Assembly (NCBI RefSeq): GCF_003149455.1
Contig: NZ_QFFK01000003.1
Coordinates: forward strand, 372,001-436,000
Length of the DNA: 64,000 nt
Direction: 5' to 3'
Origin: Chitinophaga deserti
GTDB taxonomy: Bacteria > Bacteroidota > Bacteroidia > Chitinophagales > Chitinophagaceae
Shown here piece after piece: positions 1 to 64,000 of this stretch. The notes under the pieces were generated by a model that had not been told where the DNA came from, did no database searches, and worked only from the letters and a program-made list of their open reading frames with translations. The translations under genes were made by a program, and so were the position numbers. How positions within the stretch are numbered: the first letter of the stretch is position 1; every line of letters begins with the position of its first letter.

Positions 1-211
1 AAACGTAGGTTTGAAAATGCCGGATCTCCAGGAGCTGGGAGCGGTTTTGCCAAAGCTTCACAAAAACATCGGCCACTACTTCTTCGGCTTCTTCACGGGA
101 GCGGACGAGGGCGGAGGCGAAATAAATGAGCCGGTCACTGAAATGAGAAAAGAGCTGGCCAAAAGCCAACTGATCACTGTTCTTCGCAATTCGTTCCAAC
201 AACTGCTCCAT
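1..211 (-). CDS. RNA polymerase ECF-type sigma factor, N-terminal part (cut by left edge)
   Basis: Reading the minus strand from the ATG at 211 gives about 70 residues that start MEQLLERIAKNSDQLAFGQL and continue with SHFSDRLIYFASALVRSREEAEEVV and DVFVKLWQ (segments quoted separately). This is the sigma-70 region 2 pattern: an LF..FSDRLIYFA helix, then an EEAEEVVxDVFVKLW helix. Such single-copy ECF factors in Bacteroidota often sit upstream of a FecR-type anti-sigma factor and a SusC/SusD pair, but those genes would lie outside this window. The remaining region 4 is off the left edge. A plus-strand reading of the same bases is open but has no recognisable features. Confident in the family, not in the target genes. 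Confidence 0.85.
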   Translation of the reverse strand, partial: MEQLLERIAKNSDQLAFGQLFSHFSDRLIYFASALVRSREEAEEVVADVFVKLWQNRSQLLEIRHFQTYV

Positions 212-380
212 CCGCGGAATTTAATAACCCTGTATGCAAGTTACAGGTCAGACGAACACGTTAGTGATATAATTTTCACATTGAAATCCTGTTTTTTCAC
301 CCGAGACCATGTAAAATTTGCCCGTAACCTATTATTAGTCATCCTTCCTGACGGGTAAACGTGGCTATTTTATCAGGCCC

Positions 381-557
381 TTACAGGAAGTTCCACGGTT
401 CCCCTGATTCGAAGTCCTCACTAACAGGAAGTACTTCGTTTTTATAACGGATGAGGGGGTAACGGTACCTCGATCCGAAACTCCTGTAGGCATGATAAAA
501 GGAATACTCATTTTTAAGTATGTGCAAAAGATTGGAATTCAATTGCTGTTCTGACAT
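381..557 (-). CDS. Possible small hypothetical protein (58 residues)
   Basis: A minus-strand frame opens with ATG at 557 and closes with TAA at 381. The product begins MSEQQLNSNLLHILKNEY, has an aromatic and basic middle (YSFYHAYRSFGSRYRYPLIRY) and an acidic C-terminus ending EPWNFL. There is no signal peptide or membrane segment and I recognise no family. It is co-directional with the sigma factor downstream of it. Its composition looks like a real protein, but at this length chance cannot be excluded. The rest of 212-717 shows no other gene. Confidence 0.35.
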   Translation of the reverse strand: MSEQQLNSNLLHILKNEYSFYHAYRSFGSRYRYPLIRYKNEVLPVSEDFESGEPWNFL

Positions 558-717
558 ATATTTTCAATGGTCTAATATGTGCCAGAAAATCAACACATTC
601 TGCAAATTCTATATACCAAATACCTGCAAATAAGTGTGCAAAAGCCGCTATCCGGTATCCCTGCGCGATCTTCAAAGTTGTTCAGTTCTTTATCCACATA
701 TGGGGGTAACTTATGAA

Positions 718-747
718 TTTGTGCAGGGGGTTTGATCATTACATTTG
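718..747 (+). promoter_or_regulatory. Bacteroidota-type promoter of the nrdBA leader
   Basis: TTTG at 718-721 and TACATTTG at 740-747 are separated by 18 bp, matching the Bacteroidota consensus TTTG / TAnnTTTG. A start of transcription near 753 would put the first paired bases of the riboswitch (769) right at the 5' end of the transcript, as expected. Confidence 0.7.
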
Positions 748-768
748 CACACAGTTCTTGACATCGTT

Positions 769-944
769 GTGCTGGCTTCCGAACGTTTCCGACGAAAGGA
801 ATTAAAAGGGAACCGTGTGAAAATCACGGGCAGACGCGCTACTGTAAACCCCTGTAATGCCGGATCTTCCATAGCCACTGTTCCGGGTAATACCGTAACG
901 GGAAGGCTCACCCGGCGAGGGATAGCCAGGAGACCTGCCAGCAC
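769..944 (+). promoter_or_regulatory. Cobalamin (B12) riboswitch upstream of nrdBA
   Basis: The conserved core is all present in order: AAAAGGGAA, a CACGGGCAGACGCGCTACTGTA segment in shorter conserved pieces (GCGCTACTGT at 836-845), GCCACTG at 874-880, GGGAAGGC at 900-907 and the B12 box AGCCAGGAGACCTGCC near 924-939. The closing helix P1 is perfect: GTGCTGGC at 769-776 pairs with GCCAGCAC at 937-944. The family binds adenosylcobalamin or related cobalamins and normally represses expression. The expression platform must lie in 945-1088. I see no intrinsic terminator there, so control of translation is likely. GTCTCC at 1027-1032 is complementary to GGAGAC in the B12 box (929-934), a possible switching helix (inference). 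Confidence 0.93.
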
Positions 945-1088
945 TTCGGATAACGTCTAAACCTTCGCGATTCAAGGTGTTGGCTGATGGCCCCTGTTAC
1001 CTTCCTTACGAGGATAATGGACCTCCGTCTCCCTTCGAATCTCACAAATCAGGCAACTATAACTGGTTAACCATATAAAAAATCTTGT

Positions 1089-2060
1089 ATGAATAACGAG
1101 AATGAGATATTACTCAAGGAGAATAAAGACAGGTTCGTACTCCTGCCGATTAACTACCCCGCCATCTGGGAACAGTATAAACGGCATGAAGCCAGCTTCT
1201 GGACAGCAGAAGAAATTGATCTTTCCGGCGATTTGTCGGACTGGGCTAAACTGAACGATGGCGAGCGCCATTTCATTTCCCATGTACTGGCATTCTTTGC
1301 CGCATCCGACGGGATCGTGAATGAAAACCTCGCCGTGAACTTCATGAGCGAAGTACAGATCCCTGAAGCCCGCTGCTTCTATGGTTTCCAGATCATGATG
1401 GAAAACATCCACTCCGAAACGTATGCCCTCCTTATCGATACTTACGTAAAAGATCCTGTGGAAAAAGACCGTCTTTTCCACGCCATCGATACCGTACCCG
1501 CTGTTAAGAAGAAAGCAGAATGGGCCCTCCGCTGGATCGAGAACGGCACTTTTGCCCAGCGCCTGGTAGCATTCGCCGCTGTGGAAGGCATCTTCTTCTC
1601 CGGCAGCTTCTGCTCCATCTTCTGGCTGAAGAAACGCGGCCTTATGCCCGGCCTCACCTTCTCCAACGAGCTCATCAGCCGCGACGAAGGCCTCCACTGC
1701 GAATTCGCCTGTCTCCTTTACTCAATGCTCGAAGGCAAGCTGAGCGAGAAAGAAGTACACGAAATCATCTCCGACGCCGTTACCATCGAGAAAGAATTCA
1801 TCACCGAAGCCCTGCCCGCAGCGCTCATCGGCATGAATGCCGAACTCATGAAGCAATACATCGAATTCGTGGCCGACCGCTGGATCCAGGCACTTGGATG
1901 CTCCAAGATCTACAACAGCGCAAACCCCTTCGATTTCATGGAAATGATTTCCCTCCAGGGCAAAACCAACTTCTTCGAAAAACGCGTAGGCGACTATCAG
2001 AAAGCCGGCGTTATGGGCGAGAAAGGAACACAAACCTTCAGCCTCGACGAAGACTTCTAG
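1089..2060 (+). CDS. nrdB: Ribonucleoside-diphosphate reductase, class Ia beta subunit (R2)
   Basis: 323 residues. The small subunit of aerobic ribonucleotide reductase carries the di-iron centre and tyrosyl radical needed to make deoxyribonucleotides. Visible metal ligands are D74, E105, H108, E166, E200 and H203, and the radical tyrosine is Y112 in the ENIHSETY motif. The context [14 protein letters not shown] and [14 protein letters not shown] is characteristic of the eukaryotic-like R2 group common in Bacteroidota. The start follows a B12 riboswitch leader, and nrdA follows 62 bp downstream, so the two form one operon repressed when cobalamin is plentiful (inference). No key residue is missing. 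Confidence 0.97.
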
Positions 2061-2122
2061 TAAATACAATCTACCCTCAAATAAGCCATATTCAATTTTT
2101 CACCCACTAAATTCATCACACT

Positions 2123-4492
2123 ATGTTCGTTATAAAAAGAGACGGCAGAAAAGAAACTGTCAAATTCGACAAGATTACGGCCAGAGTAGAGAAGCTGTGT
2201 TACGGACTGGCGCCGGAATACGTTGATTCAATAGATGTAGCGAAGAAAGTGATCCAGGGACTGTACGACGGTGTTACCACCAGCGAACTCGACAACCTCG
2301 CTGCTGAAACCGCCGCTTCCCTGACAACAAAGCATCCCGACTACGCGCAGCTCGCTTCCCGCATCGCGGTGAGCAACCTGCATAAAAATACACTGAAGTC
2401 GTTTTCCAAAACGATGAAGAAACTGTTTGAATACGTAGACCCCAAAACCGGTAAAAACGCCGGTCTCCTGGGCGACGACGTATGGGAAATCGTAAAGAAA
2501 CACGCCGAGATCCTCGACTCTACCATCATCTACGACCGCGATTTCGCGTTCGATTACTTCGGGTTCAAGACGCTGGAGCGCTCTTACCTCCTGAAAATAG
2601 ATGGCAAGATCGCCGAGCGCCCGCAGCATATGTTTATGCGTGTAGCTGTTGGCATCCATAAAGAGGATATCGACTCTGCCATCAAAACCTATCACCTGAT
2701 GAGCGAGCGCTGGTTCACACATGCCACGCCTACCCTCTTCAACGCTGGTACACCCAAACCGCAGATGAGCTCCTGCTTCCTGCTGACTATGAAAGGCGAC
2801 AGCATCGATGGCATCTACGATACCCTGAAGCAAACCGCCAAGATCTCCCAGAGCGCCGGCGGTATCGGCCTCAGCATTCATAACATCCGCGCCACAGGTT
2901 CCTATATCAGCGGCACCAACGGTACATCCAACGGCATCATCCCCATGCTGCGCGTGTTTAACGACACCGCCCGTTATGTGGATCAGGGCGGTGGCAAGCG
3001 CAAAGGCGCATTCGCCATTTACCTGGAGCCCTGGCATGCAGACGTGTTCGAGTTCCTCGACCTCCGCAAGAACCACGGTAAAGAAGAAATGCGCGCCCGC
3101 GATCTCTTCTACGCACTCTGGATGCCCGACCTGTTCATGCAGCGTGTGGAAGAAAACGGCGACTGGAGCCTCTTCTGCCCACACGAAGCACCCGGACTGG
3201 CGGATTGCTGGGGTAAAGAATTCGAAGAACTTTACACTAAATACGAATCCGAAAACCGTCAGCGTAAAACGGTTAAAGCGCAGGACCTCTGGTTCGCTAT
3301 CCTCGACGCTCAGATCGAAACCGGTACGCCTTACCTGCTGTATAAAGACTCTGCCAACCGCAAGTCGAACCAGCAGAACCTTGGCACCATCAAATCTTCC
3401 AACCTCTGTACTGAAATCATCGAGTACACTGCGGAAGATGAAGTGGCCGTGTGCAACCTTGCTTCTCTGGCCCTGCCCCGCTTCGTAATCGACGGTAAGT
3501 TCGACCACCAGAAACTCTTCGAAGTAACCTACCAGGCTACCATTAACCTGAACAGGATCATCGATCAGAACTATTACCCGGTAGATGAAGCCCGTAACTC
3601 CAACCTCCGCCACCGCCCCATCGGTCTTGGCGTACAGGGTCTGGCAGATGCGTTCTTCCTTCTCCGTCTCCCCTTCGAAAGCGAGCCTGCGCAGCAGCTG
3701 AATAAAGACATCTTCGAAACGATCTACTTCGCTTCGCTGACAGCTTCCAAAGACCTCGCCATCACCGAAGGCAAATACGCTTCCTACGAAGGTTCGCCTG
3801 TTTCCAAAGGCATCCTGCAGTATGATATGTGGGGCGTTCAGCCGTCTGACCGCTGGGATTGGACCGGCCTGAAAGCCGAGATCAAAAAGCATGGCATCCG
3901 CAACTCCCTGCTGCTGGCGCCTATGCCTACTGCATCCACTTCGCAGATCCTCGGTAACAACGAGTGCTTTGAACCCTACACTTCCAACATCTACACCCGC
4001 CGTGTATTGAGCGGTGAGTTTGTGGTGGTAAACAAGCACCTGCTGAAAGACCTCGTGGAACTGGGCCTTTGGGATAATGATATGAAGAACAAGATCATCT
4101 CTGCCAATGGTTCTATCCAGGGCATTCCCGAGATCCCTTCCAATATCAAGGAACTCTACAAAACTGTTTGGGAGATCAAGCAACGTACGATCATCGACAT
4201 GGCGGCCGACCGCGGTGCGTTCATCTGCCAGTCTCAGTCCCTGAACCTGTTTGTAGACAAACCATCTGCCTCCAAGCTCACTTCCATGCACTTCTATGCC
4301 TGGAAGAAAGGCCTCAAAACCGGCATGTACTACCTCCGTACGCAGGCTGCAGCACAAGCTGTACAGTTTACCGTGGAAAAACAGGGCGGCCAGAATATGG
4401 TGCCTGTGTTACCTGCAGAAGGTGCCGAGATGGAAATTGTGGAAGGTGCAGTTTGTACCATGGAAGAAGGCTGCGTAACCTGCAGCGCCTAA
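2123..4492 (+). CDS. nrdA: Ribonucleoside-diphosphate reductase, class Ia alpha subunit (R1)
   Basis: 789 residues, usual length. Residues 1-90 form the ATP-cone ([16 protein letters not shown]) that senses ATP/dATP. The catalytic barrel follows, with the active-site set C218, N427, C429 and E431 (NLCTE) and C444 (VCNLAS). The C-terminal shuttle cysteines C784 and C787 form the CVTC end that hands electrons from thioredoxin or glutaredoxin to the active site. The enzyme reduces ribonucleoside diphosphates together with NrdB. It sits second in the nrdBA operon behind the B12 riboswitch and is followed by a strong terminator. Nothing unusual in the coding sequence. Confidence 0.97.
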
Positions 4493-4534
4493 TTAATAAG
4501 GCTTTACAGCATTCATTGCAGATAATAAAATCAG

Positions 4535-4566
4535 GCCCGGGAGCGAATGCTTCCGGGCTTTTGTTT
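4535..4566 (+). terminator. Intrinsic terminator after nrdA
   Basis: GCCCGGGA and TTCCGGGC form an 8-bp stem around a short loop, followed by a T-rich run. Confidence 0.85.
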
Positions 4567-4708
4567 TGCGTATACATTTCACGGAAATTGCGCTCAACCC
4601 ATCCGTTAAAACCGCCCTTCCGCTCGCTTCTACCGACAGTTTACGGCTATCCTGTTTAACTACAGCCGCTTAGCGGGTAATTTTCCTGCCCCAAATCATT
4701 CAGCCCCC

Positions 4709-5311
4709 ATGCTACCCGAAATATTCAACGGACTGGGCCATGTCCAGCAAATGAAAGCGCTTTACCAATCGGTGCGCCAGGTTCATCCATTCCTTGTAAA
4801 ATGGATTGAAAAAGATTTTAGTTCAGAAAAGATTGATAATGAATTTGTGATGGACATGGTGCTCCATGCCCTGCAATTCCTCGAGGAAGCGTTCGTGCTT
4901 TCGCGGGATGAATCTTTACTGCTGAGCAGCGAGCACGGTATCAACAGCAGCATTTCCGATATGGAAATGATAACCCTGTGGATTACCGAATGCCAGACAC
5001 AACGTAACCTGAGCCGGGCGGAGGCCTCTATCCGGGCAATTGGCTGCCTCTACCGCACCATAGATGCTTATTACTTCGAAAACCAGACCCAGACGGCCGG
5101 AGAAATTGCCGGTACAGCCCTCCTTGCAGCTTTTGCAGGCAGCGGCCTTGTAGATGAGAAAACTGCAGCCAATATCAACGAGCTATTTGTTGACCGTGGT
5201 GTGGTTACAAAACAGGATTGGATAGAATGGGATGAGATAACCCGGGAAGTGGGGATCGACGGTGCGTTTAAAACCTTTGTGAAGGAACATATCCGGAAAG
5301 CTGGTGCGTGA
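4709..5311 (+). CDS. Hypothetical protein, all-helical (200 residues)
   Basis: No family recognised. The protein starts MLPEIFNGLGHVQQMKAL and is predicted largely helical by composition, with no signal peptide or membrane segment. It is acidic in the middle. The C-terminal half has an AGEIAGTALLAAFAGSG helix and ends basic. It stands alone between the nrdA terminator and a repeat-rich spacer, so context gives no hint of its role. The ATG at 4709 is the only reasonable start. Codon use resembles neighbouring genes, so I consider it a real gene. Confidence 0.75.
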   Translation: MLPEIFNGLGHVQQMKALYQSVRQVHPFLVKWIEKDFSSEKIDNEFVMDMVLHALQFLEEAFVLSRDESLLLSSEHGINSSISDMEMITLWITECQTQRNLSRAEASIRAIGCLYRTIDAYYFENQTQTAGEIAGTALLAAFAGSGLVDEKTAANINELFVDRGVVTKQDWIEWDEITREVGIDGAFKTFVKEHIRKAGA

Positions 5312-5396
5312 CCTGACCTTTTAGATAGTACGGTATCTGTATCAGTCAGCCTGCAGGCTTGGTGCCAATAAGGTCGTTATTATACCGGAGTACCAT

Positions 5397-5440
5397 GCAG
5401 ACGAAGGGCAGATGAAAGGCAGACGAAGGGCAGACTAGCC
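5397..5440. repeat. Four-unit tandem array with 11-bp period
   Basis: Units GCAGACGAAGG (5397), GCAGATGAAAG (5408), GCAGACGAAGG (5419) and a diverged GCAGACTAGCC (5430) follow each other exactly every 11 bp. It lies in a 381-bp spacer that has no other gene. Period 11 is not a multiple of 3, so this is not coding. Confidence 0.85.
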
Positions 5441-5498
5441 GCCTATATCCCCCCTTTTCCACTATGTCAGGATAGAGATTAGCCCAAATCACTAAAGG

Positions 5499-5540
5499 CC
5501 CAAACCGACCCTAAAACACCCATTTGACCCAAAATTACCC
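5499..5540 (-). other. Phased G-tract element, possible G-quadruplex
   Basis: The plus strand has five CCC triplets at 5499, 5509, 5519, 5528 and 5538. On the minus strand this is five GGG tracts with loops of 7, 6, 7 and 7 bases, which satisfies the usual G3/loop 1-7 quadruplex rule. The remainder of 5441-5692 shows nothing else I can name. Confidence 0.6.
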
Positions 5541-5692
5541 TAATCGGAACTATTACTCCCCCAAGCGTAAAAAACGTAAAAAACCAATGGATATTTGGTG
5601 AGGATTCCGTATCTTATTATACCGGGATTCACGATGCAGAAAGGCCACCAAGGCCTGATACACCTATTTTTCAATAAAAAACAAACTACGCT

Positions 5693-6955
5693 ATGGCAAG
5701 CACGCAAAGCGGCCTCTTGCAGATGCTGGGGCCTACGCAAAACATGAGTATTTACCGGAAGAGAAACGGTGAATACGGACTAAGAAGAAAAGGCAGTCCA
5801 ACGGCGAAACGGTTCGCCAAAGACCCGAATTATGCACAGGCAAGGATCAACACCAGCGAATTTGGTCAGGCGGCCAAAGGCAGCGCCCTGATCCGTCGGG
5901 CTTTCCGTGCCATGATGCCCAAGGTGGCGAACGATGAGCTGCATAGCCGGCTTACAAAAGTCTGTAAAGACATCATTAATTCCGACGCCGGTCATCAGAG
6001 GGGCAGCCGCATGCTCATGAACGGAGATCTCTCACTGCTGAGGGAATTCAACTTCAGCCCCACCGGCAAGTTCAGACGGATCGTCAGTATCCCGTTGCAG
6101 CATACAGTGGACCGTACCACCGGTACCGTTAGTATCGGCATGCCTGTCTTTGCCCCTGCTGACGCAATCCGGTTCCCGAAGCATGCCACGCATGCCCGGC
6201 TGAAGATGGGTGTGGCGGTGCTTAATTTCGAGGAAGAAATGTTTACGTTCGTATCAGCCTGCTCCTCTCCTATCCCCAAGGGAAAGAAACCCATCAGCCC
6301 GGAAGATCTTACTGTGCAGATACCGGCCGGAACAAGTGATCCCCTGTTCATTGCGATGGCGGTTGAGTTTTTGACGTTGGAGAAAGGGGCTTTTAACCCT
6401 GTACCAGATAGCCAGTTTAACCTCATGCAGCTAACAGGAGTAGACATAAACGCAACCGCCGTAATACAACAAAGTCTCCCGCAGGGCGAAACTTTGGTTG
6501 TTACAGAAACGGAAGCGGAAGCTCCACTAAGCCAGTGCTACCCAAAGCTGCATAACGCTAATCTTTCGGAGAATTGCCCCGTGAATGAAACACAGCAGCT
6601 TGAGGAAACCAGTGAAAGTAAGATTCCCGATCAGCTCCCGGATCATAACGCCAGCCGTACCCATAGTCGAAAAACCACGACCGAAGCTGTAGAACGGCAG
6701 CCCGATAAGCGGCCAGCCTACAGGAATACTTCGTTACCGGAAACATCGAAAATCCGCCGACGGCATTTAAAGGCTGCCGGGAGCCGGAGGGTTCCAACAT
6801 CCGGATTCGCCGTACGGCATGATGGTGATTTAATCGAACTGGCGCAGCGTGCTGTTGGCCGTGGTGTGCACCGTCTTACGGTGTGCAGGCGCGGGAGGCA
6901 TGCCTTTCGTCCCGGAATGCAGGGCGTGACAGGTTCGCTGATGAAGCCGGGATAG
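5693..6955 (+). CDS. Bacteroidota-specific family protein with atypical C-terminal extension
   Basis: 420 residues. Residues 1-250 match a family I know from many Bacteroidota genomes (proteins of about 250-270 residues, function unknown): an N-terminal GEYGLRRKG segment, then the hallmark TSEFGQAAKGSALIRRAF and repeated small beta-rich segments (VSIPLQHTVDR; IGMPVFAPADA; LFIAMAVEFLT). Residues from about 255 on are not part of that family. They are Thr/Glu-rich, then very Arg-rich (ETSKIRRRHLKAAGSRR, RGVHRLTVCRRGRHAF), which looks like non-native sequence read through, for example after loss of the original stop or a frameshift. The true domain may therefore end near 6450. Upstream lies the 11-bp array and the G-tract element. 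Confidence 0.6.
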   Translation: MASTQSGLLQMLGPTQNMSIYRKRNGEYGLRRKGSPTAKRFAKDPNYAQARINTSEFGQAAKGSALIRRAFRAMMPKVANDELHSRLTKVCKDIINSDAGHQRGSRMLMNGDLSLLREFNFSPTGKFRRIVSIPLQHTVDRTTGTVSIGMPVFAPADAIRFPKHATHARLKMGVAVLNFEEEMFTFVSACSSPIPKGKKPISPEDLTVQIPAGTSDPLFIAMAVEFLTLEKGAFNPVPDSQFNLMQLTGVDINATAVIQQSLPQGETLVVTETEAEAPLSQCYPKLHNANLSENCPVNETQQLEETSESKIPDQLPDHNASRTHSRKTTTEAVERQPDKRPAYRNTSLPETSKIRRRHLKAAGSRRVPTSGFAVRHDGDLIELAQRAVGRGVHRLTVCRRGRHAFRPGMQGVTGSLMKPG

Positions 6956-7273
6956 TACGCTTTGATGGGAATGTTCTCCGGGGGAATGTCTGTTTCCACG
7001 GACTAATGCCAACCGCTTTTGAGACTTAATTGCTGAGCAGCTATGCTACATTGGTGAACTGTGTTATGCGGCGTTGGATGTGACATTGGTGAGCTTTAAC
7101 AGGCAGACTAAAAAGTAAAAAATCGGAGCGCTTACGAACTCCGATTTTCTATGTTTACAAAGTTTATGTTATACCAGTACGCCACATTGGTTGGCAATGG
7201 CCTGTTGTTATTACTTATTGCTGAGAGCCCTGTTAAACGCTGGCCAAACCTTTGACTCTCTGATAGAAATCGA
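6956..7273. other. Intergenic stretch with ACATTGGT repeats
   Basis: No gene is supported here. The word ACATTGGT occurs three times (near 7050, 7083 and 7182), the first two followed by GA(A/G)CT. A terminator-like hairpin separates the two genes (see 7117-7148). Confidence 0.4.
7117..7148. terminator. Bidirectional terminator between convergent genes
   Basis: AAAATCGGAG and CTCCGATTTT pair around a 10-base loop. A run of A on one side and T on the other lets it work on both strands, fitting its place between the plus-strand family protein and the minus-strand surface protein. Confidence 0.75.
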
Positions 7274-8347
7274 TTACTTCAGATTCTCTATTCTATTCTC
7301 TATTTCTGCCAATCTTGCCTCCACCGCTTTCCGTGCCTTATCCTGCTCAATGATATACAGCGTAAGTTCTTCCACTTTCTGGAGAAGCTTTCTGTTCATT
7401 TCTCCGAGGTCCTGACCATCGCGGGCTATATCAGCTGCGGTAGGCATTTCGGGCAGGTGTTTGTTTTCCCGGATATAAAGTGCGAGATCCGAAAGCGGTT
7501 GTAGCTGGTAATCCGGCTCGAATACGAAGTCGGGCCAGTTAGCGTTTAGTTTAACCACTGCCTTTGTGAAAAGTGCACTACCGTTTACGGCAAGTTTGTG
7601 CCCGTGTGTAACGGGGGTACCGATACCAACTGAGCCGTCTGCTTTTACCACGGCGAGATTGACACCCATGGAATTAATGGCCAGCACATTGGCAGTGTTG
7701 ATCCTCGTTCCCATAAGGGAGCGCCCATCGAGGATCACAGCGGCTTCATATGCACCGGCAGAGGCCACATCTTCCGACTCGCCTACGAGGTATAAACCGA
7801 AAGTATGCCCGGGGTTATAACCACGCCCTTTTATGGAGGGAATATACAGCCCGGCAGCACCTGTAGCGTTATTAATTTCCAGATAACCATTGGCAGAACT
7901 CACATTACCTACCGTAAACATTGCCTGACGAGTCCCGTGAGGAACATGAATGTGAAGCTTGCCAGAAGGTGAGGCTGTTCCGAGCCCAAGCATTCCATTT
8001 TCATGCAGGCGCATAACCTCAATCATATTCGCACTGCTCAGCCAGTTCTTCAGTGAAAAGATCATGGCGCTGTAACGGTTAGCATCAGCTGTACGCTCCG
8101 TTTCAATACGAGCTACTTCTGTACCGGCAACATCAAACTTGATGCCGCCAACTGACCCCATTACATCACTATTACGTGTAAATTTCAGGTAAGATGGCGC
8201 CGCATCGCGAATCTCGAAACGTTCGGTGGGATTAGTTGAAGTACCGACGCCGGCAGAGCCTGAAGGAGGCCAATGGTTGCTTTGTGCGTTTACAGACAGG
8301 CTAACAAATACGGCAGCCAGCATTAAGGTAAGGGATCTCATTGTCAT
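7274..8347 (-). CDS. Secreted tail-fibre-like surface protein
   Basis: 357 residues (a start at 8341, MRSLTLML, is equally possible). An N-terminal signal peptide ends at ...VSLSVNAQ. Several short repeats of the pattern ...GVGTS.NPTERFEI, LGLGTASPSGKLHI and SVGIGTPVTHGHKLAV follow; these collagen-free trimeric fibre motifs are typical of bacteroidetal surface and phage tail-like proteins. The C-terminus (FEPDYQLQPLSDLALYIRE, HLPEMPTAADI, then a coiled coil with EELTLYIIEQDKARKAVEAR) resembles the intramolecular-chaperone end of such proteins. It is the last gene of a possible trmH-tlpA-surface protein run. Function: probably exported structural or adhesive protein (inference). Confidence 0.8.
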   Translation of the reverse strand: MTMRSLTLMLAAVFVSLSVNAQSNHWPPSGSAGVGTSTNPTERFEIRDAAPSYLKFTRNSDVMGSVGGIKFDVAGTEVARIETERTADANRYSAMIFSLKNWLSSANMIEVMRLHENGMLGLGTASPSGKLHIHVPHGTRQAMFTVGNVSSANGYLEINNATGAAGLYIPSIKGRGYNPGHTFGLYLVGESEDVASAGAYEAAVILDGRSLMGTRINTANVLAINSMGVNLAVVKADGSVGIGTPVTHGHKLAVNGSALFTKAVVKLNANWPDFVFEPDYQLQPLSDLALYIRENKHLPEMPTAADIARDGQDLGEMNRKLLQKVEELTLYIIEQDKARKAVEARLAEIENRIENLK

Positions 8348-8389
8348 TTTAAATTGGGTTATAGACTATACAATATATTAAAAATACTA

Positions 8390-8857
8390 TTAGTAAGACT
8401 TATTTTTCACTAACCACTCAACCTCCCGCATCACCGCCCCTTCATCCATCGCACCCTGCACAAATTTCCGGTACTTCTTCCCCGGATGAATAAACAGCGT
8501 AGCCGGGAGGCTTCCCTTCCACTGTGCATCAATTATCGAAGCGTATTTGTTGGCATTACTTTCTTCCATCCACCATACTTCCCCGGTAAGACCGAGCTTT
8601 TGAATGAAAGCATTTATCTGATGAGGATATGCATCATCGAGGTCGAGGCTGAGGTAGATGAATTTGACGCCGGGGTACTTTTTAGCGGCTTTCTCGAAGT
8701 AAGGGAGCTCTTCCACACAGGGAGCGCACCAGGTGGCCCATAGGTTCACTACCACCGGGGAATCGGTGCGGTTCAGGCGGGATTCCAGTTCCGCGGGACT
8801 TACCCGGGTTACGGCAGCTGCCATCCAGAAGGACCATATCATCACGAATGCATTCAT
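8390..8857 (-). CDS. TlpA-like thioredoxin-fold protein
   Basis: 155 residues. The N-terminal hydrophobic segment (residues 1-16) is a signal peptide or anchor. Residues 34-47 contain VVVNLWATWCAPC, the thioredoxin CxxC at C44 and C47. The cis-Pro loop appears as GSLPATLFI. The family reduces or exchanges disulfides in the periplasm. Its start codon overlaps the stop of trmH by 4 bases (ATGA pattern), so translation is probably coupled. The partner is not visible. The surface protein gene lies 42 bp downstream. Confidence 0.88.
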   Translation of the reverse strand: MNAFVMIWSFWMAAAVTRVSPAELESRLNRTDSPVVVNLWATWCAPCVEELPYFEKAAKKYPGVKFIYLSLDLDDAYPHQINAFIQKLGLTGEVWWMEESNANKYASIIDAQWKGSLPATLFIHPGKKYRKFVQGAMDEGAVMREVEWLVKNKSY

Positions 8858-9447
8858 AGATCTTCTTCCTTAAATCCCCAATCCGTCAGCAATCCGTTTC
8901 GCTGGGCTTCAGGCAGGGATGGCGTATTATACTGGCCGGCCAGTTGCTTCTGCCGCATGGCTTCGTAAATACTGACTGCCGCTGCCACTGAAATGTTCAG
9001 GGAGCGGATGATGCCCATCATCGGGATCACGAAATTGCCATCCGCCAGCGCCCGCACATCTTCACTCACACCAAATTGCTCGTTGCCGAATACCAGCGCC
9101 ACCGAACCGGTGAAATCGATATCGTAGAGGCTCAAAGCCCCATCGGCCAGGTGCGTCGTATAGATTTTATCGTATTTACGGCGGAGGATGGTTACCATTT
9201 CCTGCGTATTGGTATGCTGGTGAACCGTCAGCCACTGCGCGGCACTGGAAGAACTCTTAACACCCCAGCGCTTATGGCGCGGCACTTTGGTAGTGAGTAC
9301 GTGTATATCCTGGATGCCGACAGCATCGCAGGTACGGAGCACTGCGGAAACATTATGGGGGTCTTCCACATTTTCCAGCACCACCGTAAGGTTGGCCTGA
9401 CGTTTGTTAATTACCGATAAAAGCCTTTCTTTCCGTTCCGGTGTCAT
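8854..9447 (-). CDS. trmH: tRNA (guanosine-2'-O-)-methyltransferase, SpoU/TrmH family
   Basis: 197 residues from ATG at 9447. All three SPOUT motifs are visible: NVEDPHNVSAVLRTCDAVGI with the catalytic Asn and Arg near the N-terminus, VALVFGNEQFGVSED as motif 2, and IPMMGIIRSLNISVAAA as motif 3. The whole length aligns well by eye with the E. coli TrmH pattern, which 2'-O-methylates G18 in tRNA using SAM; a related rRNA target cannot be ruled out. Frame openness extends further upstream but the sequence before ATG 9447 has no family features, so I chose this start. Confidence 0.88.
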   Translation of the reverse strand: MTPERKERLLSVINKRQANLTVVLENVEDPHNVSAVLRTCDAVGIQDIHVLTTKVPRHKRWGVKSSSSAAQWLTVHQHTNTQEMVTILRRKYDKIYTTHLADGALSLYDIDFTGSVALVFGNEQFGVSEDVRALADGNFVIPMMGIIRSLNISVAAAVSIYEAMRQKQLAGQYNTPSLPEAQRNGLLTDWGFKEEDL

Positions 9448-9456
9448 GCCGTTGTA

Positions 9457-9464
9457 TATATTTG
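9457..9464 (+). promoter_or_regulatory. Possible -7 element before the AsmA gene
   Basis: TATATTTG fits TAnnTTTG. No convincing upstream TTTG at the usual distance. It lies in the short divergent region between trmH and the AsmA gene. Confidence 0.4.
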
Positions 9465-9543
9465 TGTCAAAATTAATGAATTTAACTGCTGATATGCGAT
9501 ATACATTCATCTGCCAACAATTAAACATCAACAATAATATCCT

Positions 9544-12255
9544 ATGAAACTGAAAAAGGTACTGAAAGGTATCGGCATCGGACTGCTCGTGCTGATAGCG
9601 ATCCTGATCGCCATCCCGTATCTGTTTAAAAGCCAGATCATTGCCAGGGTTAAGACGGAACTGAACAAAAGCCTTAACGCCAAAGTGGATTTCAAAGACG
9701 TGGATATCAGTCTCTTCCGCCGCTTCCCCCGCCTCGCTGTTGCCCTTGAAGAGCTGCAGGTGACCGGAGTACAGCATTTTGAAGGCGATACCCTCCTCGC
9801 CGTTCGCCGGCTCGATCTGGCACTTGACCTGATGAGTGCCATCAAAGGTGAAAATATCAGTATCTACAATGTTTCCCTTCAGCAGCCCCGCATCTATGCG
9901 TTGGTAGACGAAGAAGGCCGCCCTAACTGGGACATTGTGAAGCCTGATACCGACACCGCAGGCGCCGCACCGGAAGATACTTCCAAAAGCGAATTCGCCT
10001 TCAGCCTGCAGCAATACAGCATCGAAGACGCAGTGATTAAGTACGACGACCTTCAGGGCCATATGCACCTCGCCATTGAAGGACTTAACCACAAAGGTAA
10101 AGGCGATTTCACACAGGATAATTTCGTACTCAGCACCAGCACCACCGCTGGCAGCCTGAGCTACGCACAGGGCTTCATCCCCTACCTGCTCAATACCAAA
10201 ATGGAAATCCTGGCCGATATTCAAATCGATAACAATGCCGGTAAATACTCCTTCAAAACCGATAAAATTTCCATCAACAACCTGAAGCTCAGTACCGAAG
10301 GTTTCTTCCAGCTGGTGAACGACAGCTCCTACAACATGGATATCAGCTTCCAGGCACCCAGCACAGACTTTAAAGACATCCTTTCCCTCGTACCCGCCGT
10401 TTACAGCAAGGACTTCGCCAGTATCAAAACATCCGGCGCAGCCACCTTTAAAGGCTTCGTAAAAGGCATGTACGCCGGCGAACAGATGCCGGCATACGAG
10501 CTTCACCTCGGTATTAAAGACGGCTTCTTCCAATACCCCGACCTTCCCAAGCCGGTGAAGAACATTCAGCTGGCTGTAAACGTAACCAACCCCGATGGCG
10601 TTCCCGATCATACTATCGTGGATGTACCACAGGCGCACCTGGAAATGGATGATAGTCCGGTAGACCTCCGCCTGATGATCAAAACGCCCATCTCCGACCT
10701 TTACCTCGACGCTGCTGCCAAAGGCCGCCTCGACCTTGGTAAAGTAGGTCAGTTCGTAAAATTCGAAAACGGGACCAGGCTGAGCGGTTTACTTGATGCC
10801 GACCTTCAGGCACGTGGTTACATGAGCGCTATCGAGCGGCAGCAATATGAAGCCTTCCACGCAGCAGGTAAAATATCTGTTGCAGATATGGCGTATAAGA
10901 GCAAGGATTATCCTGATGGCGTAAACGTATCATCGCTGCTCATGACCTTCAATCCGAAAAACGTAACAGTGTCTGATTTCAAGGGTCAGTATCTCGGTAC
11001 CAATTTCAATGCAAACGGTGAGGTGAACAACCTGCTGGCATACCTTTTCCAGAACGATGCGCTTAACGGCCGCCTGGCCCTCACCGCCGATCAGGTGAAC
11101 CTCAACAAGTGGATGGCCACCGGCGAGGCTACTCCGGAAGGCAAGCCTGCAGATACTGCATCCAGCGTACCTTTCGCCGTTCCCAACAACCTCGATTTCA
11201 CCCTGCAGGCACAGGCCGGCAAAGTGATTTACGATAAAGTGGACCTCAACAATCTGAATGGCACCCTCCTCGTGCGCGATGAAGCCGTGATCATGAAAGA
11301 CATCAAGGCCAATGCTCTTCAGGGCACCATGAAAATCGACGGCTCCTACTCCACCAAACTCGATAAGAACAATCCGGATATCAACTTCACCTACGATGTG
11401 AAAGAGCTGGATGTACAGGAAACCTTCAAAGCTTTCAACACCGTGCAGAAGCTCATGCCTATCGCTCAATTCCTCAGCGGTAAAATGAGCAGCCAGATGA
11501 CGGTGAATGGTAAGCTGGGGAAAGATATGTCTCCCGTATTAAGCTCGCTCTCCGGCGATGGCAACCTCCTGCTTATCCAGGGCTTCCTGAAGAAATTCGC
11601 TCCCATGGATCAGCTGGCCAATCAGCTGAATGTAAATGCGCTGAAAGATATCTCCATCCGCGATATCAAGAACTATTTCGCCTTCCAGAACGGCCGGATG
11701 ACGGTGAACCCTTTCCGCATCAAGATGAACAATTTCAATATGCTCGTGGGCGGTTCGCATGGCTTCGACCAGTCGATGGACTACACCATGCAACTGGCAC
11801 TGCCACGAGCATTGCTGGGCCAGCAGGGTAACGGGCTGGTGAATAACCTCGTAAAGCAGGCAAACAATAAAGGTATCCCTGTAAACGTGGGTGATACGGT
11901 TTATCTCAACGTGCTGCTGGGTGGCAACATCATGAAACCTTCTGTGAAGACTGATCTGAAAGAAGCTGCCGGCAAAGCAGCCGAAAACCTGAAAGATCAG
12001 GCAACCGCTATGGTGAAGAACAAGATCGATACCGTGCAGCAAACGCTGAAAGATTCACTGAAGCATGTAAAAAATGAGGCAGTAAACGCAGCGAAAGATG
12101 AGCTGAAGAAGCAGCTCCTCGGCGGGAAAGATACCACCGGAAACAGCGGGGGTATACAGGGCGCAGGCAAAGCTGCTGAGAAAACCCTGAACAATACGCT
12201 GAAAGGATTGCTCAATAAACGCAAAAACACCGCAGCGGATTCAACAAAGAACTGA
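9544..12255 (+). CDS. AsmA family protein
   Basis: 903 residues. An N-terminal membrane anchor (residues 7-27, GIGLLVLIAILIAIPYLF) is followed by the AsmA N-terminal signature (ELNKSLNAKVDFKDVDISLFRRFPRLAVALEELQVTG in overlapping pieces) and a long repetitive beta-rich body. The C-terminal AsmA-like domain contains GDGNLLLIQGFLKKFAPMDQ and FPFRIKMNNFNML-like strands. The last 110 residues are a Lys/Ala/Asp-rich helical tail with repeated AAGKAAENL/KNEAVNAAKDEL segments. The family bridges inner and outer membranes and is linked to phospholipid transport and outer-membrane assembly. It stands as a single gene and ends in a strong terminator. Confidence 0.9.
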   Translation: MKLKKVLKGIGIGLLVLIAILIAIPYLFKSQIIARVKTELNKSLNAKVDFKDVDISLFRRFPRLAVALEELQVTGVQHFEGDTLLAVRRLDLALDLMSAIKGENISIYNVSLQQPRIYALVDEEGRPNWDIVKPDTDTAGAAPEDTSKSEFAFSLQQYSIEDAVIKYDDLQGHMHLAIEGLNHKGKGDFTQDNFVLSTSTTAGSLSYAQGFIPYLLNTKMEILADIQIDNNAGKYSFKTDKISINNLKLSTEGFFQLVNDSSYNMDISFQAPSTDFKDILSLVPAVYSKDFASIKTSGAATFKGFVKGMYAGEQMPAYELHLGIKDGFFQYPDLPKPVKNIQLAVNVTNPDGVPDHTIVDVPQAHLEMDDSPVDLRLMIKTPISDLYLDAAAKGRLDLGKVGQFVKFENGTRLSGLLDADLQARGYMSAIERQQYEAFHAAGKISVADMAYKSKDYPDGVNVSSLLMTFNPKNVTVSDFKGQYLGTNFNANGEVNNLLAYLFQNDALNGRLALTADQVNLNKWMATGEATPEGKPADTASSVPFAVPNNLDFTLQAQAGKVIYDKVDLNNLNGTLLVRDEAVIMKDIKANALQGTMKIDGSYSTKLDKNNPDINFTYDVKELDVQETFKAFNTVQKLMPIAQFLSGKMSSQMTVNGKLGKDMSPVLSSLSGDGNLLLIQGFLKKFAPMDQLANQLNVNALKDISIRDIKNYFAFQNGRMTVNPFRIKMNNFNMLVGGSHGFDQSMDYTMQLALPRALLGQQGNGLVNNLVKQANNKGIPVNVGDTVYLNVLLGGNIMKPSVKTDLKEAAGKAAENLKDQATAMVKNKIDTVQQTLKDSLKHVKNEAVNAAKDELKKQLLGGKDTTGNSGGIQGAGKAAEKTLNNTLKGLLNKRKNTAADSTKN

Positions 12256-12271
12256 GTTAACTTGTAATAAT

Positions 12272-12303
12272 AAGCGTGGCACACATTGTGTCACGCTTTT
12301 TTT
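12272..12303 (+). terminator. Intrinsic terminator after the AsmA gene
   Basis: AAGCGTGGCACA and TGTGTCACGCTT form a long stem with a T7 run; the T-run ends exactly one base before the next gene's ATG. Confidence 0.88.
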
Positions 12304-12708
12304 ATGGACAGCATTATACAAAACCCCTTCTGTAATGCCAGTTTACTGGCCGGGCTGCTGTTCCTGTTCATGGGCCACATGATCCGGCGGTACCCTCCAC
12401 GCAGTATGAATACCTGGTACGGCTACCGTACTTTCTCTTCCACTATCAATCAAAGCACCTGGAACGAAGGCAACCGCTATGCCGCCTATGTATCGCGCTG
12501 GCTGGGCTGGATACTTTTCCCGTTTGGCGTATTAATGGCGTTAATTTTCAGCAGGCAGACGGATGTTTTCCTTTACCTCACAGTTACGCCTGTGATAGTA
12601 GGGGCCTTACTGCTGACAGGCATCACGGAGTGGCACCTGCTGCAGGAATTTGATGAAGACGGTGCGCCCCGTAAAAAGGACGGCGGACAAAAAAAGCCCG
12701 CCGTTTGA
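12304..12708 (+). CDS. SdpI family membrane protein
   Basis: 134 residues from ATG 12304. Transmembrane helices lie at about residues 10-28, 62-80 and 88-108. The pattern RRYPPRSMNTWYGYRT with STWNEGNRYAA is the hallmark of the SdpI/YhfL family (immunity to the SdpC toxin in Bacillus is the founding example; most members have no known role). A TTG 18 bases upstream is in frame but lies inside the terminator stem, so ATG 12304 is preferred. The C-terminus is charged (DEDGAPRKKDGG). Odd: the start codon directly follows the terminator T-run, leaving almost no room for its own leader. Confidence 0.85.
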   Translation: MDSIIQNPFCNASLLAGLLFLFMGHMIRRYPPRSMNTWYGYRTFSSTINQSTWNEGNRYAAYVSRWLGWILFPFGVLMALIFSRQTDVFLYLTVTPVIVGALLLTGITEWHLLQEFDEDGAPRKKDGGQKKPAV

Positions 12709-12712
12709 TGTA

Positions 12713-13618
12713 TTATTTCCTGCTTAGTACCAGCACCGCAGGTACCGGCCGCTGGCCCGAAGGGTCTGATGGTTTGATGGTATTCTGATCATTGACGTAT
12801 AATGCGGAAGATCCGCCGCCATCGAGGTTCAGCGCTTCCACGCAGCCGAGGTCGGTAAAGATCTTCGCCATCTCTTCGAAGTTGGCGCCTTCTGCCACAC
12901 CTTTATTCCGCCCTTCTATCACCATGAGTAATATAGTACCGTCGGCCCGGTAACCAATCGCAGAGCGCGGATGCAGTGCAGCGATGCTTTTACCCATCCC
13001 TTCCTTTTCGGTGGTAATGAAAACCTGTCCGTTTTGAACGAGTACCGGTCCGCCGCCTACGGCTTCACGCACCTTCCACTTTTGTGCACCTGCAGGCGTG
13101 GTGCTGGTGGGCTCCACATTTTCTACGGGAGCGTTGTATGCGTAGGGCGTTCTTTTCTTTCCCACATTATACACCCAGGCTACATCCGGCCGGCCGCGCT
13201 TATCTATCCCGAAAGCCCCGCGGGTAAAATACTTCTTCGGCACGGCATCCGTTGCGGGCTGGGGGTTTACGGCAAACACCTTTCCTTTCTTCACAACAAT
13301 GTTAAGGTTACTGTTGTCTTTGAACGAAAAGAAGGTAGTGTTCATAACGGCCAGTGTACCCGGGCCAAGGATACTATCGTACTGAATGGGCGTGTAGCGC
13401 TTACCGGGAAAAGCTTCCACGGAAAGGCGCAGATTTCCGGCCTTAGGGGAAACCTCGAGGTAATAAGCCCTGAAAGGCCTGCCGGAGATGGAATCGGTAG
13501 TTTGATAAACGCGCGCTCCTTCGGGGAGGCCTTCGTTATGCGCAGCAGAAGGCTGCCAGCGTAGTTGCGCCATGGCGGCGCAGGGGAGCATGGTAAGGAA
13601 GATCAGCAATGGTTTCAT
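12713..13618 (-). CDS. Phosphodiester glycosidase family (NAGPA-domain) secreted protein
   Basis: 301 residues. A signal peptide ends at ...PCAAMAQ. The NAGPA (exopolysaccharide phosphodiester glycosidase) domain covers most of the protein: AVMNTTFFSF near residue 90, REAVGGGPVLVQNG near 185, RSAIGYRADGTILLMVIEGR near 215, and EALNLDGGGSSALYV near 262 with the conserved Asp-Gly-Gly-Gly loop. The family cleaves GlcNAc-1-phosphodiester linkages in glycans. It is convergent with the SdpI gene (4-bp gap) and divergent from the His-rich protein, sharing a region with inverted repeats at 13635-13664. Confidence 0.88.
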   Translation of the reverse strand: MKPLLIFLTMLPCAAMAQLRWQPSAAHNEGLPEGARVYQTTDSISGRPFRAYYLEVSPKAGNLRLSVEAFPGKRYTPIQYDSILGPGTLAVMNTTFFSFKDNSNLNIVVKKGKVFAVNPQPATDAVPKKYFTRGAFGIDKRGRPDVAWVYNVGKKRTPYAYNAPVENVEPTSTTPAGAQKWKVREAVGGGPVLVQNGQVFITTEKEGMGKSIAALHPRSAIGYRADGTILLMVIEGRNKGVAEGANFEEMAKIFTDLGCVEALNLDGGGSSALYVNDQNTIKPSDPSGQRPVPAVLVLSRK

Positions 13619-13634
13619 GATCCGAAAAATATAA

Positions 13635-13664
13635 AAACTATGTAAATAGTTTCCCGGAAACTAT
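13635..13664. promoter_or_regulatory. Operator-like triple half-site
   Basis: AAACTAT (13635-13641), ATAGTTT (13646-13652) and AAACTAT (13658-13664) make two overlapping perfect inverted repeats with 4-bp and 5-bp spacers. It lies between two divergent genes, just upstream of a -7-like box, so a dimeric repressor or activator is likely (inference). Confidence 0.6.
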
Positions 13665-13688
13665 AACGTTCAGCCCCTTGTGCAGCGC

Positions 13689-13696
13689 TAATTTTG
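13689..13696 (+). promoter_or_regulatory. -7 element of the His-rich protein gene
   Basis: TAATTTTG fits TAnnTTTG; transcription would start near 13703, supporting the ATG at 13717 and ruling out the upstream TTG at 13678. Confidence 0.5.
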
Positions 13697-13716
13697 TGTT
13701 AACAAACCTACCGAAG

Positions 13717-14427
13717 ATGAACACATATCAATTGCAGCTGAACGTTACCCAACCTGTTATTGCCGGCCGGGAAACCTTATTCCAATTCAGGCCCGCTACG
13801 CCTTTCCGCCTGCAGGATTCGCATGAGCAGAAAATTCATACCATCATCGTCAGCGACGATCTTAGCTTCTTTACCCACATCCATCCCATCGAAAACGGAA
13901 ACAGTTATGCAGTGCATGCCGCGCTGCCACATGGCGGCCGTTTCTGGGTATTTGCGGATTATGTACCGGAGGGGCATCATCAGGTGATCGATCGTTTTGA
14001 AATACATGCCGAAGGTGATACTGTTCCTTCACATGCTGCCTGTCAACCCCAACTTACTTCCACCGCCGGCGATTATACGCTGGAACTTCATCTTGATCAT
14101 GGCCCCCTTAAGCAGGGACATGCCATGCTCTCAGCCGGACTTTCCAGAAATGGCACTCCCATCAACCCCGAACTGCTGGAAAACTACCTGGGAGAGAAAG
14201 CGCATGCGGTACTGATCCATCAGGAAAGCAAGGCTTTTGTACATGTACACCCCGAAGTCCGCAACGGACGCTTCGTACTCCATGCCGATCTGCCTCATGC
14301 AGGCACCTACCGTGCCTGGATTCAGTTCAAAGCACAGGGAACCATCCACACCACCGATTTTGTACTGGAGGCGAAGGAAACGCCTGTAGCGGGGCATTCC
14401 CATCATCATGGGCATCATCACCATTAA
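13717..14427 (+). CDS. YtkA-like domain protein with His-rich C-terminus
   Basis: 236 residues from ATG 13717. There are two related halves, each with a His motif: DLSFFTHIHPIENGNSYAVH with PHGGRFWVFADYVPEGHH in the first, and KAFVHVHPEVRNGRFVLHADL with PHAGTYRAWIQFK in the second. This beta-sandwich pattern (HLHP, then pGxYxxw) is seen in YtkA/FixH-like proteins linked to copper or other metal handling. The C-terminal tail HSHHHGHHHH should bind Zn, Ni or Cu. No signal peptide is seen at the chosen start, which is odd for this group. Divergent from the NAGPA gene with a shared operator-like site; a metal-sensing regulator is plausible but not shown. Confidence 0.75.
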   Translation: MNTYQLQLNVTQPVIAGRETLFQFRPATPFRLQDSHEQKIHTIIVSDDLSFFTHIHPIENGNSYAVHAALPHGGRFWVFADYVPEGHHQVIDRFEIHAEGDTVPSHAACQPQLTSTAGDYTLELHLDHGPLKQGHAMLSAGLSRNGTPINPELLENYLGEKAHAVLIHQESKAFVHVHPEVRNGRFVLHADLPHAGTYRAWIQFKAQGTIHTTDFVLEAKETPVAGHSHHHGHHHH

Positions 14428-14591
14428 CCCGGTCTGTGGAGCTAAATAAAACGTCTCTAACGGTAATGAAACCGTATTCATGTAGTAATCGTGTGGTATT
14501 GCCGTATTAATGGCCTTCTGCAGCATGCTGGAAATGCAGGAAGGCCATTTTCAGTTCAATTGATTTACAGCTATTTAAGAGTAATTTCCAT

Positions 14592-14622
14592 AAAAAAAGC
14601 CCGGAACCAATTGGTTCCGGGC
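14592..14622 (-). terminator. Terminator after lipA
   Basis: A perfect 24-bp palindrome (GCCCGGAACCAA / TTGGTTCCGGGC) followed on the minus strand by T7. The 164 bp between it and the His-rich gene show no gene. Confidence 0.88.
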
Positions 14623-14645
14623 AGCTATTTACATTACAGTATGTC

Positions 14646-15545
14646 TTAGTTGGCTTTTCTGCCGCTGAAGATGTGTTTTTCAGCGTGGTAGGAAGAGCGT
14701 ACGAGCGGACCGGCTTCCACATAATCGAGGCCCATACCGTAACCAATCTCACGGAGTTCGGCAAACTCATCAGGATGCACGAAGCGGACAACGGGAAGGT
14801 GTTTGGGTGTGGGCTGGAGGTATTGGCCGAGTGTTACCACATCGCAACCATTATCGGCCAGGTCCTGCATAGCCTGAACGGTTTCCTCCTTGGTTTCGCC
14901 GAGGCCGAGCATTATACCGGATTTGGTACGCATGCCGCCCTGTTTGAGCCTGCGGATTACTTCGAGGCTGCGGTGGTATTTAGCCTGAATGCGGACCTGC
15001 TTGGTGAGGCGCTCCACGGTTTCAAGGTTATGAGATACTACTTCGGGGGCTGCTTCAATCACACGGTCCAGGTTATCCCAGATACCCCGGAAATCGGGAA
15101 TGAGGGTTTCCATGGTGGTTTCCGGGTTGAGGGCACGAACGGCCTTGATGGTGTTAGCCCAGATGATGGACCCACCGTCTTTCAGCTCGTCGCGGTCTAC
15201 GGAAGTAATAACTGCGTGTTTCACTTTCATGAGGAAAATAGCCTCGGCCACACGCTGAGGCTCATCCCAATCCACAGGTTCCGGGCGGCCGGTAGCTACA
15301 GCGCAGAAGCCGCAGCTGCGGGTACAAACGTTCCCGAGGATCATAAAAGTGGCGGTACCTGCGCCCCAGCACTCTCCCATATTGGGACAGTTGCCGCTTT
15401 CGCAGATGGTATGAAGCTTATGGGTGTCTACAAGGTTTCTGACCTGTCTGTAATTTTCTCCGATGGGGAGCTTAACTCGCAGCCAGTCGGGCTTTTTCAC
15501 TCTGGGCGCTACCGGTTCGGCGGCGATTACTGGTAATTCTTGCAT
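14646..15545 (-). CDS. lipA: Lipoyl synthase
   Basis: 299 residues from the ATG at 15545. The radical-SAM enzyme inserts two sulfurs into octanoyl groups on lipoyl domains. The auxiliary cluster cysteines C48, C53 and C59 ([12 protein letters not shown]) and the SAM-cluster cysteines C74, C78 and C81 (CTRSCGFC) are all there, and the C-terminal RSSYHAEK carries the conserved Ser ligand of the auxiliary cluster. A longer start (15572) lacks conserved residues. The outer-membrane protein gene ends 29 bp upstream, so the two are probably cotranscribed. The strong terminator lies downstream. Confidence 0.96.
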
Positions 15546-15574
15546 CGCAAATCCTTTCTTTAATAAGTGCAAAG

Positions 15575-16414
15575 TTACTTATTCCAGCGTTTACCTAATT
15601 GCAAACCTACATAAGCATTGATAAAGAAGGACTTACTATCCTGATCTACCATTATTTGCACCTTTTTCGTATAATATTCAGCATTTACCCCTACTTCCAG
15701 GGCAGATATTACATCGTTGAATTTAGCCCAGTCGAACCGGAAGCCGATTTTGGCATGCAGTCCCGGGTTGATCTTAATCTCGCTCAGGCCTTTGGTGAAC
15801 CCTCCGGGGCCATAAATGAGCTCTTTATTCAGGAAGTCGGTACGTATTGAGTCGTTAAACTTAACGATTTTCCGGTTGTCGTTATCACCGGCATCGTTCA
15901 TCAGTTCGAGGTAATAAGGTTTCATGAGGCCCACGGAAATGCCGCCGTAGTAGATGGCATTTACTTCGATACCGTTTTTATTGCCTTTGCCGCCAATGAG
16001 CCGCTTCTGGCCAAGGCCGAATTTAGCCTGGTAGAAGTTATTCATTTTACCATACACGTATGGGGCACTGCTGATGTAAAACCCGGCGATCTGGACACCG
16101 TAAGAGGAGCGGTCCTGCTTCGGATGTTTCTTTTCCGAAAACTCGAACTGGAAGTAATTTACGATGGTAGCGCTTTTACGGTATCCCAGCTCCATGAAGC
16201 CGGTCCACCCGTCGGTATTGAGCCGTGCGCCCAGGGAAAACTCGCGGTTGTAAAGGTTTTCACCTTCCTCAATTTCGCGGAACAGGGAAATTTTCCGAAG
16301 CCTTTTCTGTTCTCTTTCCTCCTTTTTGGCAGACCGGTCAGACTGTGCATGCAATGCGAGGGAAGCCAGCAGGAGTATTAAAAGTGTGTTGAATTTTTTC
16401 ACCGTGTAGCGCAA
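15575..16414 (-). CDS. Outer-membrane beta-barrel-like protein
   Basis: 279 residues. A signal peptide ([14 protein letters not shown]) is followed by a charged helix ([22 protein letters not shown]) and about ten alternating beta strands ([62 protein letters not shown]) as in a small porin-like barrel. No named family recognised, though such proteins recur in Bacteroidota next to lipA. Function unknown. The two A-rich stretches upstream contain CAAACATA at 16462-16469, which on the minus strand is TATGTTTG, a fitting -7 box. Confidence 0.75.
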
Positions 16415-16564
16415 TTATATTTTATTAAACGCGGGATATCGTTTTATGTTTTATTCCTATACAAACATACACAAATTTGTTCGTAGTTGTCCCGGGGCCT
16501 GTTGTAGCACAGTACGGGGCAATTTCTTAAAAATACGCTTATTTTTACATCAAAAACCATCCAT

Positions 16565-16972
16565 ATGCAAACGGCTGCCATCCTTTATAACGGCGAACTC
16601 AGAACATCGGCTACCCACCTCCGCTCCGGATCTTTGATTGAGACGGATGCGCCGGTAGACAACAATGGCAAAGGCGAGCGTTTCTCTCCTACCGACCTGG
16701 TGGCTTCTGCACTTGGCTCCTGCATGCTCACGATTATGGGCATTAAGGCGCGCGACAAAGGCTGGAACATCGACGGTACCAAAGTGGGCATTGAAAAGAT
16801 CATGGGTACTGAACCCCGAAGGATCACCGGTGTGAAAGTGGTGTTCGATTTCCCACAGGGCCTCGACCTGGACGATACAGCCCGCAAGATCCTCGAAAAT
16901 GCGGCGCTTACCTGCCCGGTGGCTAAAAGCCTTCATTCCGACATTCAGCAGGACGTGACCTTTAACTGGTAA
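16565..16972 (+). CDS. OsmC-family peroxiredoxin-like protein
   Basis: 135 residues. Two conserved cysteines, C53 (SALGSCMLTI) and C117 (ALTCPVAKSLH), are the OsmC/Ohr active-site pair; the first is the peroxidatic one. The N-terminal FSPTDLVASALG motif is typical of the YhfA/SACOL type. Members reduce organic hydroperoxides or protect against oxidants, but this subtype's substrate is unknown. Monocistronic, with its own terminator. Start chosen at the ATG shortly after an A/T-rich stretch. Confidence 0.9.
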   Translation: MQTAAILYNGELRTSATHLRSGSLIETDAPVDNNGKGERFSPTDLVASALGSCMLTIMGIKARDKGWNIDGTKVGIEKIMGTEPRRITGVKVVFDFPQGLDLDDTARKILENAALTCPVAKSLHSDIQQDVTFNW

Positions 16973-16989
16973 ACACATTTCCAAACGAA

Positions 16990-17020
16990 TACGGCCGCCC
17001 TTCCGGGGCGGCTTTTTCGT
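16990..17020 (+). terminator. Terminator after the OsmC gene
   Basis: GCCGCCC / GGGCGGC stem with a TTCC-type loop and T5 on the plus strand; it also touches the 3' end of the convergent DUF2851 gene. Confidence 0.8.
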
Positions 17021-17021
17021 A

Positions 17022-18371
17022 TCACCATTCCTCGTGCCAGCCGGCTTCCCAATCGCCCCAGGCTTCTTCGCCCAGCTGGGTGGCCACCCAGGCTTCATCT
17101 CCCAGCACTCCCTTTCCCACCCTGCAATCCAGGCACTTCTTTTCATCACAATACTGCTGCCGCAGCTCTATCAGTGCCTGAGATCCGCTGGCCGTCTTCA
17201 CTTCGATCCCTTCTTTAGCCCAGGCCCTCAGAATGCGGTTGTTTTCCGGCTCCAGCGCTTTCCACAGTGCCAGTCCCCGGTTACGGTGCGCATCGCTCCG
17301 GAGGTACATGCCATAAGCATATAAGAGTGGCGCTACTGCATTTATCAGGATATGCCTGACCGCCTGCCTGCCCATGGTGCCGGTACGAACCGATGGGATA
17401 TCGAACCGGTAATGATCGTCCCAATACGCTGATGGCCGTACGGAAAGGAGGTTCTCCAATGCCGCAGGGGTTTCATGGTCCTGCATGGCGGAGAATAGAT
17501 GCTGCTCCTTATGCAGCAAAGCAGCCAGACCGGCGATCCGGATCGTAGGGAAAGATGAGGGGCGCATCCGGAGCCAGTGCCAGTTATGGGGAGCCATGGG
17601 TGTAAGGCCGTACTTACGCTGCAGGAAGCGGTATTCATCCAGGAGGGCGCGGTGGTAAGGGTCCCTGGCTTTATCTTCCAGCAGGCCGGCCTGGCCGAAA
17701 AGCAGGGCTTCCAGGGCAGGGAGGTTATGGCGGAGGCGGGAAATCACCCGGAAAGGGGTACATGCCATCAGTTCCCGGAAAGCATCTGTATTTACCGGCA
17801 TTCCAAAGCAGGCAGCCACAGCACGGAGGCATATCTCCTCCCAGTTGGCCTTTGTTTGCCGGAGCCAGCCCAGGAATACCCCGGCCTTCCGCTCCATACG
17901 CGTAAGCGTGAGGGCATCCAGCCACTGGTCCCACACGCTGTCGGGCACACGGGCCAGCAGGCGCGAGCAGGGCAGGTCGTCTGCATTATCCATTAAAGCA
18001 TGGTAGCGCCGGAGGAGGAATTTAGGCACCCGGGGCTGCAGTTCCAGCACGGGGATGCCGCAGGAAGGGTCATCGTGCTCGAATACCACGTGGAGGATCA
18101 CCTTATCGTATTGCGGATTGTGCTGGTGGCCATGGCGCAACCAGTCGGAAGTTCGGTAGTGCACTTCCACGTTCCCTGCCCATAGCAGGGGGCCTATCCG
18201 GATACGGGCGGCGGTAAAATCGGGACCGGCATGGCGGTTAAGCTGGCCGGGATGGAGTATTTCGAGGGGCTCGCCTGTAACGGTACACAGGCGCTCCATG
18301 TTAAACCTGCCGGAATACCAGATGAACTGGAGGAGCGACTCCGGACAGAGGGGGGTAACAAACGATTTCAT
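17022..18371 (-). CDS. DUF2851 family protein
   Basis: 449 residues. The N-terminus matches the DUF2851 pattern: LLQFIWYSGRF, then EILHPGQLNRHAGPDFTAARI, then WAGNVEVHYRTSDWLRHGHQ and VILHVVFEHDD. The family is nearly confined to Bacteroidota and has no demonstrated activity. A C-terminal CDEKKCLDC pair of cysteine motifs (near residue 405) could bind a metal. No signal peptide or membrane segment, so cytosolic. Faces the OsmC gene convergently; the 5' end abuts the region of the SAM riboswitch but points the other way. Confidence 0.88.
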   Translation of the reverse strand: MKSFVTPLCPESLLQFIWYSGRFNMERLCTVTGEPLEILHPGQLNRHAGPDFTAARIRIGPLLWAGNVEVHYRTSDWLRHGHQHNPQYDKVILHVVFEHDDPSCGIPVLELQPRVPKFLLRRYHALMDNADDLPCSRLLARVPDSVWDQWLDALTLTRMERKAGVFLGWLRQTKANWEEICLRAVAACFGMPVNTDAFRELMACTPFRVISRLRHNLPALEALLFGQAGLLEDKARDPYHRALLDEYRFLQRKYGLTPMAPHNWHWLRMRPSSFPTIRIAGLAALLHKEQHLFSAMQDHETPAALENLLSVRPSAYWDDHYRFDIPSVRTGTMGRQAVRHILINAVAPLLYAYGMYLRSDAHRNRGLALWKALEPENNRILRAWAKEGIEVKTASGSQALIELRQQYCDEKKCLDCRVGKGVLGDEAWVATQLGEEAWGDWEAGWHEEW

Positions 18372-18441
18372 TAAAATAGTATTATAATCCGTTCATAAAT
18401 TACCATAAAAAAATAATAAAAATCGAAATTCACAGAAGGAA

Positions 18442-18474
18442 TTTGGAAATCTGGCTTTCCTGCCGTTAACTTTG
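18442..18474 (+). promoter_or_regulatory. Promoter of the SAM-riboswitch transcript
   Basis: TTTG at 18442-18445 and TAACTTTG at 18467-18474, 21 bp apart, fit the Bacteroidota consensus. Transcription from about 18481 would begin just before the riboswitch. Confidence 0.65.
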
Positions 18475-18494
18475 CGGACAGTTCTTTAATATCA

Positions 18495-18603
18495 CTTATC
18501 CAGAAAGGCAGAGGGTACTGGCCCGATGAAGCCTTAGCAACCAATTCCGCTCTAAGCGGGAAAAAGGTGCTAATTCCGGCCCCGGATATTGGGGAAAGAT
18601 AAG
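18495..18603 (+). promoter_or_regulatory. SAM-I (S-box) riboswitch
   Basis: CTTATC (18495-18500) pairs with GATAAG (18598-18603) as P1. The core is unmistakable: CAGAAAGGCAGAGGG, then CTGGCCCGATGAAGCCTTAGCAACC (in pieces), then AAGGTGCTAATTCC and CCCCGGATATTGGGG. Binding of SAM normally stabilises a terminator; a hairpin with a T-run follows at 18647-18676. It precedes sulfur-amino-acid genes, as expected. Confidence 0.95.
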
Positions 18604-18646
18604 TTGGCAGAGATTTTCCTTTTAGCGCACTTACCTGTTGCGATAT

Positions 18647-18676
18647 GCTCTTCCAACCCCCGGAAGGGCTTTTTTG
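18647..18676 (+). terminator. SAM-riboswitch terminator
   Basis: GCTCTTCC and GGAAGGGC pair (one G-U) around AACCCCC, followed by T6; it would stop transcription when SAM is bound. Confidence 0.75.
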
Positions 18677-18820
18677 TTTTCATCTGACATAATGTGAACT
18701 TTAATTACCTGTACGTTTACAGCGAACGTTGCGGCATTGCCGTTTCGTAAAAACAATGATCAACCATGTCCGTTATCTGCAGGGGTAATGCAGGCGGCGG
18801 AGAAACAAAATTGAACACAG

Positions 18821-19999
18821 ATGAAACCATCTACACAACTGATTCACAGCATCCCGATAGATGAACTGACCGGGGCGATCTCAGTGCCTATCTACCAAAC
18901 GTCTACGTTTGTGCAGGAAAGCCCGGGTATCAATAAGGGGTTTGAGTTCTCAAGGGCCAACAACCCTACAAGGAAAGTGCTGGAAGACCTGATCACCAAC
19001 CTCGAAGAAGGGTATGCGGGATTCGGCTTTGCCAGTGGCATGGCGGCTATTGATGCCGTACTGAAACTCCTGAAGTCGGGGGATGAGATCATGGCGGTGG
19101 AGGATACCTATGGTGGCATCTTTTCCATATTCAACCACATGTTTGAGCGCTTCGGCATCAAGGTCAACTTCGTGGACATGAGCGATACAGACAAAGTGCT
19201 GGAAAAGATCACGCCCAAAACACGGATCATCTGGCTGGAATCGCCCACCAATCCAACGCTGAAAATATCCGACATCAAATCTATCAGCAAAATAGCCCGG
19301 CAGCATAATATTCTGCTGGTAGTAGATAATACTTTCAGTACTCCCCTGCTGCAAAAACCCATTCCCCTGGGTGCAGACATTGTGATCCACAGCGCCTCCA
19401 AATACCTCGCCGGGCATACCGACGTAATTGCAGGCCTCGTGGTTGTAAACAACAAAGCCCTCGCCGACCAGGTGAGGTTTAACCAGAATATTTCCGGCGG
19501 CATCCTCAGCCCCTTCGAAGCCTGGCTCACCATCCGCGGCATCGAAACACTGAGCCTGCGGCTGGAGAAGCAATGCGCCAACGCATTAGCCATCGCCCAC
19601 TGGCTGGCCGATCACCCGGCGGTAGATAAAGTGTTTTATCCGGGCCTCACCACCCATAAAAACCATCACATCGCCCGTAAGCAACAAAAAAGCTACGGCG
19701 GCATGGTCAGCTTCTCACTGAAAGATGATCTTATCAAAAACGCCATCCGTATCGTGAACGCCACCAAACTCTTCAAGCTCGCTGAAAGCTTCGGCGGTGT
19801 GAAAAGCATGCTGGCCCACCCCGTTACGATGACACACCGCAATATTCCGGAAGACTTCCGCCGTAAGGCAGGCCTCCAGGATTCCTGTATCCGCCTGTCT
19901 GTAGGTATCGAAGACGCGGAAGATCTTATCAACGACCTGAAACAAGCTTTAGATAAACTTAACCAGCCTATCGGCAAACAAATTACCGTACTGCAATAA
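18821..19999 (+). CDS. Trans-sulfuration PLP-dependent enzyme (cystathionine synthase/lyase family)
   Basis: 392 residues. The Cys/Met metabolism PLP family is clear: YQTSTFVQ and the FEFSRANNPTR start, GFASGMAAIDAVL, the DTYGG motif, WLESPTNPTL, and the PLP lysine in HSASKYLAGHTDV. These enzymes use O-acyl-homoserine plus cysteine or sulfide, or cleave cystathionine; the exact reaction cannot be read from sequence. The SAM riboswitch upstream and the homoserine dehydrogenase gene 2 bp downstream point to methionine synthesis, so a cystathionine gamma-synthase or sulfhydrylase role is likely. Length is normal. No oddities. Confidence 0.9.
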   Translation: MKPSTQLIHSIPIDELTGAISVPIYQTSTFVQESPGINKGFEFSRANNPTRKVLEDLITNLEEGYAGFGFASGMAAIDAVLKLLKSGDEIMAVEDTYGGIFSIFNHMFERFGIKVNFVDMSDTDKVLEKITPKTRIIWLESPTNPTLKISDIKSISKIARQHNILLVVDNTFSTPLLQKPIPLGADIVIHSASKYLAGHTDVIAGLVVVNNKALADQVRFNQNISGGILSPFEAWLTIRGIETLSLRLEKQCANALAIAHWLADHPAVDKVFYPGLTTHKNHHIARKQQKSYGGMVSFSLKDDLIKNAIRIVNATKLFKLAESFGGVKSMLAHPVTMTHRNIPEDFRRKAGLQDSCIRLSVGIEDAEDLINDLKQALDKLNQPIGKQITVLQ

Positions 20000-20001
20000 A
20001 T

Positions 20002-21186
20002 ATGGAACAGAAGACAATCAATCTCGGCATCTTCGGCTTCGGCTGCGTAGGCCAGGGCCTGTATGAAGTGCTGAACAGAACGAAGGGCATCAACGCCAGG
20101 ATCAAGAAAATCTGCATCAAAGACCCGAACAAGCCCCGTCCGATCGATATGAGCTACTTCACGACGGACCCCAACGAGATCCTCAACGACCCCACCATTG
20201 ATGTGGTAGTTGAACTCATCAATGAAACCGACGCGGCTTTCCAGATTGTAAGCACCGCACTCCGCAATGGCAAAGCTGTTGTGAGCGCCAGCAAACGTAT
20301 GATTGCCGAAAACCTGCCCGCACTGTACCAGCTGCAGGTAGAGAATAAAGTTCCCTTCCTTTACGAAGCATCCAGCTGCGCCAGCATTCCCATCATCCGC
20401 AACCTCGAAGAATACTACGACAACGATCTGCTCAACGCTGTGGAAGGTATTTGTAATGGATCCACCAACTACATCCTCACCAAAATATTCGAAGAGCACC
20501 TGAGCTTCGACACTGCCCTTCAGCAGGCACAAGACCTTGGATTCGCAGAAACCGACCCCACCCTCGACGTGGAAGGCTACGACCCCAAGTTTAAAATCGT
20601 TATCCTCCTGCTGCATGCTTTCGGCACCTTCGTGAAACCGGAAGAAGTGTTCAACTTCGGTATCAATCACCTCAATGATTTCGATATCAATTTTGCCCGT
20701 CAGCGTAACTGCACCATTAAGCTGATCGCCAACTGCCGCAGGCAGAACGGCAGCGTAAATGCTTATGTGCTCCCCCACCTTATCCGCGAGCATAACCTGC
20801 TCTATGATGTATACAACGAATACAACGGCGTACTGCTCGAATCTGCATTCACCGACAAGCAGTTCTTCGTAGGTAAAGGCGCAGGTGGTACCGCTACCGG
20901 CTCCGCTGTACTGAGCGATATCTCTGCATTGCTTTACAATTACCGTTACGAATACAAGAAGATCAAGCAGCAAAACCAGCCTTCGTTTACCAACGATGTG
21001 CAGCTGAAAGTTTACCTCCGCTTCAAAAGCCCCGACCAGGTAGACCTTGCTTCCTTCTACAACATATCCGAGAAATACGAATCTCCGGAATGCCGTTACA
21101 TCGTAGGCACCATCAACCTGCAGAAACTGAAAGAAGCCACCTGGCTGAAAAATAAAGATGTGAATTTGCTGGTATTGGAGCAATAG
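20002..21186 (+). CDS. hom: Homoserine dehydrogenase (not fused to aspartokinase)
   Basis: 394 residues. The NAD(P)-binding Rossmann start is IFGFGCVGQGL. The catalytic region contains SKRMIAENL with the conserved Lys, GICNGSTNYILT and ETDPTLDVEGYDPKFK, the homoserine dehydrogenase signature. It reduces aspartate semialdehyde to homoserine, the precursor of methionine and threonine. Unlike thrA/metL type enzymes there is no aspartokinase domain; the ACT-like C-terminus is short. It starts 2 bp after the previous stop and so shares the SAM-controlled transcript. Confidence 0.95.
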   Translation: MEQKTINLGIFGFGCVGQGLYEVLNRTKGINARIKKICIKDPNKPRPIDMSYFTTDPNEILNDPTIDVVVELINETDAAFQIVSTALRNGKAVVSASKRMIAENLPALYQLQVENKVPFLYEASSCASIPIIRNLEEYYDNDLLNAVEGICNGSTNYILTKIFEEHLSFDTALQQAQDLGFAETDPTLDVEGYDPKFKIVILLLHAFGTFVKPEEVFNFGINHLNDFDINFARQRNCTIKLIANCRRQNGSVNAYVLPHLIREHNLLYDVYNEYNGVLLESAFTDKQFFVGKGAGGTATGSAVLSDISALLYNYRYEYKKIKQQNQPSFTNDVQLKVYLRFKSPDQVDLASFYNISEKYESPECRYIVGTINLQKLKEATWLKNKDVNLLVLEQ

Positions 21187-21208
21187 ACTTGTCCTGTCCG
21201 TCAAACTT

Positions 21209-21240
21209 AAAGCGGCCCGCATAAACAGCGGGCCGCTTTT
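21209..21240 (+). terminator. Terminator after hom
   Basis: AAAGCGGCCCGC and GCGGGCCGCTTT form a 12-bp stem around ATAAACA, followed by T4. Confidence 0.88.
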
Positions 21241-21242
21241 GT

Positions 21243-21250
21243 TATATTTG
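21243..21250 (+). promoter_or_regulatory. -7 element before a lipoprotein gene
   Basis: TATATTTG directly after the terminator; it supports transcription starting near 21257 and the start codon at 21281. Confidence 0.5.
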
Positions 21251-21280
21251 CAACCAGAAAATAACCCAATCCTTATAACT

Positions 21281-22177
21281 ATGAACGAAAACATGCTGAC
21301 CTGCATATTCAAATGCATATCAAGAAGCCTTTGGGCGCTAATACCTGTACTGGCAATGACAGCCTGCTCATCAGACAACAACGAGGACCCAAAACCCATC
21401 ATAGATCCCCTGGAACCCGCTTATCAGCTGGATTATGAAGTTATGTACGATCCCAATAACACCCGGAGAGACACACTACATTATCTGTACAACACCAACG
21501 GCACACTCGATCGCCTTACATTCCATACCAAAGCCCTGCATAGTGATACAACGAAGTACATCAACAGGTTCTTCTATGAAGAGGGCAAATTGAAACAAAT
21601 GCTTTATAGGGAACCTGATGGCAGAATTAGTACCAATTATCTATTTACTAAAAATGGTAATGTGCTTAAATTGGCTGTCCATACTTTAAATATTTTCACC
21701 CCGAATGTATTTACATATATCTTCGAAGGTAATAAACCGATGTACCTGGGGGATACAACTTATATTAGCCCCACCCAAAGTTTTGGTTATATCCGTTGTT
21801 ACTGGGACAAATCTAACATCAGGGAAGAGACCCATTATTATCGCGAAGCAGCAACCGGAAGGGATACTATTCGCAGGTTTTCTTTACGACATACCTATAC
21901 AGCAGGAAAAGTAAACCCTTACTCTGGAACGGGCATAGCTATGCAAAAGTGGTTTTCTTATAATAGCTGGTCTGATGTTTCAATGTTCAGTGCCGAGCTG
22001 ATGCTGAAAAAGGAAGAAGTAGACATGGATTATACCATTCCGGTAACCACTGATTTCATCTGGGTATTCAATACAGAGGGTCTTCCAGTTAAAGTAACGA
22101 AAAAGCGAACCTTACATAAGGAGCCAGGAAGCCCCTCCTACTATTATGTTCATGAATTTAGTTACAGTAAAAAATAA
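21281..22177 (+). CDS. Lipoprotein with YD-like repeats
   Basis: 298 residues from ATG 21281. A signal sequence ends in the lipobox LAMTAC with the cysteine at about residue 30; the mature protein starts SSDNNEDPKP. The body has repeated short tyrosine-rich segments (YLYNTNGTLDRLTFH, FFYEEGKLKQMLY, YLFTKNGNVLKL), the pattern of DUF4595-like or YD-type repeat lipoproteins common in Bacteroidota. Function unknown; it is probably at the outer membrane. It is convergent with a similar lipoprotein gene and separated from it by a strong terminator. Confidence 0.78.
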   Translation: MNENMLTCIFKCISRSLWALIPVLAMTACSSDNNEDPKPIIDPLEPAYQLDYEVMYDPNNTRRDTLHYLYNTNGTLDRLTFHTKALHSDTTKYINRFFYEEGKLKQMLYREPDGRISTNYLFTKNGNVLKLAVHTLNIFTPNVFTYIFEGNKPMYLGDTTYISPTQSFGYIRCYWDKSNIREETHYYREAATGRDTIRRFSLRHTYTAGKVNPYSGTGIAMQKWFSYNSWSDVSMFSAELMLKKEEVDMDYTIPVTTDFIWVFNTEGLPVKVTKKRTLHKEPGSPSYYYVHEFSYSKK

Positions 22178-22190
22178 CTGTAGTTCAGAA

Positions 22191-22232
22191 AAAAGAAAGG
22201 GAAGCATCATGAAATGCTTCCCTTTCTTTTTT
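22191..22232. terminator. Strong terminator between convergent lipoprotein genes
   Basis: AAAGAAAGGGAAGCAT and ATGCTTCCCTTTCTTT pair over 16 bp with A- and T-rich ends, active on both strands. Confidence 0.88.
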
Positions 22233-22419
22233 CTGTTATTACTGCTTGGGCAGCAGAAATGATATGTTCGCTGAGATGCTCTGTTTTCTCCACCTGCCCC
22301 ATTGCCCTTAAAACATTCGGACGAAGTGCCTGGTCCATGAAATTTGGCTTATAAGTACATTGGGATTTGTGGATATAAATCAGCGAATCTTTGTTGCTAT
22401 TCAAGGAACTAGAAAAATG

Positions 22420-23226
22420 CTAAAATTTGGTACCGGGTATTTTCTGATACATATAATCTTTCGCAGTGTTTTCAGTAGCGGGGGAAGTGAAATCCTCACT
22501 TAGCCGGGTCATTCTTTCCAGTCTGCCGCCTGTGAGGTAAGATGGTCCGTATGTATTCCGCCAGCGAAGTACCCCTGTGGCCGACTTCCGTTCTTCCCGG
22601 ATCAGTTCATTATGGCTGAGTGCTGGGAAATATTGCTTTGCATAAATGAAAAAGAACCAGGGCTGAAAGGAACGTGCCAGTGAAGGCTGATCGTTATACG
22701 AGTAAGTGGTGGTTTCAGTCAGTATTTTCAAGTCGCCGTTGATGTCGTAGCTGTCGCAGCGGGTGATGTTCTCCCCTTCCCAGGTGAGCGCATAGAACTG
22801 GTTACGCGCACCCCCATTTATGACATGGAGTTCTGAGAGCCGGTTACCGTTGTATACGAGTGAGTCGTAGTCGGTGACGGTCCACTGCCCCAGATGATCG
22901 AAATTATAGTATTGGATACGGGAAAGCAGGTTGGCGGAATAAACGAACGACCTGTCTACCCGTTTTTGCAGAAAGAAAAAGAAGTAGGTACGATGTGGCA
23001 GGCCATTGTTCCAGGTCACTTCCACAGAGTCTTTTCCTGAAGTGGTGGTGGACACATAAGCTGAGGGCTCGCCGGTGGTGTTGTAGTGGAAAACGGTAGA
23101 CTGCCCGGTTCCTGCTATTTCCGTCAGTTTCCAGACGGGTTCGGCAGGGCGGGGTGTTTGAGGTGCATCCTTTTTACTGCATGCCGTTAGCGCCATTACA
23201 AGCGCTGCGGGTAGCATTTTCTTCAT
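22420..23226 (-). CDS. Lipoprotein of DUF4595-like type
   Basis: 268 residues. Signal sequence with lipobox MALTAC, cysteine at residue 16, then SKKDAPQTP. The body again has tyrosine-rich repeat-like strands (VFHYNTTGEPSAYVS, YYNFDHLGQWTVTDYDSLVYNG, TTTYSYNDQP), similar in style to the plus-strand lipoprotein opposite. No catalytic residues can be pointed out. It probably faces the outside of the cell as an outer-membrane lipoprotein. The 190 bp upstream of 22420 contain an open frame that I do not support. Confidence 0.78.
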   Translation of the reverse strand: MKKMLPAALVMALTACSKKDAPQTPRPAEPVWKLTEIAGTGQSTVFHYNTTGEPSAYVSTTTSGKDSVEVTWNNGLPHRTYFFFFLQKRVDRSFVYSANLLSRIQYYNFDHLGQWTVTDYDSLVYNGNRLSELHVINGGARNQFYALTWEGENITRCDSYDINGDLKILTETTTYSYNDQPSLARSFQPWFFFIYAKQYFPALSHNELIREERKSATGVLRWRNTYGPSYLTGGRLERMTRLSEDFTSPATENTAKDYMYQKIPGTKF

Positions 23227-23353
23227 AGGTGTTTGATTGTCAATAACGCGATTTTCAGGTGCTACGGTTTCTTCGGTCAGTTTATTGCATTACCGGGGGT
23301 AAATATAATGAAATTATCAAATCTATTTATAGGCAGTGACCTGGGTAGATTAA

Positions 23354-23923
23354 TCACATCACAGCCAACCGCTCCGCCACCTCACTCACCGGCAACCCCA
23401 TTACATTATAAAAGTCGCCGTTAATACCTGCGATCCCCACTGCCCCGATCCATTCCTGGATAGCATAGGCTCCGGCTTTATCGTAAGGCTGGTAGTTGTC
23501 GACATAATAGGCGATCTGCTCAGGGGTGAGTGATTTGAAATGCACCTCCGTAGTTTGAGAGAATGCCTGTTCTTCCCCGTTGCGGACAATCACCACACCG
23601 GTAATCACGGTATGGATACGGCCACTCAGGCGGCTGAGGATATTAATGGCATCGGCACGGTCTGCCGGCTTGCCGATCACATTACCATCCAGTACCACAA
23701 TGGTATCTGCAGCTATGATGATATCGTCTGCCGAATAATGTTCCTGTACTGCTTTGGCTTTCTGCCGGGCAATGTGTTCCGGCACTTCGGGAACAGGCAT
23801 GCCATCGGGCCACGATTCATCTGCAGCACTTACTCTTACTTCGAAGGGGATACCGGCCTGCTCCAGCAGCTGTGCGCGGCGGGGACTCTGGCTGGCAAGT
23901 ATAACGGGTTTGCGGGAATACAT
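23354..23923 (-). CDS. maf: Maf family nucleotide pyrophosphatase
   Basis: 189 residues. The N-terminal SQSPRRAQLLEQAGIPF motif with the conserved SxRR, the KAKAV segment, IIAADTIVVLDG, and DKAGAYAIQEW at the C-terminal end identify Maf. The DKAGAYxIQ form suggests the dTTP/UTP pyrophosphatase (YhdE) subgroup. It hydrolyses non-canonical or excess nucleoside triphosphates and can affect cell division. Its ATG lies 2 bp from the end of the ubiA gene, part of a tight four-gene cluster on this strand. Confidence 0.92.
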   Translation of the reverse strand: MYSRKPVILASQSPRRAQLLEQAGIPFEVRVSAADESWPDGMPVPEVPEHIARQKAKAVQEHYSADDIIIAADTIVVLDGNVIGKPADRADAINILSRLSGRIHTVITGVVIVRNGEEQAFSQTTEVHFKSLTPEQIAYYVDNYQPYDKAGAYAIQEWIGAVGIAGINGDFYNVMGLPVSEVAERLAVM

Positions 23924-23924
23924 C

Positions 23925-24866
23925 TTACATGATTTTAAAGAACACCATGGACAGGATGCCGGTCAGCATCACAATCTTGATCCAGGTAGAAATGGAATGG
24001 TAATGCTCCGGCTGGTAAGCCTTCGACAGCGGCTTCTGGATAAACCAGGCCAGGGGGAACAGTACGAACAGGCCTACATAGCCCACCGCTGCATACCACC
24101 CGCGCATAAACGTTACCGCCATCAGGATCAGCAACAGCACTTCCAAAACGGTAATGAGCACCATGGTGAAGTTCTTCGTTTTCTTCACACCCCAAACGAT
24201 GGGCAGTGTGCGGCAGCCGTCTTTACTATCGCCGATCATGTCTTCCATATCTTTCACGATCTCGCGGATCATGGAAAGCAGGAAGGCGAAAAGGGCGTAA
24301 ATACCGATGATCTGTATGAGTTTACGGCCTGCAGGAGACAGTATGGCTTCGAAGCTTTCATAGATCTGCTTCTCATAGAACCCTACCACTACCACGCTCA
24401 ATGCCGTGAGCAGGGAGATGACCACGTTGCCGATGATCACCTGGCGCTTGAAGGAAGTGGAGTAAAACCAGAGGAGCATGGTGCAGATCACCTGGATGAA
24501 GCCCAGGTAAAACTGTCCTATTTTAAAGGCCACGAGGAAACCGATGGATACGCCTGCCATGTTGAGCATGGTATGCCAGGCCATAGCCCAGCGGCGGTTG
24601 ATGATCTTTTCCACTACCATTTTCTCCGGCTTGTTAACCAGGTCGATATTGATATCGAAGTAATCGTTAATGATATAGCCGCCTGCCGCCACCATGAGGG
24701 TGGAGATGCACAGCAGCACGAAATGCGGCCAGGAAAGGGAGGGCTCCAGCCCGCTTTTCTGCAGCACGGGGGCCACTACGCAAAACTGCAACAGCAATTG
24801 CGTGAGGGCAATATAGATCAGGTTGGGATACCGGATCATCCTGAAAAAAGCTGCTATGAGGGTCAT
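23925..24866 (-). CDS. UbiA prenyltransferase (geranylgeranylglycerol-phosphate type)
   Basis: 313 residues, nine or so membrane helices. The first metal-binding motif NDYFDINID (residues 67-75, NDxxDxxxD) and the second, DMIGDSKDGCRT (about 210-220), are both intact. Position in a maf/HAD/DUF2520 cluster is typical of a Bacteroidota protein commonly annotated as geranylgeranylglycerol-phosphate geranylgeranyltransferase, an ether-lipid-type reaction; menaquinone synthesis is the alternative. Substrate is inferred from context, not from residues. Operon with maf (1-bp gap) and the HAD gene (27-bp gap). Confidence 0.88.
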   Translation of the reverse strand: MTLIAAFFRMIRYPNLIYIALTQLLLQFCVVAPVLQKSGLEPSLSWPHFVLLCISTLMVAAGGYIINDYFDINIDLVNKPEKMVVEKIINRRWAMAWHTMLNMAGVSIGFLVAFKIGQFYLGFIQVICTMLLWFYSTSFKRQVIIGNVVISLLTALSVVVVGFYEKQIYESFEAILSPAGRKLIQIIGIYALFAFLLSMIREIVKDMEDMIGDSKDGCRTLPIVWGVKKTKNFTMVLITVLEVLLLILMAVTFMRGWYAAVGYVGLFVLFPLAWFIQKPLSKAYQPEHYHSISTWIKIVMLTGILSMVFFKIM

Positions 24867-24893
24867 ATGTTGCTTTATATATGGAGTAGTGGT

Positions 24894-25415
24894 TTATTTC
24901 GCGCTGATGCCTTCGTCCAGCTGCCAGTCGCCATTCAGCTTCAGTACTTTCTCGATCACGTCGCGGGCACATCCTGCGCCGCCGTTTACCGGGGAAATGT
25001 ATTTGCTGATGGATTTGATCTCAGGTGCGGCATCTGCCGGGCAGGCGGGCAGGCCTACCAGCTGCATGGCACGGTAATCAGGGATATCATCTCCCATAAA
25101 GAGGACTTCATCCCATTTGAGATCGTGCATGAGTACATAGGTTTCGAGACGGTCTACCTTATCAGACACACCCGTATATACGTCGGTGATACCCAATCCG
25201 TTAAGCCTGCTTACCACGCTTTCCGACCTTCCACCGGAAATAATGGCGAGGCGATAGCCCTTCTTTACCGCAAGCTGCAATGCATACCCGTCGCGTATGC
25301 TCATTTTCCGGCTCTGTTCGCCACCGGGCAGGAGCTGGACGGTGCCGTCGGTCAGCACGCCGTCTACGTCGAATACAAATGTGCGGATGCGGGAGAAGTG
25401 TTCCAATACGTTCAT
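24894..25415 (-). CDS. HAD-family phosphatase, KdsC-like
   Basis: 173 residues from ATG 25415 (a longer start is possible but adds unrelated residues). HAD motif I is FDVDGVLTDG with the nucleophile and acid Asps, motif III includes the Lys near LFMGDDIPDYRAM, and motif II is ISGGRSE. Length and the FDVDGVLTDG form fit 3-deoxy-D-manno-octulosonate 8-phosphate phosphatase (KdsC), a step of lipid A core synthesis, but other KDO genes are not nearby. It lies between ubiA and DUF2520. Confidence 0.87.
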   Translation of the reverse strand: MNVLEHFSRIRTFVFDVDGVLTDGTVQLLPGGEQSRKMSIRDGYALQLAVKKGYRLAIISGGRSESVVSRLNGLGITDVYTGVSDKVDRLETYVLMHDLKWDEVLFMGDDIPDYRAMQLVGLPACPADAAPEIKSISKYISPVNGGAGCARDVIEKVLKLNGDWQLDEGISAK

Positions 25416-25485
25416 AGCTGTCGTTTCTGCGTTGCCCGGCTCCGGGCCGGTGCGCAAAAATATCTGTTAATCGGGAGACGGCCAA

Positions 25486-26247
25486 TCATTTGTGGAACTG
25501 ATGAATGCTTTCCGACAGGAGCGGATAGATCTGGGCCATGGACGGGTAATCCACCAACAGGGATTCATGCAGGGCCATGGTCTTTTCATCGTTCCGGACA
25601 GCCGGGCCGGTTTGTACATTCTCCGGGGGAAACTTATCGAGCCGCTGAAAGGTTTCCCGTATGAGGGGTGTCAGCAGCCCAAAATCACGCCCTTCGTTTA
25701 CACAGTAGAATTTGGCGAGGGCGATGAGGTGGTTGGTGAAATTATTACAGAATACAGCCGCCAGGTGCATCTGGAGCCTTTGGGCGGAGTCCATAACGGA
25801 AATGGAACCACTGATGCTTTGGGCCAGGGCCATCAGGCGTTTCTGTACTTCTTCGGAAGAGGCTTCCAGCAGCAGGGGGATCTCGGGGTAGCTTTTATTC
25901 TCCTTCCGGATGCTCTGGAGCGGGTATAGTACGCCGGTATTGACAGAGATGTTGCTGATGGCCGACAGGGGTACGGCTCCGGCAGTATGTACCACGATGC
26001 GGCGGCCAAGGCGAAGATCGTTGTTCAGTTCGGCAAGGGCATCATCTCCCACCGCCAGGAGGTAAATATCGGCTTCCATGTGGATATCCATGAGATCTGC
26101 CGAGAAATCGGCTCCCAGGGATTCGGCTAATGCCCTGGCATTATCCTTATTCCGGCTGATGACCTGCTTAACGGGGTGACCGTGAAGTTTCATGAAATGG
26201 CCAAAGCAGTGGGCTATGTTTCCGGATCCGATGATGACAATGTCCAT
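25486..26247 (-). CDS. Rossmann-like and DUF2520 domain protein
   Basis: 253 residues. N-terminal dinucleotide-binding fold with GSGNIAHCFGHFMKLHG, then a DUF2520 all-helical C-terminal part (RLQMHLAAVFCNNFTNHLIALAKFYC). The family resembles ketopantoate reductase-like or F420/NADP oxidoreductase-like enzymes; the substrate is unknown. First gene of the conserved four-gene cluster DUF2520-HAD-ubiA-maf. The strand upstream (26248-26457) is A/T-rich with no gene. Confidence 0.85.
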   Translation of the reverse strand: MDIVIIGSGNIAHCFGHFMKLHGHPVKQVISRNKDNARALAESLGADFSADLMDIHMEADIYLLAVGDDALAELNNDLRLGRRIVVHTAGAVPLSAISNISVNTGVLYPLQSIRKENKSYPEIPLLLEASSEEVQKRLMALAQSISGSISVMDSAQRLQMHLAAVFCNNFTNHLIALAKFYCVNEGRDFGLLTPLIRETFQRLDKFPPENVQTGPAVRNDEKTMALHESLLVDYPSMAQIYPLLSESIHQFHK

Positions 26248-26414
26248 GGCGGTTTAATAATATTAAAAATGGATATGTAATAATAGCGTCTTTCGGCGAA
26301 AAGGAGATAATATAATAATATGGCGTCTGTTGACTACTATAAATCAAGTATTTAACCTTATCTATTTTTTATATCAACCTACTTTTATATAATTGCACCA
26401 TTCGGATTTGTAAT

Positions 26415-26426
26415 ATTTGTACAAAT
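26415..26426. promoter_or_regulatory. Palindrome ATTTGTACAAAT upstream of topA
   Basis: A perfect 12-bp palindrome 32 bp before the topA start codon; possible regulator site, no regulator known. Confidence 0.35.
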
Positions 26427-26457
26427 TTGGCGTAATTACAGAAATAAAAAGGCGTTC

Positions 26458-28809
26458 ATGGCTAAAAATCTCGTGATTGTAGAATCCCCGGCAAAGGCGA
26501 AAACCATTGAAAAAATATTAGGAAAGGATTTTGAAGTGAAATCTTCCTTTGGTCACATCCGTGACCTGGAGAAAGATGACATGGGAATCGACATTCAGAA
26601 TAATTTCAAGCCAAAGTATATAATACCGGAAGACAAGGAAAAGGTTGTCAAGGAATTAAAAAAACTGGTGAAAGACTCTGACGAGGTTTGGCTGGCAACG
26701 GATGAGGACCGTGAAGGGGAGGCCATATCCTGGCACCTTTGCGAAGTACTCGGCCTTGATCCATCTTCTACCAAACGCATTGTATTTCACGAGATTACGA
26801 AGCCTGCCATTGAAAAAGCAGTGCGTACGCCCCGCCTGCTCGACATGAACCTGGTGAATGCCCAGCAAGCCCGCCGTATCCTTGACAGGATCGTTGGTTT
26901 TGAGCTGTCGCCCGTTTTATGGCGTAAGATGAGCATGCGCAACTCCCTTTCTGCCGGCCGTGTACAATCCGTAGCTGTCCGCCTCATCGTAGAGCGCGAA
27001 CGCGAGATCAACCAGTTTGAGACCGTTAGCAGCTTTAAAGTGGAGGCCTGGTTCCTGTCTAAAGACATCCAGGGCCGTACCATCGGTTTCAAAGCCGAAG
27101 GCCCCTCCCGCTTTAAGACCGCTGAAGACGCCGAGAAGTTCCTTACCCAGTGCGTGGGTGCAGGCTATACCGTGAAAGATGTGACCGTGAAGCCCGGGAA
27201 AAAATCCCCCGCAGCACCGTTCACCACTTCCACCCTCCAGCAGGAAGCCTCCCGTAAGCTGGGATACAGCGTGTCCAAAACAATGCTCCTCGCACAGAAA
27301 CTGTATGAGTCCGGGCAGATCAGCTACATGAGAACGGACTCGGTAAACCTGTCCGACACAGCCATGGAAGATATCAGCAAAGCCATCCACAAAAACTGGG
27401 GCGACCGCTACTATCAATCCCGCAAATACAAAAACAAGAACGAAAACGCGCAGGAGGCCCACGAAGCCATCCGCCCTACATATATGGAGAACGCCACGGT
27501 AGAGGATTCCGATACCAAGCGCCTCTATGAGCTTATCTGGAAACGTACCATCGCCAGCCAGATGGCGGATGCCGAACTGGAGAAAACCATCGCCAAGATC
27601 GATATCTCTACCAATCACGAAGAGCTGATCGCCAGCGGTGAAGTACTCAAATTCGACGGCTTCCTGAAAGTTTATATGGAAAGCCGTGACGATGAAGACG
27701 CGGAAGAAGACGACCAGGAAGGCGTACTGCCCCCTCTGGCCGTTAAGCAGGTACTGGAACTGAAGGAAATGAAAGCCACTGAGCGCTTCTCCCGCCCTGC
27801 CCCCCGCTATACGGAGGCCAGCCTTGTGAAGAAGCTCGAAGAACTGGGCATCGGCCGCCCGTCTACCTACGCACCCACCATCACCACCATCCAGAAACGC
27901 GGATATGTGGAGAAACGTGATAAGGAAGGCGTAAAGAGGGATTTCCGCATCCTCTGGCTCAAAAATGATCAGATCAGTAAAGTCACCGACCAGGAAAATA
28001 CAGGCGCGGAAAAATCCAAGCTGTTCCCTACCGACCTCGGTATGCTGGTGACCGACTTCCTCAAACAATATTTCGACCGGGTAATGGACTATGGTTTTAC
28101 GGCCCGTATCGAAGAAGAGTTCGATGAAATTGCCGGTGGTAAGAAGAAATGGAGCAATATGCTGCAGGACTTCTACGCACCTTTCCATCATAATGTAGAG
28201 GAAACCCTCGAAAAGGCGGAAAGAGTGAAGGGAGAGCGCCACCTCGGTGAAGACCCTGCCTCCGGTAAGCCCGTTACCGCCCGTATGGGACGTTTTGGAC
28301 CCATGGTACAGATCGGCAAGGTAGAGGACGAGGAGAAGCCCCGTTTCGCCAAACTGAAGCAAACCCAGAGCATCGAAACCATCAGTTTCGAAGAAGCCAT
28401 GGACCTCTTCCGCCTCCCCCGTGTACTCGGTATGTTCGAAGATTCCGAAGTATCCGTGAACATTGGCAGGTTCGGCCCATATGCACAACACGATAAGAAG
28501 TTCTATTCCCTTAAAAAAGAAATGGACCCTTACACCGTGGAACTGGAAGAAGTGGCGCCACTGATTGTGGAGAAACGCACGGCTAAAGACGAACGTACCA
28601 TCAAGGTATTTGAGAAGGAAAAGATCCAGGTACTGAGAGGCCCTTATGGCCCCTACTTAAAAGTAGGTTTACGCAACTATAAACTTCCTAAAGAGAAACA
28701 CGATACTGCTGCCGACATCACTGTGGAAGAGGCTAAAGCCATCATTGAAGAGCTGAAAGCCAACCCGCCGAAGAAGAAGGCGCCGCCCCGCAAAAAGAAA
28801 GCGGACTAG
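26458..28809 (+). CDS. topA: DNA topoisomerase I
   Basis: 783 residues. The Toprim domain has VESPAKAKTIEKI at the start and TDEDREGEAI at 81-90 as the acidic metal site. The active-site tyrosine is Y290 in SGQISYMRTDS. Three C-terminal glycine-rich repeats (GRFGPMVQIGK, GRFGPYAQH and GPYGPYLKVG) are DNA-binding beta modules, and the end is Lys-rich. No zinc-ribbon cysteines are visible, as often in Bacteroidota. The enzyme relaxes negative supercoils. Monocistronic or leading to the next gene. Confidence 0.97.
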   Translation: MAKNLVIVESPAKAKTIEKILGKDFEVKSSFGHIRDLEKDDMGIDIQNNFKPKYIIPEDKEKVVKELKKLVKDSDEVWLATDEDREGEAISWHLCEVLGLDPSSTKRIVFHEITKPAIEKAVRTPRLLDMNLVNAQQARRILDRIVGFELSPVLWRKMSMRNSLSAGRVQSVAVRLIVEREREINQFETVSSFKVEAWFLSKDIQGRTIGFKAEGPSRFKTAEDAEKFLTQCVGAGYTVKDVTVKPGKKSPAAPFTTSTLQQEASRKLGYSVSKTMLLAQKLYESGQISYMRTDSVNLSDTAMEDISKAIHKNWGDRYYQSRKYKNKNENAQEAHEAIRPTYMENATVEDSDTKRLYELIWKRTIASQMADAELEKTIAKIDISTNHEELIASGEVLKFDGFLKVYMESRDDEDAEEDDQEGVLPPLAVKQVLELKEMKATERFSRPAPRYTEASLVKKLEELGIGRPSTYAPTITTIQKRGYVEKRDKEGVKRDFRILWLKNDQISKVTDQENTGAEKSKLFPTDLGMLVTDFLKQYFDRVMDYGFTARIEEEFDEIAGGKKKWSNMLQDFYAPFHHNVEETLEKAERVKGERHLGEDPASGKPVTARMGRFGPMVQIGKVEDEEKPRFAKLKQTQSIETISFEEAMDLFRLPRVLGMFEDSEVSVNIGRFGPYAQHDKKFYSLKKEMDPYTVELEEVAPLIVEKRTAKDERTIKVFEKEKIQVLRGPYGPYLKVGLRNYKLPKEKHDTAADITVEEAKAIIEELKANPPKKKAPPRKKKAD

Positions 28810-28853
28810 CCAAAAAATCGTAACTTAAAGACAAGAATCCTTAACACAATCCA

Positions 28854-29723
28854 TTGCACGAAACAAGGGAAATAAACGCGCTATTCCATCTGCTGGACGA
28901 TCCTGACCAGGAAGTTTTTGACACCGTGGCCAGTAAGATCCTCATGTATGGAAAAGAGATCATCCCCAACCTGGAGCATTTGTGGGAAACCACGGTTGAT
29001 GAAAATATCCAGGAAAGGATTGAGATGCTGATACACCGCGTCCATTATCACGACCTGCAGGAAGCTTTCAGGGTATGGCATACTGCCGGTTCACAAGAGC
29101 TGATCCGGGGCGCCCTGCTCGCTGCGAGGTACCAGTATCCGGACCTCACCGAGCAGCAGGTACACACTGAAATAGACCGCATCAAACGTAACATCTGGCT
29201 CGAACTCAATAATTACCTTACCCCGCTGGAGCAGATCAATGTGCTCAACAGCATGATTTATAACTATTTCGGACTGAAAGGGGAAGAAGTAAGCTACCAG
29301 CGTAAGAACCAGTTTTTCCTCAACCAGGTGATCGAGTCGCGCAAAGGTAACCCGCTTACCAACGGCATCATATACCAGGCGTTATGCGCTATGCTCGACC
29401 TGCCGGTGTATGCCGTAAACATCCCCCGGCAATTCATTCTCGCGTATTTCGATACCTTTTATGATTTTACAGAGCCGGCCGATCCGGGAGATTACCGCAT
29501 TCTCTTCTTCATCGACCCCATTCAGGGGCAGATTTACACACAGCAGGATGTGGATACTTACCTGAAACGGGTGAATGTACCGGTAAACCCCGACTTCTAT
29601 AAGCCCCAGAGCAACGCAAGGGTCATCCAGTTCCTGCTGGAAGAAACTGCCAAATGCTTCCGGAACGATAAGGAGCAGTACAAGCACGACGAGTTGCAGA
29701 ACCTTGCCCGGATACTGGATTAA
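28854..29723 (+). CDS. Transglutaminase-like (SirB1 family) protein
   Basis: 289 residues. Starts at TTG 28854; the next in-frame ATG (residue 32) would remove the conserved N-terminal REINALFHLLDDPDQEV segment, so TTG is preferred. The SirB1-type core includes QINVLNSMIYNYFGLKGE, KGNPLTNGIIYQALCAMLDLPVYAVNIPRQFIL and FFIDPIQGQIYTQQD. In this family the catalytic Cys is often replaced and the activity unknown. Here a Cys occurs in ALCAML. It follows topA by 44 bp, so possibly cotranscribed. Ends in a strong terminator. Confidence 0.8.
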   Translation: MHETREINALFHLLDDPDQEVFDTVASKILMYGKEIIPNLEHLWETTVDENIQERIEMLIHRVHYHDLQEAFRVWHTAGSQELIRGALLAARYQYPDLTEQQVHTEIDRIKRNIWLELNNYLTPLEQINVLNSMIYNYFGLKGEEVSYQRKNQFFLNQVIESRKGNPLTNGIIYQALCAMLDLPVYAVNIPRQFILAYFDTFYDFTEPADPGDYRILFFIDPIQGQIYTQQDVDTYLKRVNVPVNPDFYKPQSNARVIQFLLEETAKCFRNDKEQYKHDELQNLARILD

Positions 29724-29743
29724 ACAATGATATTACTGCCAAT

Positions 29744-29782
29744 AAAAAAGCGGCCCTGGTTATACCGGGGCCGCTTTTTTTT
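29744..29782. terminator. Bidirectional terminator
   Basis: AAAAAGCGGCCCTGG and CCGGGGCCGCTTTTT pair around a short loop with T8 on the plus strand and T6 on the other, between convergent genes. Confidence 0.88.
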
Positions 29783-29800
29783 ATATGAAATGCTTTCGTG

Positions 29801-30601
29801 TTAGCGTGCAGTATAGTATTTCATTGCTTCCGGCATTTTAGCCCTCAGCTGTTCGATACGCTTATCATCGCTCGGGTGGGTGCTCAGCAGTTCAGGGGGC
29901 TTCTGTCCACCGCTTGCTGCAGCCATACGGCTCCAGAAGCTGATAGACTCCTGCGGGTTGTAACCAGCCATAGCCATGAAGATGATGCCGAGGTGGTCAG
30001 CTTCCAGCTCGTTCTGACGGCCATAAGCCATAAGACCGAGAGGACCGCCCACACCTACCGCCTGCATGAAGATGTTCTGCGCCTGGGGGTTCTTATTGAG
30101 GGCAACGGCGCCTGCAATCTGGATACCCTGTGCTACGAGGCCCTGGCTCATACGCTCGTTACCGTGGCGGGCAATAGCGTGAGCGATTTCGTGGCCCATA
30201 ACGCAGGCAAGTGCAGTTTCGTTCTGGGTAACGGGCAGCAGGCCGGTATATACCACTACTTTGCCGCCGGGCATGCACCAGGCGTTTACCTGTTTATCGT
30301 TAACGAGATTGAACTCCCATTGGTAGCTGGCTACTTCGTTGCCCATACCGTTCTGGGTCATGTAGGTGGTAACCGCTTTAGCGATACGCCCGCCAACACG
30401 CTGTACCATTTCAGCATCTTTGCTGGCAGTGGCTGCTACGGCTTTGTTCTGGGAAAGGAAGGTCCGGTATTCCTGGAGGGCCATGGATTGCATGGTGGCT
30501 TCGGGAATGAGGTTTAACTGGCTCCGGCCTGTGATAGGCACTCTTGAACAGGCATATATCAGCCCGGTTCCGGCAACCAATAACAACGCAATTTTTTTCA
30601 T
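29801..30601 (-). CDS. M48-family metalloprotease, lipoprotein
   Basis: 266 residues from ATG 30601. Signal sequence with a cysteine at residue 18 (LIYACSR), so a lipoprotein. The zinc motif HEIAH is at residues 137-141 and the third ligand is in ELEADHLG. The M48 family members of this size (BepA/LoiP/YcaL-like) degrade or refold misfolded outer-membrane proteins. A longer start upstream lacks a signal sequence. Convergent with the transglutaminase-like gene. The C-terminal GGQKPPELLSTHPSD motif is typical of the family. Confidence 0.9.
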   Translation of the reverse strand: MKKIALLLVAGTGLIYACSRVPITGRSQLNLIPEATMQSMALQEYRTFLSQNKAVAATASKDAEMVQRVGGRIAKAVTTYMTQNGMGNEVASYQWEFNLVNDKQVNAWCMPGGKVVVYTGLLPVTQNETALACVMGHEIAHAIARHGNERMSQGLVAQGIQIAGAVALNKNPQAQNIFMQAVGVGGPLGLMAYGRQNELEADHLGIIFMAMAGYNPQESISFWSRMAAASGGQKPPELLSTHPSDDKRIEQLRAKMPEAMKYYTAR

Positions 30602-30737
30602 CGGGTGTAATAGTTTAGTAGAAAGGATACAATCGCTGCGCATTACATTAACACGTTCATGCGAACGGTTGTTGCGGCGAAATTACCACTTTCCTTAAAG
30701 AGTACAATCGTTGTGCCGGATTTACAGAAACCAGGAA

Positions 30738-31385
30738 CTAGAGGTCGTTCCCGTGCTTGTTTTTTCTGTTTTTGAAGAGAGGAACCTTGGATTCGTTACC
30801 ACTGATCAGCCGTACAATGTTCTTCTGGTGTGTTAAAACAACCATTACTGCCACGGCGATGGCAAAAATGCGGTAATAGATTTCCTGTTCGCGGAAGATG
30901 AAGAGAATCAATACCGGAAACGCGATGCTGGCAAGGATAGAGCTCAGCGATACGTAACGGGTGAGGAACAGGATCATAAGGAATACGCCTACGCAGCAAA
31001 GGGCTACGAGCGGCTGGATGGCAAGTACCATTCCAAAGAGGGTGGCGATACCTTTCCCCCCGCGGAAACCTGCCCAAATGGGGAAAATGTGCCCAACAAC
31101 AGCAGCAAGGCCAAGGCCTACCTGCAGGTTAATCATTTGCTCGAGAGAATCGTAAGTAGGGATCAAATAGGCAAGTCTGACAGCCAGTACGCCTTTCAGC
31201 ATATCCACCAGCATCACGAATGTACCGGCTTTAGGACCGAGTACCCGGAAAGTGTTGGTGGCGCCGGCGTTACCAGAACCGTGCTCGCGGATGTCGATAC
31301 CGAAAACTCCCTTGCTTACCCACACGGCAGTTGCAAAAGAGCCAATCAGATAGGCACCGAGTATTAGCAATAATTCTGTCATCAC
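30738..31385 (-). CDS. plsY: Glycerol-3-phosphate acyltransferase PlsY
   Basis: 215 residues (the second Met, 31382, is also possible). Five to six membrane helices. Signature elements of PlsY are all visible: LIGSFATAVWVSK, IREHGSGNAGATNTFRVLG, and FPIWAGFRGGKGIATLFG. It transfers an acyl group from acyl phosphate to glycerol-3-phosphate, the first step of phospholipid synthesis. The C-terminus is cytosolic and basic (KNRKNKHGNDL). Placed alone between the M48 and prmA genes on the same strand. Confidence 0.93.
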   Translation of the reverse strand: MMTELLLILGAYLIGSFATAVWVSKGVFGIDIREHGSGNAGATNTFRVLGPKAGTFVMLVDMLKGVLAVRLAYLIPTYDSLEQMINLQVGLGLAAVVGHIFPIWAGFRGGKGIATLFGMVLAIQPLVALCCVGVFLMILFLTRYVSLSSILASIAFPVLILFIFREQEIYYRIFAIAVAVMVVLTHQKNIVRLISGNESKVPLFKNRKNKHGNDL

Positions 31386-31500
31386 AATAAGTTAGAAATG
31401 CTAAGTTAGCAATTAATGTGTTAAAATGAATGTAAATTTCACTGCAATAATAAGTTAATTACTCTGAAATCAGTAATTAAAATATGTAATTTTTTCCACA

Positions 31501-32322
31501 TTAGCCAGCATAGAATGAAAGCGCAAGCCAGTGCATCCTCTCTGCCCGCTCCGCGGGACGCAGCCCCTCTGCCAGGGCAGCCTTTACAATTGCAGGTTCG
31601 TCTTCTTGCAATATACCACTCAAAATCAATATACCATCGTTTTTGAGCATTCTTTTCATGCTCCCCATATTCGCTAATAATATGTTACGGTTGATGTTTG
31701 CAAGGAGTATATCGTACGCACCAATCTCCTCTCCTTCCAGGGTATCTGACTGTGCAAAATGCACGTTCTTCGCCCCGTTCGCTCCCGCATTTTCCTCTGC
31801 GTTCTCCACTGCCCAGGCATCAATATCGATACCACGCGTTTCTGCTGCTCCCAACCTGTCTGCCAGGATCGCCAGAATGCCTGTTCCCGACCCGAAATCG
31901 AACACTTTCTTCCCTTTGAAATCCAATTCCTTCATGAGCCACACCATCGACCAGGTAGTGGCGTGGTGCCCCGTTCCGAACGACATCTTGGGTGTGATAA
32001 TTATCTCGTGCTTCACCACATCTCCCATCGGAGCATGGAAACCAGCACGGATACCGCAGAAGTCACCTATCGTCACCGGTTCAAAACTGCTTTCCCACAC
32101 TGCATTCCAATTGGTTTGTTCTATCGTCTCCTTCGTATATTCCAAACCGTGAGAGCCTGCAAGGCCCGCCAGGTTGTTTTCTTCAAAATCTGCTTCCGGT
32201 ATAAACGCCACCAGTTCATCAGGCCGCTCTTCAAACCCTTCGTAACCCATGTCGCTCAGCTGAGCTACCAACACATCCCGCAGCTCCTGTGGCGCGGGTA
32301 TCGTAATCGCGATGTAAGACAT
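31501..32322 (-). CDS. prmA: Ribosomal protein L11 methyltransferase
   Basis: 273 residues from ATG 32322 (MSYIAITIPAPQ). A class I SAM methyltransferase with FDFGSGTGILAIL as the SAM loop, GIDIDAWAVENAEENA next, and LLANINRN (the NPPY-like site) near 225; upstream, SFGTGHHATTW is the PrmA-specific segment. It trimethylates lysines and the N-terminus of ribosomal protein L11. The reading frame remains open further upstream, but the conserved protein begins at this ATG. Neighbours plsY and a secreted protein are unrelated. Confidence 0.93.
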   Translation of the reverse strand: MSYIAITIPAPQELRDVLVAQLSDMGYEGFEERPDELVAFIPEADFEENNLAGLAGSHGLEYTKETIEQTNWNAVWESSFEPVTIGDFCGIRAGFHAPMGDVVKHEIIITPKMSFGTGHHATTWSMVWLMKELDFKGKKVFDFGSGTGILAILADRLGAAETRGIDIDAWAVENAEENAGANGAKNVHFAQSDTLEGEEIGAYDILLANINRNILLANMGSMKRMLKNDGILILSGILQEDEPAIVKAALAEGLRPAERAERMHWLALSFYAG

Positions 32323-32366
32323 GGCCGCAAGATAACGACATTTTTCCGCTGCCTGACCCAAATTTC

Positions 32367-32398
32367 CTTGGTCATGTCCCATGCTGTATTTATATTTG
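32367..32398 (+). promoter_or_regulatory. Promoter of the secreted protein gene
   Basis: CTTG at 32367-32370 and TATATTTG at 32391-32398 with 20 bp between them; close to the consensus spacing. Confidence 0.6.
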
Positions 32399-32424
32399 AT
32401 ATTTATTAAATATAACCTTATCCT

Positions 32425-33000
32425 ATGAAAAAGCTCATCATCTTCGCAGCCCTGCTGGGCGGTGCTTTCCATGCATCCGCACAGTCTACCATCATCCCGC
32501 ACGAATACGAGAAAAAGGACTCCGTTTTCTACCAGGTGCCCAATGCCGTTCTCATCATCGACAAGCTTGATATTGAGGACTATTTCAAAAACCTGGACAC
32601 CCTCCTCGTGCAGAAAGCCTACAACAAAACCGTGTTCCGCAACATCCAGTTCAGCCCGCTGAGCCCTGAAGAAGTGCAGCGCCACTATAGCCTTGCCAGC
32701 AAATTCTGGACTGCCTCCAAAGCCAATCCACTTAGTTACAGCACGGATAAGATCACGCTTTTCTGGAACGACAATGAAGGTATTATCCTCCCTTATATCG
32801 ACGAGATCATCCCCGACCTTTTGGAGGCCGGCAAGGTGCAGGTGGTAGACCGTTCTACCAACAAACGCGTGAAGCTTTACAAGCTGGATTATGAAGATGT
32901 AAACGGTAAATCTTTCCGGATCTTCAAACTGGAGAAGGGCAAGATACTCTGGCGCGAGAGCGAGGTGTTTATTGAACAGGTGTATAACGCAGGGCGCTAA
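32425..33000 (+). CDS. Secreted protein of unknown function
   Basis: 191 residues. A clear signal peptide ends at ...GAFHASAQ. No known domain was recognised. The body is mixed charge with LYKLDYEDVNGKSFRIFKLEKGKILWRESEVFIEQV at the C-terminus (in pieces). Similar GldN-like proteins have such spacing but I cannot confirm that. Its promoter is recognisable, and a terminator follows. Probably periplasmic or exported, single gene. Confidence 0.65.
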   Translation: MKKLIIFAALLGGAFHASAQSTIIPHEYEKKDSVFYQVPNAVLIIDKLDIEDYFKNLDTLLVQKAYNKTVFRNIQFSPLSPEEVQRHYSLASKFWTASKANPLSYSTDKITLFWNDNEGIILPYIDEIIPDLLEAGKVQVVDRSTNKRVKLYKLDYEDVNGKSFRIFKLEKGKILWRESEVFIEQVYNAGR

Positions 33001-33034
33001 ACGAAAACTGCAGACACTGCCTCATATAATTGAA

Positions 33035-33064
33035 AAAGCCCCTGGTTATACACCGGGGGCATTT
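33035..33064. terminator. Terminator between convergent genes
   Basis: GCCCCTGG and CCGGGGGC pair around TTATACA with flanking A- and T-rich runs; it separates the secreted protein gene from the convergent pnp gene. Confidence 0.75.
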
Positions 33065-33086
33065 TCTATGTAAGCTATTCACACGA

Positions 33087-35441
33087 TTATTGTTCGTCGA
33101 AAACGGGGCCCAGTTCAGGACCTTCGTTCTGTTCTGACTGGGAAGGACGGGGCCCGCGGTCATTACGGTCTCCACGATCACCACGGTCGGGACGGTCGCC
33201 ACGATCACGACGATCGCCACGGTCTCCACCGCCACGGCGGTCTCCACGGTCACCACCACGATCACGACGATCTCCGCGGTCACCACGATCGCCACGTTCT
33301 TCACGTTCGGGGCGTTCTACATAACCTTCGGGTTTCGGCATGAGCACACGGCGGCTCAGTTTGAACTTACCGGTTTTAGGATCGGTGCCTACCAGTTTCA
33401 CTTTCACTTTATCGCCTTCGCTCAGCACGCCGTCCATTGTCTCAAGACGTTTCCAGGAAACTTCAGAGATGTGGAGCAGGCCTTGTTTGCCGGGGAGGAA
33501 TTCAACGAATGCGCCGTAAGGCATTACGCTTTTTACTACGGATTCGTATTCTTCACCAACTTCGGGCTGGGAAACGATGCCTTTCACCCATGCAACTGCC
33601 TTATCGAGGTTTTCTTTCTGCGTAGCGAAGATGGAAACTTCACCATGCTGGTTAACTTCTTCAATATTGATGGTAGTGCCGGTTTCGCGCTGGATTTCCT
33701 GAATCACTTTACCGCCGGGTCCGATAACGGCACCGATGAATTCGCGGTCGATGATCAGTTTCTCCATACGTGGAGCATGCGGTTTCGGTTCAGGACGTGC
33801 AGTTTCGATGGTGTTGTACATGCCATCGAGGATGTGCAGGCGGCCCTGGCGGGCTTGTGCAAGCGCAGCGCGCATAACATCCATGCTGAGGCCGTCTACC
33901 TTAATGTCCATCTGCACACCGCAGATACCATCGCGGGTACCGGTTACTTTGAAGTCCATGTCGCCGAGGTGATCTTCGTCGCCGAGGATGTCGCTCAGTA
34001 CGGCCCATTTGCCATCGGAAGCGCGGGAGATGAGGCCCATTGCGATACCGGATACGTGTTTGGGGATGGGAACACCAGCGTCCATGAGGGCGAGGGAACC
34101 AGCGCAAACAGTAGCCATGGAAGAGGAACCGTTGGATTCGAGGATATCGGAAACTACACGCACGGTGTAAGCGTAATCGCTGCCGGGCATCATGATCCGG
34201 AGGGATCTCATTGCCAGGTTACCGTGGCCCACTTCGCGACGGCCGGGGCCGCGCATCATTTTCACTTCTCCTGTAGAGAAGGGAGGGAAGTTGTAGTGGA
34301 GGATAAATTTAACGTAGTTGGAAACGGCGGCGGATTCTACCAGCAGTTCGTCATCGGGCGTGCCGAGGGTAACGGTGGTGAGGGATTGCGTTTCGCCGCG
34401 GGTGAACAGTGCGGAGCCGTGAGGGCTGGGCAGCAGGTCTACTTCCATGGCGAGGGGGCGAACCTGATCGAGTACACGGCCGTCGAGACGGACAGACTGA
34501 TCGAGGATCATGTTACGCACCACTTCTTTTTCCAGTTTGTGGAAGTATTTACCTACGAGCGGGGCGTCTTCTTCAGGGAGTTCGCCGAGGTGCTCTTTCA
34601 GTTCTTCTTCTATTTTGCTGAAAGCTTCGCTGCGTTGGTGTTTACCGAGGGCAGATTTAGAAACTTCGAGGATTTTGCCGGAAGCAAAGGCATCGATTTT
34701 CGCTTTCAGTTCTTCGTTGGCGTAAGGCAGGTTGAAGGTGCGCTTGGCGGGGTTACCGATAAGACCGCGGAGTTCTTCCTGGGCTTTTACCTGGATGCGG
34801 ATGGCGTCGTGTGCAAGTTCGATGGCCTTTACCAGGTCTTCTTCCTGACACTCTTTGGATTCGCCTTCCACCATCATGATATTTTTCTCTGTAGCGGCAA
34901 CGATGAAGTCCATATCGGCTTCAGCGAGCTGTGTACGGGAGGGATTGATGATGAATTCACCATTTACACGGGCGATACGCACTTCGGAGATGATCTCCTG
35001 GATGGGAACGTCGGAAACGGCGAGAGCTGCAGACGCTGCCAGTGCGGCAAGAGCGTCGGGCATTACTTCTTTATCAGAAGAGATGAGGGTTACCAGCACC
35101 TGAACATCGCAAAGGTAGTCATCGGGGAACAGGGGGCGCAGGGCACGGTCGATGAGTCGGGAAACAAGCACTTCAGAATCGCTCAGCTTGCCTTCACGTT
35201 TGAAGAAGGAACCGGGGATACGACCTGCAGATGCAAATTTCTCCTGATAGTCTACGGTGAGGGGAAAGAAAGATTGCCCGGCTTTGGGCTCTTTATTGGC
35301 CACCACCGTAGCCAGCAGAATACAGTCTCCGCAGCGAACGGTCACGGCTCCATCGGCCTGGCGGGCCATCTTGCCGGTCTCGATCGTCACTTCGCGACCT
35401 CCGCCTATATCAAATTTAACCGAAGTAGGTGTGAGATTCAT
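33087..35441 (-). CDS. pnp: Polyribonucleotide nucleotidyltransferase (PNPase)
   Basis: 784 residues from ATG 35441. Two RNase PH-like cores (SFFPLTVDYQEKFASAGRIPGSFF in pieces; FPPFSTGEVKMMRGPGRREVGHGNLA in pieces), a KH domain (REFIGAVIGPGGKVIQEIQ) and an S1 domain (YGAFVEFLPGKQGLLHISEV). The last 69 residues form an extra tail dominated by GDR/RGD repeats (residues 716-764), then an acidic end. The enzyme degrades RNA phosphorolytically and is in the RNA degradosome. Upstream rpsO is in the same direction but separated by a terminator. Confidence 0.96.
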   Translation of the reverse strand: MNLTPTSVKFDIGGGREVTIETGKMARQADGAVTVRCGDCILLATVVANKEPKAGQSFFPLTVDYQEKFASAGRIPGSFFKREGKLSDSEVLVSRLIDRALRPLFPDDYLCDVQVLVTLISSDKEVMPDALAALAASAALAVSDVPIQEIISEVRIARVNGEFIINPSRTQLAEADMDFIVAATEKNIMMVEGESKECQEEDLVKAIELAHDAIRIQVKAQEELRGLIGNPAKRTFNLPYANEELKAKIDAFASGKILEVSKSALGKHQRSEAFSKIEEELKEHLGELPEEDAPLVGKYFHKLEKEVVRNMILDQSVRLDGRVLDQVRPLAMEVDLLPSPHGSALFTRGETQSLTTVTLGTPDDELLVESAAVSNYVKFILHYNFPPFSTGEVKMMRGPGRREVGHGNLAMRSLRIMMPGSDYAYTVRVVSDILESNGSSSMATVCAGSLALMDAGVPIPKHVSGIAMGLISRASDGKWAVLSDILGDEDHLGDMDFKVTGTRDGICGVQMDIKVDGLSMDVMRAALAQARQGRLHILDGMYNTIETARPEPKPHAPRMEKLIIDREFIGAVIGPGGKVIQEIQRETGTTINIEEVNQHGEVSIFATQKENLDKAVAWVKGIVSQPEVGEEYESVVKSVMPYGAFVEFLPGKQGLLHISEVSWKRLETMDGVLSEGDKVKVKLVGTDPKTGKFKLSRRVLMPKPEGYVERPEREERGDRGDRGDRRDRGGDRGDRRGGGDRGDRRDRGDRPDRGDRGDRNDRGPRPSQSEQNEGPELGPVFDEQ

Positions 35442-35472
35442 ACTTGTGTGAGGATTAATAAGGTACACATAC

Positions 35473-35508
35473 AAAAAAACTATTCCCAACCAGAATAGTT
35501 GGGAATAG
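35473..35508 (-). terminator. Intrinsic terminator between rpsO and pnp
   Basis: CTATTCCCAAC and GTTGGGAATAG form an 11-bp stem, followed on the minus strand by T7. It is the natural end of the rpsO transcript; partial readthrough into pnp is likely (known from E. coli). Confidence 0.88.
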
Positions 35509-35527
35509 CGCTATCAATAAATTCGGA

Positions 35528-35800
35528 TTATTTTCTGATACCTAACTTCTCAATGAGGGCGCGGTAGCCGCTGAGGTTGGTTTTAGACAGGTAAGAGAGC
35601 AAACGCTTTCTCTGACCTACCATCTTCATCAGGCCGCGGTGAGTGGAGAAGTCTTTTTTATTTTGCTTCAGGTGAGCGGAAATGCTGTTGATACGCTCAG
35701 TTACAAGGGCGATTTGCGCTTCCACAGAGCCGGTGTTCTTTTCGCTACCACCGAATTCCTTGAAAATATTTGCTTTCTTTTCTAAAGTTAAGTAAGACAT
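35528..35800 (-). CDS. rpsO: 30S ribosomal protein S15
   Basis: 90 residues, normal length. Recognisable by NTGSVEAQIALVTERINSI, KDFSTHRGLMKMVGQRKRLLSYL and the final LIEKLGIRK. A central rRNA-binding protein of the small subunit. The gene pair rpsO-pnp is a classical arrangement. Confidence 0.97.
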   Translation of the reverse strand: MSYLTLEKKANIFKEFGGSEKNTGSVEAQIALVTERINSISAHLKQNKKDFSTHRGLMKMVGQRKRLLSYLSKTNLSGYRALIEKLGIRK

Positions 35801-35839
35801 CTTTGATAAAATAAATTATTACTCGCTATTTTTCCGGTG

Positions 35840-35871
35840 CAAAGGTAAGAAGTAATATGGCAAGTTCCAAA
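35840..35871 (-). promoter_or_regulatory. Promoter of rpsO
   Basis: On the minus strand TTTG (35868-35871) and TACCTTTG (35840-35847) are 20 bp apart. Confidence 0.65.
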
Positions 35872-35913
35872 TAGAATTATTAGGAACACCTTTACTGATA
35901 ACCAATGTTTTAT

Positions 35914-36606
35914 CTATACAAAATTTACTGCTGCATTGTCAGTAACCTGACCGTTTTCCGTACGCAGTACCCGCGACGGAAACTTCTGCAACACAATATA
36001 ATCATGCGTCGCCATTACGATCGTAGTTCCATCTTCCCGGCAAATGCGGAACAGCAACTGCATAATGCCGTCAGACGTTTCAGGATCCAGGTTACCAGTA
36101 GGCTCATCCGCCAGAATCAGCTTCGGCCCGTTCAGCAACGCACGGGCAATATCCACCCTTTGCTGCTCCCCGCCCGATAACTCATATGGCATTTTAAAAC
36201 CCTTCGTTGCCAAACCCACCTTCTCCAGCACATCCGCTATCTTATCCTCTATCTGCTTCTGATCAGCCCAACCCGTTGCCTTCAGGGCAAACTTCAGATT
36301 CTCATGCACCGTACGGTCTGTCAGCAACTGAAAATCCTGAAAAACCACCCCCAGGTTCCGGCGGAGGTAAGGCACCTTCTTCCAGTCCATCTTCGTTAAA
36401 TCAAACCCCGCCACCTGGCCACTCCCCTCACGCAACGGCAAATCGCCATACAACGTCTTGAGCAGGCTCGACTTCCCCGTGCCCGTTTTCCCGATCAGAT
36501 AAACAAATTCGCCCTTGTTGATCGAAATGTTCACATCGGACAGGATCAGAGAACTCCCCTGGTAAATATTCGCATTCGTCAGCTGTACTATCGGTTGATC
36601 GGCCAT
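35914..36606 (-). CDS. ftsE: FtsE-like cell-division ATP-binding protein
   Basis: 230 residues. Walker A GKTGTGKSS, signature LSGGEQQRVDIARALL, Walker B LILADEPTGNLDPE, H-loop MATHD. The protein matches the FtsE type by length and sequence. FtsE works with the membrane protein FtsX at the divisome, but ftsX is not adjacent here. Divergent from the blaI-type regulator gene. Alternatively a lipoprotein-export-like ABC (LolD) ATPase, less likely. Confidence 0.85.
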   Translation of the reverse strand: MADQPIVQLTNANIYQGSSLILSDVNISINKGEFVYLIGKTGTGKSSLLKTLYGDLPLREGSGQVAGFDLTKMDWKKVPYLRRNLGVVFQDFQLLTDRTVHENLKFALKATGWADQKQIEDKIADVLEKVGLATKGFKMPYELSGGEQQRVDIARALLNGPKLILADEPTGNLDPETSDGIMQLLFRICREDGTTIVMATHDYIVLQKFPSRVLRTENGQVTDNAAVNFV

Positions 36607-36678
36607 TAATTTCCTGTTTTAAAATCCAAAAATAATTAAATCCTTGTCAATGACCCACATCCCTTATTAACTATAAAT

Positions 36679-36713
36679 TTAGTTTGTAAACTAAGAAAAT
36701 AGTTCTACATTCG
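36679..36713 (+). promoter_or_regulatory. Promoter and operator of the blaI-type operon
   Basis: TTTG (36683-36686) and TACATTCG (36706-36713) are 19 bp apart. The perfect dyad TTAGTTT-GT-AAACTAA (36679-36694) covers the upstream promoter element, so binding there should block RNA polymerase. The downstream leader to 36871 is about 150 bp and has no gene. Confidence 0.65.
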
Positions 36714-36870
36714 TAAAAGCATAGAGCAACTACCAGAAATTGAGACGACCAAACTAAGACCAGACAAGGAATCAGGGACATTCACAGCTACTTTTTAAAC
36801 CCTGGAGGCGGGACAGGGAAACAACCAAAATACATAGACAGCGCACCCCGCCAAATAAAACAGCGATACA

Positions 36871-37242
36871 ATGAAAACACTGACAAAAGCGGAAGAACAG
36901 ATTATGCAGGCCCTCTGGGCACTGGGCCCTTCTTTCGTGAAAGACATTATTACCGTGCTGCCGGAGCCGCAGCCGCATTACAACACTGTTTCCACACTCG
37001 TGAAGATCCTGGTCGATAAAGGATTTGTAGACTACAAGGCCTTTGGCAAAAGCCACCAGTATCATGCGCTTATTACTAAGGATGAATACAGCAGCCGCAC
37101 CGTTAAAAATCTTGTAAAAGGCTATTTCGACGGCTCGTTCTCCAACCTCGTTTCGTTTTTCGTGAAGGAAAAAGACATGTCTGTTAACGACCTCGAGCAC
37201 CTGCTGGAGGAAATCCGCAAATCCAAAAACAAGGAATCATGA
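36871..37242 (+). CDS. BlaI/MecI/CopY family transcriptional repressor
   Basis: 123 residues. Winged-helix N-terminal domain with LTKAEEQIMQALWALGPSFVKDII, PHYNTVSTLVKILVDKGFVDYK and the HQYHALITKDEYS segment; a helical dimerisation tail follows. The family represses genes and is inactivated by cleavage by a partner M56 protease. The next gene encodes that type of partner and overlaps the stop codon by 4 bases (ATGA). The operator-like dyad upstream fits autorepression. The true inducing signal is unknown. Confidence 0.93.
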   Translation: MKTLTKAEEQIMQALWALGPSFVKDIITVLPEPQPHYNTVSTLVKILVDKGFVDYKAFGKSHQYHALITKDEYSSRTVKNLVKGYFDGSFSNLVSFFVKEKDMSVNDLEHLLEEIRKSKNKES

Positions 37243-38546
37243 GCCCGATCCTCATTTATCTCCTGAAAGCTGCCGTATGCTCCGGCATACTGTTCGCTTA
37301 CTACTGCGTGGCGCTCCGTAACCAGCGCCAGCACCGTTGGAACAGGGTATACCTGCTGGGCCTTACCGGTGTCAGTCTTTTATTACCCCTGCTGCGCATC
37401 CCCCTGCCGGGAGGCACGCCTGACTCTGCTGCGCTGTTCAGTTATTCCGCCGCAACCTTTGAAGTCAGCAACAATACCCCGGGCTCAGGCTTCACTGCTT
37501 TGCAATGGGCTTACGTTGCATATGCGGCCATAGCTATCCTGCTGCTGGTACGTTTCGGATATGCCATCTGGCAGCTGCGCCGCCTCATCCACGGAGGCCG
37601 AATGCAGGAAGGACCTAATTACCGCCTCGTTCTCCACCCTTCCGTTCCATCGCCCTTCAGCTTTTTCCGTTTCATATTCTGGAACCCCGGCACAGAGCAA
37701 CATTCCCCGGAAAGCCGGCATATGCTCCAGCATGAGCAGGTGCATGTGCGCAAAGGCCACAGCTGGGATACCCTTTTCATGGAACTGGTAACGGCCATCT
37801 GCTGGGTAAACCCGTTCTTTCATTTTGTAAAAAAGGAACTGTCGGTAGTTCATGAGTTTGAAGCCGATGAGGTGCCGGCTGGCAACGGCCAGTCTGCCGA
37901 ATATGCTGAAAACCTCCTGCGCCAGGCTCTCCACGCTCCTTCCGCCCATTTATTCATTCACCATTTTTCCCAACCTCCTGTAAAACGCAGAATCATGATG
38001 CTCACCCGCAACACCCGTACCCGTTATGCCGCCGCACGCAAGCTGATGGCGCTCCCCCTCGCAGCCGGGCTCCTCTTCGCAGTTTCCTGTGTTCAAAAAG
38101 ATGAAGCCAACATCACCGCACAGGAAAAGCAGGTCCTGAACACCCCCAGCAACGTAATTTTCACGGAGGTAGAGCAACCGCCCACCTTCGCTGGTGGCAG
38201 TACCGCCATGAACAAATACCTGTCAGAAAGCATCAAATACCCTGAAGATGCCGTTGAGAATGGCGTTTCCGGCACCATCTTCGTAACATTCATTGTCCGT
38301 GCTGATGGCAGCATCGATGAAGTAAAGACGGTTGGCGACAAAATAGGCTCCGGACTTGAAGAAGAATCCATCCGGGTGGTGCGTGAAATGCCCAAATGGA
38401 AACCCGGCGTGCAGAATGGCAGAAAAGTGGATGTATTGTTCAACATCCCCATCCGCTATACGCTGCAGGAGGATGAAACCAGCAAAACCACCTCTTTCTG
38501 GCCCGTTGAGCAATCTTACTGGCCCGGCAAAAACAAGGAATGTTAA
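37239..38546 (+). CDS. M56 (BlaR1-like) membrane metalloprotease with TonB C-terminal domain
   Basis: 435 residues. Membrane helices near residues 3-20, 37-57 and 88-108. The M56 zinc motif HEQVH is at 165-169 with the downstream glutamate in HEFEADE (206-211). After another hydrophobic segment (about 268-285) comes an external TonB C-terminal-type domain (about 312-415: PPTFAGGSTAMNKYLSES, YPEDAVENGVSGTIFV, PKWKPGVQNGRKVDVLFNIPI). In BlaR1 the external domain senses beta-lactam; here a TonB domain takes that place, so the signal is unknown. It probably cleaves the BlaI-type repressor. Confidence 0.93.
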   Translation: MSPILIYLLKAAVCSGILFAYYCVALRNQRQHRWNRVYLLGLTGVSLLLPLLRIPLPGGTPDSAALFSYSAATFEVSNNTPGSGFTALQWAYVAYAAIAILLLVRFGYAIWQLRRLIHGGRMQEGPNYRLVLHPSVPSPFSFFRFIFWNPGTEQHSPESRHMLQHEQVHVRKGHSWDTLFMELVTAICWVNPFFHFVKKELSVVHEFEADEVPAGNGQSAEYAENLLRQALHAPSAHLFIHHFSQPPVKRRIMMLTRNTRTRYAAARKLMALPLAAGLLFAVSCVQKDEANITAQEKQVLNTPSNVIFTEVEQPPTFAGGSTAMNKYLSESIKYPEDAVENGVSGTIFVTFIVRADGSIDEVKTVGDKIGSGLEEESIRVVREMPKWKPGVQNGRKVDVLFNIPIRYTLQEDETSKTTSFWPVEQSYWPGKNKEC

Positions 38547-38569
38547 CCTGATTTCACTTCATATTCCCC

Positions 38570-38597
38570 GGCGCCGCAGCAATGCGGCGCCTTTTTT
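38570..38597 (+). terminator. Terminator after the M56 gene
   Basis: GGCGCCGC and GCGGCGCC form a perfect 8-bp stem with T6 after it. Confidence 0.88.
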
Positions 38598-38674
38598 ATG
38601 CCCGGCAGCCATTACCGGGAAGCCCCCCCTTTACTCCGGCCTAACTGCAGAACAACTCCCTGTTTTAATAAGAG

Positions 38675-38792
38675 ATAAGCCGCCCTTAAGCCGCCTATAA
38701 GCCGCCCATATCCCGCCCATAAGCCGCCCCTATATAGAGGCGGCTTATCTACGGCTTATCCCCGGGATATATCCGGGTTTAGGGCGGGTTAG
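38675..38792. repeat. Symmetric 11-bp-period inverted repeat array
   Basis: Left half: five contiguous 11-bp units (ATAAGCCGCCC, TTAAGCCGCCT, ATAAGCCGCCC, ATATCCCGCCC, ATAAGCCGCCC) at 38675-38729. Centre: the 8-bp palindrome CTATATAG at 38730-38737. Right half: five units in the opposite orientation (AGGCGGCTTAT, CTACGGCTTAT, CCCCGGGATAT, ATCCGGGTTTA, GGGCGGGTTAG) at 38738-38792. The total is 55 + 8 + 55 bp. The right half is more diverged. No gene is present here. Confidence 0.9.
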
Positions 38793-38888
38793 GTATTAGG
38801 CAGAATTACCTGAACCTGCCTCATAAGGGGCTTTTGTGCCATTATGGAAATGCTGAACAGGAGCATCTATTTTGAAAGCACATCCGTT

Positions 38889-39854
38889 ATGATGCACCGG
38901 TACCTCCCTATTGCCTGTATACTGATCACCTCCTCCTGTTTGCTACGGAGTAATTCAGCATCCTACATCCAAATACAATTGAGGAATACTGCTTCAAGGG
39001 AATATGCGCCAATTGCCTACGATGCCCCTCGTATGCCGGAAGCAGTGTATCCCGGCGGGCCCGATTCCCTCCGCGCCTTCTTCATCCGGCATTTCCGATA
39101 TCCGGCGGAAGCGATCAGGGAAAGTGCAGGCGGGAACGTTACGGTTAGCTTTTATCTGGATAAAAAAGGAAGCATTCATAACATGCGGGTTTGTAGTTGC
39201 CCCCATGACACCGGATTGGAAGACGAAGTGCTTCGTGTAAGCCGTAAAATGACTTTATGGGAAGCCCCTGTATTCGAAGGGTATGAATATGCTTCCGTGG
39301 TAAACATGGTAGTGTCAATTCCCTGTTATGTACAAAGCAGTGCGAAACAGACAGATCTCCCTCCTGATTATTTTCATGTAAGCTGGAGCACTTCTTCACA
39401 TATCCATAGCATTTTGTTGCCGCGCTCAAAAAGCCATTATTGCCCATCTATCATCAGTTTAGACACTCCTTTGGAAGACTCACTGGTTATTGCTGAGGAC
39501 TTTGAACCTATGGAAATCCCCAAAATCCCATACAGTGATATTATCTGCTGCTTTCCTCCAGAGCCCAGATTCCCTGGCGGCGAAGATTCTCTTCGCGCAT
39601 TTCTGCAGCAGCACATGAAATATCCGGAGGAAGCTTTGGCGCATGAAAAATCGGGCACTGTGTTTGTCCGGTTTACGATCTCAGAAACCGGACAAACGGA
39701 AGATCATAAAATCCTTAGCGCACCCATAGGTTTTGGATTGGAAGAAGAAGCGCTGCGTGTGGTGAGATTAATGCCCAATTGGATACCCGGTACATCAAAA
39801 GGCAAAGCGGAAAAAACGCTTTACACTTTACCCATCCGCTTCTCAATGGATTAG
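38889..39854 (+). CDS. Secreted protein or lipoprotein with two TonB C-terminal-type domains
   Basis: 321 residues from the ATG at 38889 (MMHRYLPIACILITSSC; an earlier ATG at 38844 adds 15 residues without features). A signal sequence with a possible lipid-attachment cysteine opens it. Two copies of a TonB C-terminal-like domain follow: YPGGPDSLRAFFIRHFRYPAEAIRE..., and FPGGEDSLRAFLQQHMKYPEEALAHEKSG..., each ending in LEDEVLRVSRKM- or LEEEALRVVRLM-type helices. The same domain ends the M56 protein just upstream, so the genes may be related by duplication. It is flanked by the 11-bp-period arrays. Function unknown. Confidence 0.75.
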   Translation: MMHRYLPIACILITSSCLLRSNSASYIQIQLRNTASREYAPIAYDAPRMPEAVYPGGPDSLRAFFIRHFRYPAEAIRESAGGNVTVSFYLDKKGSIHNMRVCSCPHDTGLEDEVLRVSRKMTLWEAPVFEGYEYASVVNMVVSIPCYVQSSAKQTDLPPDYFHVSWSTSSHIHSILLPRSKSHYCPSIISLDTPLEDSLVIAEDFEPMEIPKIPYSDIICCFPPEPRFPGGEDSLRAFLQQHMKYPEEALAHEKSGTVFVRFTISETGQTEDHKILSAPIGFGLEEEALRVVRLMPNWIPGTSKGKAEKTLYTLPIRFSMD

Positions 39855-39890
39855 CCTTGCAAATACAGTTTAAGCATTATTACGATAAGC

Positions 39891-39967
39891 TAAACCTGCT
39901 GCAATAGCGTTCTAATCGCGCTGTAATCGTACTGTACCAATACTGTACCAATACTGCATCTGTACTG
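39891..39967. repeat. Seven-unit tandem array with 11-bp period
   Basis: Contiguous units TAAACCTGCTG, CAATAGCGTTC, TAATCGCGCTG, TAATCGTACTG, TACCAATACTG, TACCAATACTG and CATCTGTACTG, each 11 bp. The ending CTG and a T at the start of most units are the conserved part. No gene covers it. Confidence 0.85.
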
Positions 39968-40061
39968 AGAACCCGCATATCCTTTGTGCAGCAATGAACA
40001 CAAAACAACAAGCATCAGGCATCCTGATTGAAAGGAAAGTCTCTTGCCCACAATACTTCAC

Positions 40062-40097
40062 AAAAAAAGCCGGCGGCCCATACGGACCGCCGGCTTC
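40062..40097 (-). terminator. Terminator after purM
   Basis: GCCGGCGGCCC and a near-complement ending CCGCCGGC form a stem; the minus strand then has T7. Confidence 0.8.
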
Positions 40098-40117
40098 TGC
40101 TGTATACTTCAATCTGG

Positions 40118-41326
40118 TTATTTGTATTCGAAAGTACCGTACTCGCTCTTCACGGTTACTTTTTTCTCCGGGCTTTCCTCTACCCTTCCTACAATCTTCG
40201 CTTCGATGTTGTAGGTCTGGCTGATGCGGATAATGTCTTCCGCAATTTCGCCGGGTACATACAGTTCCATACGGTGCCCCATGTTGAACACCTGGTACAT
40301 TTCTCTCCATTCGGTGCCAGACTGCTCACGGATGAGCTGGAACAGCGGAGGAACAGGGAACAGGTTATCCTTCACTACATGCAGGTTGTTGATGAAGTGC
40401 AGCACTTTGGTTTGCGCACCACCACTGCAATGCACCATACCATGTATCTGCGGGCGGAACTGTTCGAGGATGTGGCGGATCACAGGTGCATAGGTACGTG
40501 TGGGAGACAGTACCAGTTTACCGGCGGTGATTTGTCCCACACCCGGAATATCTACCATATCCGTCAATGCCTTTTTACCGGAAAACACCAGTTCCTGCGG
40601 AATGGCGGGGTCAAAGGATTCAGGGTATTTGGATGCTACGGTTTTATTGAAAACATCGTGACGCGCAGAAGTGAGGCCGTTGGAACCCATACCGCCGTTG
40701 TACTCGCGTTCGTAGGAAGCCTGACCCGAAGAGGCGAGCCCCACTATTACATCGCCGGCCTGAATGCGGTCGTTAGAGATCACATCAGCGCGTTTCATGC
40801 GTGCGGTAACGGTAGAATCTACGATGATGGTGCGCACCAGATCGCCCACGTCAGCAGTTTCGCCGCCGGTGCTGTAGATACCCATGCCATAAGAGCGGAG
40901 CTCTTCGAGGATTTCTTCCGTACCGTTGATTACAGCAGCGATTACTTCGCCGGGGATGAGGTTTTTATTGCGGCCGATGGTGGACGACAGTAGGATATTG
41001 TCTGTAGCGCCCACGCAGAGGAGATCATCCGTATTCATGATAATCGCGTCCTGCGCAATGCCGCGCCAAACGCTGAGGTCGCCCGTTTCTTTCCAGTAAG
41101 CGTATGCGAGGGAGGATTTGGTGCCCGCCCCGTCTGCATGCATGATATTGCACCACTCAGGGTCTCCCCCCAGCAGGTCGGGGATGATTTTGCAGAAGGC
41201 CTGGGGGAATAATCCCTTGTCGATATTGCGGATGGCGTTGTGCACATCCTCCTTGCCGGCGGAAACGCCTCTTTTGGCGTAAAGGTTCTGGTCCACGGTA
41301 GTGCTTTGTTTGCGATTAAGATGCAA
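40118..41326 (-). CDS. purM: Phosphoribosylformylglycinamidine cyclo-ligase (AIR synthetase)
   Basis: 402 residues, the slightly longer form usual in Bacteroidota. Recognisable by RGVSAGKEDVHNAIRNIDKG, HADGAGTKSSLAY, DAIIMNTDDLLCVGA, GMGIYSTGGETADVGD and VFNMGHRMELYVP. It makes AIR in purine synthesis. Start at 41326 matches the conserved N-terminus; no frame trouble. Divergent from ribF with a promoter between them. Confidence 0.94.
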   Translation of the reverse strand: MHLNRKQSTTVDQNLYAKRGVSAGKEDVHNAIRNIDKGLFPQAFCKIIPDLLGGDPEWCNIMHADGAGTKSSLAYAYWKETGDLSVWRGIAQDAIIMNTDDLLCVGATDNILLSSTIGRNKNLIPGEVIAAVINGTEEILEELRSYGMGIYSTGGETADVGDLVRTIIVDSTVTARMKRADVISNDRIQAGDVIVGLASSGQASYEREYNGGMGSNGLTSARHDVFNKTVASKYPESFDPAIPQELVFSGKKALTDMVDIPGVGQITAGKLVLSPTRTYAPVIRHILEQFRPQIHGMVHCSGGAQTKVLHFINNLHVVKDNLFPVPPLFQLIREQSGTEWREMYQVFNMGHRMELYVPGEIAEDIIRISQTYNIEAKIVGRVEESPEKKVTVKSEYGTFEYK

Positions 41327-41330
41327 AAGT

Positions 41331-41360
41331 ATTGTAATCCCGTCAAAACATTTAGATTTG
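41331..41360 (+). promoter_or_regulatory. Promoter of ribF
   Basis: ATTG (41331-41334) and TAGATTTG (41353-41360) are 18 bp apart, in the divergent region with purM. Confidence 0.6.
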
Positions 41361-41392
41361 CACGGCGTTTTTGCAAATATGATCGTTTAACC

Positions 41393-42325
41393 ATGCAGGT
41401 CCACAGCCAATTAAATAATTTACCCGCATTCCGGAACGCCGTCATCACGATCGGTACTTTCGACGGGGTCCATACCGGCCACCAGCACATTCTGCAGCAA
41501 TTGCAGGAGGCAGCGGCTGCCTGCAACGGAGAAACGGTTATTATTACTTTCGATCCCCATCCGCGAGAAGTGCTGGCGGGCGACAAATCCGTAAGGCTGC
41601 TCACAACGCTCGAAGAAAAGATCTCCCTCCTTGCCCATTGGGGCATCCATCACCTGGTGGTGGTACCTTTTACGCGGGAGTTCTCAGAAATGTCAGCCAC
41701 GGCTTACCTCGAAGATTTCCTGATCAGCACCTTCCGTCCGCATACCATCATTATCGGGTACGATCACCGTTTCGGTCATAACCGCGAAGGCGGGCTGGAG
41801 CTTTTGGAAGCAGAGCAGGAGAAATATGGGTTCCAGCTGCTTGAGATCCCCCAACAGGTGATCCACCATGCCGCTGTTAGCTCTACCCGTATCCGTAAAA
41901 GCCTGCAGGAAGGCGATGTGGCGCTGGCCAGTGAGCTGCTCGGCTATCCCTACTTCCTGAACGGCGTTGTGGTACATGGCGATAAAATGGGCCGCCAGCT
42001 GGGCTTCCCTACCGCTAACATACAACTGAACGATTACCGTAAGCTGATACCCGCACAGGGTGTATATGCCGTTACCGTGGATACGGGAGACGGGCACCTG
42101 CATAAAGGCGCGCTCAACATCGGCACCCGCCCTACCTTCAATGGTACGGAGCTCCGCATAGAAGTATTTATCCTCGATTTTGACAGGGAAATATATGGAT
42201 CGCCCATCCGGGTCGATTTTCTGGCTTTCATCCGGTCAGACCGGAAGTTCGACAATGTGGAAGCGCTCATCGCTCAGATGAAAAACGACGTGGAGCAGGC
42301 CCGGGCCATTGCCTCAAGGCCTTAA
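41393..42325 (+). CDS. ribF: Bifunctional riboflavin kinase / FAD synthetase
   Basis: 310 residues from ATG 41393. FAD synthetase half: TIGTFDGVHTGHQHILQQL (nucleotide-binding GxFDGxHxGH), GYDHRFGHNREGG. Riboflavin kinase half from about residue 185: VVHGDKMGRQLGFPTANI (PTAN motif) and GALNIGTRPTFNGTELRIEVFIL. It makes FMN and FAD. The start is chosen from the conserved N-terminus; an earlier in-frame ATG is inside the purM region. The last 12 bp overlap the end of the convergent holA gene. Confidence 0.95.
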   Translation: MQVHSQLNNLPAFRNAVITIGTFDGVHTGHQHILQQLQEAAAACNGETVIITFDPHPREVLAGDKSVRLLTTLEEKISLLAHWGIHHLVVVPFTREFSEMSATAYLEDFLISTFRPHTIIIGYDHRFGHNREGGLELLEAEQEKYGFQLLEIPQQVIHHAAVSSTRIRKSLQEGDVALASELLGYPYFLNGVVVHGDKMGRQLGFPTANIQLNDYRKLIPAQGVYAVTVDTGDGHLHKGALNIGTRPTFNGTELRIEVFILDFDREIYGSPIRVDFLAFIRSDRKFDNVEALIAQMKNDVEQARAIASRP

Positions 42326-43312
42326 TATCCTGTATACCAGCTCCTTCATCAATTCACCGTCTTCATTACCGCTGTCCCCGATACCGATGCTGCGCAGGTT
42401 ATATTGCGCCAGCAGGAGTATGGCACGCTCAGTTCCATCCGGACCGAATTTGCGGGCTGCGGCAGTATAATCTTTCAGGAAAAAGGGGTGCACACCCAGT
42501 GCTGCGGCCATTTCCTTTTCCCCGCCTTTGGCACCAAACAGGAGATTGATCTTGGAGAAGTAACCGTATAAAGAAGGGATGACAACCTGGATAGGCGCTG
42601 CTTTGGGATTGGCGGCAAAATAGTGGATAATGCGCATGGCTTTGGCCATATCCTGCTGGCCAACGGCGTTCTGCAGTTCAAATACGTTGTATTCCTTGCT
42701 GATGCCTACATACTTTTCGATATCGGCTTCATCGATCTTTTTGCCTTCGGGGAGGTTCACCATGAGCTTTTCGATCTCGTTGGCGATGCGGCTGAGATCG
42801 TTCCCGATATGATCTGCCAGCATAATGCAGGCTTTTTCTGATATGGCGAGGCCCTGGGAGCGGACGTAGGCTTCCGCCCACTGGGGTATCTGGTTATCGT
42901 AGAGTTTTTTGGTGGAGAGCATTACCCCGCGCTCTTTAACGAGCTTGGCCATTTTGGAGCGGCCGTCGAGCTTGCCCTGTTTGTGTGCCACCACGAATAT
43001 GGTGGATTCGAGGGGTTTATCGATATAGGGTTCTAACTTCAGGAGGTCGCGCATGGCCTGGGCTTCTTTGAGGATCACCACCTGGCGGTCTGCGAACATG
43101 GGATAGCGGCGGCAGGCATTAACGATGGTAGCCCAATCGGTATCTTTCCCATAGAGAACGGTGAGGTTGAAGCCTTTATCCGCTTCGGAAAGCAGGTTAT
43201 GCTCCGCGTAATTCACCACCTGGTCTATGAAGAAATCCTCTTCCCCTTCGAGCCAGTACAATGGCTTGAATTTATTGCTTTTCCAATCTTTAATAATGTC
43301 CTGATAATCCAT
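42314..43312 (-). CDS. holA: DNA polymerase III subunit delta
   Basis: 332 residues. The clamp-loader wrench subunit is recognised by LYWLEGEEDFFIDQVV, FADRQVVILKEAQAM, LADHIGNDLSRIANEIEKLM and FLLKDYTAAARKF-like parts. No P-loop function, as expected of the delta subunit. Convergent with ribF (12-bp overlap). The exonuclease gene upstream on the same strand is 21 bp away, so they are probably one transcript. Confidence 0.93.
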   Translation of the reverse strand: MDYQDIIKDWKSNKFKPLYWLEGEEDFFIDQVVNYAEHNLLSEADKGFNLTVLYGKDTDWATIVNACRRYPMFADRQVVILKEAQAMRDLLKLEPYIDKPLESTIFVVAHKQGKLDGRSKMAKLVKERGVMLSTKKLYDNQIPQWAEAYVRSQGLAISEKACIMLADHIGNDLSRIANEIEKLMVNLPEGKKIDEADIEKYVGISKEYNVFELQNAVGQQDMAKAMRIIHYFAANPKAAPIQVVIPSLYGYFSKINLLFGAKGGEKEMAAALGVHPFFLKDYTAAARKFGPDGTERAILLLAQYNLRSIGIGDSGNEDGELMKELVYRILRP

Positions 43313-43333
43313 AACCCTTTCTTTTCAATTCAG

Positions 43334-44059
43334 TTAAGCAACTACTTCCACGCCTTCTTTATCCATAAGGGGGAGGCCCTTAAAGCGGAGGAGGAGCTGG
43401 CCCACGGTGAGTACATCTTTCTGACAATATTCCACGATGCGGCGGAGGTCCTTTTCTTCCCAGTACACTTTCCCTACCTGGCTGCCGTCTATATCATCTT
43501 TAGGAGTGGGTATGCCCAGTACGGCGGCGAGCAGTTTAAGGGAGGTGTAGTTCCGGAAATCCCCGAACCGCCATAACTGGAGGGTATCCAGGAGGGGCTG
43601 TTCCCAGGGTTTATACTGGTGCAGCTGGAGGGGAGCCGGAAGCATGAGGCCATTAATCATTGCGCGGCGGCAAATATAGGGAATATCAAACTCGCGGATG
43701 TTATGACCGGCGAACTGAAAACGTTGGATTTTTTGGTGAAATCTGGCAACAGTGTCGAGGAAGCCGGCGAGCAGCTCCTTTTCATCGTCTCCATAAAATG
43801 ATTTTATACGTAATTGATACTGACCGTTTTCCGTAAAAAAGAAGCCGGCAGAAATGCAGACAATCTTCCCGAACTCTGCGGTGAGCCCGGCTTTTTCGAA
43901 GTAGTCAGCAGCAGGATCTTCAGAATCTGGCAAAGTTTTTGCATTCTTTTCCAGCCAGAGCGCTTTCAATTCGGCGGAAAGCTGATCCAACGAAGGTGTT
44001 AGCGGAGTGGTTTCAATATCCAGGAGTAATAACTGGTCGAGCGCAACGGTATATAACAA
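43334..44059 (-). CDS. PolB-like 3'-5' exonuclease domain protein
   Basis: 241 residues. DEDD-type exonuclease motifs: LLDIETT (motif I, DxE), FAGHNIREFDIPYI (motif II) and YCQKDVLTV (motif III, YxxxD). The protein resembles a stand-alone predicted exonuclease related to the PolB exonuclease domain, common in Bacteroidota, function untested. Same strand and 21 bp upstream of holA. Single-domain size is normal for the family. Confidence 0.88.
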   Translation of the reverse strand: MLYTVALDQLLLLDIETTPLTPSLDQLSAELKALWLEKNAKTLPDSEDPAADYFEKAGLTAEFGKIVCISAGFFFTENGQYQLRIKSFYGDDEKELLAGFLDTVARFHQKIQRFQFAGHNIREFDIPYICRRAMINGLMLPAPLQLHQYKPWEQPLLDTLQLWRFGDFRNYTSLKLLAAVLGIPTPKDDIDGSQVGKVYWEEKDLRRIVEYCQKDVLTVGQLLLRFKGLPLMDKEGVEVVA

Positions 44060-44166
44060 AGCCTGTAATTTTAAAGCGTGTAATTTAGTTAAATTTTAAC
44101 GTTTCAATTTCGAGGGAAAAATTTTACCCATATAACAACAATCAACTTAACAAAACATCAATCATT

Positions 44167-45129
44167 ATGGCGGAAAACACCTTTAACGCTGGTACGCCCA
44201 ATCCCGGGCCTGAAAAACCGAAAAGCAGTAAGAACGGCCTGATATATGGCATCCTCATCGCAGCCCTCGTGGGTACCTGGGGTTACATGTATTATGACAA
44301 GAGCCAAACCAGCCGGGAGATAGCCACTAAAGAAAATCAACTTGATACGCTGACAGAATCCCGGAATCAGATTCAATCCGAATATGAAGCTGCATCCGCC
44401 CGCCTGGACGATCTGATCTCTCAGAACAGCCGGATGGACAGCCTGGTGAAAAGCAAGGATAAAGAAATTGCGGATATGAAAGGCCGTATTACCAGCATCC
44501 TCAGCAACAAGAACGCTACTTCAGCCCAGCTGGCAGAAGCCCGCAGGCTTATTGAAGAGCTGAAATCCAAAACCGAAGGTTATGTGCAAACGATCGAGCG
44601 CCTTGAAGGTGAGAAGATCGTACTGGCAGGTGAACGTGATTACGCCCGCAAAGAGCGCGACTCTGTAACCACTGTGAAAGACAGCCTCGGCAAACGTGTA
44701 GATCTCGGATCTGTACTGCATGCTTCCAATATCAAACTGTCGCCCATAAACCTGCGTAAGAATGGTAAGGAAGAAGTAACCACCAAAGCCAAACGTGCTG
44801 ATATGATGCGTGTATCCTTCGACCTGGATAACCGTATCGCTACCACCGGCGACAAAGAGATCTACGTGGCTATTACAGCGCCCGATGGTTCTCCCCTCGC
44901 AGTAGAAGCCCTCGGCAGCGGCCGCTTCACACTGGAAGACGGTACCGAGAAGCTCTACACCGTTAAGAAAACCGTTTCTTACCAGTCTGGCGGCATCACT
45001 CCCGTGAGCATGGACTGGAAACAGAATTCTGACTTCAAACCAGGCGATTACAGCGTGGAAATTTACCAGGACGGCTTCCGTATCGGTAATGGCAAAGTAA
45101 GCCTGAAAAAAGGCGGCCTGTTCAATTAA
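44167..45129 (+). CDS. Membrane-anchored coiled-coil protein
   Basis: 320 residues. An N-terminal cytosolic segment rich in Pro/Lys is followed by a single membrane helix (about residues 24-43, LIYGILIAALVGTWGYMYY), a long coiled coil (about 50-180, heptads rich in Glu/Lys/Leu) and a C-terminal beta-rich domain (about 200-320) with repeated strands such as SFDLDNRIATTGDKEIYVAI. No family name known to me, though proteins with this layout are frequent in Bacteroidota. Single gene with a terminator after it. Confidence 0.75.
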   Translation: MAENTFNAGTPNPGPEKPKSSKNGLIYGILIAALVGTWGYMYYDKSQTSREIATKENQLDTLTESRNQIQSEYEAASARLDDLISQNSRMDSLVKSKDKEIADMKGRITSILSNKNATSAQLAEARRLIEELKSKTEGYVQTIERLEGEKIVLAGERDYARKERDSVTTVKDSLGKRVDLGSVLHASNIKLSPINLRKNGKEEVTTKAKRADMMRVSFDLDNRIATTGDKEIYVAITAPDGSPLAVEALGSGRFTLEDGTEKLYTVKKTVSYQSGGITPVSMDWKQNSDFKPGDYSVEIYQDGFRIGNGKVSLKKGGLFN

Positions 45130-45159
45130 TCAGGATATACAATCCAACATTCATAGTAA

Positions 45160-45192
45160 AAGGGTATGGCTCCGGTCATACCCTTTCTTTTT
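45160..45192 (+). terminator. Terminator after the coiled-coil protein gene
   Basis: AAGGGTATG and CATACCCTT form a stem with GCTCCGGT loop, then a T-rich run. Confidence 0.82.
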
Positions 45193-45399
45193 TCCATCCC
45201 TTTGTTAAAGATTGGTTATTGAAGGTTAAAAAATATTAATATTAAAAATAAATTAACTTTCTTTGCGGTGAAATTACGAAACGGCTTTTGATGAAAACCC
45301 GGCTTGTGTGGCCCAATACGGTAAATACCTATGCTAACGGAAATGGGAATTGCAGATAGTAAACGAAATTATATGAAGCAATTCGATAATATTATTGAC

Positions 45400-45792
45400 A
45401 TGGCACAGAATAAAGTAGTTTATGTAATCGACGATGATGAGATTTTCCACTTTATTGTGAAGAAGATGTTTGGTTTACAGGGATGGGATGTTAGGGTGAA
45501 TTCCTTTCTTTCAGCGGAAGACGCCATTGAGGATCTGAACGATTTTGCCGCCCGCCACCTCCCCTGCCTGATCATTCTCGATATGAATATGCAGCGGATG
45601 AACGGGTGGGATTTCATAGAGGCCTTCCGGAAGCTGAAAAGCAAGCTTACGCAGGATGTGCCCATTATAATGTGTTCCTCCTCCATGAACATCCAGGATA
45701 TGGAAAAAGTGGAGAGAACACCGGAGCTGATGGCTTATATCACAAAGCCGCTCGACAAACACAAAATGAAAGTAATCGAAGAATATCTCTGA
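45400..45792 (+). CDS. Single-domain response regulator (CheY-like)
   Basis: 130 residues from ATG 45400 (ATG 45373 and 45331 are in frame upstream but add nothing conserved). The receiver domain has the acidic triad DDD at 11-13, the phospho-acceptor D61 in LIILDMNM, and the conserved Lys in AYITKPLDK near 112. No output domain. Such stand-alone receivers act by protein-protein contacts; the partner kinase is not in this window. The 200 bp upstream have no other gene. Confidence 0.9.
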   Translation: MAQNKVVYVIDDDEIFHFIVKKMFGLQGWDVRVNSFLSAEDAIEDLNDFAARHLPCLIILDMNMQRMNGWDFIEAFRKLKSKLTQDVPIIMCSSSMNIQDMEKVERTPELMAYITKPLDKHKMKVIEEYL

Positions 45793-45828
45793 GTAGCAGA
45801 GAGCTAATACCCAAAAAAGTAACCCATA

Positions 45829-45858
45829 AAAAAGAGCGGATAATATCCGCTCTTTTTA
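45829..45858. terminator. Terminator between response regulator and ABC-F genes
   Basis: AAAGAGCGGA and TCCGCTCTTT pair around TAATA, with A and T runs on both sides; can serve both converging genes. Confidence 0.85.
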
Positions 45859-45886
45859 TTTTCAGTAGTTGTAAGTCTTGTTTCGG

Positions 45887-47650
<1,764 letters not shown>

Positions 47651-47665
47651 TCAAATTTTATTACC

Positions 47666-48232
47666 ATGATCCATGAACTGTCCAAATACTGGGGCCTTGT
47701 GGTTTTCCGGGGTGTGATGGCCATAGTTTTTGCCATCCTTGCTTTCCTCTGGCCCGCCCTCACCCTCTCTGTACTTGTTATCTTCCTGGGAGCCTATTTC
47801 CTTGTAGATGGCATATTTTCCATTATTCATGGTTTCCAGATCATGAAAAAGGATGAAAGCTGGTGGACGTTCCTGCTGATAGGCCTCATGGGTATCATTG
47901 CCGGGGGTATTATGCTGTTCATGCCCGGCGTAACAGCCGTATTCCTTGTAACGCTGGTGGCCATCTGGGCCGTTGTAACGGGGCTGCTGGAAATCATCGT
48001 AGCCATCCGCCTCCGGAAGGAAATCACCGGCGAATGGATGCTTATACTGGCAGGGATACTGTCTGTGGTATTCGGCATACTCATTTTCATGCAGCCGCTG
48101 GCCGGCGTGGTAGTACTCGCCTGGTATCTTGGTTTCTACGCTCTCTTACTGGGCATCTTCCTGCTTTCTGTAGGCTTCCGTCTCCGGAAAGTGCATAAAA
48201 GCTTTGAAGGTCATCATCAAAAACATGCCTGA
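47666..48232 (+). CDS. HdeD-type membrane protein (DUF308)
   Basis: 188 residues, six membrane helices at about 11-28, 31-52, 68-86, 90-110, 122-140 and 146-165. The pattern of paired hydrophobic repeats with GAYFLVDGIFSIIHG and WAVVTGLLEIIVAI is that of HdeD, linked to acid resistance in E. coli; role elsewhere is unclear. Single gene, its start ATG follows an A/T-rich stretch. Ends ...GHHQKHA (histidine-rich). Confidence 0.85.
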   Translation: MIHELSKYWGLVVFRGVMAIVFAILAFLWPALTLSVLVIFLGAYFLVDGIFSIIHGFQIMKKDESWWTFLLIGLMGIIAGGIMLFMPGVTAVFLVTLVAIWAVVTGLLEIIVAIRLRKEITGEWMLILAGILSVVFGILIFMQPLAGVVVLAWYLGFYALLLGIFLLSVGFRLRKVHKSFEGHHQKHA

Positions 48233-48267
48233 TGGCTGTATCCGATCTAATGTTTTGGTTAAATAAA

Positions 48268-48297
48268 CAAGGGCCGCCCTTCCGGGTGGCCCTTCGT
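48268..48297. terminator. Terminator between HdeD and oligopeptidase genes
   Basis: GGGCCGCCC and GGGTGGCCC pair (one G-U) around TTCC; T-poor but symmetric for convergent genes. Confidence 0.6.
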
Positions 48298-48317
48298 TAT
48301 TAGTTTCCAGTTAGTTT

Positions 48318-50441
48318 TTACTTATCGATGCCCAGCAGGTAGAACATGAATGCGTATTGAAGCGCAACGTCCTTCAGTGCTTTAAACCTTCCGCTGGCTC
48401 CGCCATGACCTGCTTCCATATTGGTTTCCATCAGCAGGAGATTATCTCCCTTCTTCAGTTCCCGCAATTTAGCCACCCATTTGGCCGGTTCGAAATACTG
48501 TACCTGAGAATCGTGCAGGCCGGTAGTAACCAGCATATTGGGATATACTTTGGCCTCCACATTATCGTAGGGTGAATAGGATTTCATGTAATCGTAAGAA
48601 TCCTTGTTCTTGGGATTACCCCATTCATCGAACTCACCGGTTGTCAGCGGAATGCTTTCATCCAGCATGGTAGTTACCACGTCCACAAAAGGCACTGCGG
48701 CAATCACGCCTTTCCAGAGCTCCGGACGCATGTTTACGACAGCGCCCATCAGGAGCCCGCCGGCAGAACCGCCCAGTGCAAAGAGGTGCGATGTATCTGT
48801 GAACTTGTTTTCAATGAGGAACTCCGCACAGTCGATGAAGTCGGTAAAAGTGTTCTTCTTCTTAAACATCTTTCCATCTTCATACCATTGCCGGCCCAGC
48901 TCCTGTCCGCCACGGATATGTGCGATGGCGTAGCAGAAACCACGGTCGAGCAGGCTGATGCGGTTAGAGCTGAAAGTGGGCTCCATGCTGGCGCCATACG
49001 AGCCGTAACCATACAGTAACAGCGGCTGCTTACCGTTCTTTTCGAAGCCTTTCTTATACACAAGGGAAATGGGTACGCGGGTACCATCGTCTGCCGTGGC
49101 AAACAATCTTTCCGTTACATATTCTTTGGGATCATATCCTCCGATCACCTCCTGCTGTTTGCGCAGGGTTTTCTCCTTGGTTTCCATGTTGTATTCGTAC
49201 ACGGAATTAGGCGTGGTGAGGGAGGTGTAGCTATAACGGACAATCTTGGTATCCAGCTCTGGGTTAGAGATCACGGAGGCAACATAGGCAGGTTCGCCAA
49301 AGTCGAGGTAATGCTCCTGTCCGCCTTCGGGCATGATGCGTAATTGCGACAGCCCGTTCTTTCTTTCGCTGAGAACGATGAAGTTATTGAACAGGGTAAA
49401 GCCCTGCAGCAAAACATCCGGACGGTGAGGGATTACTTCTTTCCAGTTATCCTTCGTGGTTTTACCGATGGGGGTTTCCATCAGCCGGAAGTTCTTCGCA
49501 TCAAGGTTGGTACGCACATAAAACTTATCTCCACGGTGATCGATACTATACAGCAGATCCTTCTGGCGGGGCTGTATCACACGGAAAGCGCCATCGGGTT
49601 TAGCGGCTTCCAGTACCCGGTATTCCGAAGAGAGAGTGCTTTCGCTGCCGATATAAATAAAGTCGCGCGAGCGGGTGCGGCCCACCCAGGTGGAGTAGGT
49701 ATCATCTTTCTCGTAAAAGATCTCCACGTCCTTCGCGGGGTCGGTCCCCAGCACATGCCTGAAAATCCTTTCCGTTCTGAGAGTGGTATCATTCTTTTTG
49801 CCGTAGAAGAAGGTTTTATTGTCTTTGGCCCAGGCTACTTCAGTGTCTGCATTGGTGATGGTTTCAGGGTAGAGTTCCCCGGTTTCCATGTTCTTGATAC
49901 GGAGGTTGTAGAGGCGGCGGCTCACGGTATCCTGCGCGTAAACGAGCAGTTTGTTATCCGGACTAACGTCTGCACTACCCAACTGGAAATACTCATGCCC
50001 TGAAGCCAGGTCATTCACATTGAGATATACTTCTTCGGGAGCTGTTTCCGCTCCTTTCTTGCGGCATAGCAGCGGGTATTCCTTCCCTTCTTCGTAACGG
50101 ATGTAATAGAGGTAACCGTTTTCAGTTACGGGAGCCGTTTCATCTTTTTCCTTGATGCGGCTCTTCATTTCGGTGAACAGCTTTTCGCGGAGGTCTTTCA
50201 CCGGCGAGAGCATCGTGTCTGTGTATTTGTTTTCTGCTTCGAGATAAGCGATCACCTTCGGGTTCTCGCGTTCGTTAAGCCAGTAGTATTCATCGTTCCG
50301 GGTATCCCCGTGAATCGACATTTCATGTTTAATTTTCTCCGCAACAGGTGCAGGCACATTCACTTTTTCCATTTTTTTATCTTTTTGAGCGCAGGCCGAC
50401 AGCATCACGGCAGCGCATACGGTTAGGGGCTGTAGTCGCAT
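48318..50441 (-). CDS. Oligopeptidase B-like S9 peptidase, lipoprotein
   Basis: 707 residues. N-terminal signal with a lipobox (VMLSAC, cysteine at residue 17), unusual for oligopeptidase B. Beta-propeller then catalytic alpha/beta-hydrolase domain. The Ser is in GGSAGG, the Asp in LHDSQV and the His in EAGHGGASG, the S9A/S9B triad. GSYGASMEPTFSSNR and HIRGGQELGRQWYEDGK are the oligopeptidase B type elements. The enzyme cleaves after basic residues in short peptides. Because of the signal it probably works in the periplasm (inference). Single gene. Confidence 0.92.
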   Translation of the reverse strand: MRLQPLTVCAAVMLSACAQKDKKMEKVNVPAPVAEKIKHEMSIHGDTRNDEYYWLNERENPKVIAYLEAENKYTDTMLSPVKDLREKLFTEMKSRIKEKDETAPVTENGYLYYIRYEEGKEYPLLCRKKGAETAPEEVYLNVNDLASGHEYFQLGSADVSPDNKLLVYAQDTVSRRLYNLRIKNMETGELYPETITNADTEVAWAKDNKTFFYGKKNDTTLRTERIFRHVLGTDPAKDVEIFYEKDDTYSTWVGRTRSRDFIYIGSESTLSSEYRVLEAAKPDGAFRVIQPRQKDLLYSIDHRGDKFYVRTNLDAKNFRLMETPIGKTTKDNWKEVIPHRPDVLLQGFTLFNNFIVLSERKNGLSQLRIMPEGGQEHYLDFGEPAYVASVISNPELDTKIVRYSYTSLTTPNSVYEYNMETKEKTLRKQQEVIGGYDPKEYVTERLFATADDGTRVPISLVYKKGFEKNGKQPLLLYGYGSYGASMEPTFSSNRISLLDRGFCYAIAHIRGGQELGRQWYEDGKMFKKKNTFTDFIDCAEFLIENKFTDTSHLFALGGSAGGLLMGAVVNMRPELWKGVIAAVPFVDVVTTMLDESIPLTTGEFDEWGNPKNKDSYDYMKSYSPYDNVEAKVYPNMLVTTGLHDSQVQYFEPAKWVAKLRELKKGDNLLLMETNMEAGHGGASGRFKALKDVALQYAFMFYLLGIDK

Positions 50442-50480
50442 ATGAGAGTTTTAGGATACCTGAATGTAAGGAAAAGCTGG

Positions 50481-50509
50481 AAATAAAACCGGGGCCACCT
50501 GGGCCCCGG
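50481..50509 (-). terminator. Terminator after the Gfo/Idh/MocA gene
   Basis: CCGGGGCC and GGCCCCGG stem with ACCTG loop, T4-rich end on the minus strand. Confidence 0.75.
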
Positions 50510-50519
50510 CTATCGGAAA

Positions 50520-51908
50520 TTATTTGATTTTCATTTTAATGGGATCCCACTCGATCAGTTTCTTTTTGAAGTAGCTTTCGTTAACCGCCAGGGCCGGGCC
50601 AGCAGCACGTAAGCCAAAAGCGGCATCTTCCACCACCGGTTTTCCGGTACGGATGGAGTCGAAGAAGTTCACGAAGTGGTCGTACCGGTCGTCGTACCCA
50701 GCCGGTGCGTGGTACTTGATTTCTTCTGCTTTGAGCTGTTTACGGTCGGCTTCACTGTACTTAGACATGTAATCCTTTACGAACGCTTCCTGCTCCGATT
50801 TGGTGAAAGTGTTATAAGTGTCCCATCCGCCATAACCGGGTGCTTTGGGCAGTTTGTGCTGCTTGATGGTGAAATCGTTCCAGCCCATTTCCATAACGCC
50901 TTCTGTGCCAATGAGGCGGGTGTATTCCCCTCCCCCGCCGCCGTCTGCGAAATTCACGCGCAGCTGCATCTGGAAGGCCGGGTGTTCGGGCGTTTCGGGA
51001 TATTCGAAGATGGCTACCATCAGATCAGGCACATCGCGCCCGTCCTGCCACTGAACAAGGTTACCACTGGCAAAGATCCTGTTAGGGCCTTTGGAGCCGG
51101 TAATGAAGTGGAGACCGGTAATGAGGTGTACGAAGAGATCACCGGGAACGCCGGTGCCGAAAGCCTGGTAGTTTCTCCAGCGGAAGAAGCGTACCGGGTC
51201 GAAGGGCATCTTGGGCGTGTCTTTCAGGAAGGTATCCCAATCGATCGTTTTAGGAGATGCATCGGTGGGTATGGAATACTGCCAGGCACCGAGTGCGCTG
51301 TGGCGGTCTATCTTCGCTTCTACGAGGTTGAGCCTGCCAATATCGCCCGCCTGGTAGCGGCGCTTTGCTTCGGCCATGGCTACGCTGCTCACACGCTGGC
51401 TGCCTACCTGCAGGATGCCTTTGGTGCGCTCTACGGCAGCAATCACTTTATGTCCTTCCTCTATCTGCTGCGTCATGGGCTTTTCGCAATACACGGCTTT
51501 ACCTTTCTGCAGTGCTGCAATGGCCTGGGTATCGTGCCAGTGGTCTGGAGTGGCAATTATTACGGCATCCACATCTTTACGTTCCAGTATCTCGCGGTAG
51601 TCGCGGGTGGTCTGGATATGTTTGCCGTAAGTGGATTTGGCTTTTTCGAGGTGGCCGTCGTAGAGGTCTGCCACGGCTACCAGTTCCACACCCGGAACCT
51701 TGAGTGCGCAGGACACGTCACCGAAGCCCATGATGCCCATACCGATACCGGCGATACGGATTTTATCGTTGGCGCTCACGCGCTTTTCGGGATTGAGGAG
51801 AACCCTTTTTCCGGGTTCTGCTGCTAAACCGGCCAGGGGAGCGGCTCCCAGTAATGCGGCAGTGCTGCCCAGCTGCCTGATGAATTTTCTACGGGAATTG
51901 TTTGACAT
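50520..51908 (-). CDS. Gfo/Idh/MocA family oxidoreductase with Tat signal
   Basis: 462 residues from ATG 51908. Tat signal MSNNSRRKFIRQLG then a hydrophobic stretch and AGLAAEPG. NAD(P)-binding fold with IAGIGMGIMGFGD and the CEKPMTQQIEEG motif (EKP). The second domain has AKIDRHSALGAWQ. The family oxidises or reduces sugars or derivatives such as inositol; the substrate is not predictable. Export through Tat suggests periplasmic glycan metabolism. A longer start upstream lacks conserved features. Confidence 0.9.
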   Translation of the reverse strand: MSNNSRRKFIRQLGSTAALLGAAPLAGLAAEPGKRVLLNPEKRVSANDKIRIAGIGMGIMGFGDVSCALKVPGVELVAVADLYDGHLEKAKSTYGKHIQTTRDYREILERKDVDAVIIATPDHWHDTQAIAALQKGKAVYCEKPMTQQIEEGHKVIAAVERTKGILQVGSQRVSSVAMAEAKRRYQAGDIGRLNLVEAKIDRHSALGAWQYSIPTDASPKTIDWDTFLKDTPKMPFDPVRFFRWRNYQAFGTGVPGDLFVHLITGLHFITGSKGPNRIFASGNLVQWQDGRDVPDLMVAIFEYPETPEHPAFQMQLRVNFADGGGGGEYTRLIGTEGVMEMGWNDFTIKQHKLPKAPGYGGWDTYNTFTKSEQEAFVKDYMSKYSEADRKQLKAEEIKYHAPAGYDDRYDHFVNFFDSIRTGKPVVEDAAFGLRAAGPALAVNESYFKKKLIEWDPIKMKIK

Positions 51909-52077
51909 AAAGGCAAGATAACGAAGCAAGGCAGAAAATGCAAGCCGGATGCTGCGAAGAGGCGCCACTACACTGCATCCGGCTGTATAAAATGATCAAT
52001 GGTCAATCCGTTTGGTGAACGGGGCTGTGCAGCAGGCCGCTGCAATCCTGAAGCAGGGAATCGGGAAATGAAAAGCA

Positions 52078-52116
52078 TAAGGCCGGCCGGGGTTATGATA
52101 CCCCAGGCCGGCCTTA
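52078..52116 (-). terminator. Hairpin after sdhB
   Basis: TAAGGCCGGCC and GGCCGGCCTTA form an 11-bp stem with a long loop. T-run is short, so termination is likely but not certain. Between 51909 and 52077 there is no gene. Confidence 0.6.
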
Positions 52117-52147
52117 GCAATTGCCTTATAGTCAGTATGATACGATC

Positions 52148-52891
52148 TTACTTGGTGAACCCTGCGGAGAAGAGTTCACGGTTCATACGGGCGATGTTGC
52201 TGATGGAGATACCTTTGGGGCATTCCGCTTCGCAGGCGCCGGTATTGGTGCAGGAACCGAATCCTTCCTTATCCATCTGCATCACCATATCCGCAGCACG
52301 GGTGGCGCGCTCGGGGTGGCCCTGAGGCAGCAATGCCAGCTGGGAAACCTTAGCGGAAGTGAAGAGCATGGCAGAAGAGTTTTTGCAGGCAGCTACGCAG
52401 GCACCGCAACCAATACAGGCTGCAGCGGCAAACGCGAGGTCTGCATCATGCTTCTCGATGGGGATGGCATTCGCGTCTACCGCATTACCGGTATTCACGG
52501 AGATGTAACCACCGGCCTGGATGATACGGTCGAACGCATTACGGTCTACCGTCAGATCCTTGATCACCGGGAAAGCGGAAGCACGCCATGGTTCTACCAC
52601 GATGGTGTCGCCATCATTGTAAGCGCGCATGTGCAGCTGGCAGGTAGTGGTTTGATCCCACGGGCCATGTGCACGGCCGTTAATATACATGGAGCACATG
52701 CCACAGATGCCTTCGCGGCAATCGTGGTCGAATGCGATCGGTTCTTTTCCTTCGTTTATCAAACGCTCATTCAGGACGTCGAACATTTCCAGGAAAGACA
52801 TGTCTTTCGAAACATCCGAAACCTGGTAGGTCTCGAACTGGCCTTTATCCTGTTTATTTTTCTGACGCCAAACTTTTAATGTGAGCTTCAT
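52148..52891 (-). CDS. sdhB: Succinate dehydrogenase iron-sulfur subunit
   Basis: 247 residues from ATG 52891 ([10 protein letters not shown]). Three cluster motifs: CREGICGMC with an early Cys (2Fe-2S), [11 protein letters not shown] (4Fe-4S) and [12 protein letters not shown] (3Fe-4S), as in SdhB/FrdB. It passes electrons from SdhA to the quinone site at SdhC. Last gene of sdhCAB. Normal length. Confidence 0.95.
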
Positions 52892-52920
52892 AATATGCAG
52901 TTTTATATCCCTTATCAAAC

Positions 52921-54894
52921 TTATTTATAGCTACGCTGAGTCGGTTTAACGATCTCGAAGTTCAGCGGCTCTTTATGCAGTTCGTAATTGCTTTGACCTT
53001 TGTATTCCCAAGCTGCTACGAAAGCATAGTTTTCGTCGTCGCGTTTTGCTTCGCCTTCAGCATCCTGGTATTCTTCACGGAAGTGACCACCGCAGGATTC
53101 ATTGCGTTGCAGTGCATCGCGGCACATGAGTTCTCCCAGTTCGAGGAAGTCGGCCACGCGGCCTGCTTTCTCCAGTTCGGGGTTCATTTCATCCTGGCTT
53201 CCGGGGATGCGCACATCCTTCCAGAATTCTTCGCGGAGTGCCTGAATTTCCTTAATCGCTTCTTCGAGGCCTTTTGCGTTACGCGCCATGCCGCATTTGT
53301 CCCACATGATTTTTCCGAGGGCTTTGTGGAAATGGTCCACAGAGTGTTTGCCCTGGATGCTCATGAGTTTGTTCAGCGTTTCCTTCACTTTATTCTCCGC
53401 TTCTACGAAGGCGGGGTGGTCGGTGGGGATAGGTTTGGTATGGATCTCTTTCGCGAGGTAGTTACCGATGGTGTAAGGGATCACGAAGTAGCCGTCTGCC
53501 AGCCCCTGCATAAGCGCGGAGGCACCGAGGCGGTTAGCACCGTGGTCGGAGAAGTTAGCTTCACCGAGGGCGTAGAGGCCTTCTACGGTGGTCATCAGCT
53601 CATAATCCACCCACAGGCCGCCCATTGTATAGTGTACGGCGGGGTAAATGCGCATAGGCATTTCATAAGGATTCTCGCCGGTGATCTTGGCGTACATATC
53701 GAACAGGTTACCGTATTTTTCTGCTACTACGGCTTTACCCATTTTAATGATCTCTTCTTCTCCTACGTTTTCTTCACCGCGTTTACCTGCTTCGATTTTG
53801 CCATAGCGTTTGATCGCGTCGGCATAGTCGAGATAAACGGCCATTTTGGAAGTGCCTACGCCATATCCGGCATCACATCTTTCCTTGGCGGCGCGGGAGG
53901 CCACGTCACGGGGAACGAGGTTACCGAATGCGGGGTAGCGGCGCTCCAGGTAGTAGTCGCGCTCGTCTTCAGGAATATCAACGGCTTTACGTTCGTCGTT
54001 TTTCTTTTTGGGAACCCAGATGCGGCCGTCGTTACGGAGGGATTCAGACATAAGGGTGAGCTTAGACTGGTGATCGCCGGAAACGGGGATACAGGTGGGG
54101 TGGATCTGCGTGAAGCAGGGGTTACCGAAGAAAGCGCCTGCTTTGTGGGCTTTCCATGCTGCAGTAACGTTGGAGCCCATGGCGTTGGTGCTCAGGAAGA
54201 ACACGTTGCCATAACCGCCGGAGCAGATGAGGACAGCGTGGCCGAAGTGGCGCTCGATCTTACCGGAAACGAGGTTACGGGCAATGATGCCCTGCGCCTT
54301 CCCGTCGATCTTCACTACATCCAGCATTTCGTGGCGGGTGTATTGTTTCACGTTGCCGAGGGCTACCTGGCGCTCCAGTGCGGAGTAGGCGCCGAGGAGG
54401 AGCTGCTGGCCGGTTTGGCCTGCAGCGTAGAAGGTACGCTGAACCTGGGTACCACCGAAAGAGCGGTTGCTGAGCAGGCCGCCATATTCGCGGGCGAAGG
54501 GAACACCCTGTGCCACGCACTGATCGATGATACTGCCGCTTACTTCAGACAGGCGGTAAACGTTGCCTTCACGGGCACGGTAGTCGCCACCTTTTACGGT
54601 ATCGTAGAAAAGACGGTAAACGGAGTCACCATCGTTCTGGTAGTTTTTAGCTGCGTTGATGCCACCTTGTGCGGCAATAGAGTGCGCACGGCGGGCACTG
54701 TCCTGGAAGCAGAACACTTTCACTTTGTACCCGAGCTCACCGAGAGATGCGGCTGCAGAGGCACCGGCCAAACCGGTTCCTACCACAATGATCTCGAGTT
54801 TGCGCTTATTGGCCGGGTTTACCAGCTGCACAGTGCTTTTATACTTGCTCCACTTGGTTTCCAGCGGCCCTGCAGGAATTTTTGCGTTCAACAT
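52921..54894 (-). CDS. sdhA: Succinate dehydrogenase flavoprotein subunit
   Basis: 657 residues. N-terminal FAD-binding fold [19 protein letters not shown]; the covalent-FAD histidine is in [12 protein letters not shown] (H71). Other family segments: [34 protein letters not shown] and [13 protein letters not shown]. The larger bacteroidetal form of SdhA fits type B succinate:menaquinone oxidoreductase. Second gene of the operon, between sdhC and sdhB, with gaps of 11 and 29 bp. Confidence 0.96.
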
Positions 54895-54905
54895 ATATCC
54901 TTGCT

Positions 54906-55592
54906 TTATGCGATTTGTTTATAGTAAATGTACACGGGGATCACGGCGAAGAGTACGGGGATGATGATGCCGAAAAGCCAAAGACCAACGAAATTGATCA
55001 TGCCGTTGTACTTCGGATGGTTAAAGCCGAAAGTCTGCATCGCGCTTTTGAAGCCGTGAATCAGGTGGAAAGACAGTGCGATCATACCTGCGATGTAAAG
55101 CACCACAAGCCCGATGTTCTCAAATGCAGTCCATACCACCGTGTAAAGATCTCCTACTTCCTTACCGTCGTAAGTGCTGGAAGGAATGTCTCCATAGTGC
55201 ATAGCCCACCAGAAATTGGCGAGGTGGATCACGAGGAAAATGAAGAGGATGCTGCCCATAACCGCCATTTGACGGCTGTACCAGGAGGAGGTGGAATTGC
55301 CGGGCTTAACGGCATATTTAACCGGCCGGGCGGCCTGGTTACGGATGGTAAGCTGAATAGCCAGGAAAGCGTGGATGAGTATCACTACCTTCAGGCCCCA
55401 GGCCAATGTCTGGATCAGAGGGTTGTGCCCCATGAAATCCGCATACAGATTAAAGGCCTGTCCCCCGTCGTCTTTCATCAGCGACAGGTTACCGGCCAGG
55501 TGCACGATCAAAAATGTGCACAGGAAAAAGCCAGTTGCACCCACCAGCAGTTTTTTACCAATGGAGGTTGAAAAGAATTGCGACCATTTCAT
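54906..55592 (-). CDS. sdhC: Succinate dehydrogenase cytochrome b subunit (di-heme)
   Basis: 228 residues. Five membrane helices. Candidate heme ligands are H31, H74, H123 and H176/H179 within the helices ([32 protein letters not shown]), consistent with the di-heme type B enzyme reacting with menaquinone. First gene of sdhCAB; its promoter is the minus-strand element at 55644-55674. Confidence 0.93.
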
Positions 55593-55643
55593 AAGATACG
55601 TTCTAAGCTTCCTTTAGTATGAATAAATAAGTGAAATGTCGGG

Positions 55644-55674
55644 CAAATTTATAACATGAAAAATTAAAACCAAA
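55644..55674 (-). promoter_or_regulatory. Promoter of sdhCAB
   Basis: On the minus strand TTTG (55671-55674) and TAAATTTG (55644-55651) are exactly 19 bp apart. Confidence 0.72.
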
Positions 55675-55696
55675 TGATAAATGTCACGAAAAATGC

Positions 55697-56260
55697 TTAT
55701 TCGAGACGGCGCATCATCCAGTTATCCACGAGATTAAACAAGTGTTGCGGCAGAAAAGTTCGCCATTTGGGTTCATCCAGCAAATGCACGTAATTGTCCA
55801 GGCGCGCACTTTCGAACTCCTCCCGCGTTTGTGGGGGCAGGTTCAGGAGAACAATCCACCCCCCTTCGTCCCGGATATCCTCCCACCATTCTTCATAGTA
55901 GCAGTCGTCAGACGAATAGAAGTTAAGTACGTTCTCACCAATAAGTATGAATTTGTAAATGCCCTCGCGGGTAAGTATATCTATGATATCCCGCTTGAGT
56001 GTCATGATGTTGTTCTCCACCGCATCGTTCCACTCCCCTATCAGTTCTATGATGGCGAAATTGAACTGGTAATCGGCGAACAGTATCTTCATGTAAAGGT
56101 TGGGCGCGCCAAAATCATCCCACTGTGGATGAATGTAGTAGTTGTAAACCGTGTTGGTAAATTCGAACTCACTATACTCTCGTCCATAGAACGGGGACTG
56201 TTCATCTTCTTCCGCAGCATACAGGTGCCGCCAGTTATAAAATGGTTCTATCTCATGCAT
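55697..56260 (-). CDS. Conserved hypothetical protein
   Basis: 187 residues, acidic and aromatic-rich, beginning MHEIEPFYNWRHLYAAEEDE. No signal peptide or membrane segment and no family name known to me. Segments such as NTVYNYYIHPQWDDFGAPNLYMKILFADYQFNFAIIELIGEW suggest a mostly beta fold. It is located between sdhC and murQ on the same strand. The end is GLVDNWMMRRLE-like. Its role is unknown. Confidence 0.8.
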   Translation of the reverse strand: MHEIEPFYNWRHLYAAEEDEQSPFYGREYSEFEFTNTVYNYYIHPQWDDFGAPNLYMKILFADYQFNFAIIELIGEWNDAVENNIMTLKRDIIDILTREGIYKFILIGENVLNFYSSDDCYYEEWWEDIRDEGGWIVLLNLPPQTREEFESARLDNYVHLLDEPKWRTFLPQHLFNLVDNWMMRRLE

Positions 56261-56282
56261 GCCGGCAATTTATAGAATTTTT

Positions 56283-57095
56283 TTATTTCCGGCTTTCAAC
56301 TGCACGCTTGACGCTGCCATGCTCCAGCAGAAGGCCTTTGGCCACTTCATAATCAGTGAGCTGCAGCTGCTCCATCACCATTTTCACACCACGGTCTACC
56401 AGCTTCTCATTACTGAGCTGCATATTAACCATCCTGTTATCTTCCACCCTGCCCAGCTGTATCATGACGGTAGTGGAGATCATATTGAGCACCAGCTTCT
56501 GCGCCGTGCCTGATTTCATACGGGTGGATCCGGTCACGAATTCGGGACCTACGACTACTTCCACGGGGAAGTCGGCATGTTCCGATACGGGAGAACCGGG
56601 GTTGCAGGAAATAGAGCCTGTAATAATGCCGTTTTCCCGGCAGGCTTTGAGGGCGCCTATTACATATGGAGTGGTACCGCTGGCAGCGATGCCCACCACA
56701 ACATCTTTATCAGAGATGTTTAACTGCTGAAGGTCCTTCCAGCCCTGCTCCCTGTCGTCTTCCGCATTCTCAACCGCACGGCGGATGGCGGAGTCGCCTC
56801 CGGCAATGAGCCCTACCACCAGCCCCTGGGGCACACCATAAGTAGGCGGGCATTCTGAGGCGTCGAGGATACCGAGGCGGCCGCTGGTGCCTGCACCCAT
56901 GTAAAAGAGCCGTCCGCCGGCCAGCATCTTATCAGTGATGGCGGAGGTTAGCTTCGAAATCTGGGGGATGGCCTTTTCTACAGCCAGGGGAACGGTTTTG
57001 TCTTCGTTATTGATATTCGTCAGCACTTCCTGAATGGTCATGGTTTCCAGGTGACGGTAACTGCTCGGTTGTTCTGTGACTTTGGTAAATGCCAT
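56283..57095 (-). CDS. murQ: N-acetylmuramic acid 6-phosphate etherase
   Basis: 270 residues from ATG 57095. SIS domain with [24 protein letters not shown] in pieces and [15 protein letters not shown], plus [24 protein letters not shown], which identify MurQ. It splits the lactyl ether of MurNAc-6-phosphate to GlcNAc-6-phosphate and lactate in peptidoglycan recycling. A kinase gene of the BadF type is 4 bp upstream, so the two act in sequence (inference). Confidence 0.95.
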
Positions 57096-57099
57096 AAGG

Positions 57100-57954
57100 T
57101 TAATCTTGTTCTTCGTGATATAATGCCAATCCATCCATGGGATTGCGGAGCACCCTGCCCAGCTGGAGCTCATACAGGCTGCAGAGGGCTTCGAGCACAT
57201 CGCGGAAGTGGAAGGCTACGCTGCCGGTAAAGTGCAGGGGCACGGTCCAGCTTTCGCGGTATTTATAGATGTGATTGAAAAAAAACTCGTTTAGCCCGTC
57301 TTCCAGTATGTTCTCGATCATAAAATGACCGCGGTTCTCAGCCAGGAAGGGGGTGAAAGATGCGAGGAAACGGTTGGGGAGCGGCTTCCGGTATACGTTT
57401 TCGAGGATATCTTCCTTATTAACGCCAAATTTCTGGTCAAAGCGGTATCGCAGTTCCCCGTCGAAGGTTTCGTACAGGTAATATTGGAGTACCTTTTTGC
57501 CAAGGTAGGCGCCGGAACCCTCGTCGCCCAGTACATATCCCAGGCCCGGGTTGTTCTTTTCGATCTCTTTGCCGTTATAATAGCAGGAATTGGAGCCGGT
57601 ACCCAGGATGCTGGCGATGCCCGGTTCATGGCCACACAGGGCGCGGGCAGCCCCCATCAGGTCGTGGGTAACTTCAATTTTAGCATGGGGCCATACGGCA
57701 TGGAGGGCCTTGTGCATGAGTTTCACGTTCTTTTCGGCCAGGCATCCGGTTCCGTAAAAGGCAACCTGGTCAGGCACCACATCCCCCATCTGCGGCAGCA
57801 GTTCCGCACGGATCAGCTCTTCTATCTGGATACTGGTCAGGAAATAAGGGCTCAGGCCCTGCGTCAGCCAATGCTGCCGCTGCTTACCGTCCGTCAGGCA
57901 CCATTCCGTTTTAGTGGACCCACTATCCGCCACCAGCTTTACTTTCGAAGGCAT
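57100..57954 (-). CDS. BadF/BadG-type ATPase, amino-sugar kinase
   Basis: 284 residues. ATPase phosphate-binding loops [11 protein letters not shown] at the start and [11 protein letters not shown] in the middle, with [12 protein letters not shown] further on, the actin-like ASKHA pattern of the BadF/BcrA family. With murQ next to it the likely substrate is MurNAc or GlcNAc; kinases of this family acting on both are known (MurK of Clostridium). Not shown here. The ATG at 57954 starts the conserved N-terminus. Confidence 0.85.
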
Positions 57955-58010
57955 ATCCGTTCGTTTATGAAATTAAGATTGAGATGTAGATGTTTTGCTT
58001 GTGAATATGT

Positions 58011-58018
58011 TATTTTTG
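58011..58018 (+). promoter_or_regulatory. -7 element before the processing protease gene
   Basis: TATTTTTG fits TAnnTTTG, 50 bp before the ATG. No TTTG at the normal distance. Confidence 0.4.
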
Positions 58019-58068
58019 TCACAAGTTAAACAAAAGGGAGGATTCCCTTCAACGTTTTAAATAATCAT

Positions 58069-59676
58069 ATGTCGGACAACAGAAGACTAAAAGTTTGGCT
58101 GCCCCTGATGTTTGCCTTCGCACTTGCGCTGGGCATGTATCTCGGGCACAAGATGCCAGCGGCCCGGAATAGCGATTCCGCCAGTTTTTTCCTCAACAGA
58201 AGGAGCAGCCTCCAGGAAGTGCTCGACCTCCTGAAATATAATTACGTAGATACGCTGGATGTGGCCTCCATCCAGGAAGAGGCTATAGAAGGCCTCCTCT
58301 CTCACCTCGATCCCCACTCTGTATACATCCCTCCGGCCGACGTGCAGGAGGTAAATGAAGACCTCGACGGTAACTTCGAGGGTATCGGGGTGGAGTTCAA
58401 CATCATCCGCGACACGGTTAACATCCTCAGCGTAATAGCCGGCGGCCCTTCTGACGCCGCGGGCGTTCTGACAGGTGATAAGATCCTGAAAGTAGACGAC
58501 TCCGTGAACGTTGCCGGTAAGAATATTACTGCTGAAGACATCCGGAAGCTTCTCCGCGGCCCCCGCAACTCTACGGTGAAAACCAAAATGCTGCGCGGTT
58601 CCAAACAGGTGGATATCACCATCAAACGCGGCTTGATCCCCCTGAACAGTGTGGATGCCGCTTATATGACCGCTCCCGGGGTTGGCTATATCAAAATCAG
58701 CAAATTCGCTGCCACCACCTACACCGAATTCCTCGAAGCTTCCCGTAAACTGGAAAAGCTGGGTATGCAAAAGCTGGTGATAGACCTCCGGCAGAACGGC
58801 GGCGGCCTCCTCGATGCAGCCACCCGCCTGGCCGATGAAGTTCTGGAAGGCAGTAAACTGATCGTATATACGCAGGGTAAAAACTCCCCGCGGCAGGATT
58901 ACAAAACCACCCGCCCCGGCGTGTTTGAGAAAGGCAGTCTGGCTATCCTCATCGACGAAGGTTCTGCCTCCGCCAGTGAAGTACTGGCCGGTGCCGTGCA
59001 GGATTGGGACCGTGGTATCATCGTAGGACGCCGCTCCTTCGGTAAAGGCCTTGTACAGGAACCTTTCGAGCTGGATAACGGCGCTACCCTCCGCCTTACC
59101 ATCGCCCGTTATTATCTGCCTTCGGGCCGCTCCATCCAGAAGAGCTATGAAAACGGCCGCGAGGCTTATGAAGAAGATATTGCCAACCGCTACAGCCATG
59201 GCGAGTTCCTGAACCGCGACAGCATCCGCCCCGTGGATTCCAGCCTGCAGTTCAAAACGCCCGGTGGTAAAGTAGTATATGGCGGCGGCGGTATTATGCC
59301 AGATGTGTTCATTCCTTTTGATACCACCCGGTATTCGGATGTACTCACGGAGCTGTACAACCGCAACGTATTCGGTGATTATGTTTACCAATATTACACT
59401 GCCAACGCATCAGAATTCAGCGGATACAAAGATGCATCTGCGTTTAACCGCGAGTTCCAGGTAAGTGATAAAATGCTGGCCGGCTTCCGTACGCTGGCTG
59501 CAGAAGAAGGGGTGAATATGGCGCGTGCCACTGCGAAAGACAATGAGGAGATCCGCACACGCATTAAAGCACTGCTGGCCCGCCAGCGCTGGCGCAGTGA
59601 GGGCTTCTATGAAGTGTCCAACGCCGGCGACCCTGTGATAGAACGTGCAGTGAAAGAGCTGCAGGAAATGAAATAA
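58069..59676 (+). CDS. S41 C-terminal processing peptidase
   Basis: 535 residues. A signal anchor at residues 10-26, a PDZ domain near 95-190 (GIGVEFNIIRDTVNILSVI, GPSDAAGVLTGDKILKVDD) and the protease domain with the catalytic Ser in DEGSASASEVL (297-306) and the catalytic Lys K326 with Q330 (SFGKGLVQ). The family (CtpA/Prc) cuts C-termini of exported proteins or cell-wall hydrolases. Periplasmic. Ends with a basic/acidic helix. Strong terminator after it. Confidence 0.94.
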   Translation: MSDNRRLKVWLPLMFAFALALGMYLGHKMPAARNSDSASFFLNRRSSLQEVLDLLKYNYVDTLDVASIQEEAIEGLLSHLDPHSVYIPPADVQEVNEDLDGNFEGIGVEFNIIRDTVNILSVIAGGPSDAAGVLTGDKILKVDDSVNVAGKNITAEDIRKLLRGPRNSTVKTKMLRGSKQVDITIKRGLIPLNSVDAAYMTAPGVGYIKISKFAATTYTEFLEASRKLEKLGMQKLVIDLRQNGGGLLDAATRLADEVLEGSKLIVYTQGKNSPRQDYKTTRPGVFEKGSLAILIDEGSASASEVLAGAVQDWDRGIIVGRRSFGKGLVQEPFELDNGATLRLTIARYYLPSGRSIQKSYENGREAYEEDIANRYSHGEFLNRDSIRPVDSSLQFKTPGGKVVYGGGGIMPDVFIPFDTTRYSDVLTELYNRNVFGDYVYQYYTANASEFSGYKDASAFNREFQVSDKMLAGFRTLAAEEGVNMARATAKDNEEIRTRIKALLARQRWRSEGFYEVSNAGDPVIERAVKELQEMK

Positions 59677-59686
59677 CGAATAAACA

Positions 59687-59720
59687 AACTGCCAGTGCGA
59701 TCATTGCACTGGCAGTTTTT
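59687..59720 (+). terminator. Terminator after the S41 gene
   Basis: AACTGCCAGTGC and GCACTGGCAGTT stem of 12 bp around GATCATT, then T5. Confidence 0.9.
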
Positions 59721-59746
59721 CTTTTAACCTATACCCTACCCCTCCC

Positions 59747-59893
59747 ATGAAAATTGCATCGTTCATCCTTTCCATGCTTACCGGCACCATCGGCATCCTC
59801 TTTAAAATACAACACTGGCCATATGGACCCCCGGATAATGCGGCTCGCACCGGCAATCAGCCGGCCTTTACCGGGAAGCATCCTGTTTATTAG
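59747..59893 (+). CDS. Small membrane protein or fragment (48 residues)
   Basis: An ATG at 59747 and TAG at 59891-59893 enclose 48 codons. The product starts MKIASFILSMLTGTIGILFK then IQHWPYG, a hydrophobic helix followed by the HWP motif known in GldL-like and other Bacteroidota membrane proteins. The rest (PPDNAARTGNQPAFTGKHPVY) is unrelated. It may be a truncated relic of a larger membrane protein or a real small one. Confidence 0.4.
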   Translation: MKIASFILSMLTGTIGILFKIQHWPYGPPDNAARTGNQPAFTGKHPVY

Positions 59894-59948
59894 TTTGCAT
59901 TCCAAACCATCTGCAAAGCAGGCGTAACCTTTTTTGAAATAAATTAAT

Positions 59949-59985
59949 AAGCCGGGCAGGATGTATCCTGTCCGGCTTTTTTATA
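59949..59985 (+). terminator. Terminator after the small ORF
   Basis: AAGCCGGGCAGGA and TCCTGTCCGGCTT stem of 13 bp (one G-U) around TGTA, then T6. Confidence 0.88.
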
Positions 59986-59995
59986 ATTTCAATGC

Positions 59996-60088
59996 ATGAT
60001 TTACTATATCCTCAGAGTAGTGGTTGCTATTCTGGTTATATACATCCTATTACCTGATAAGAAGAAACACAATTCCAAAAAAGAGTAA
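59996..60088 (+). CDS. Possible 30-residue single-helix membrane peptide
   Basis: ATG at 59996 to TAA at 60086-60088. Sequence begins MIYYILRVVVAILVIYILLP, then DKKKHNSKKE: one membrane helix with a lysine-rich tail, a common layout for small membrane proteins. It begins 11 bp after the terminator T-run and is convergent with the next gene, 8 bp away. Low support. Confidence 0.35.
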   Translation: MIYYILRVVVAILVIYILLPDKKKHNSKKE

Positions 60089-60096
60089 CGCAGCAG

Positions 60097-60495
60097 CTAG
60101 TAACGCATATAGCGGATACAAAACATCGTAGTTATGAGATAAACTCCAATCAGCCGCAGATAAAATGTGGCATCGGCCATTACATCGGAACGAAGTATGG
60201 CCCAAAGCAGCAGAAAATTGAGGACCAGCACAATGGCAGCGCTTCGCATGCAATACTGTTTCCATCTACCTTCTTCCCCACCGGTATCGGATTTCCTGTA
60301 AACCAGCCAGCCAAAAGCAAATAAGGAAGGAAGTCCGAATAGCATGGATACGGCCAATAGCAGCACCATGAGCAGGAAATTGAGCGGCAGGCTTCCGGGC
60401 ATGCGGTCAAAGATGGTAATAATAAAAATAAGCGGGGAAATGGCCACACTGGCCAGCCATATGCGCAGGGCATACCTGAAGGGTGCGGGTTTCAT
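60097..60495 (-). CDS. Membrane protein of unknown function
   Basis: 132 residues, four hydrophobic helices at about 11-28, 36-60, 84-100 and 107-125. No named family recognised. Basic N-terminus (MKPAPFRYALRIW) and an Arg-rich end (FCIRYMRY). Start is the upstream ATG at 60495. Positioned between small ORFs and the coiled-coil secreted protein gene. Confidence 0.6.
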   Translation of the reverse strand: MKPAPFRYALRIWLASVAISPLIFIITIFDRMPGSLPLNFLLMVLLLAVSMLFGLPSLFAFGWLVYRKSDTGGEEGRWKQYCMRSAAIVLVLNFLLLWAILRSDVMADATFYLRLIGVYLITTMFCIRYMRY

Positions 60496-60576
60496 AGGCG
60501 TACGGTTCGGTTATAAGGATATCAGTCCCAAAAATAAGGTATCCCTGTTATCGGCCGTATGACATGAAAGGGGGAA

Positions 60577-61119
60577 TCAGCGATGGCGCAGGCGGGCCCG
60601 TTCTTCCTCATAATCTCTCCGGAGGTCGCGCAACTCCTGCTCCAGCTGGCGTTTAGCCATTTTCTGCTCCCTGTCGCTGGGGTAAGACCGGTTCCCGAAC
60701 TCCCTGGTACGGCGGGCACGATCTGCCTCATATGAATCCTTTAATTCCCGGAGTGCATCTTCTTCAATAATATCTTCCTGTACTTCATCCATTTTCTGCT
60801 GGAGCACAGCCATTTTACGATCCATATCCGAAGCGGTGGAAGGGTCGCGGATAACGGTGCGTACGGTTTCCATCATATCCACCAACACAGCACGCAGTGC
60901 GGCACCATGCTTAGGAGAAGCCTGGCTGAAATCGAGCGTGGCAGGATCGAAGCGGGAAAAAGCGGTTAGGATACTGTCGCGCGTTGCAGGAGGTAATTGC
61001 GCCAGGCCTTTGAGATCGGTACCGGGGAAGCGGAATACATAATTCCCGGGATCATATTGGGCGGCGGCGAAGATGTACAGGCTGCAAAGCAGCAGGGCGG
61101 TAAACAGGCTCTTTTTCAT
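60577..61119 (-). CDS. Secreted coiled-coil protein
   Basis: 180 residues from ATG 61119. Signal peptide MKKSLFTALLLCSLYIFAAA. After it comes a segment with LKGLAQLPPATRDSILTAF and a long charged helix (residues about 105-180) of Arg/Glu/Lys heptads ending in QLEQELRDLRRDYEEERAR. Function unknown. Periplasmic location is likely. The longer frame upstream has no signal and was not chosen. Confidence 0.65.
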   Translation of the reverse strand: MKKSLFTALLLCSLYIFAAAQYDPGNYVFRFPGTDLKGLAQLPPATRDSILTAFSRFDPATLDFSQASPKHGAALRAVLVDMMETVRTVIRDPSTASDMDRKMAVLQQKMDEVQEDIIEEDALRELKDSYEADRARRTREFGNRSYPSDREQKMAKRQLEQELRDLRRDYEEERARLRHR

Positions 61120-61172
61120 TTGCTCGGGTCCGTTAGTGAAGTATCCGCACCTAAACAATTGCTGTGCCAAAT

Positions 61173-61206
61173 AAAAGATCCTTCCGGCCAGTGGCGGGAA
61201 GGATCA
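61173..61206 (-). terminator. Terminator between small lipoprotein and coiled-coil gene
   Basis: GATCCTTCC and GGAAGGATC stem with T4 on the minus strand; the loop region GGCCAGTGGCG can add pairs. Confidence 0.75.
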
Positions 61207-61225
61207 AATGCATTCTCTGACACGA

Positions 61226-61450
61226 TTAGTGTTTATGCGCAGCACTGTCTGCCGGGGCTACCGGAGCAGCGTTAGGATCGGCGTTCAGGGTAGTAGAATC
61301 CGCGAGCTGCGTAGAATCAGGCAGTGGAGCGGTTTCTTCTACAACAGGAGCGTCGGTAGAAACGTTGGTAGAATCAGTAGTGTCTGTAGCGTTGTTGTTG
61401 CAGGCCGCGAACAATCCGGCGGCAAATGCAAGCAGAAATAATTTTTTCAT
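61226..61450 (-). CDS. Small lipoprotein A of a tandem pair
   Basis: 74 residues. Signal with lipobox LFAAC (cysteine about residue 17), then NNNATDTTDSTN. The mature part is low complexity, rich in Asp/Ser/Thr/Ala/Pro (DAPVVEETAPLPDSTQLADS), with an HKH end. It resembles the other small lipoprotein gene at 61568 in signal, composition and the HKH end, so they are probably duplicates. Known as small secreted lipoproteins only, function unknown. Confidence 0.7.
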   Translation of the reverse strand: MKKLFLLAFAAGLFAACNNNATDTTDSTNVSTDAPVVEETAPLPDSTQLADSTTLNADPNAAPVAPADSAAHKH

Positions 61451-61510
61451 CTGAGATATGGTTTTTTTATATGGTTTAATACGCCCATTTGCGCAATGAC
61501 TGTGCCAAAC

Positions 61511-61543
61511 AAAAAAAAATCCTTCCGGTTTGCACCGGAAGGA
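61511..61543 (-). terminator. Terminator after lipoprotein B
   Basis: TCCTTCCGGT and ACCGGAAGGA pair around TTGC, with T9 on the minus strand. Confidence 0.85.
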
Positions 61544-61567
61544 CCATATACTTTCATCAAACGCTGA

Positions 61568-61774
61568 TTAGTGTTTGTGAGTGCTATCTGCTTTAGTGGA
61601 GTCACCAGCAACGATTGCGGAAGAATCACCAGCAACGATTGCGTTAGTGTCAGCTGCAGGAACTACAACCGGAGAATCGGTAGGAACAACGGTAGAATCG
61701 TTAGAAGTAGTAGTAGCGTTGTTGCAAGCTACGAACATGCCGGTAGCGATAGCGAGTACGAATAATTTTTTCAT
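61568..61774 (-). CDS. Small lipoprotein B of a tandem pair
   Basis: 68 residues from ATG 61774. MKKLFVLAIATGMFVAC (lipobox FVAC), then NNATTTSNDSTVV. Mature part has a repeated octapeptide, AIVAGDSS and AIVAGDST, from a 24-bp duplication in the DNA, and ends STHKH. Same style as lipoprotein A. The longer frame upstream has no signal and is not chosen. Confidence 0.7.
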   Translation of the reverse strand: MKKLFVLAIATGMFVACNNATTTSNDSTVVPTDSPVVVPAADTNAIVAGDSSAIVAGDSTKADSTHKH

Positions 61775-61854
61775 ATTAATGTTTGTTTTAAAACGCCGCA
61801 AAGGTATTCAAAATTCCGTTACTACAAAATATATTTTTATGTAATACGGGTAAA

Positions 61855-63168
61855 TTATTTCTTCCTGAAGAAGATTCTGATCGGAACTCCCTGGAAATTA
61901 AAGTTTTCCCTGATCTTGTTTTCCAGGTAATTTTTATACGGCGTTTTGATATCATCCGGCAAATTGGCGAAAAACGCGAAAGAAGGCGTATGCATCGGCA
62001 ACTGCGTAACGTACTTGATTTTGATGGCTGTACCACGAACCACGGGAGGACGGTGGGCTTCGATCGCCTTCTGCATGACCTCGTTCAGCACGGAAGTCTG
62101 CACCTTGCGCTGACGGTTATCATAAACCTCCAGGGCGGTCTCTACCGTCTTAAAAATGCGCTGTTTCTCGATTACCGAGCCGAAGATGATAGGCACGTCA
62201 GTAAACGGCGCTATACGGTTCCTGAGCTCTTTTTCGTAATCACGGGCGGTATTGGTTTCTTTATCCACCAGGTCCCACTTATTCACGAAAATCACCAGGC
62301 CTTTCCCTTTACGGGCAGCCAGGCTGAAAATGCTCAGATCCTGCCCTGCGATACCTTTTTCGGCATCCAGGATAAGGAGGCACACATCGGCTTCATCGAG
62401 GGCTTTAATGGCGCGGATCACGGAGTAAAATTCCAGATCCTCGTGTACTTTGGCCTTCCGGCGGATACCGGCCGTATCGATCAGCACGAAATCTTTCTGA
62501 AACAGGCGGTAGCGGGTATGGATGGTATCGCGGGTGGTGCCGGCGATATCGGATACGATGTTGCGCTCTTCACCAACAAGGGCGTTGAGCAGCGACGATT
62601 TACCCACGTTAGGCTGACCGATGATGGCGATTTTAGGAATCCCGTCGTCTTCATTGCCCGCCTGATCTTCGTCGGGAATGAGGGCGGCTATTTCATCGAG
62701 CAGTTCACCAGTGCCGCTGCCTGTCATGGAAGACAGGAAGTGGATGTTATCGAAGCCCATGGAATAGAATTCGGCAGCTTCGAGCTGGCGCTCGTGGTTA
62801 TCCACTTTATTGACAGTCAGGAAAACCGGTTTGGAAGAGCGGCGGAGCAGGTCAGCCACATCAGCATCCAGATCGGTGATACCGGTGGTTACATCGCACA
62901 TAAAAATGAGGACGTTAGCCTCTTCCATGGCGATTTTCACCTGTTTGCGGATTTCGCGTTCAAAAACATCTTCCGAGCGGGAAACGAACCCGCCGGTATC
63001 TATGACGTTGAATGTTTTACCGTTCCAGTCGGCGATGCCGTATTGCCGGTCGCGGGTAACGCCGCTCACGTCGTCGACAATGGCTTTGCGTTGTTCGAGC
63101 AGGCGGTTGAAGAGGGTTGATTTCCCTACGTTCGGGCGTCCTACGATGGCTACTGTGAACCCAGGCAT
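61855..63168 (-). CDS. der: Ribosome-associated GTPase Der (EngA)
   Basis: 437 residues. Two GTPase domains: GRPNVGKSTLFNRLL at the start and GQPNVGKSSLLNALVG near 185, each with its DTxG and NKxD motifs (IDTGGF, NKVDNH; IDTAGI, NKWDLVD). The C-terminal KH-like domain includes RPPVVRGTAIKIKYVTQ. Der is needed for 50S subunit maturation. Next to era, as often in Bacteroidota. Confidence 0.96.
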   Translation of the reverse strand: MPGFTVAIVGRPNVGKSTLFNRLLEQRKAIVDDVSGVTRDRQYGIADWNGKTFNVIDTGGFVSRSEDVFEREIRKQVKIAMEEANVLIFMCDVTTGITDLDADVADLLRRSSKPVFLTVNKVDNHERQLEAAEFYSMGFDNIHFLSSMTGSGTGELLDEIAALIPDEDQAGNEDDGIPKIAIIGQPNVGKSSLLNALVGEERNIVSDIAGTTRDTIHTRYRLFQKDFVLIDTAGIRRKAKVHEDLEFYSVIRAIKALDEADVCLLILDAEKGIAGQDLSIFSLAARKGKGLVIFVNKWDLVDKETNTARDYEKELRNRIAPFTDVPIIFGSVIEKQRIFKTVETALEVYDNRQRKVQTSVLNEVMQKAIEAHRPPVVRGTAIKIKYVTQLPMHTPSFAFFANLPDDIKTPYKNYLENKIRENFNFQGVPIRIFFRKK

Positions 63169-63194
63169 ATTATTCTGATTTTAAAATTCTTTGA

Positions 63195-64000
63195 TTAAAG
63201 CAATCCGTATTCACGGAGATAATTATCGTTGTCCCGCCATTTGTCGCGCACCTTTACATGCAGTTCCAGGAACACTTTACGGTCGAGGAACTTTTCTATT
63301 TCCTGGCGGGCACGCGATCCGATTTCCCGGATGGAGCGGCCTCTTTCACCGAGAATGATGCCTTTCTGTGTTTCGCGGGTAACGACGATATCTGCGGAAA
63401 TCTTCGTCAATGTTGTTTTTTCCTCGAAAAGGGTTACCACTACGGCAGTATGGTAGGGTATCTCGTCTTCGAAGAGGTGGAAGATCTGCTCACGGACCAT
63501 TTCTGCCACAAAGAATCGGGTGGAACGGTCGGTGAGTGTATCATCCGGATAATATGGTTCGCCTTCGGGGAGAAGCTGAACGATTTCCTTTTTGAGGAGG
63601 TCGATATTCTTCTTCTGAATGGCGGAGATAAAGAGGACGGATTTGGCTTTGCCCCATGCGAGGCACTTTTCCCTCATGGCTTCGATGGCGGGGGCTTCCA
63701 GGTTATCCATTTTGTTGATAACGAGGATGGAAGTGCCTTTAAGCCTGAGGGAGCCGAAGAGTTCGAGGCATTCTTCGAGGTTATCGCGGGCATCCATGAG
63801 GAGGATGGCCACGTCGGAGTCTTCCAGTGCAGATTTAACTGCAGACATCATTTTCTCGTGCATTTTGTACTTCGGGTCAATAATGCCCGGGGTATCGGAG
63901 AAAACGATCTGGTAACCCGGCTCGGTGAGTACGCCGGTAATGCGGTGGCGGGTGGTTTGTACTTTCGGGGAAACAATAGCGAGCTTTTCGCCGAGGAGGG
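63195..64000 (-). CDS. era: GTPase Era, C-terminal part (cut by right edge)
   Basis: The minus strand from the right edge encodes LAIVSPKVQTTRHRITGVL, then VFSDTPGI (DxxG motif) and VINKMDNLEA (NKxD), followed by the KH domain LGERGRSIREIGSRAR and KVFLELHVKVRDKWRDN. This is Era, which binds 16S rRNA and assists 30S maturation. The P-loop and start codon lie beyond 64000. Some 26 bp separate it from der. Confidence 0.95.
   Translation of the reverse strand, partial: LLGEKLAIVSPKVQTTRHRITGVLTEPGYQIVFSDTPGIIDPKYKMHEKMMSAVKSALEDSDVAILLMDARDNLEECLELFGSLRLKGTSILVINKMDNLEAPAIEAMREKCLAWGKAKSVLFISAIQKKNIDLLKKEIVQLLPEGEPYYPDDTLTDRSTRFFVAEMVREQIFHLFEDEIPYHTAVVVTLFEEKTTLTKISADIVVTRETQKGIILGERGRSIREIGSRARQEIEKFLDRKVFLELHVKVRDKWRDNDNYLREYGLL

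Follow-up and report, generated by a model that had tools for sequence, protein, structure and literature searches.

An inverted array of 11-bp units in Chitinophaga deserti belongs to a dispersed intergenic family that looks like a small mobile DNA element

The window considered here, a stretch of 64,000 nucleotides from Chitinophaga deserti, contains a 118-bp array (38675-38792) in which five 11-bp units, an 8-bp palindrome and five inverted 11-bp units follow one another, and the locus raises the question of what kind of element has such a design. The left-arm units start at 38675, 38686, 38697, 38708 and 38719 and read ATAAGCCGCCC, TTAAGCCGCCT, ATAAGCCGCCC, ATATCCCGCCC and ATAAGCCGCCC; beyond the centre, the inverted units from 38738 to 38792 read AGGCGGCTTAT, CTACGGCTTAT, CCCCGGGATAT, ATCCGGGTTTA and GGGCGGGTTAG. 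An earlier note on this DNA had given the arithmetic as exactly 55 + 8 + 55, which is borne out by these unit coordinates, by Tandem Repeats Finder (left arm 38675-38729: period 11, 5.0 copies, score 82) and by an inverted-repeat search, which returned a 65-nt pair with 71% complementarity and a gap of 0. The units are contiguous, without unique spacers between them, and thus do not form a CRISPR array. The parts of the array and its surroundings are listed in Table 1.

Table 1. Features of the array and its neighbourhood, with positions in the window.
Feature	Coordinates	Strand	Remarks
Upstream neighbour gene, Peptidase_M56 + TonB_C	37239..38546	+	Context only
Terminator-like hairpin and T tail, 3' of the upstream gene; array further downstream	38570..38591	+	Terminator scan
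Left flank, weakly conserved	38631..38672	+	0.54-0.86 bit/column in four 11-base blocks; background 0.1-0.2
AG dinucleotide, sharp left edge of the conserved core	38673..38674	+	AG in 15/15 own copies; conservation falls immediately upstream
Strong (left) arm, five 11-bp units, core TA..CC	38675..38729	+	Near-identical among the 15 own copies
8-bp palindromic centre CTATATAG	38730..38737	.	6-9 bp in other genomes
Weak (right) arm, inner inverted units R1-R2	38738..38759	-	Conserved among copies
Weak (right) arm, outer inverted units R3-R5	38760..38792	-	Mostly locus-specific, 11-bp register kept
Downstream neighbour gene, TonB_C	38844..39854	+	Context only

A 22-bp two-unit pattern, with up to three mismatches, matched the C. 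deserti genome (G000; 6.33 Mb, 23 contigs) 56 times (25 forward, 31 reverse) and its reversed control pattern not once, and the array is therefore not a product of chance. Nor is it the single feature that had been described: it is one of 15 dispersed, intergenic copies in this genome, a number that rules out a unique cruciform or other single-locus feature, and its family is mobile in one relative. The conserved core of these copies has its sharp left edge at AG-ATAAGCCGCCC; left arm, centre and R1 are nearly identical among them, R2 and R3 fairly so, and the outer right units vary by copy with the register kept. None of 56 array copies in three genomes (15 in C. deserti, 14 in G053 and 27 in G044) overlaps a called gene, so that the family is short, non-coding, dispersed and multi-copy in the manner of a MITE. 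By the calls of a home-made gene finder trained on the window, 38 of the 56 have a called gene on either side, and their gaps (5 convergent, 19 tandem, 14 divergent) fall into classes much as other gaps in the same loci do (5 convergent, 25 tandem, 10 divergent). The lack of a convergent bias, together with the terminator-like hairpin already present between the upstream gene and the array (one of two such sites, vs 0.7 expected from shuffles), led us to reject the array as the terminator of that gene.

No neighbour family common to most of 65 compared loci was seen among neighbours annotated in part, the widest being a family of large ORFs found at five C. deserti loci out of 15 (L012, L013, L014, L016 and L019). 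Proteins homologous to one another (263-288 residues from stop to stop; 32-39% identity) are encoded near the array at L009, L070, L086 and L113, in four genomes; L070 is the orthologue of L009 in the relative G035, and the L086 and L113 sites are otherwise without match. A neighbour gene common to L009, L086 and L113 was set aside, being confined to these three loci (four with L070). A sequence of approximately 85 bp, with three copies next to the array of L022 and one next to that of L020, constitutes a second repeat family; the right flank shared by L020 and L022 was accordingly rejected as an element end.

A DNA search found the array in 15 of 79 Chitinophaga genomes, our own included. With a covariance model built on 41 of 45 copies (L060, L065, L072 and L073, with altered unit number or register, were left out), the array was found in at least 39 of the 79, again own included, and in at least 26 of 294 genomes drawn from the family (at least 25 of 293 without our own), representing at least 14 of 101 genera; the figures are lower bounds with rough E-values, as scoring was limited to the 12-45 best candidates of each genome. 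Forty of the 79 genus genomes gave no match among the best 45 candidates per genome, which counts against the reading of the array that we favour below. Copies number 9-27 per genome among eight genomes counted. No match to the array was found in PLSDB or INPHARED at E 1e-5, and none in IMG/VR to the two-unit pattern; looser patterns found 42 viral stretches with three units, 11 of them with four, and none of the 42 held two good inverted units (the best, 12/14 in L233, had no further units). A phage or plasmid origin was rejected on these results. A rule of position relative to the replication origin was also dropped: dnaA was placed in seven genomes and the G053 copies look depleted around it and around its antipode, a pattern not followed by G016 and G044.

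The letters of the unit differ among genomes: it reads ATAAGCCGCCC in C. deserti, ATAACCCGCCT in G053, ATAACCCGCAG and ATATCCCGCCT in G044 and ATAACCCATAT in G014, and outside the genus ATATCCCGAGG in G181 and, in a third genus, ATAAGCTACCT in one copy of G197. The 11-bp period and the inverted half, whose absence from related strains would have refuted the original description, are kept in other copies and species, as is the contrast between a strong and a weak arm, and the description thus withstands its own check. A script that counted units assigned exactly five to the strong arm in 104 of the 115 copies and gave centres of 6-9 bp. The constancy of unit number is due in part to the search, as the copies were found with a 5 + 5 model and, outside G000, G035, G053 and G044, the loci read were those with the better scores. 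The script counts whichever arm is longer, regardless of orientation, and its errors go in both directions: L065 and L072 are scored as five, although the arm corresponding to the strong one of their orthologues has three and four units, respectively, whereas L081 is scored as six and has five. Changes of unit number in 11-bp steps have occurred in L060, L065, L072 and L073. Among 572 units, T2 is conserved in 99%, A3 in 94%, C6 in 98% and C7 in 95%, with positions 9-11 variable, figures that are raised by the loose pattern required for counting. The left flanks of L107, L109 and L114, which form part of the ATAACCC[A/G]TAT group of copies, carry a small inverted repeat of their own, GCGCTACTATAGCGC.

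Mobility was demonstrated in one species, that of G044. Three of its 27 copies (L129, L132 and L152) lie inside units of 284-410 bp (410, 299 and 284 bp, respectively, between the ends) that have TIRs of the GGTCGTGTA/TACACGACC type on both sides, one mismatch allowed, and short direct repeats. Both ends were thus found in 3 of the 14 copies specific to G044 and in none of the 13 shared with G053. A single GGTCGTGTA-type end accompanies three more of the specific copies (L127, L128 and L133), and a single end lies 232-284 bp from the core in two of the 13 shared ones (L122 and L155), probably by chance. Eight G044 sites were first compared with their predicted G053 counterparts, and six could be read: relative to the empty sites L139 and L141, clean insertions of 410 bp (L129) and 301 bp (L132) are present, L130 proved to be shared, L134 corresponds to an insertion-like gap of 191 bp with no recognisable ends, and L128 and L133 have other DNA at the counterpart. 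At L129 the direct repeat ATTTCGC stands on both sides and in single copy at the empty site, at L132 the repeats are imperfect (GCCTTTAG/GCCTTAGG), and at L152 7 of 8 bases agree (GAATTATC/GAATGATC). Target site duplication, as judged by comparison with empty sites, was accordingly found in G044 only. Two facts count against a MITE-like reading here, namely the imperfection of the direct repeats in two of three cases and the failure to recognise, by eye and by flank comparison, any TIRs or direct repeats in the C. deserti copies. Several insertion-sequence families generate duplications of 7-8 bp, and for that reason we assign the G044 element to none of them.

A search of G044 with a 99-bp right-end query returned, below E 1e-6, array copies and no separate element; no autonomous partner with the same ends was found by this query, to which a partner sharing the short TIR alone would be invisible. 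In the G044 element the core is internal: 72-191 bp separate it from the left end and 90-97 bp from the right one. Such a position is unusual for transposase sites and counts against the reading favoured below. A near-perfect hairpin, CACAAGGGATTAAAGTGATTTT/AAAATCACTTTAATCCCTTGTG, occupies L132:4419-4465, in the part of this G044 element that separates the array from the right end.

According to a review (PMC2229807), some small bacterial mobile repeats of the MITE type carry protein-binding or RNA motifs. The array resembles the MITEs treated there (Correia/NEMIS, ERIC and RUP) in being short, non-coding, dispersed and intergenic, with TIRs and direct repeats in G044. It differs from them in that its core is an internal, phased 5 + 8 + 5 structure which is in register across genera and stays where the ends are lost, and no partner transposase was found. 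In view of the insertion, ends and direct repeats seen in one relative, the element may be filed loosely with MITEs. Its copies are also dispersed, extragenic, palindromic and present in both orientations, like REP/BIME sequences with RAYT transposases (PMC2817692, PMC3733652). Unlike those sequences, the array measures 118 bp rather than 20-40 bp, is built of 11-bp tandem units and has 15 copies rather than over 100; its edge bears no GTAG/CGTC tag, so that with its 11-bp unit and 118-bp core it is no REP/BIME palindrome. A RAYT-linked REP was rejected, as PF01797 (Y1_Tnp) has no match in the C. deserti genome, compared with matches in 5 of 14 control genomes. No published name for the element was found in titles and abstract openings, a scope outside which most subscription journals and preprints lie, and the family looks like one of so far unnamed, small mobile DNA elements.

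G035, which is C. pinensis isolate 3 (LR632930.1; 14/14 named loci 100% identical over 3.6-6.1 kb), has a copy at the orthologous site of all 15 C. deserti copies, with flanking alignments of more than 1 kb at 84-96% identity; the C. deserti site that matches the 16th G035 copy holds other DNA and gives no empty-site information. In 11 full-length orthologous pairs, the core diverges by 0.047, compared with 0.075 and 0.100 among paralogues, and the outer units by 0.215, compared with 0.381 and 0.417, and are hence locus-specific. C. deserti and G053 have no sites in common, isolated neighbour matches of 31-46% identity being all that was found.

A different pattern was observed between G053 and G044, which have 13 sites in common. 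There, core divergence is 0.198 between orthologues and 0.204 between non-orthologues, whereas paralogues of the two genomes diverge by 0.103 and 0.143; the outer right units retain no signal of orthology (0.52 vs 0.55). At all 13 loci, 10-12 of 12 G044 paralogues are closer to a G044 copy than is its orthologue; in G053 the number is 5-12 of 12, with the lowest values, 5 and 6, at two loci. Because orthologues differ like random copies and paralogues are closer, these divergences demonstrate, for this one species pair, concerted evolution in place, in which the copies changed letters together and kept their positions. We infer that gene conversion is the homogenising process; coevolution with a binding protein could mimic it. 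Homogenisation is not universal, as five G197 copies that were read include at least three unit types, a finding that counts against our preferred reading. The G053-G044 pair offers a natural case of concerted evolution in dispersed bacterial repeats, which the shared loci and empty sites allow to be dated.

We consider it improbable that the family is a purely selfish or inert repeat, with a geometry inherited from the source element and read by no chromosomal protein. The mobility in G044, the loss of ends at old sites, the divergence of the outer right units between G044 and G053 orthologues and the stepwise changes in unit number would all be expected of such a repeat. However, drift is seen in flanks and outer units, whereas the strong arm, centre and R1-R2 remain homogeneous and the count of five units is kept both at old shared sites (in all 27 G044 copies) and in other genera. 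Far less probable still is an operator array of a regulon in which regulator and sites coevolve. Operators made of 11-bp direct repeats are known for PhoB-type regulators, and positions are conserved between related species; but the neighbours that were read share no theme, the sites of C. deserti and G053 differ, and the gaps are not promoter-specific.

The earlier note had further suggested that the array would form a long imperfect hairpin as RNA and a cruciform or phased protein-binding platform as DNA. As RNA, the plus strand folds at -61.1 kcal/mol (z -3.4 vs shuffles) and the minus strand with z -2.7; as DNA, the plus strand gives z -4.1, with 2 of 200 shuffles as good. Across 41 copies, 68.6% of cells in the 57-pair stem as a whole are paired, compared with 67.5% in shuffles (1/500), and the covariation score is 0.085, compared with 0.067 in shuffles (0/500 reach it) and 0.013-0.055 in slid structures, a score that the relatedness of the sequences alone can give. 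Resolved by unit pair, covariation is present in G053 (L5-R1, z 3.0; L4-R2, z 2.0) and missing from C. deserti (z -0.8 and -2.4); C. deserti and G035 combined give z -2.5 for L4-R2 and +2.8 for L3-R2. Among 88 copies, the L4-R2 tails beat both the all-copy and the within-genome shuffle (0/300) and the L5-R1 tails the all-copy shuffle only. The variable positions of L3-R3, L2-R4 and L1-R5 gain nothing over the within-genome shuffle, L1-R5 positions 4-5 and the L3-R3 tails exceeding the all-copy one. In these three pairs, the TA..CC core is complementary in 83, 76 and 56% and the tails in 24, 24 and 28%, respectively, the latter no more than with partners shuffled within genomes. The register of R1-R2 against the left units lies above shuffles in G053 (0/500) and G044 (12/500) but not in G000 (500/500) or G035 (234/500).

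The hairpin thus stands as regards folding, the plus strand being better than shuffles, but its pairing covaries only at L5-R1 and L4-R2 in G053, neither in C. deserti nor in the outer units, and a single full-length RNA hairpin is unsupported in the outer arms. That the transcribed array acts as an RNA element (an mRNA stabiliser, an RNase III site or a small RNA) is, in our estimation, unlikely. Besides the folding scores and the covariation of the whole stem and inner pairs, compensatory pairs are visible in L081, L088, L113 and L114, and the A-C mismatches of the plus strand, which exceed G-U in all five unit pairs, would be G-U on the minus strand, so that they do not speak against an RNA from that strand. 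In A-form RNA, too, a helical turn comprises 11 bp. On the other side, templated copying between arms can equally produce inner covariation, the plus strand has no G-U excess, the gaps resemble other gaps, and a promoter scan, itself not suited to Bacteroidota, found no sigma-70-like promoter. Rfam gave no match at gathering score in six loci, and in the window between 37000 and 40500 there was one unrelated, sub-threshold match away from the array.

The platform alternative fits the conservation pattern best, since an 11-bp-phased motif that is kept without pairing points to protein contacts with a putative binding array, whose inner palindrome may also contribute dyad symmetry. A point against it is that no candidate for the protein was found. 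The explanation we judge rather probable is a small, non-coding, non-autonomous MITE-like element of Chitinophagaceae with such a phased array as its conserved core. The family occurs as dispersed intergenic copies, has a 5 + about 8 + 5 geometry in relatives and is retained for a long time at orthologous sites; the function of the array is one that we infer. The core that the copies share probably serves the putative protein as a landing platform, and such a platform could work as follows. First, each unit, TA-[A/T][G/C]-CC, would hold a single subunit of a DNA-binding protein, once per 11 bp or about one helical turn. Second, five subunits per arm, facing each other across the centre, could assemble into one defined nucleoprotein complex. 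The putative protein might be the element's own mobilising enzyme or a host nucleoid- or segregation-type protein. Ectopic gene conversion and occasional new insertions would keep the copies alike.

In unit design the array resembles parC of plasmid R1, a centromere which is bound by ParR and has ten direct 11-bp repeats split in two around a promoter (PMC5016525, PMC9426499). The array likewise has ten 11-bp units in two blocks, within the range of tandem iterons (about 10-20 bp); it differs in that its blocks are inverted, its spacer is 6-9 bp and it occurs in many copies on the chromosome. The partly annotated neighbours of the 65 loci included no par operon (motor plus centromere-binding protein) that was recognised. 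Somewhat doubtful, and put forward as a tentative proposal, is that the array could be a nucleoprotein-assembly site of a new chromosomal class, in which 11-bp units in helical phase, arranged as two pentamers that face each other, act like a parC-type centromere or nucleoid anchor in dispersed form; it would have spread in MITE-like fashion, be held at 9-27 copies in the eight genomes counted and be re-homogenised within a species together with a cognate protein. The geometry of five units, 6-9 bp and five units recurs in several genera, and in related species the letters change together and positions stay constant; if a protein reads the array, a pull-down with one 118-bp probe could identify that protein.

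Other repeats were seen in the window. A degenerate 9/18/27-bp repeat (33165-33305) lies within the 3' end of a long minus-strand gene, an 800-aa ORF (33087-35489) that has an arginine/glycine/aspartate-rich tail and appears polynucleotide-phosphorylase-like from a reading of its sequence. At 39930-39956, after the gene ending at 39854, a perfect 11-bp direct repeat, TACTGTACCAA, is present in 2.5 copies and looks like the operator of a regulator.
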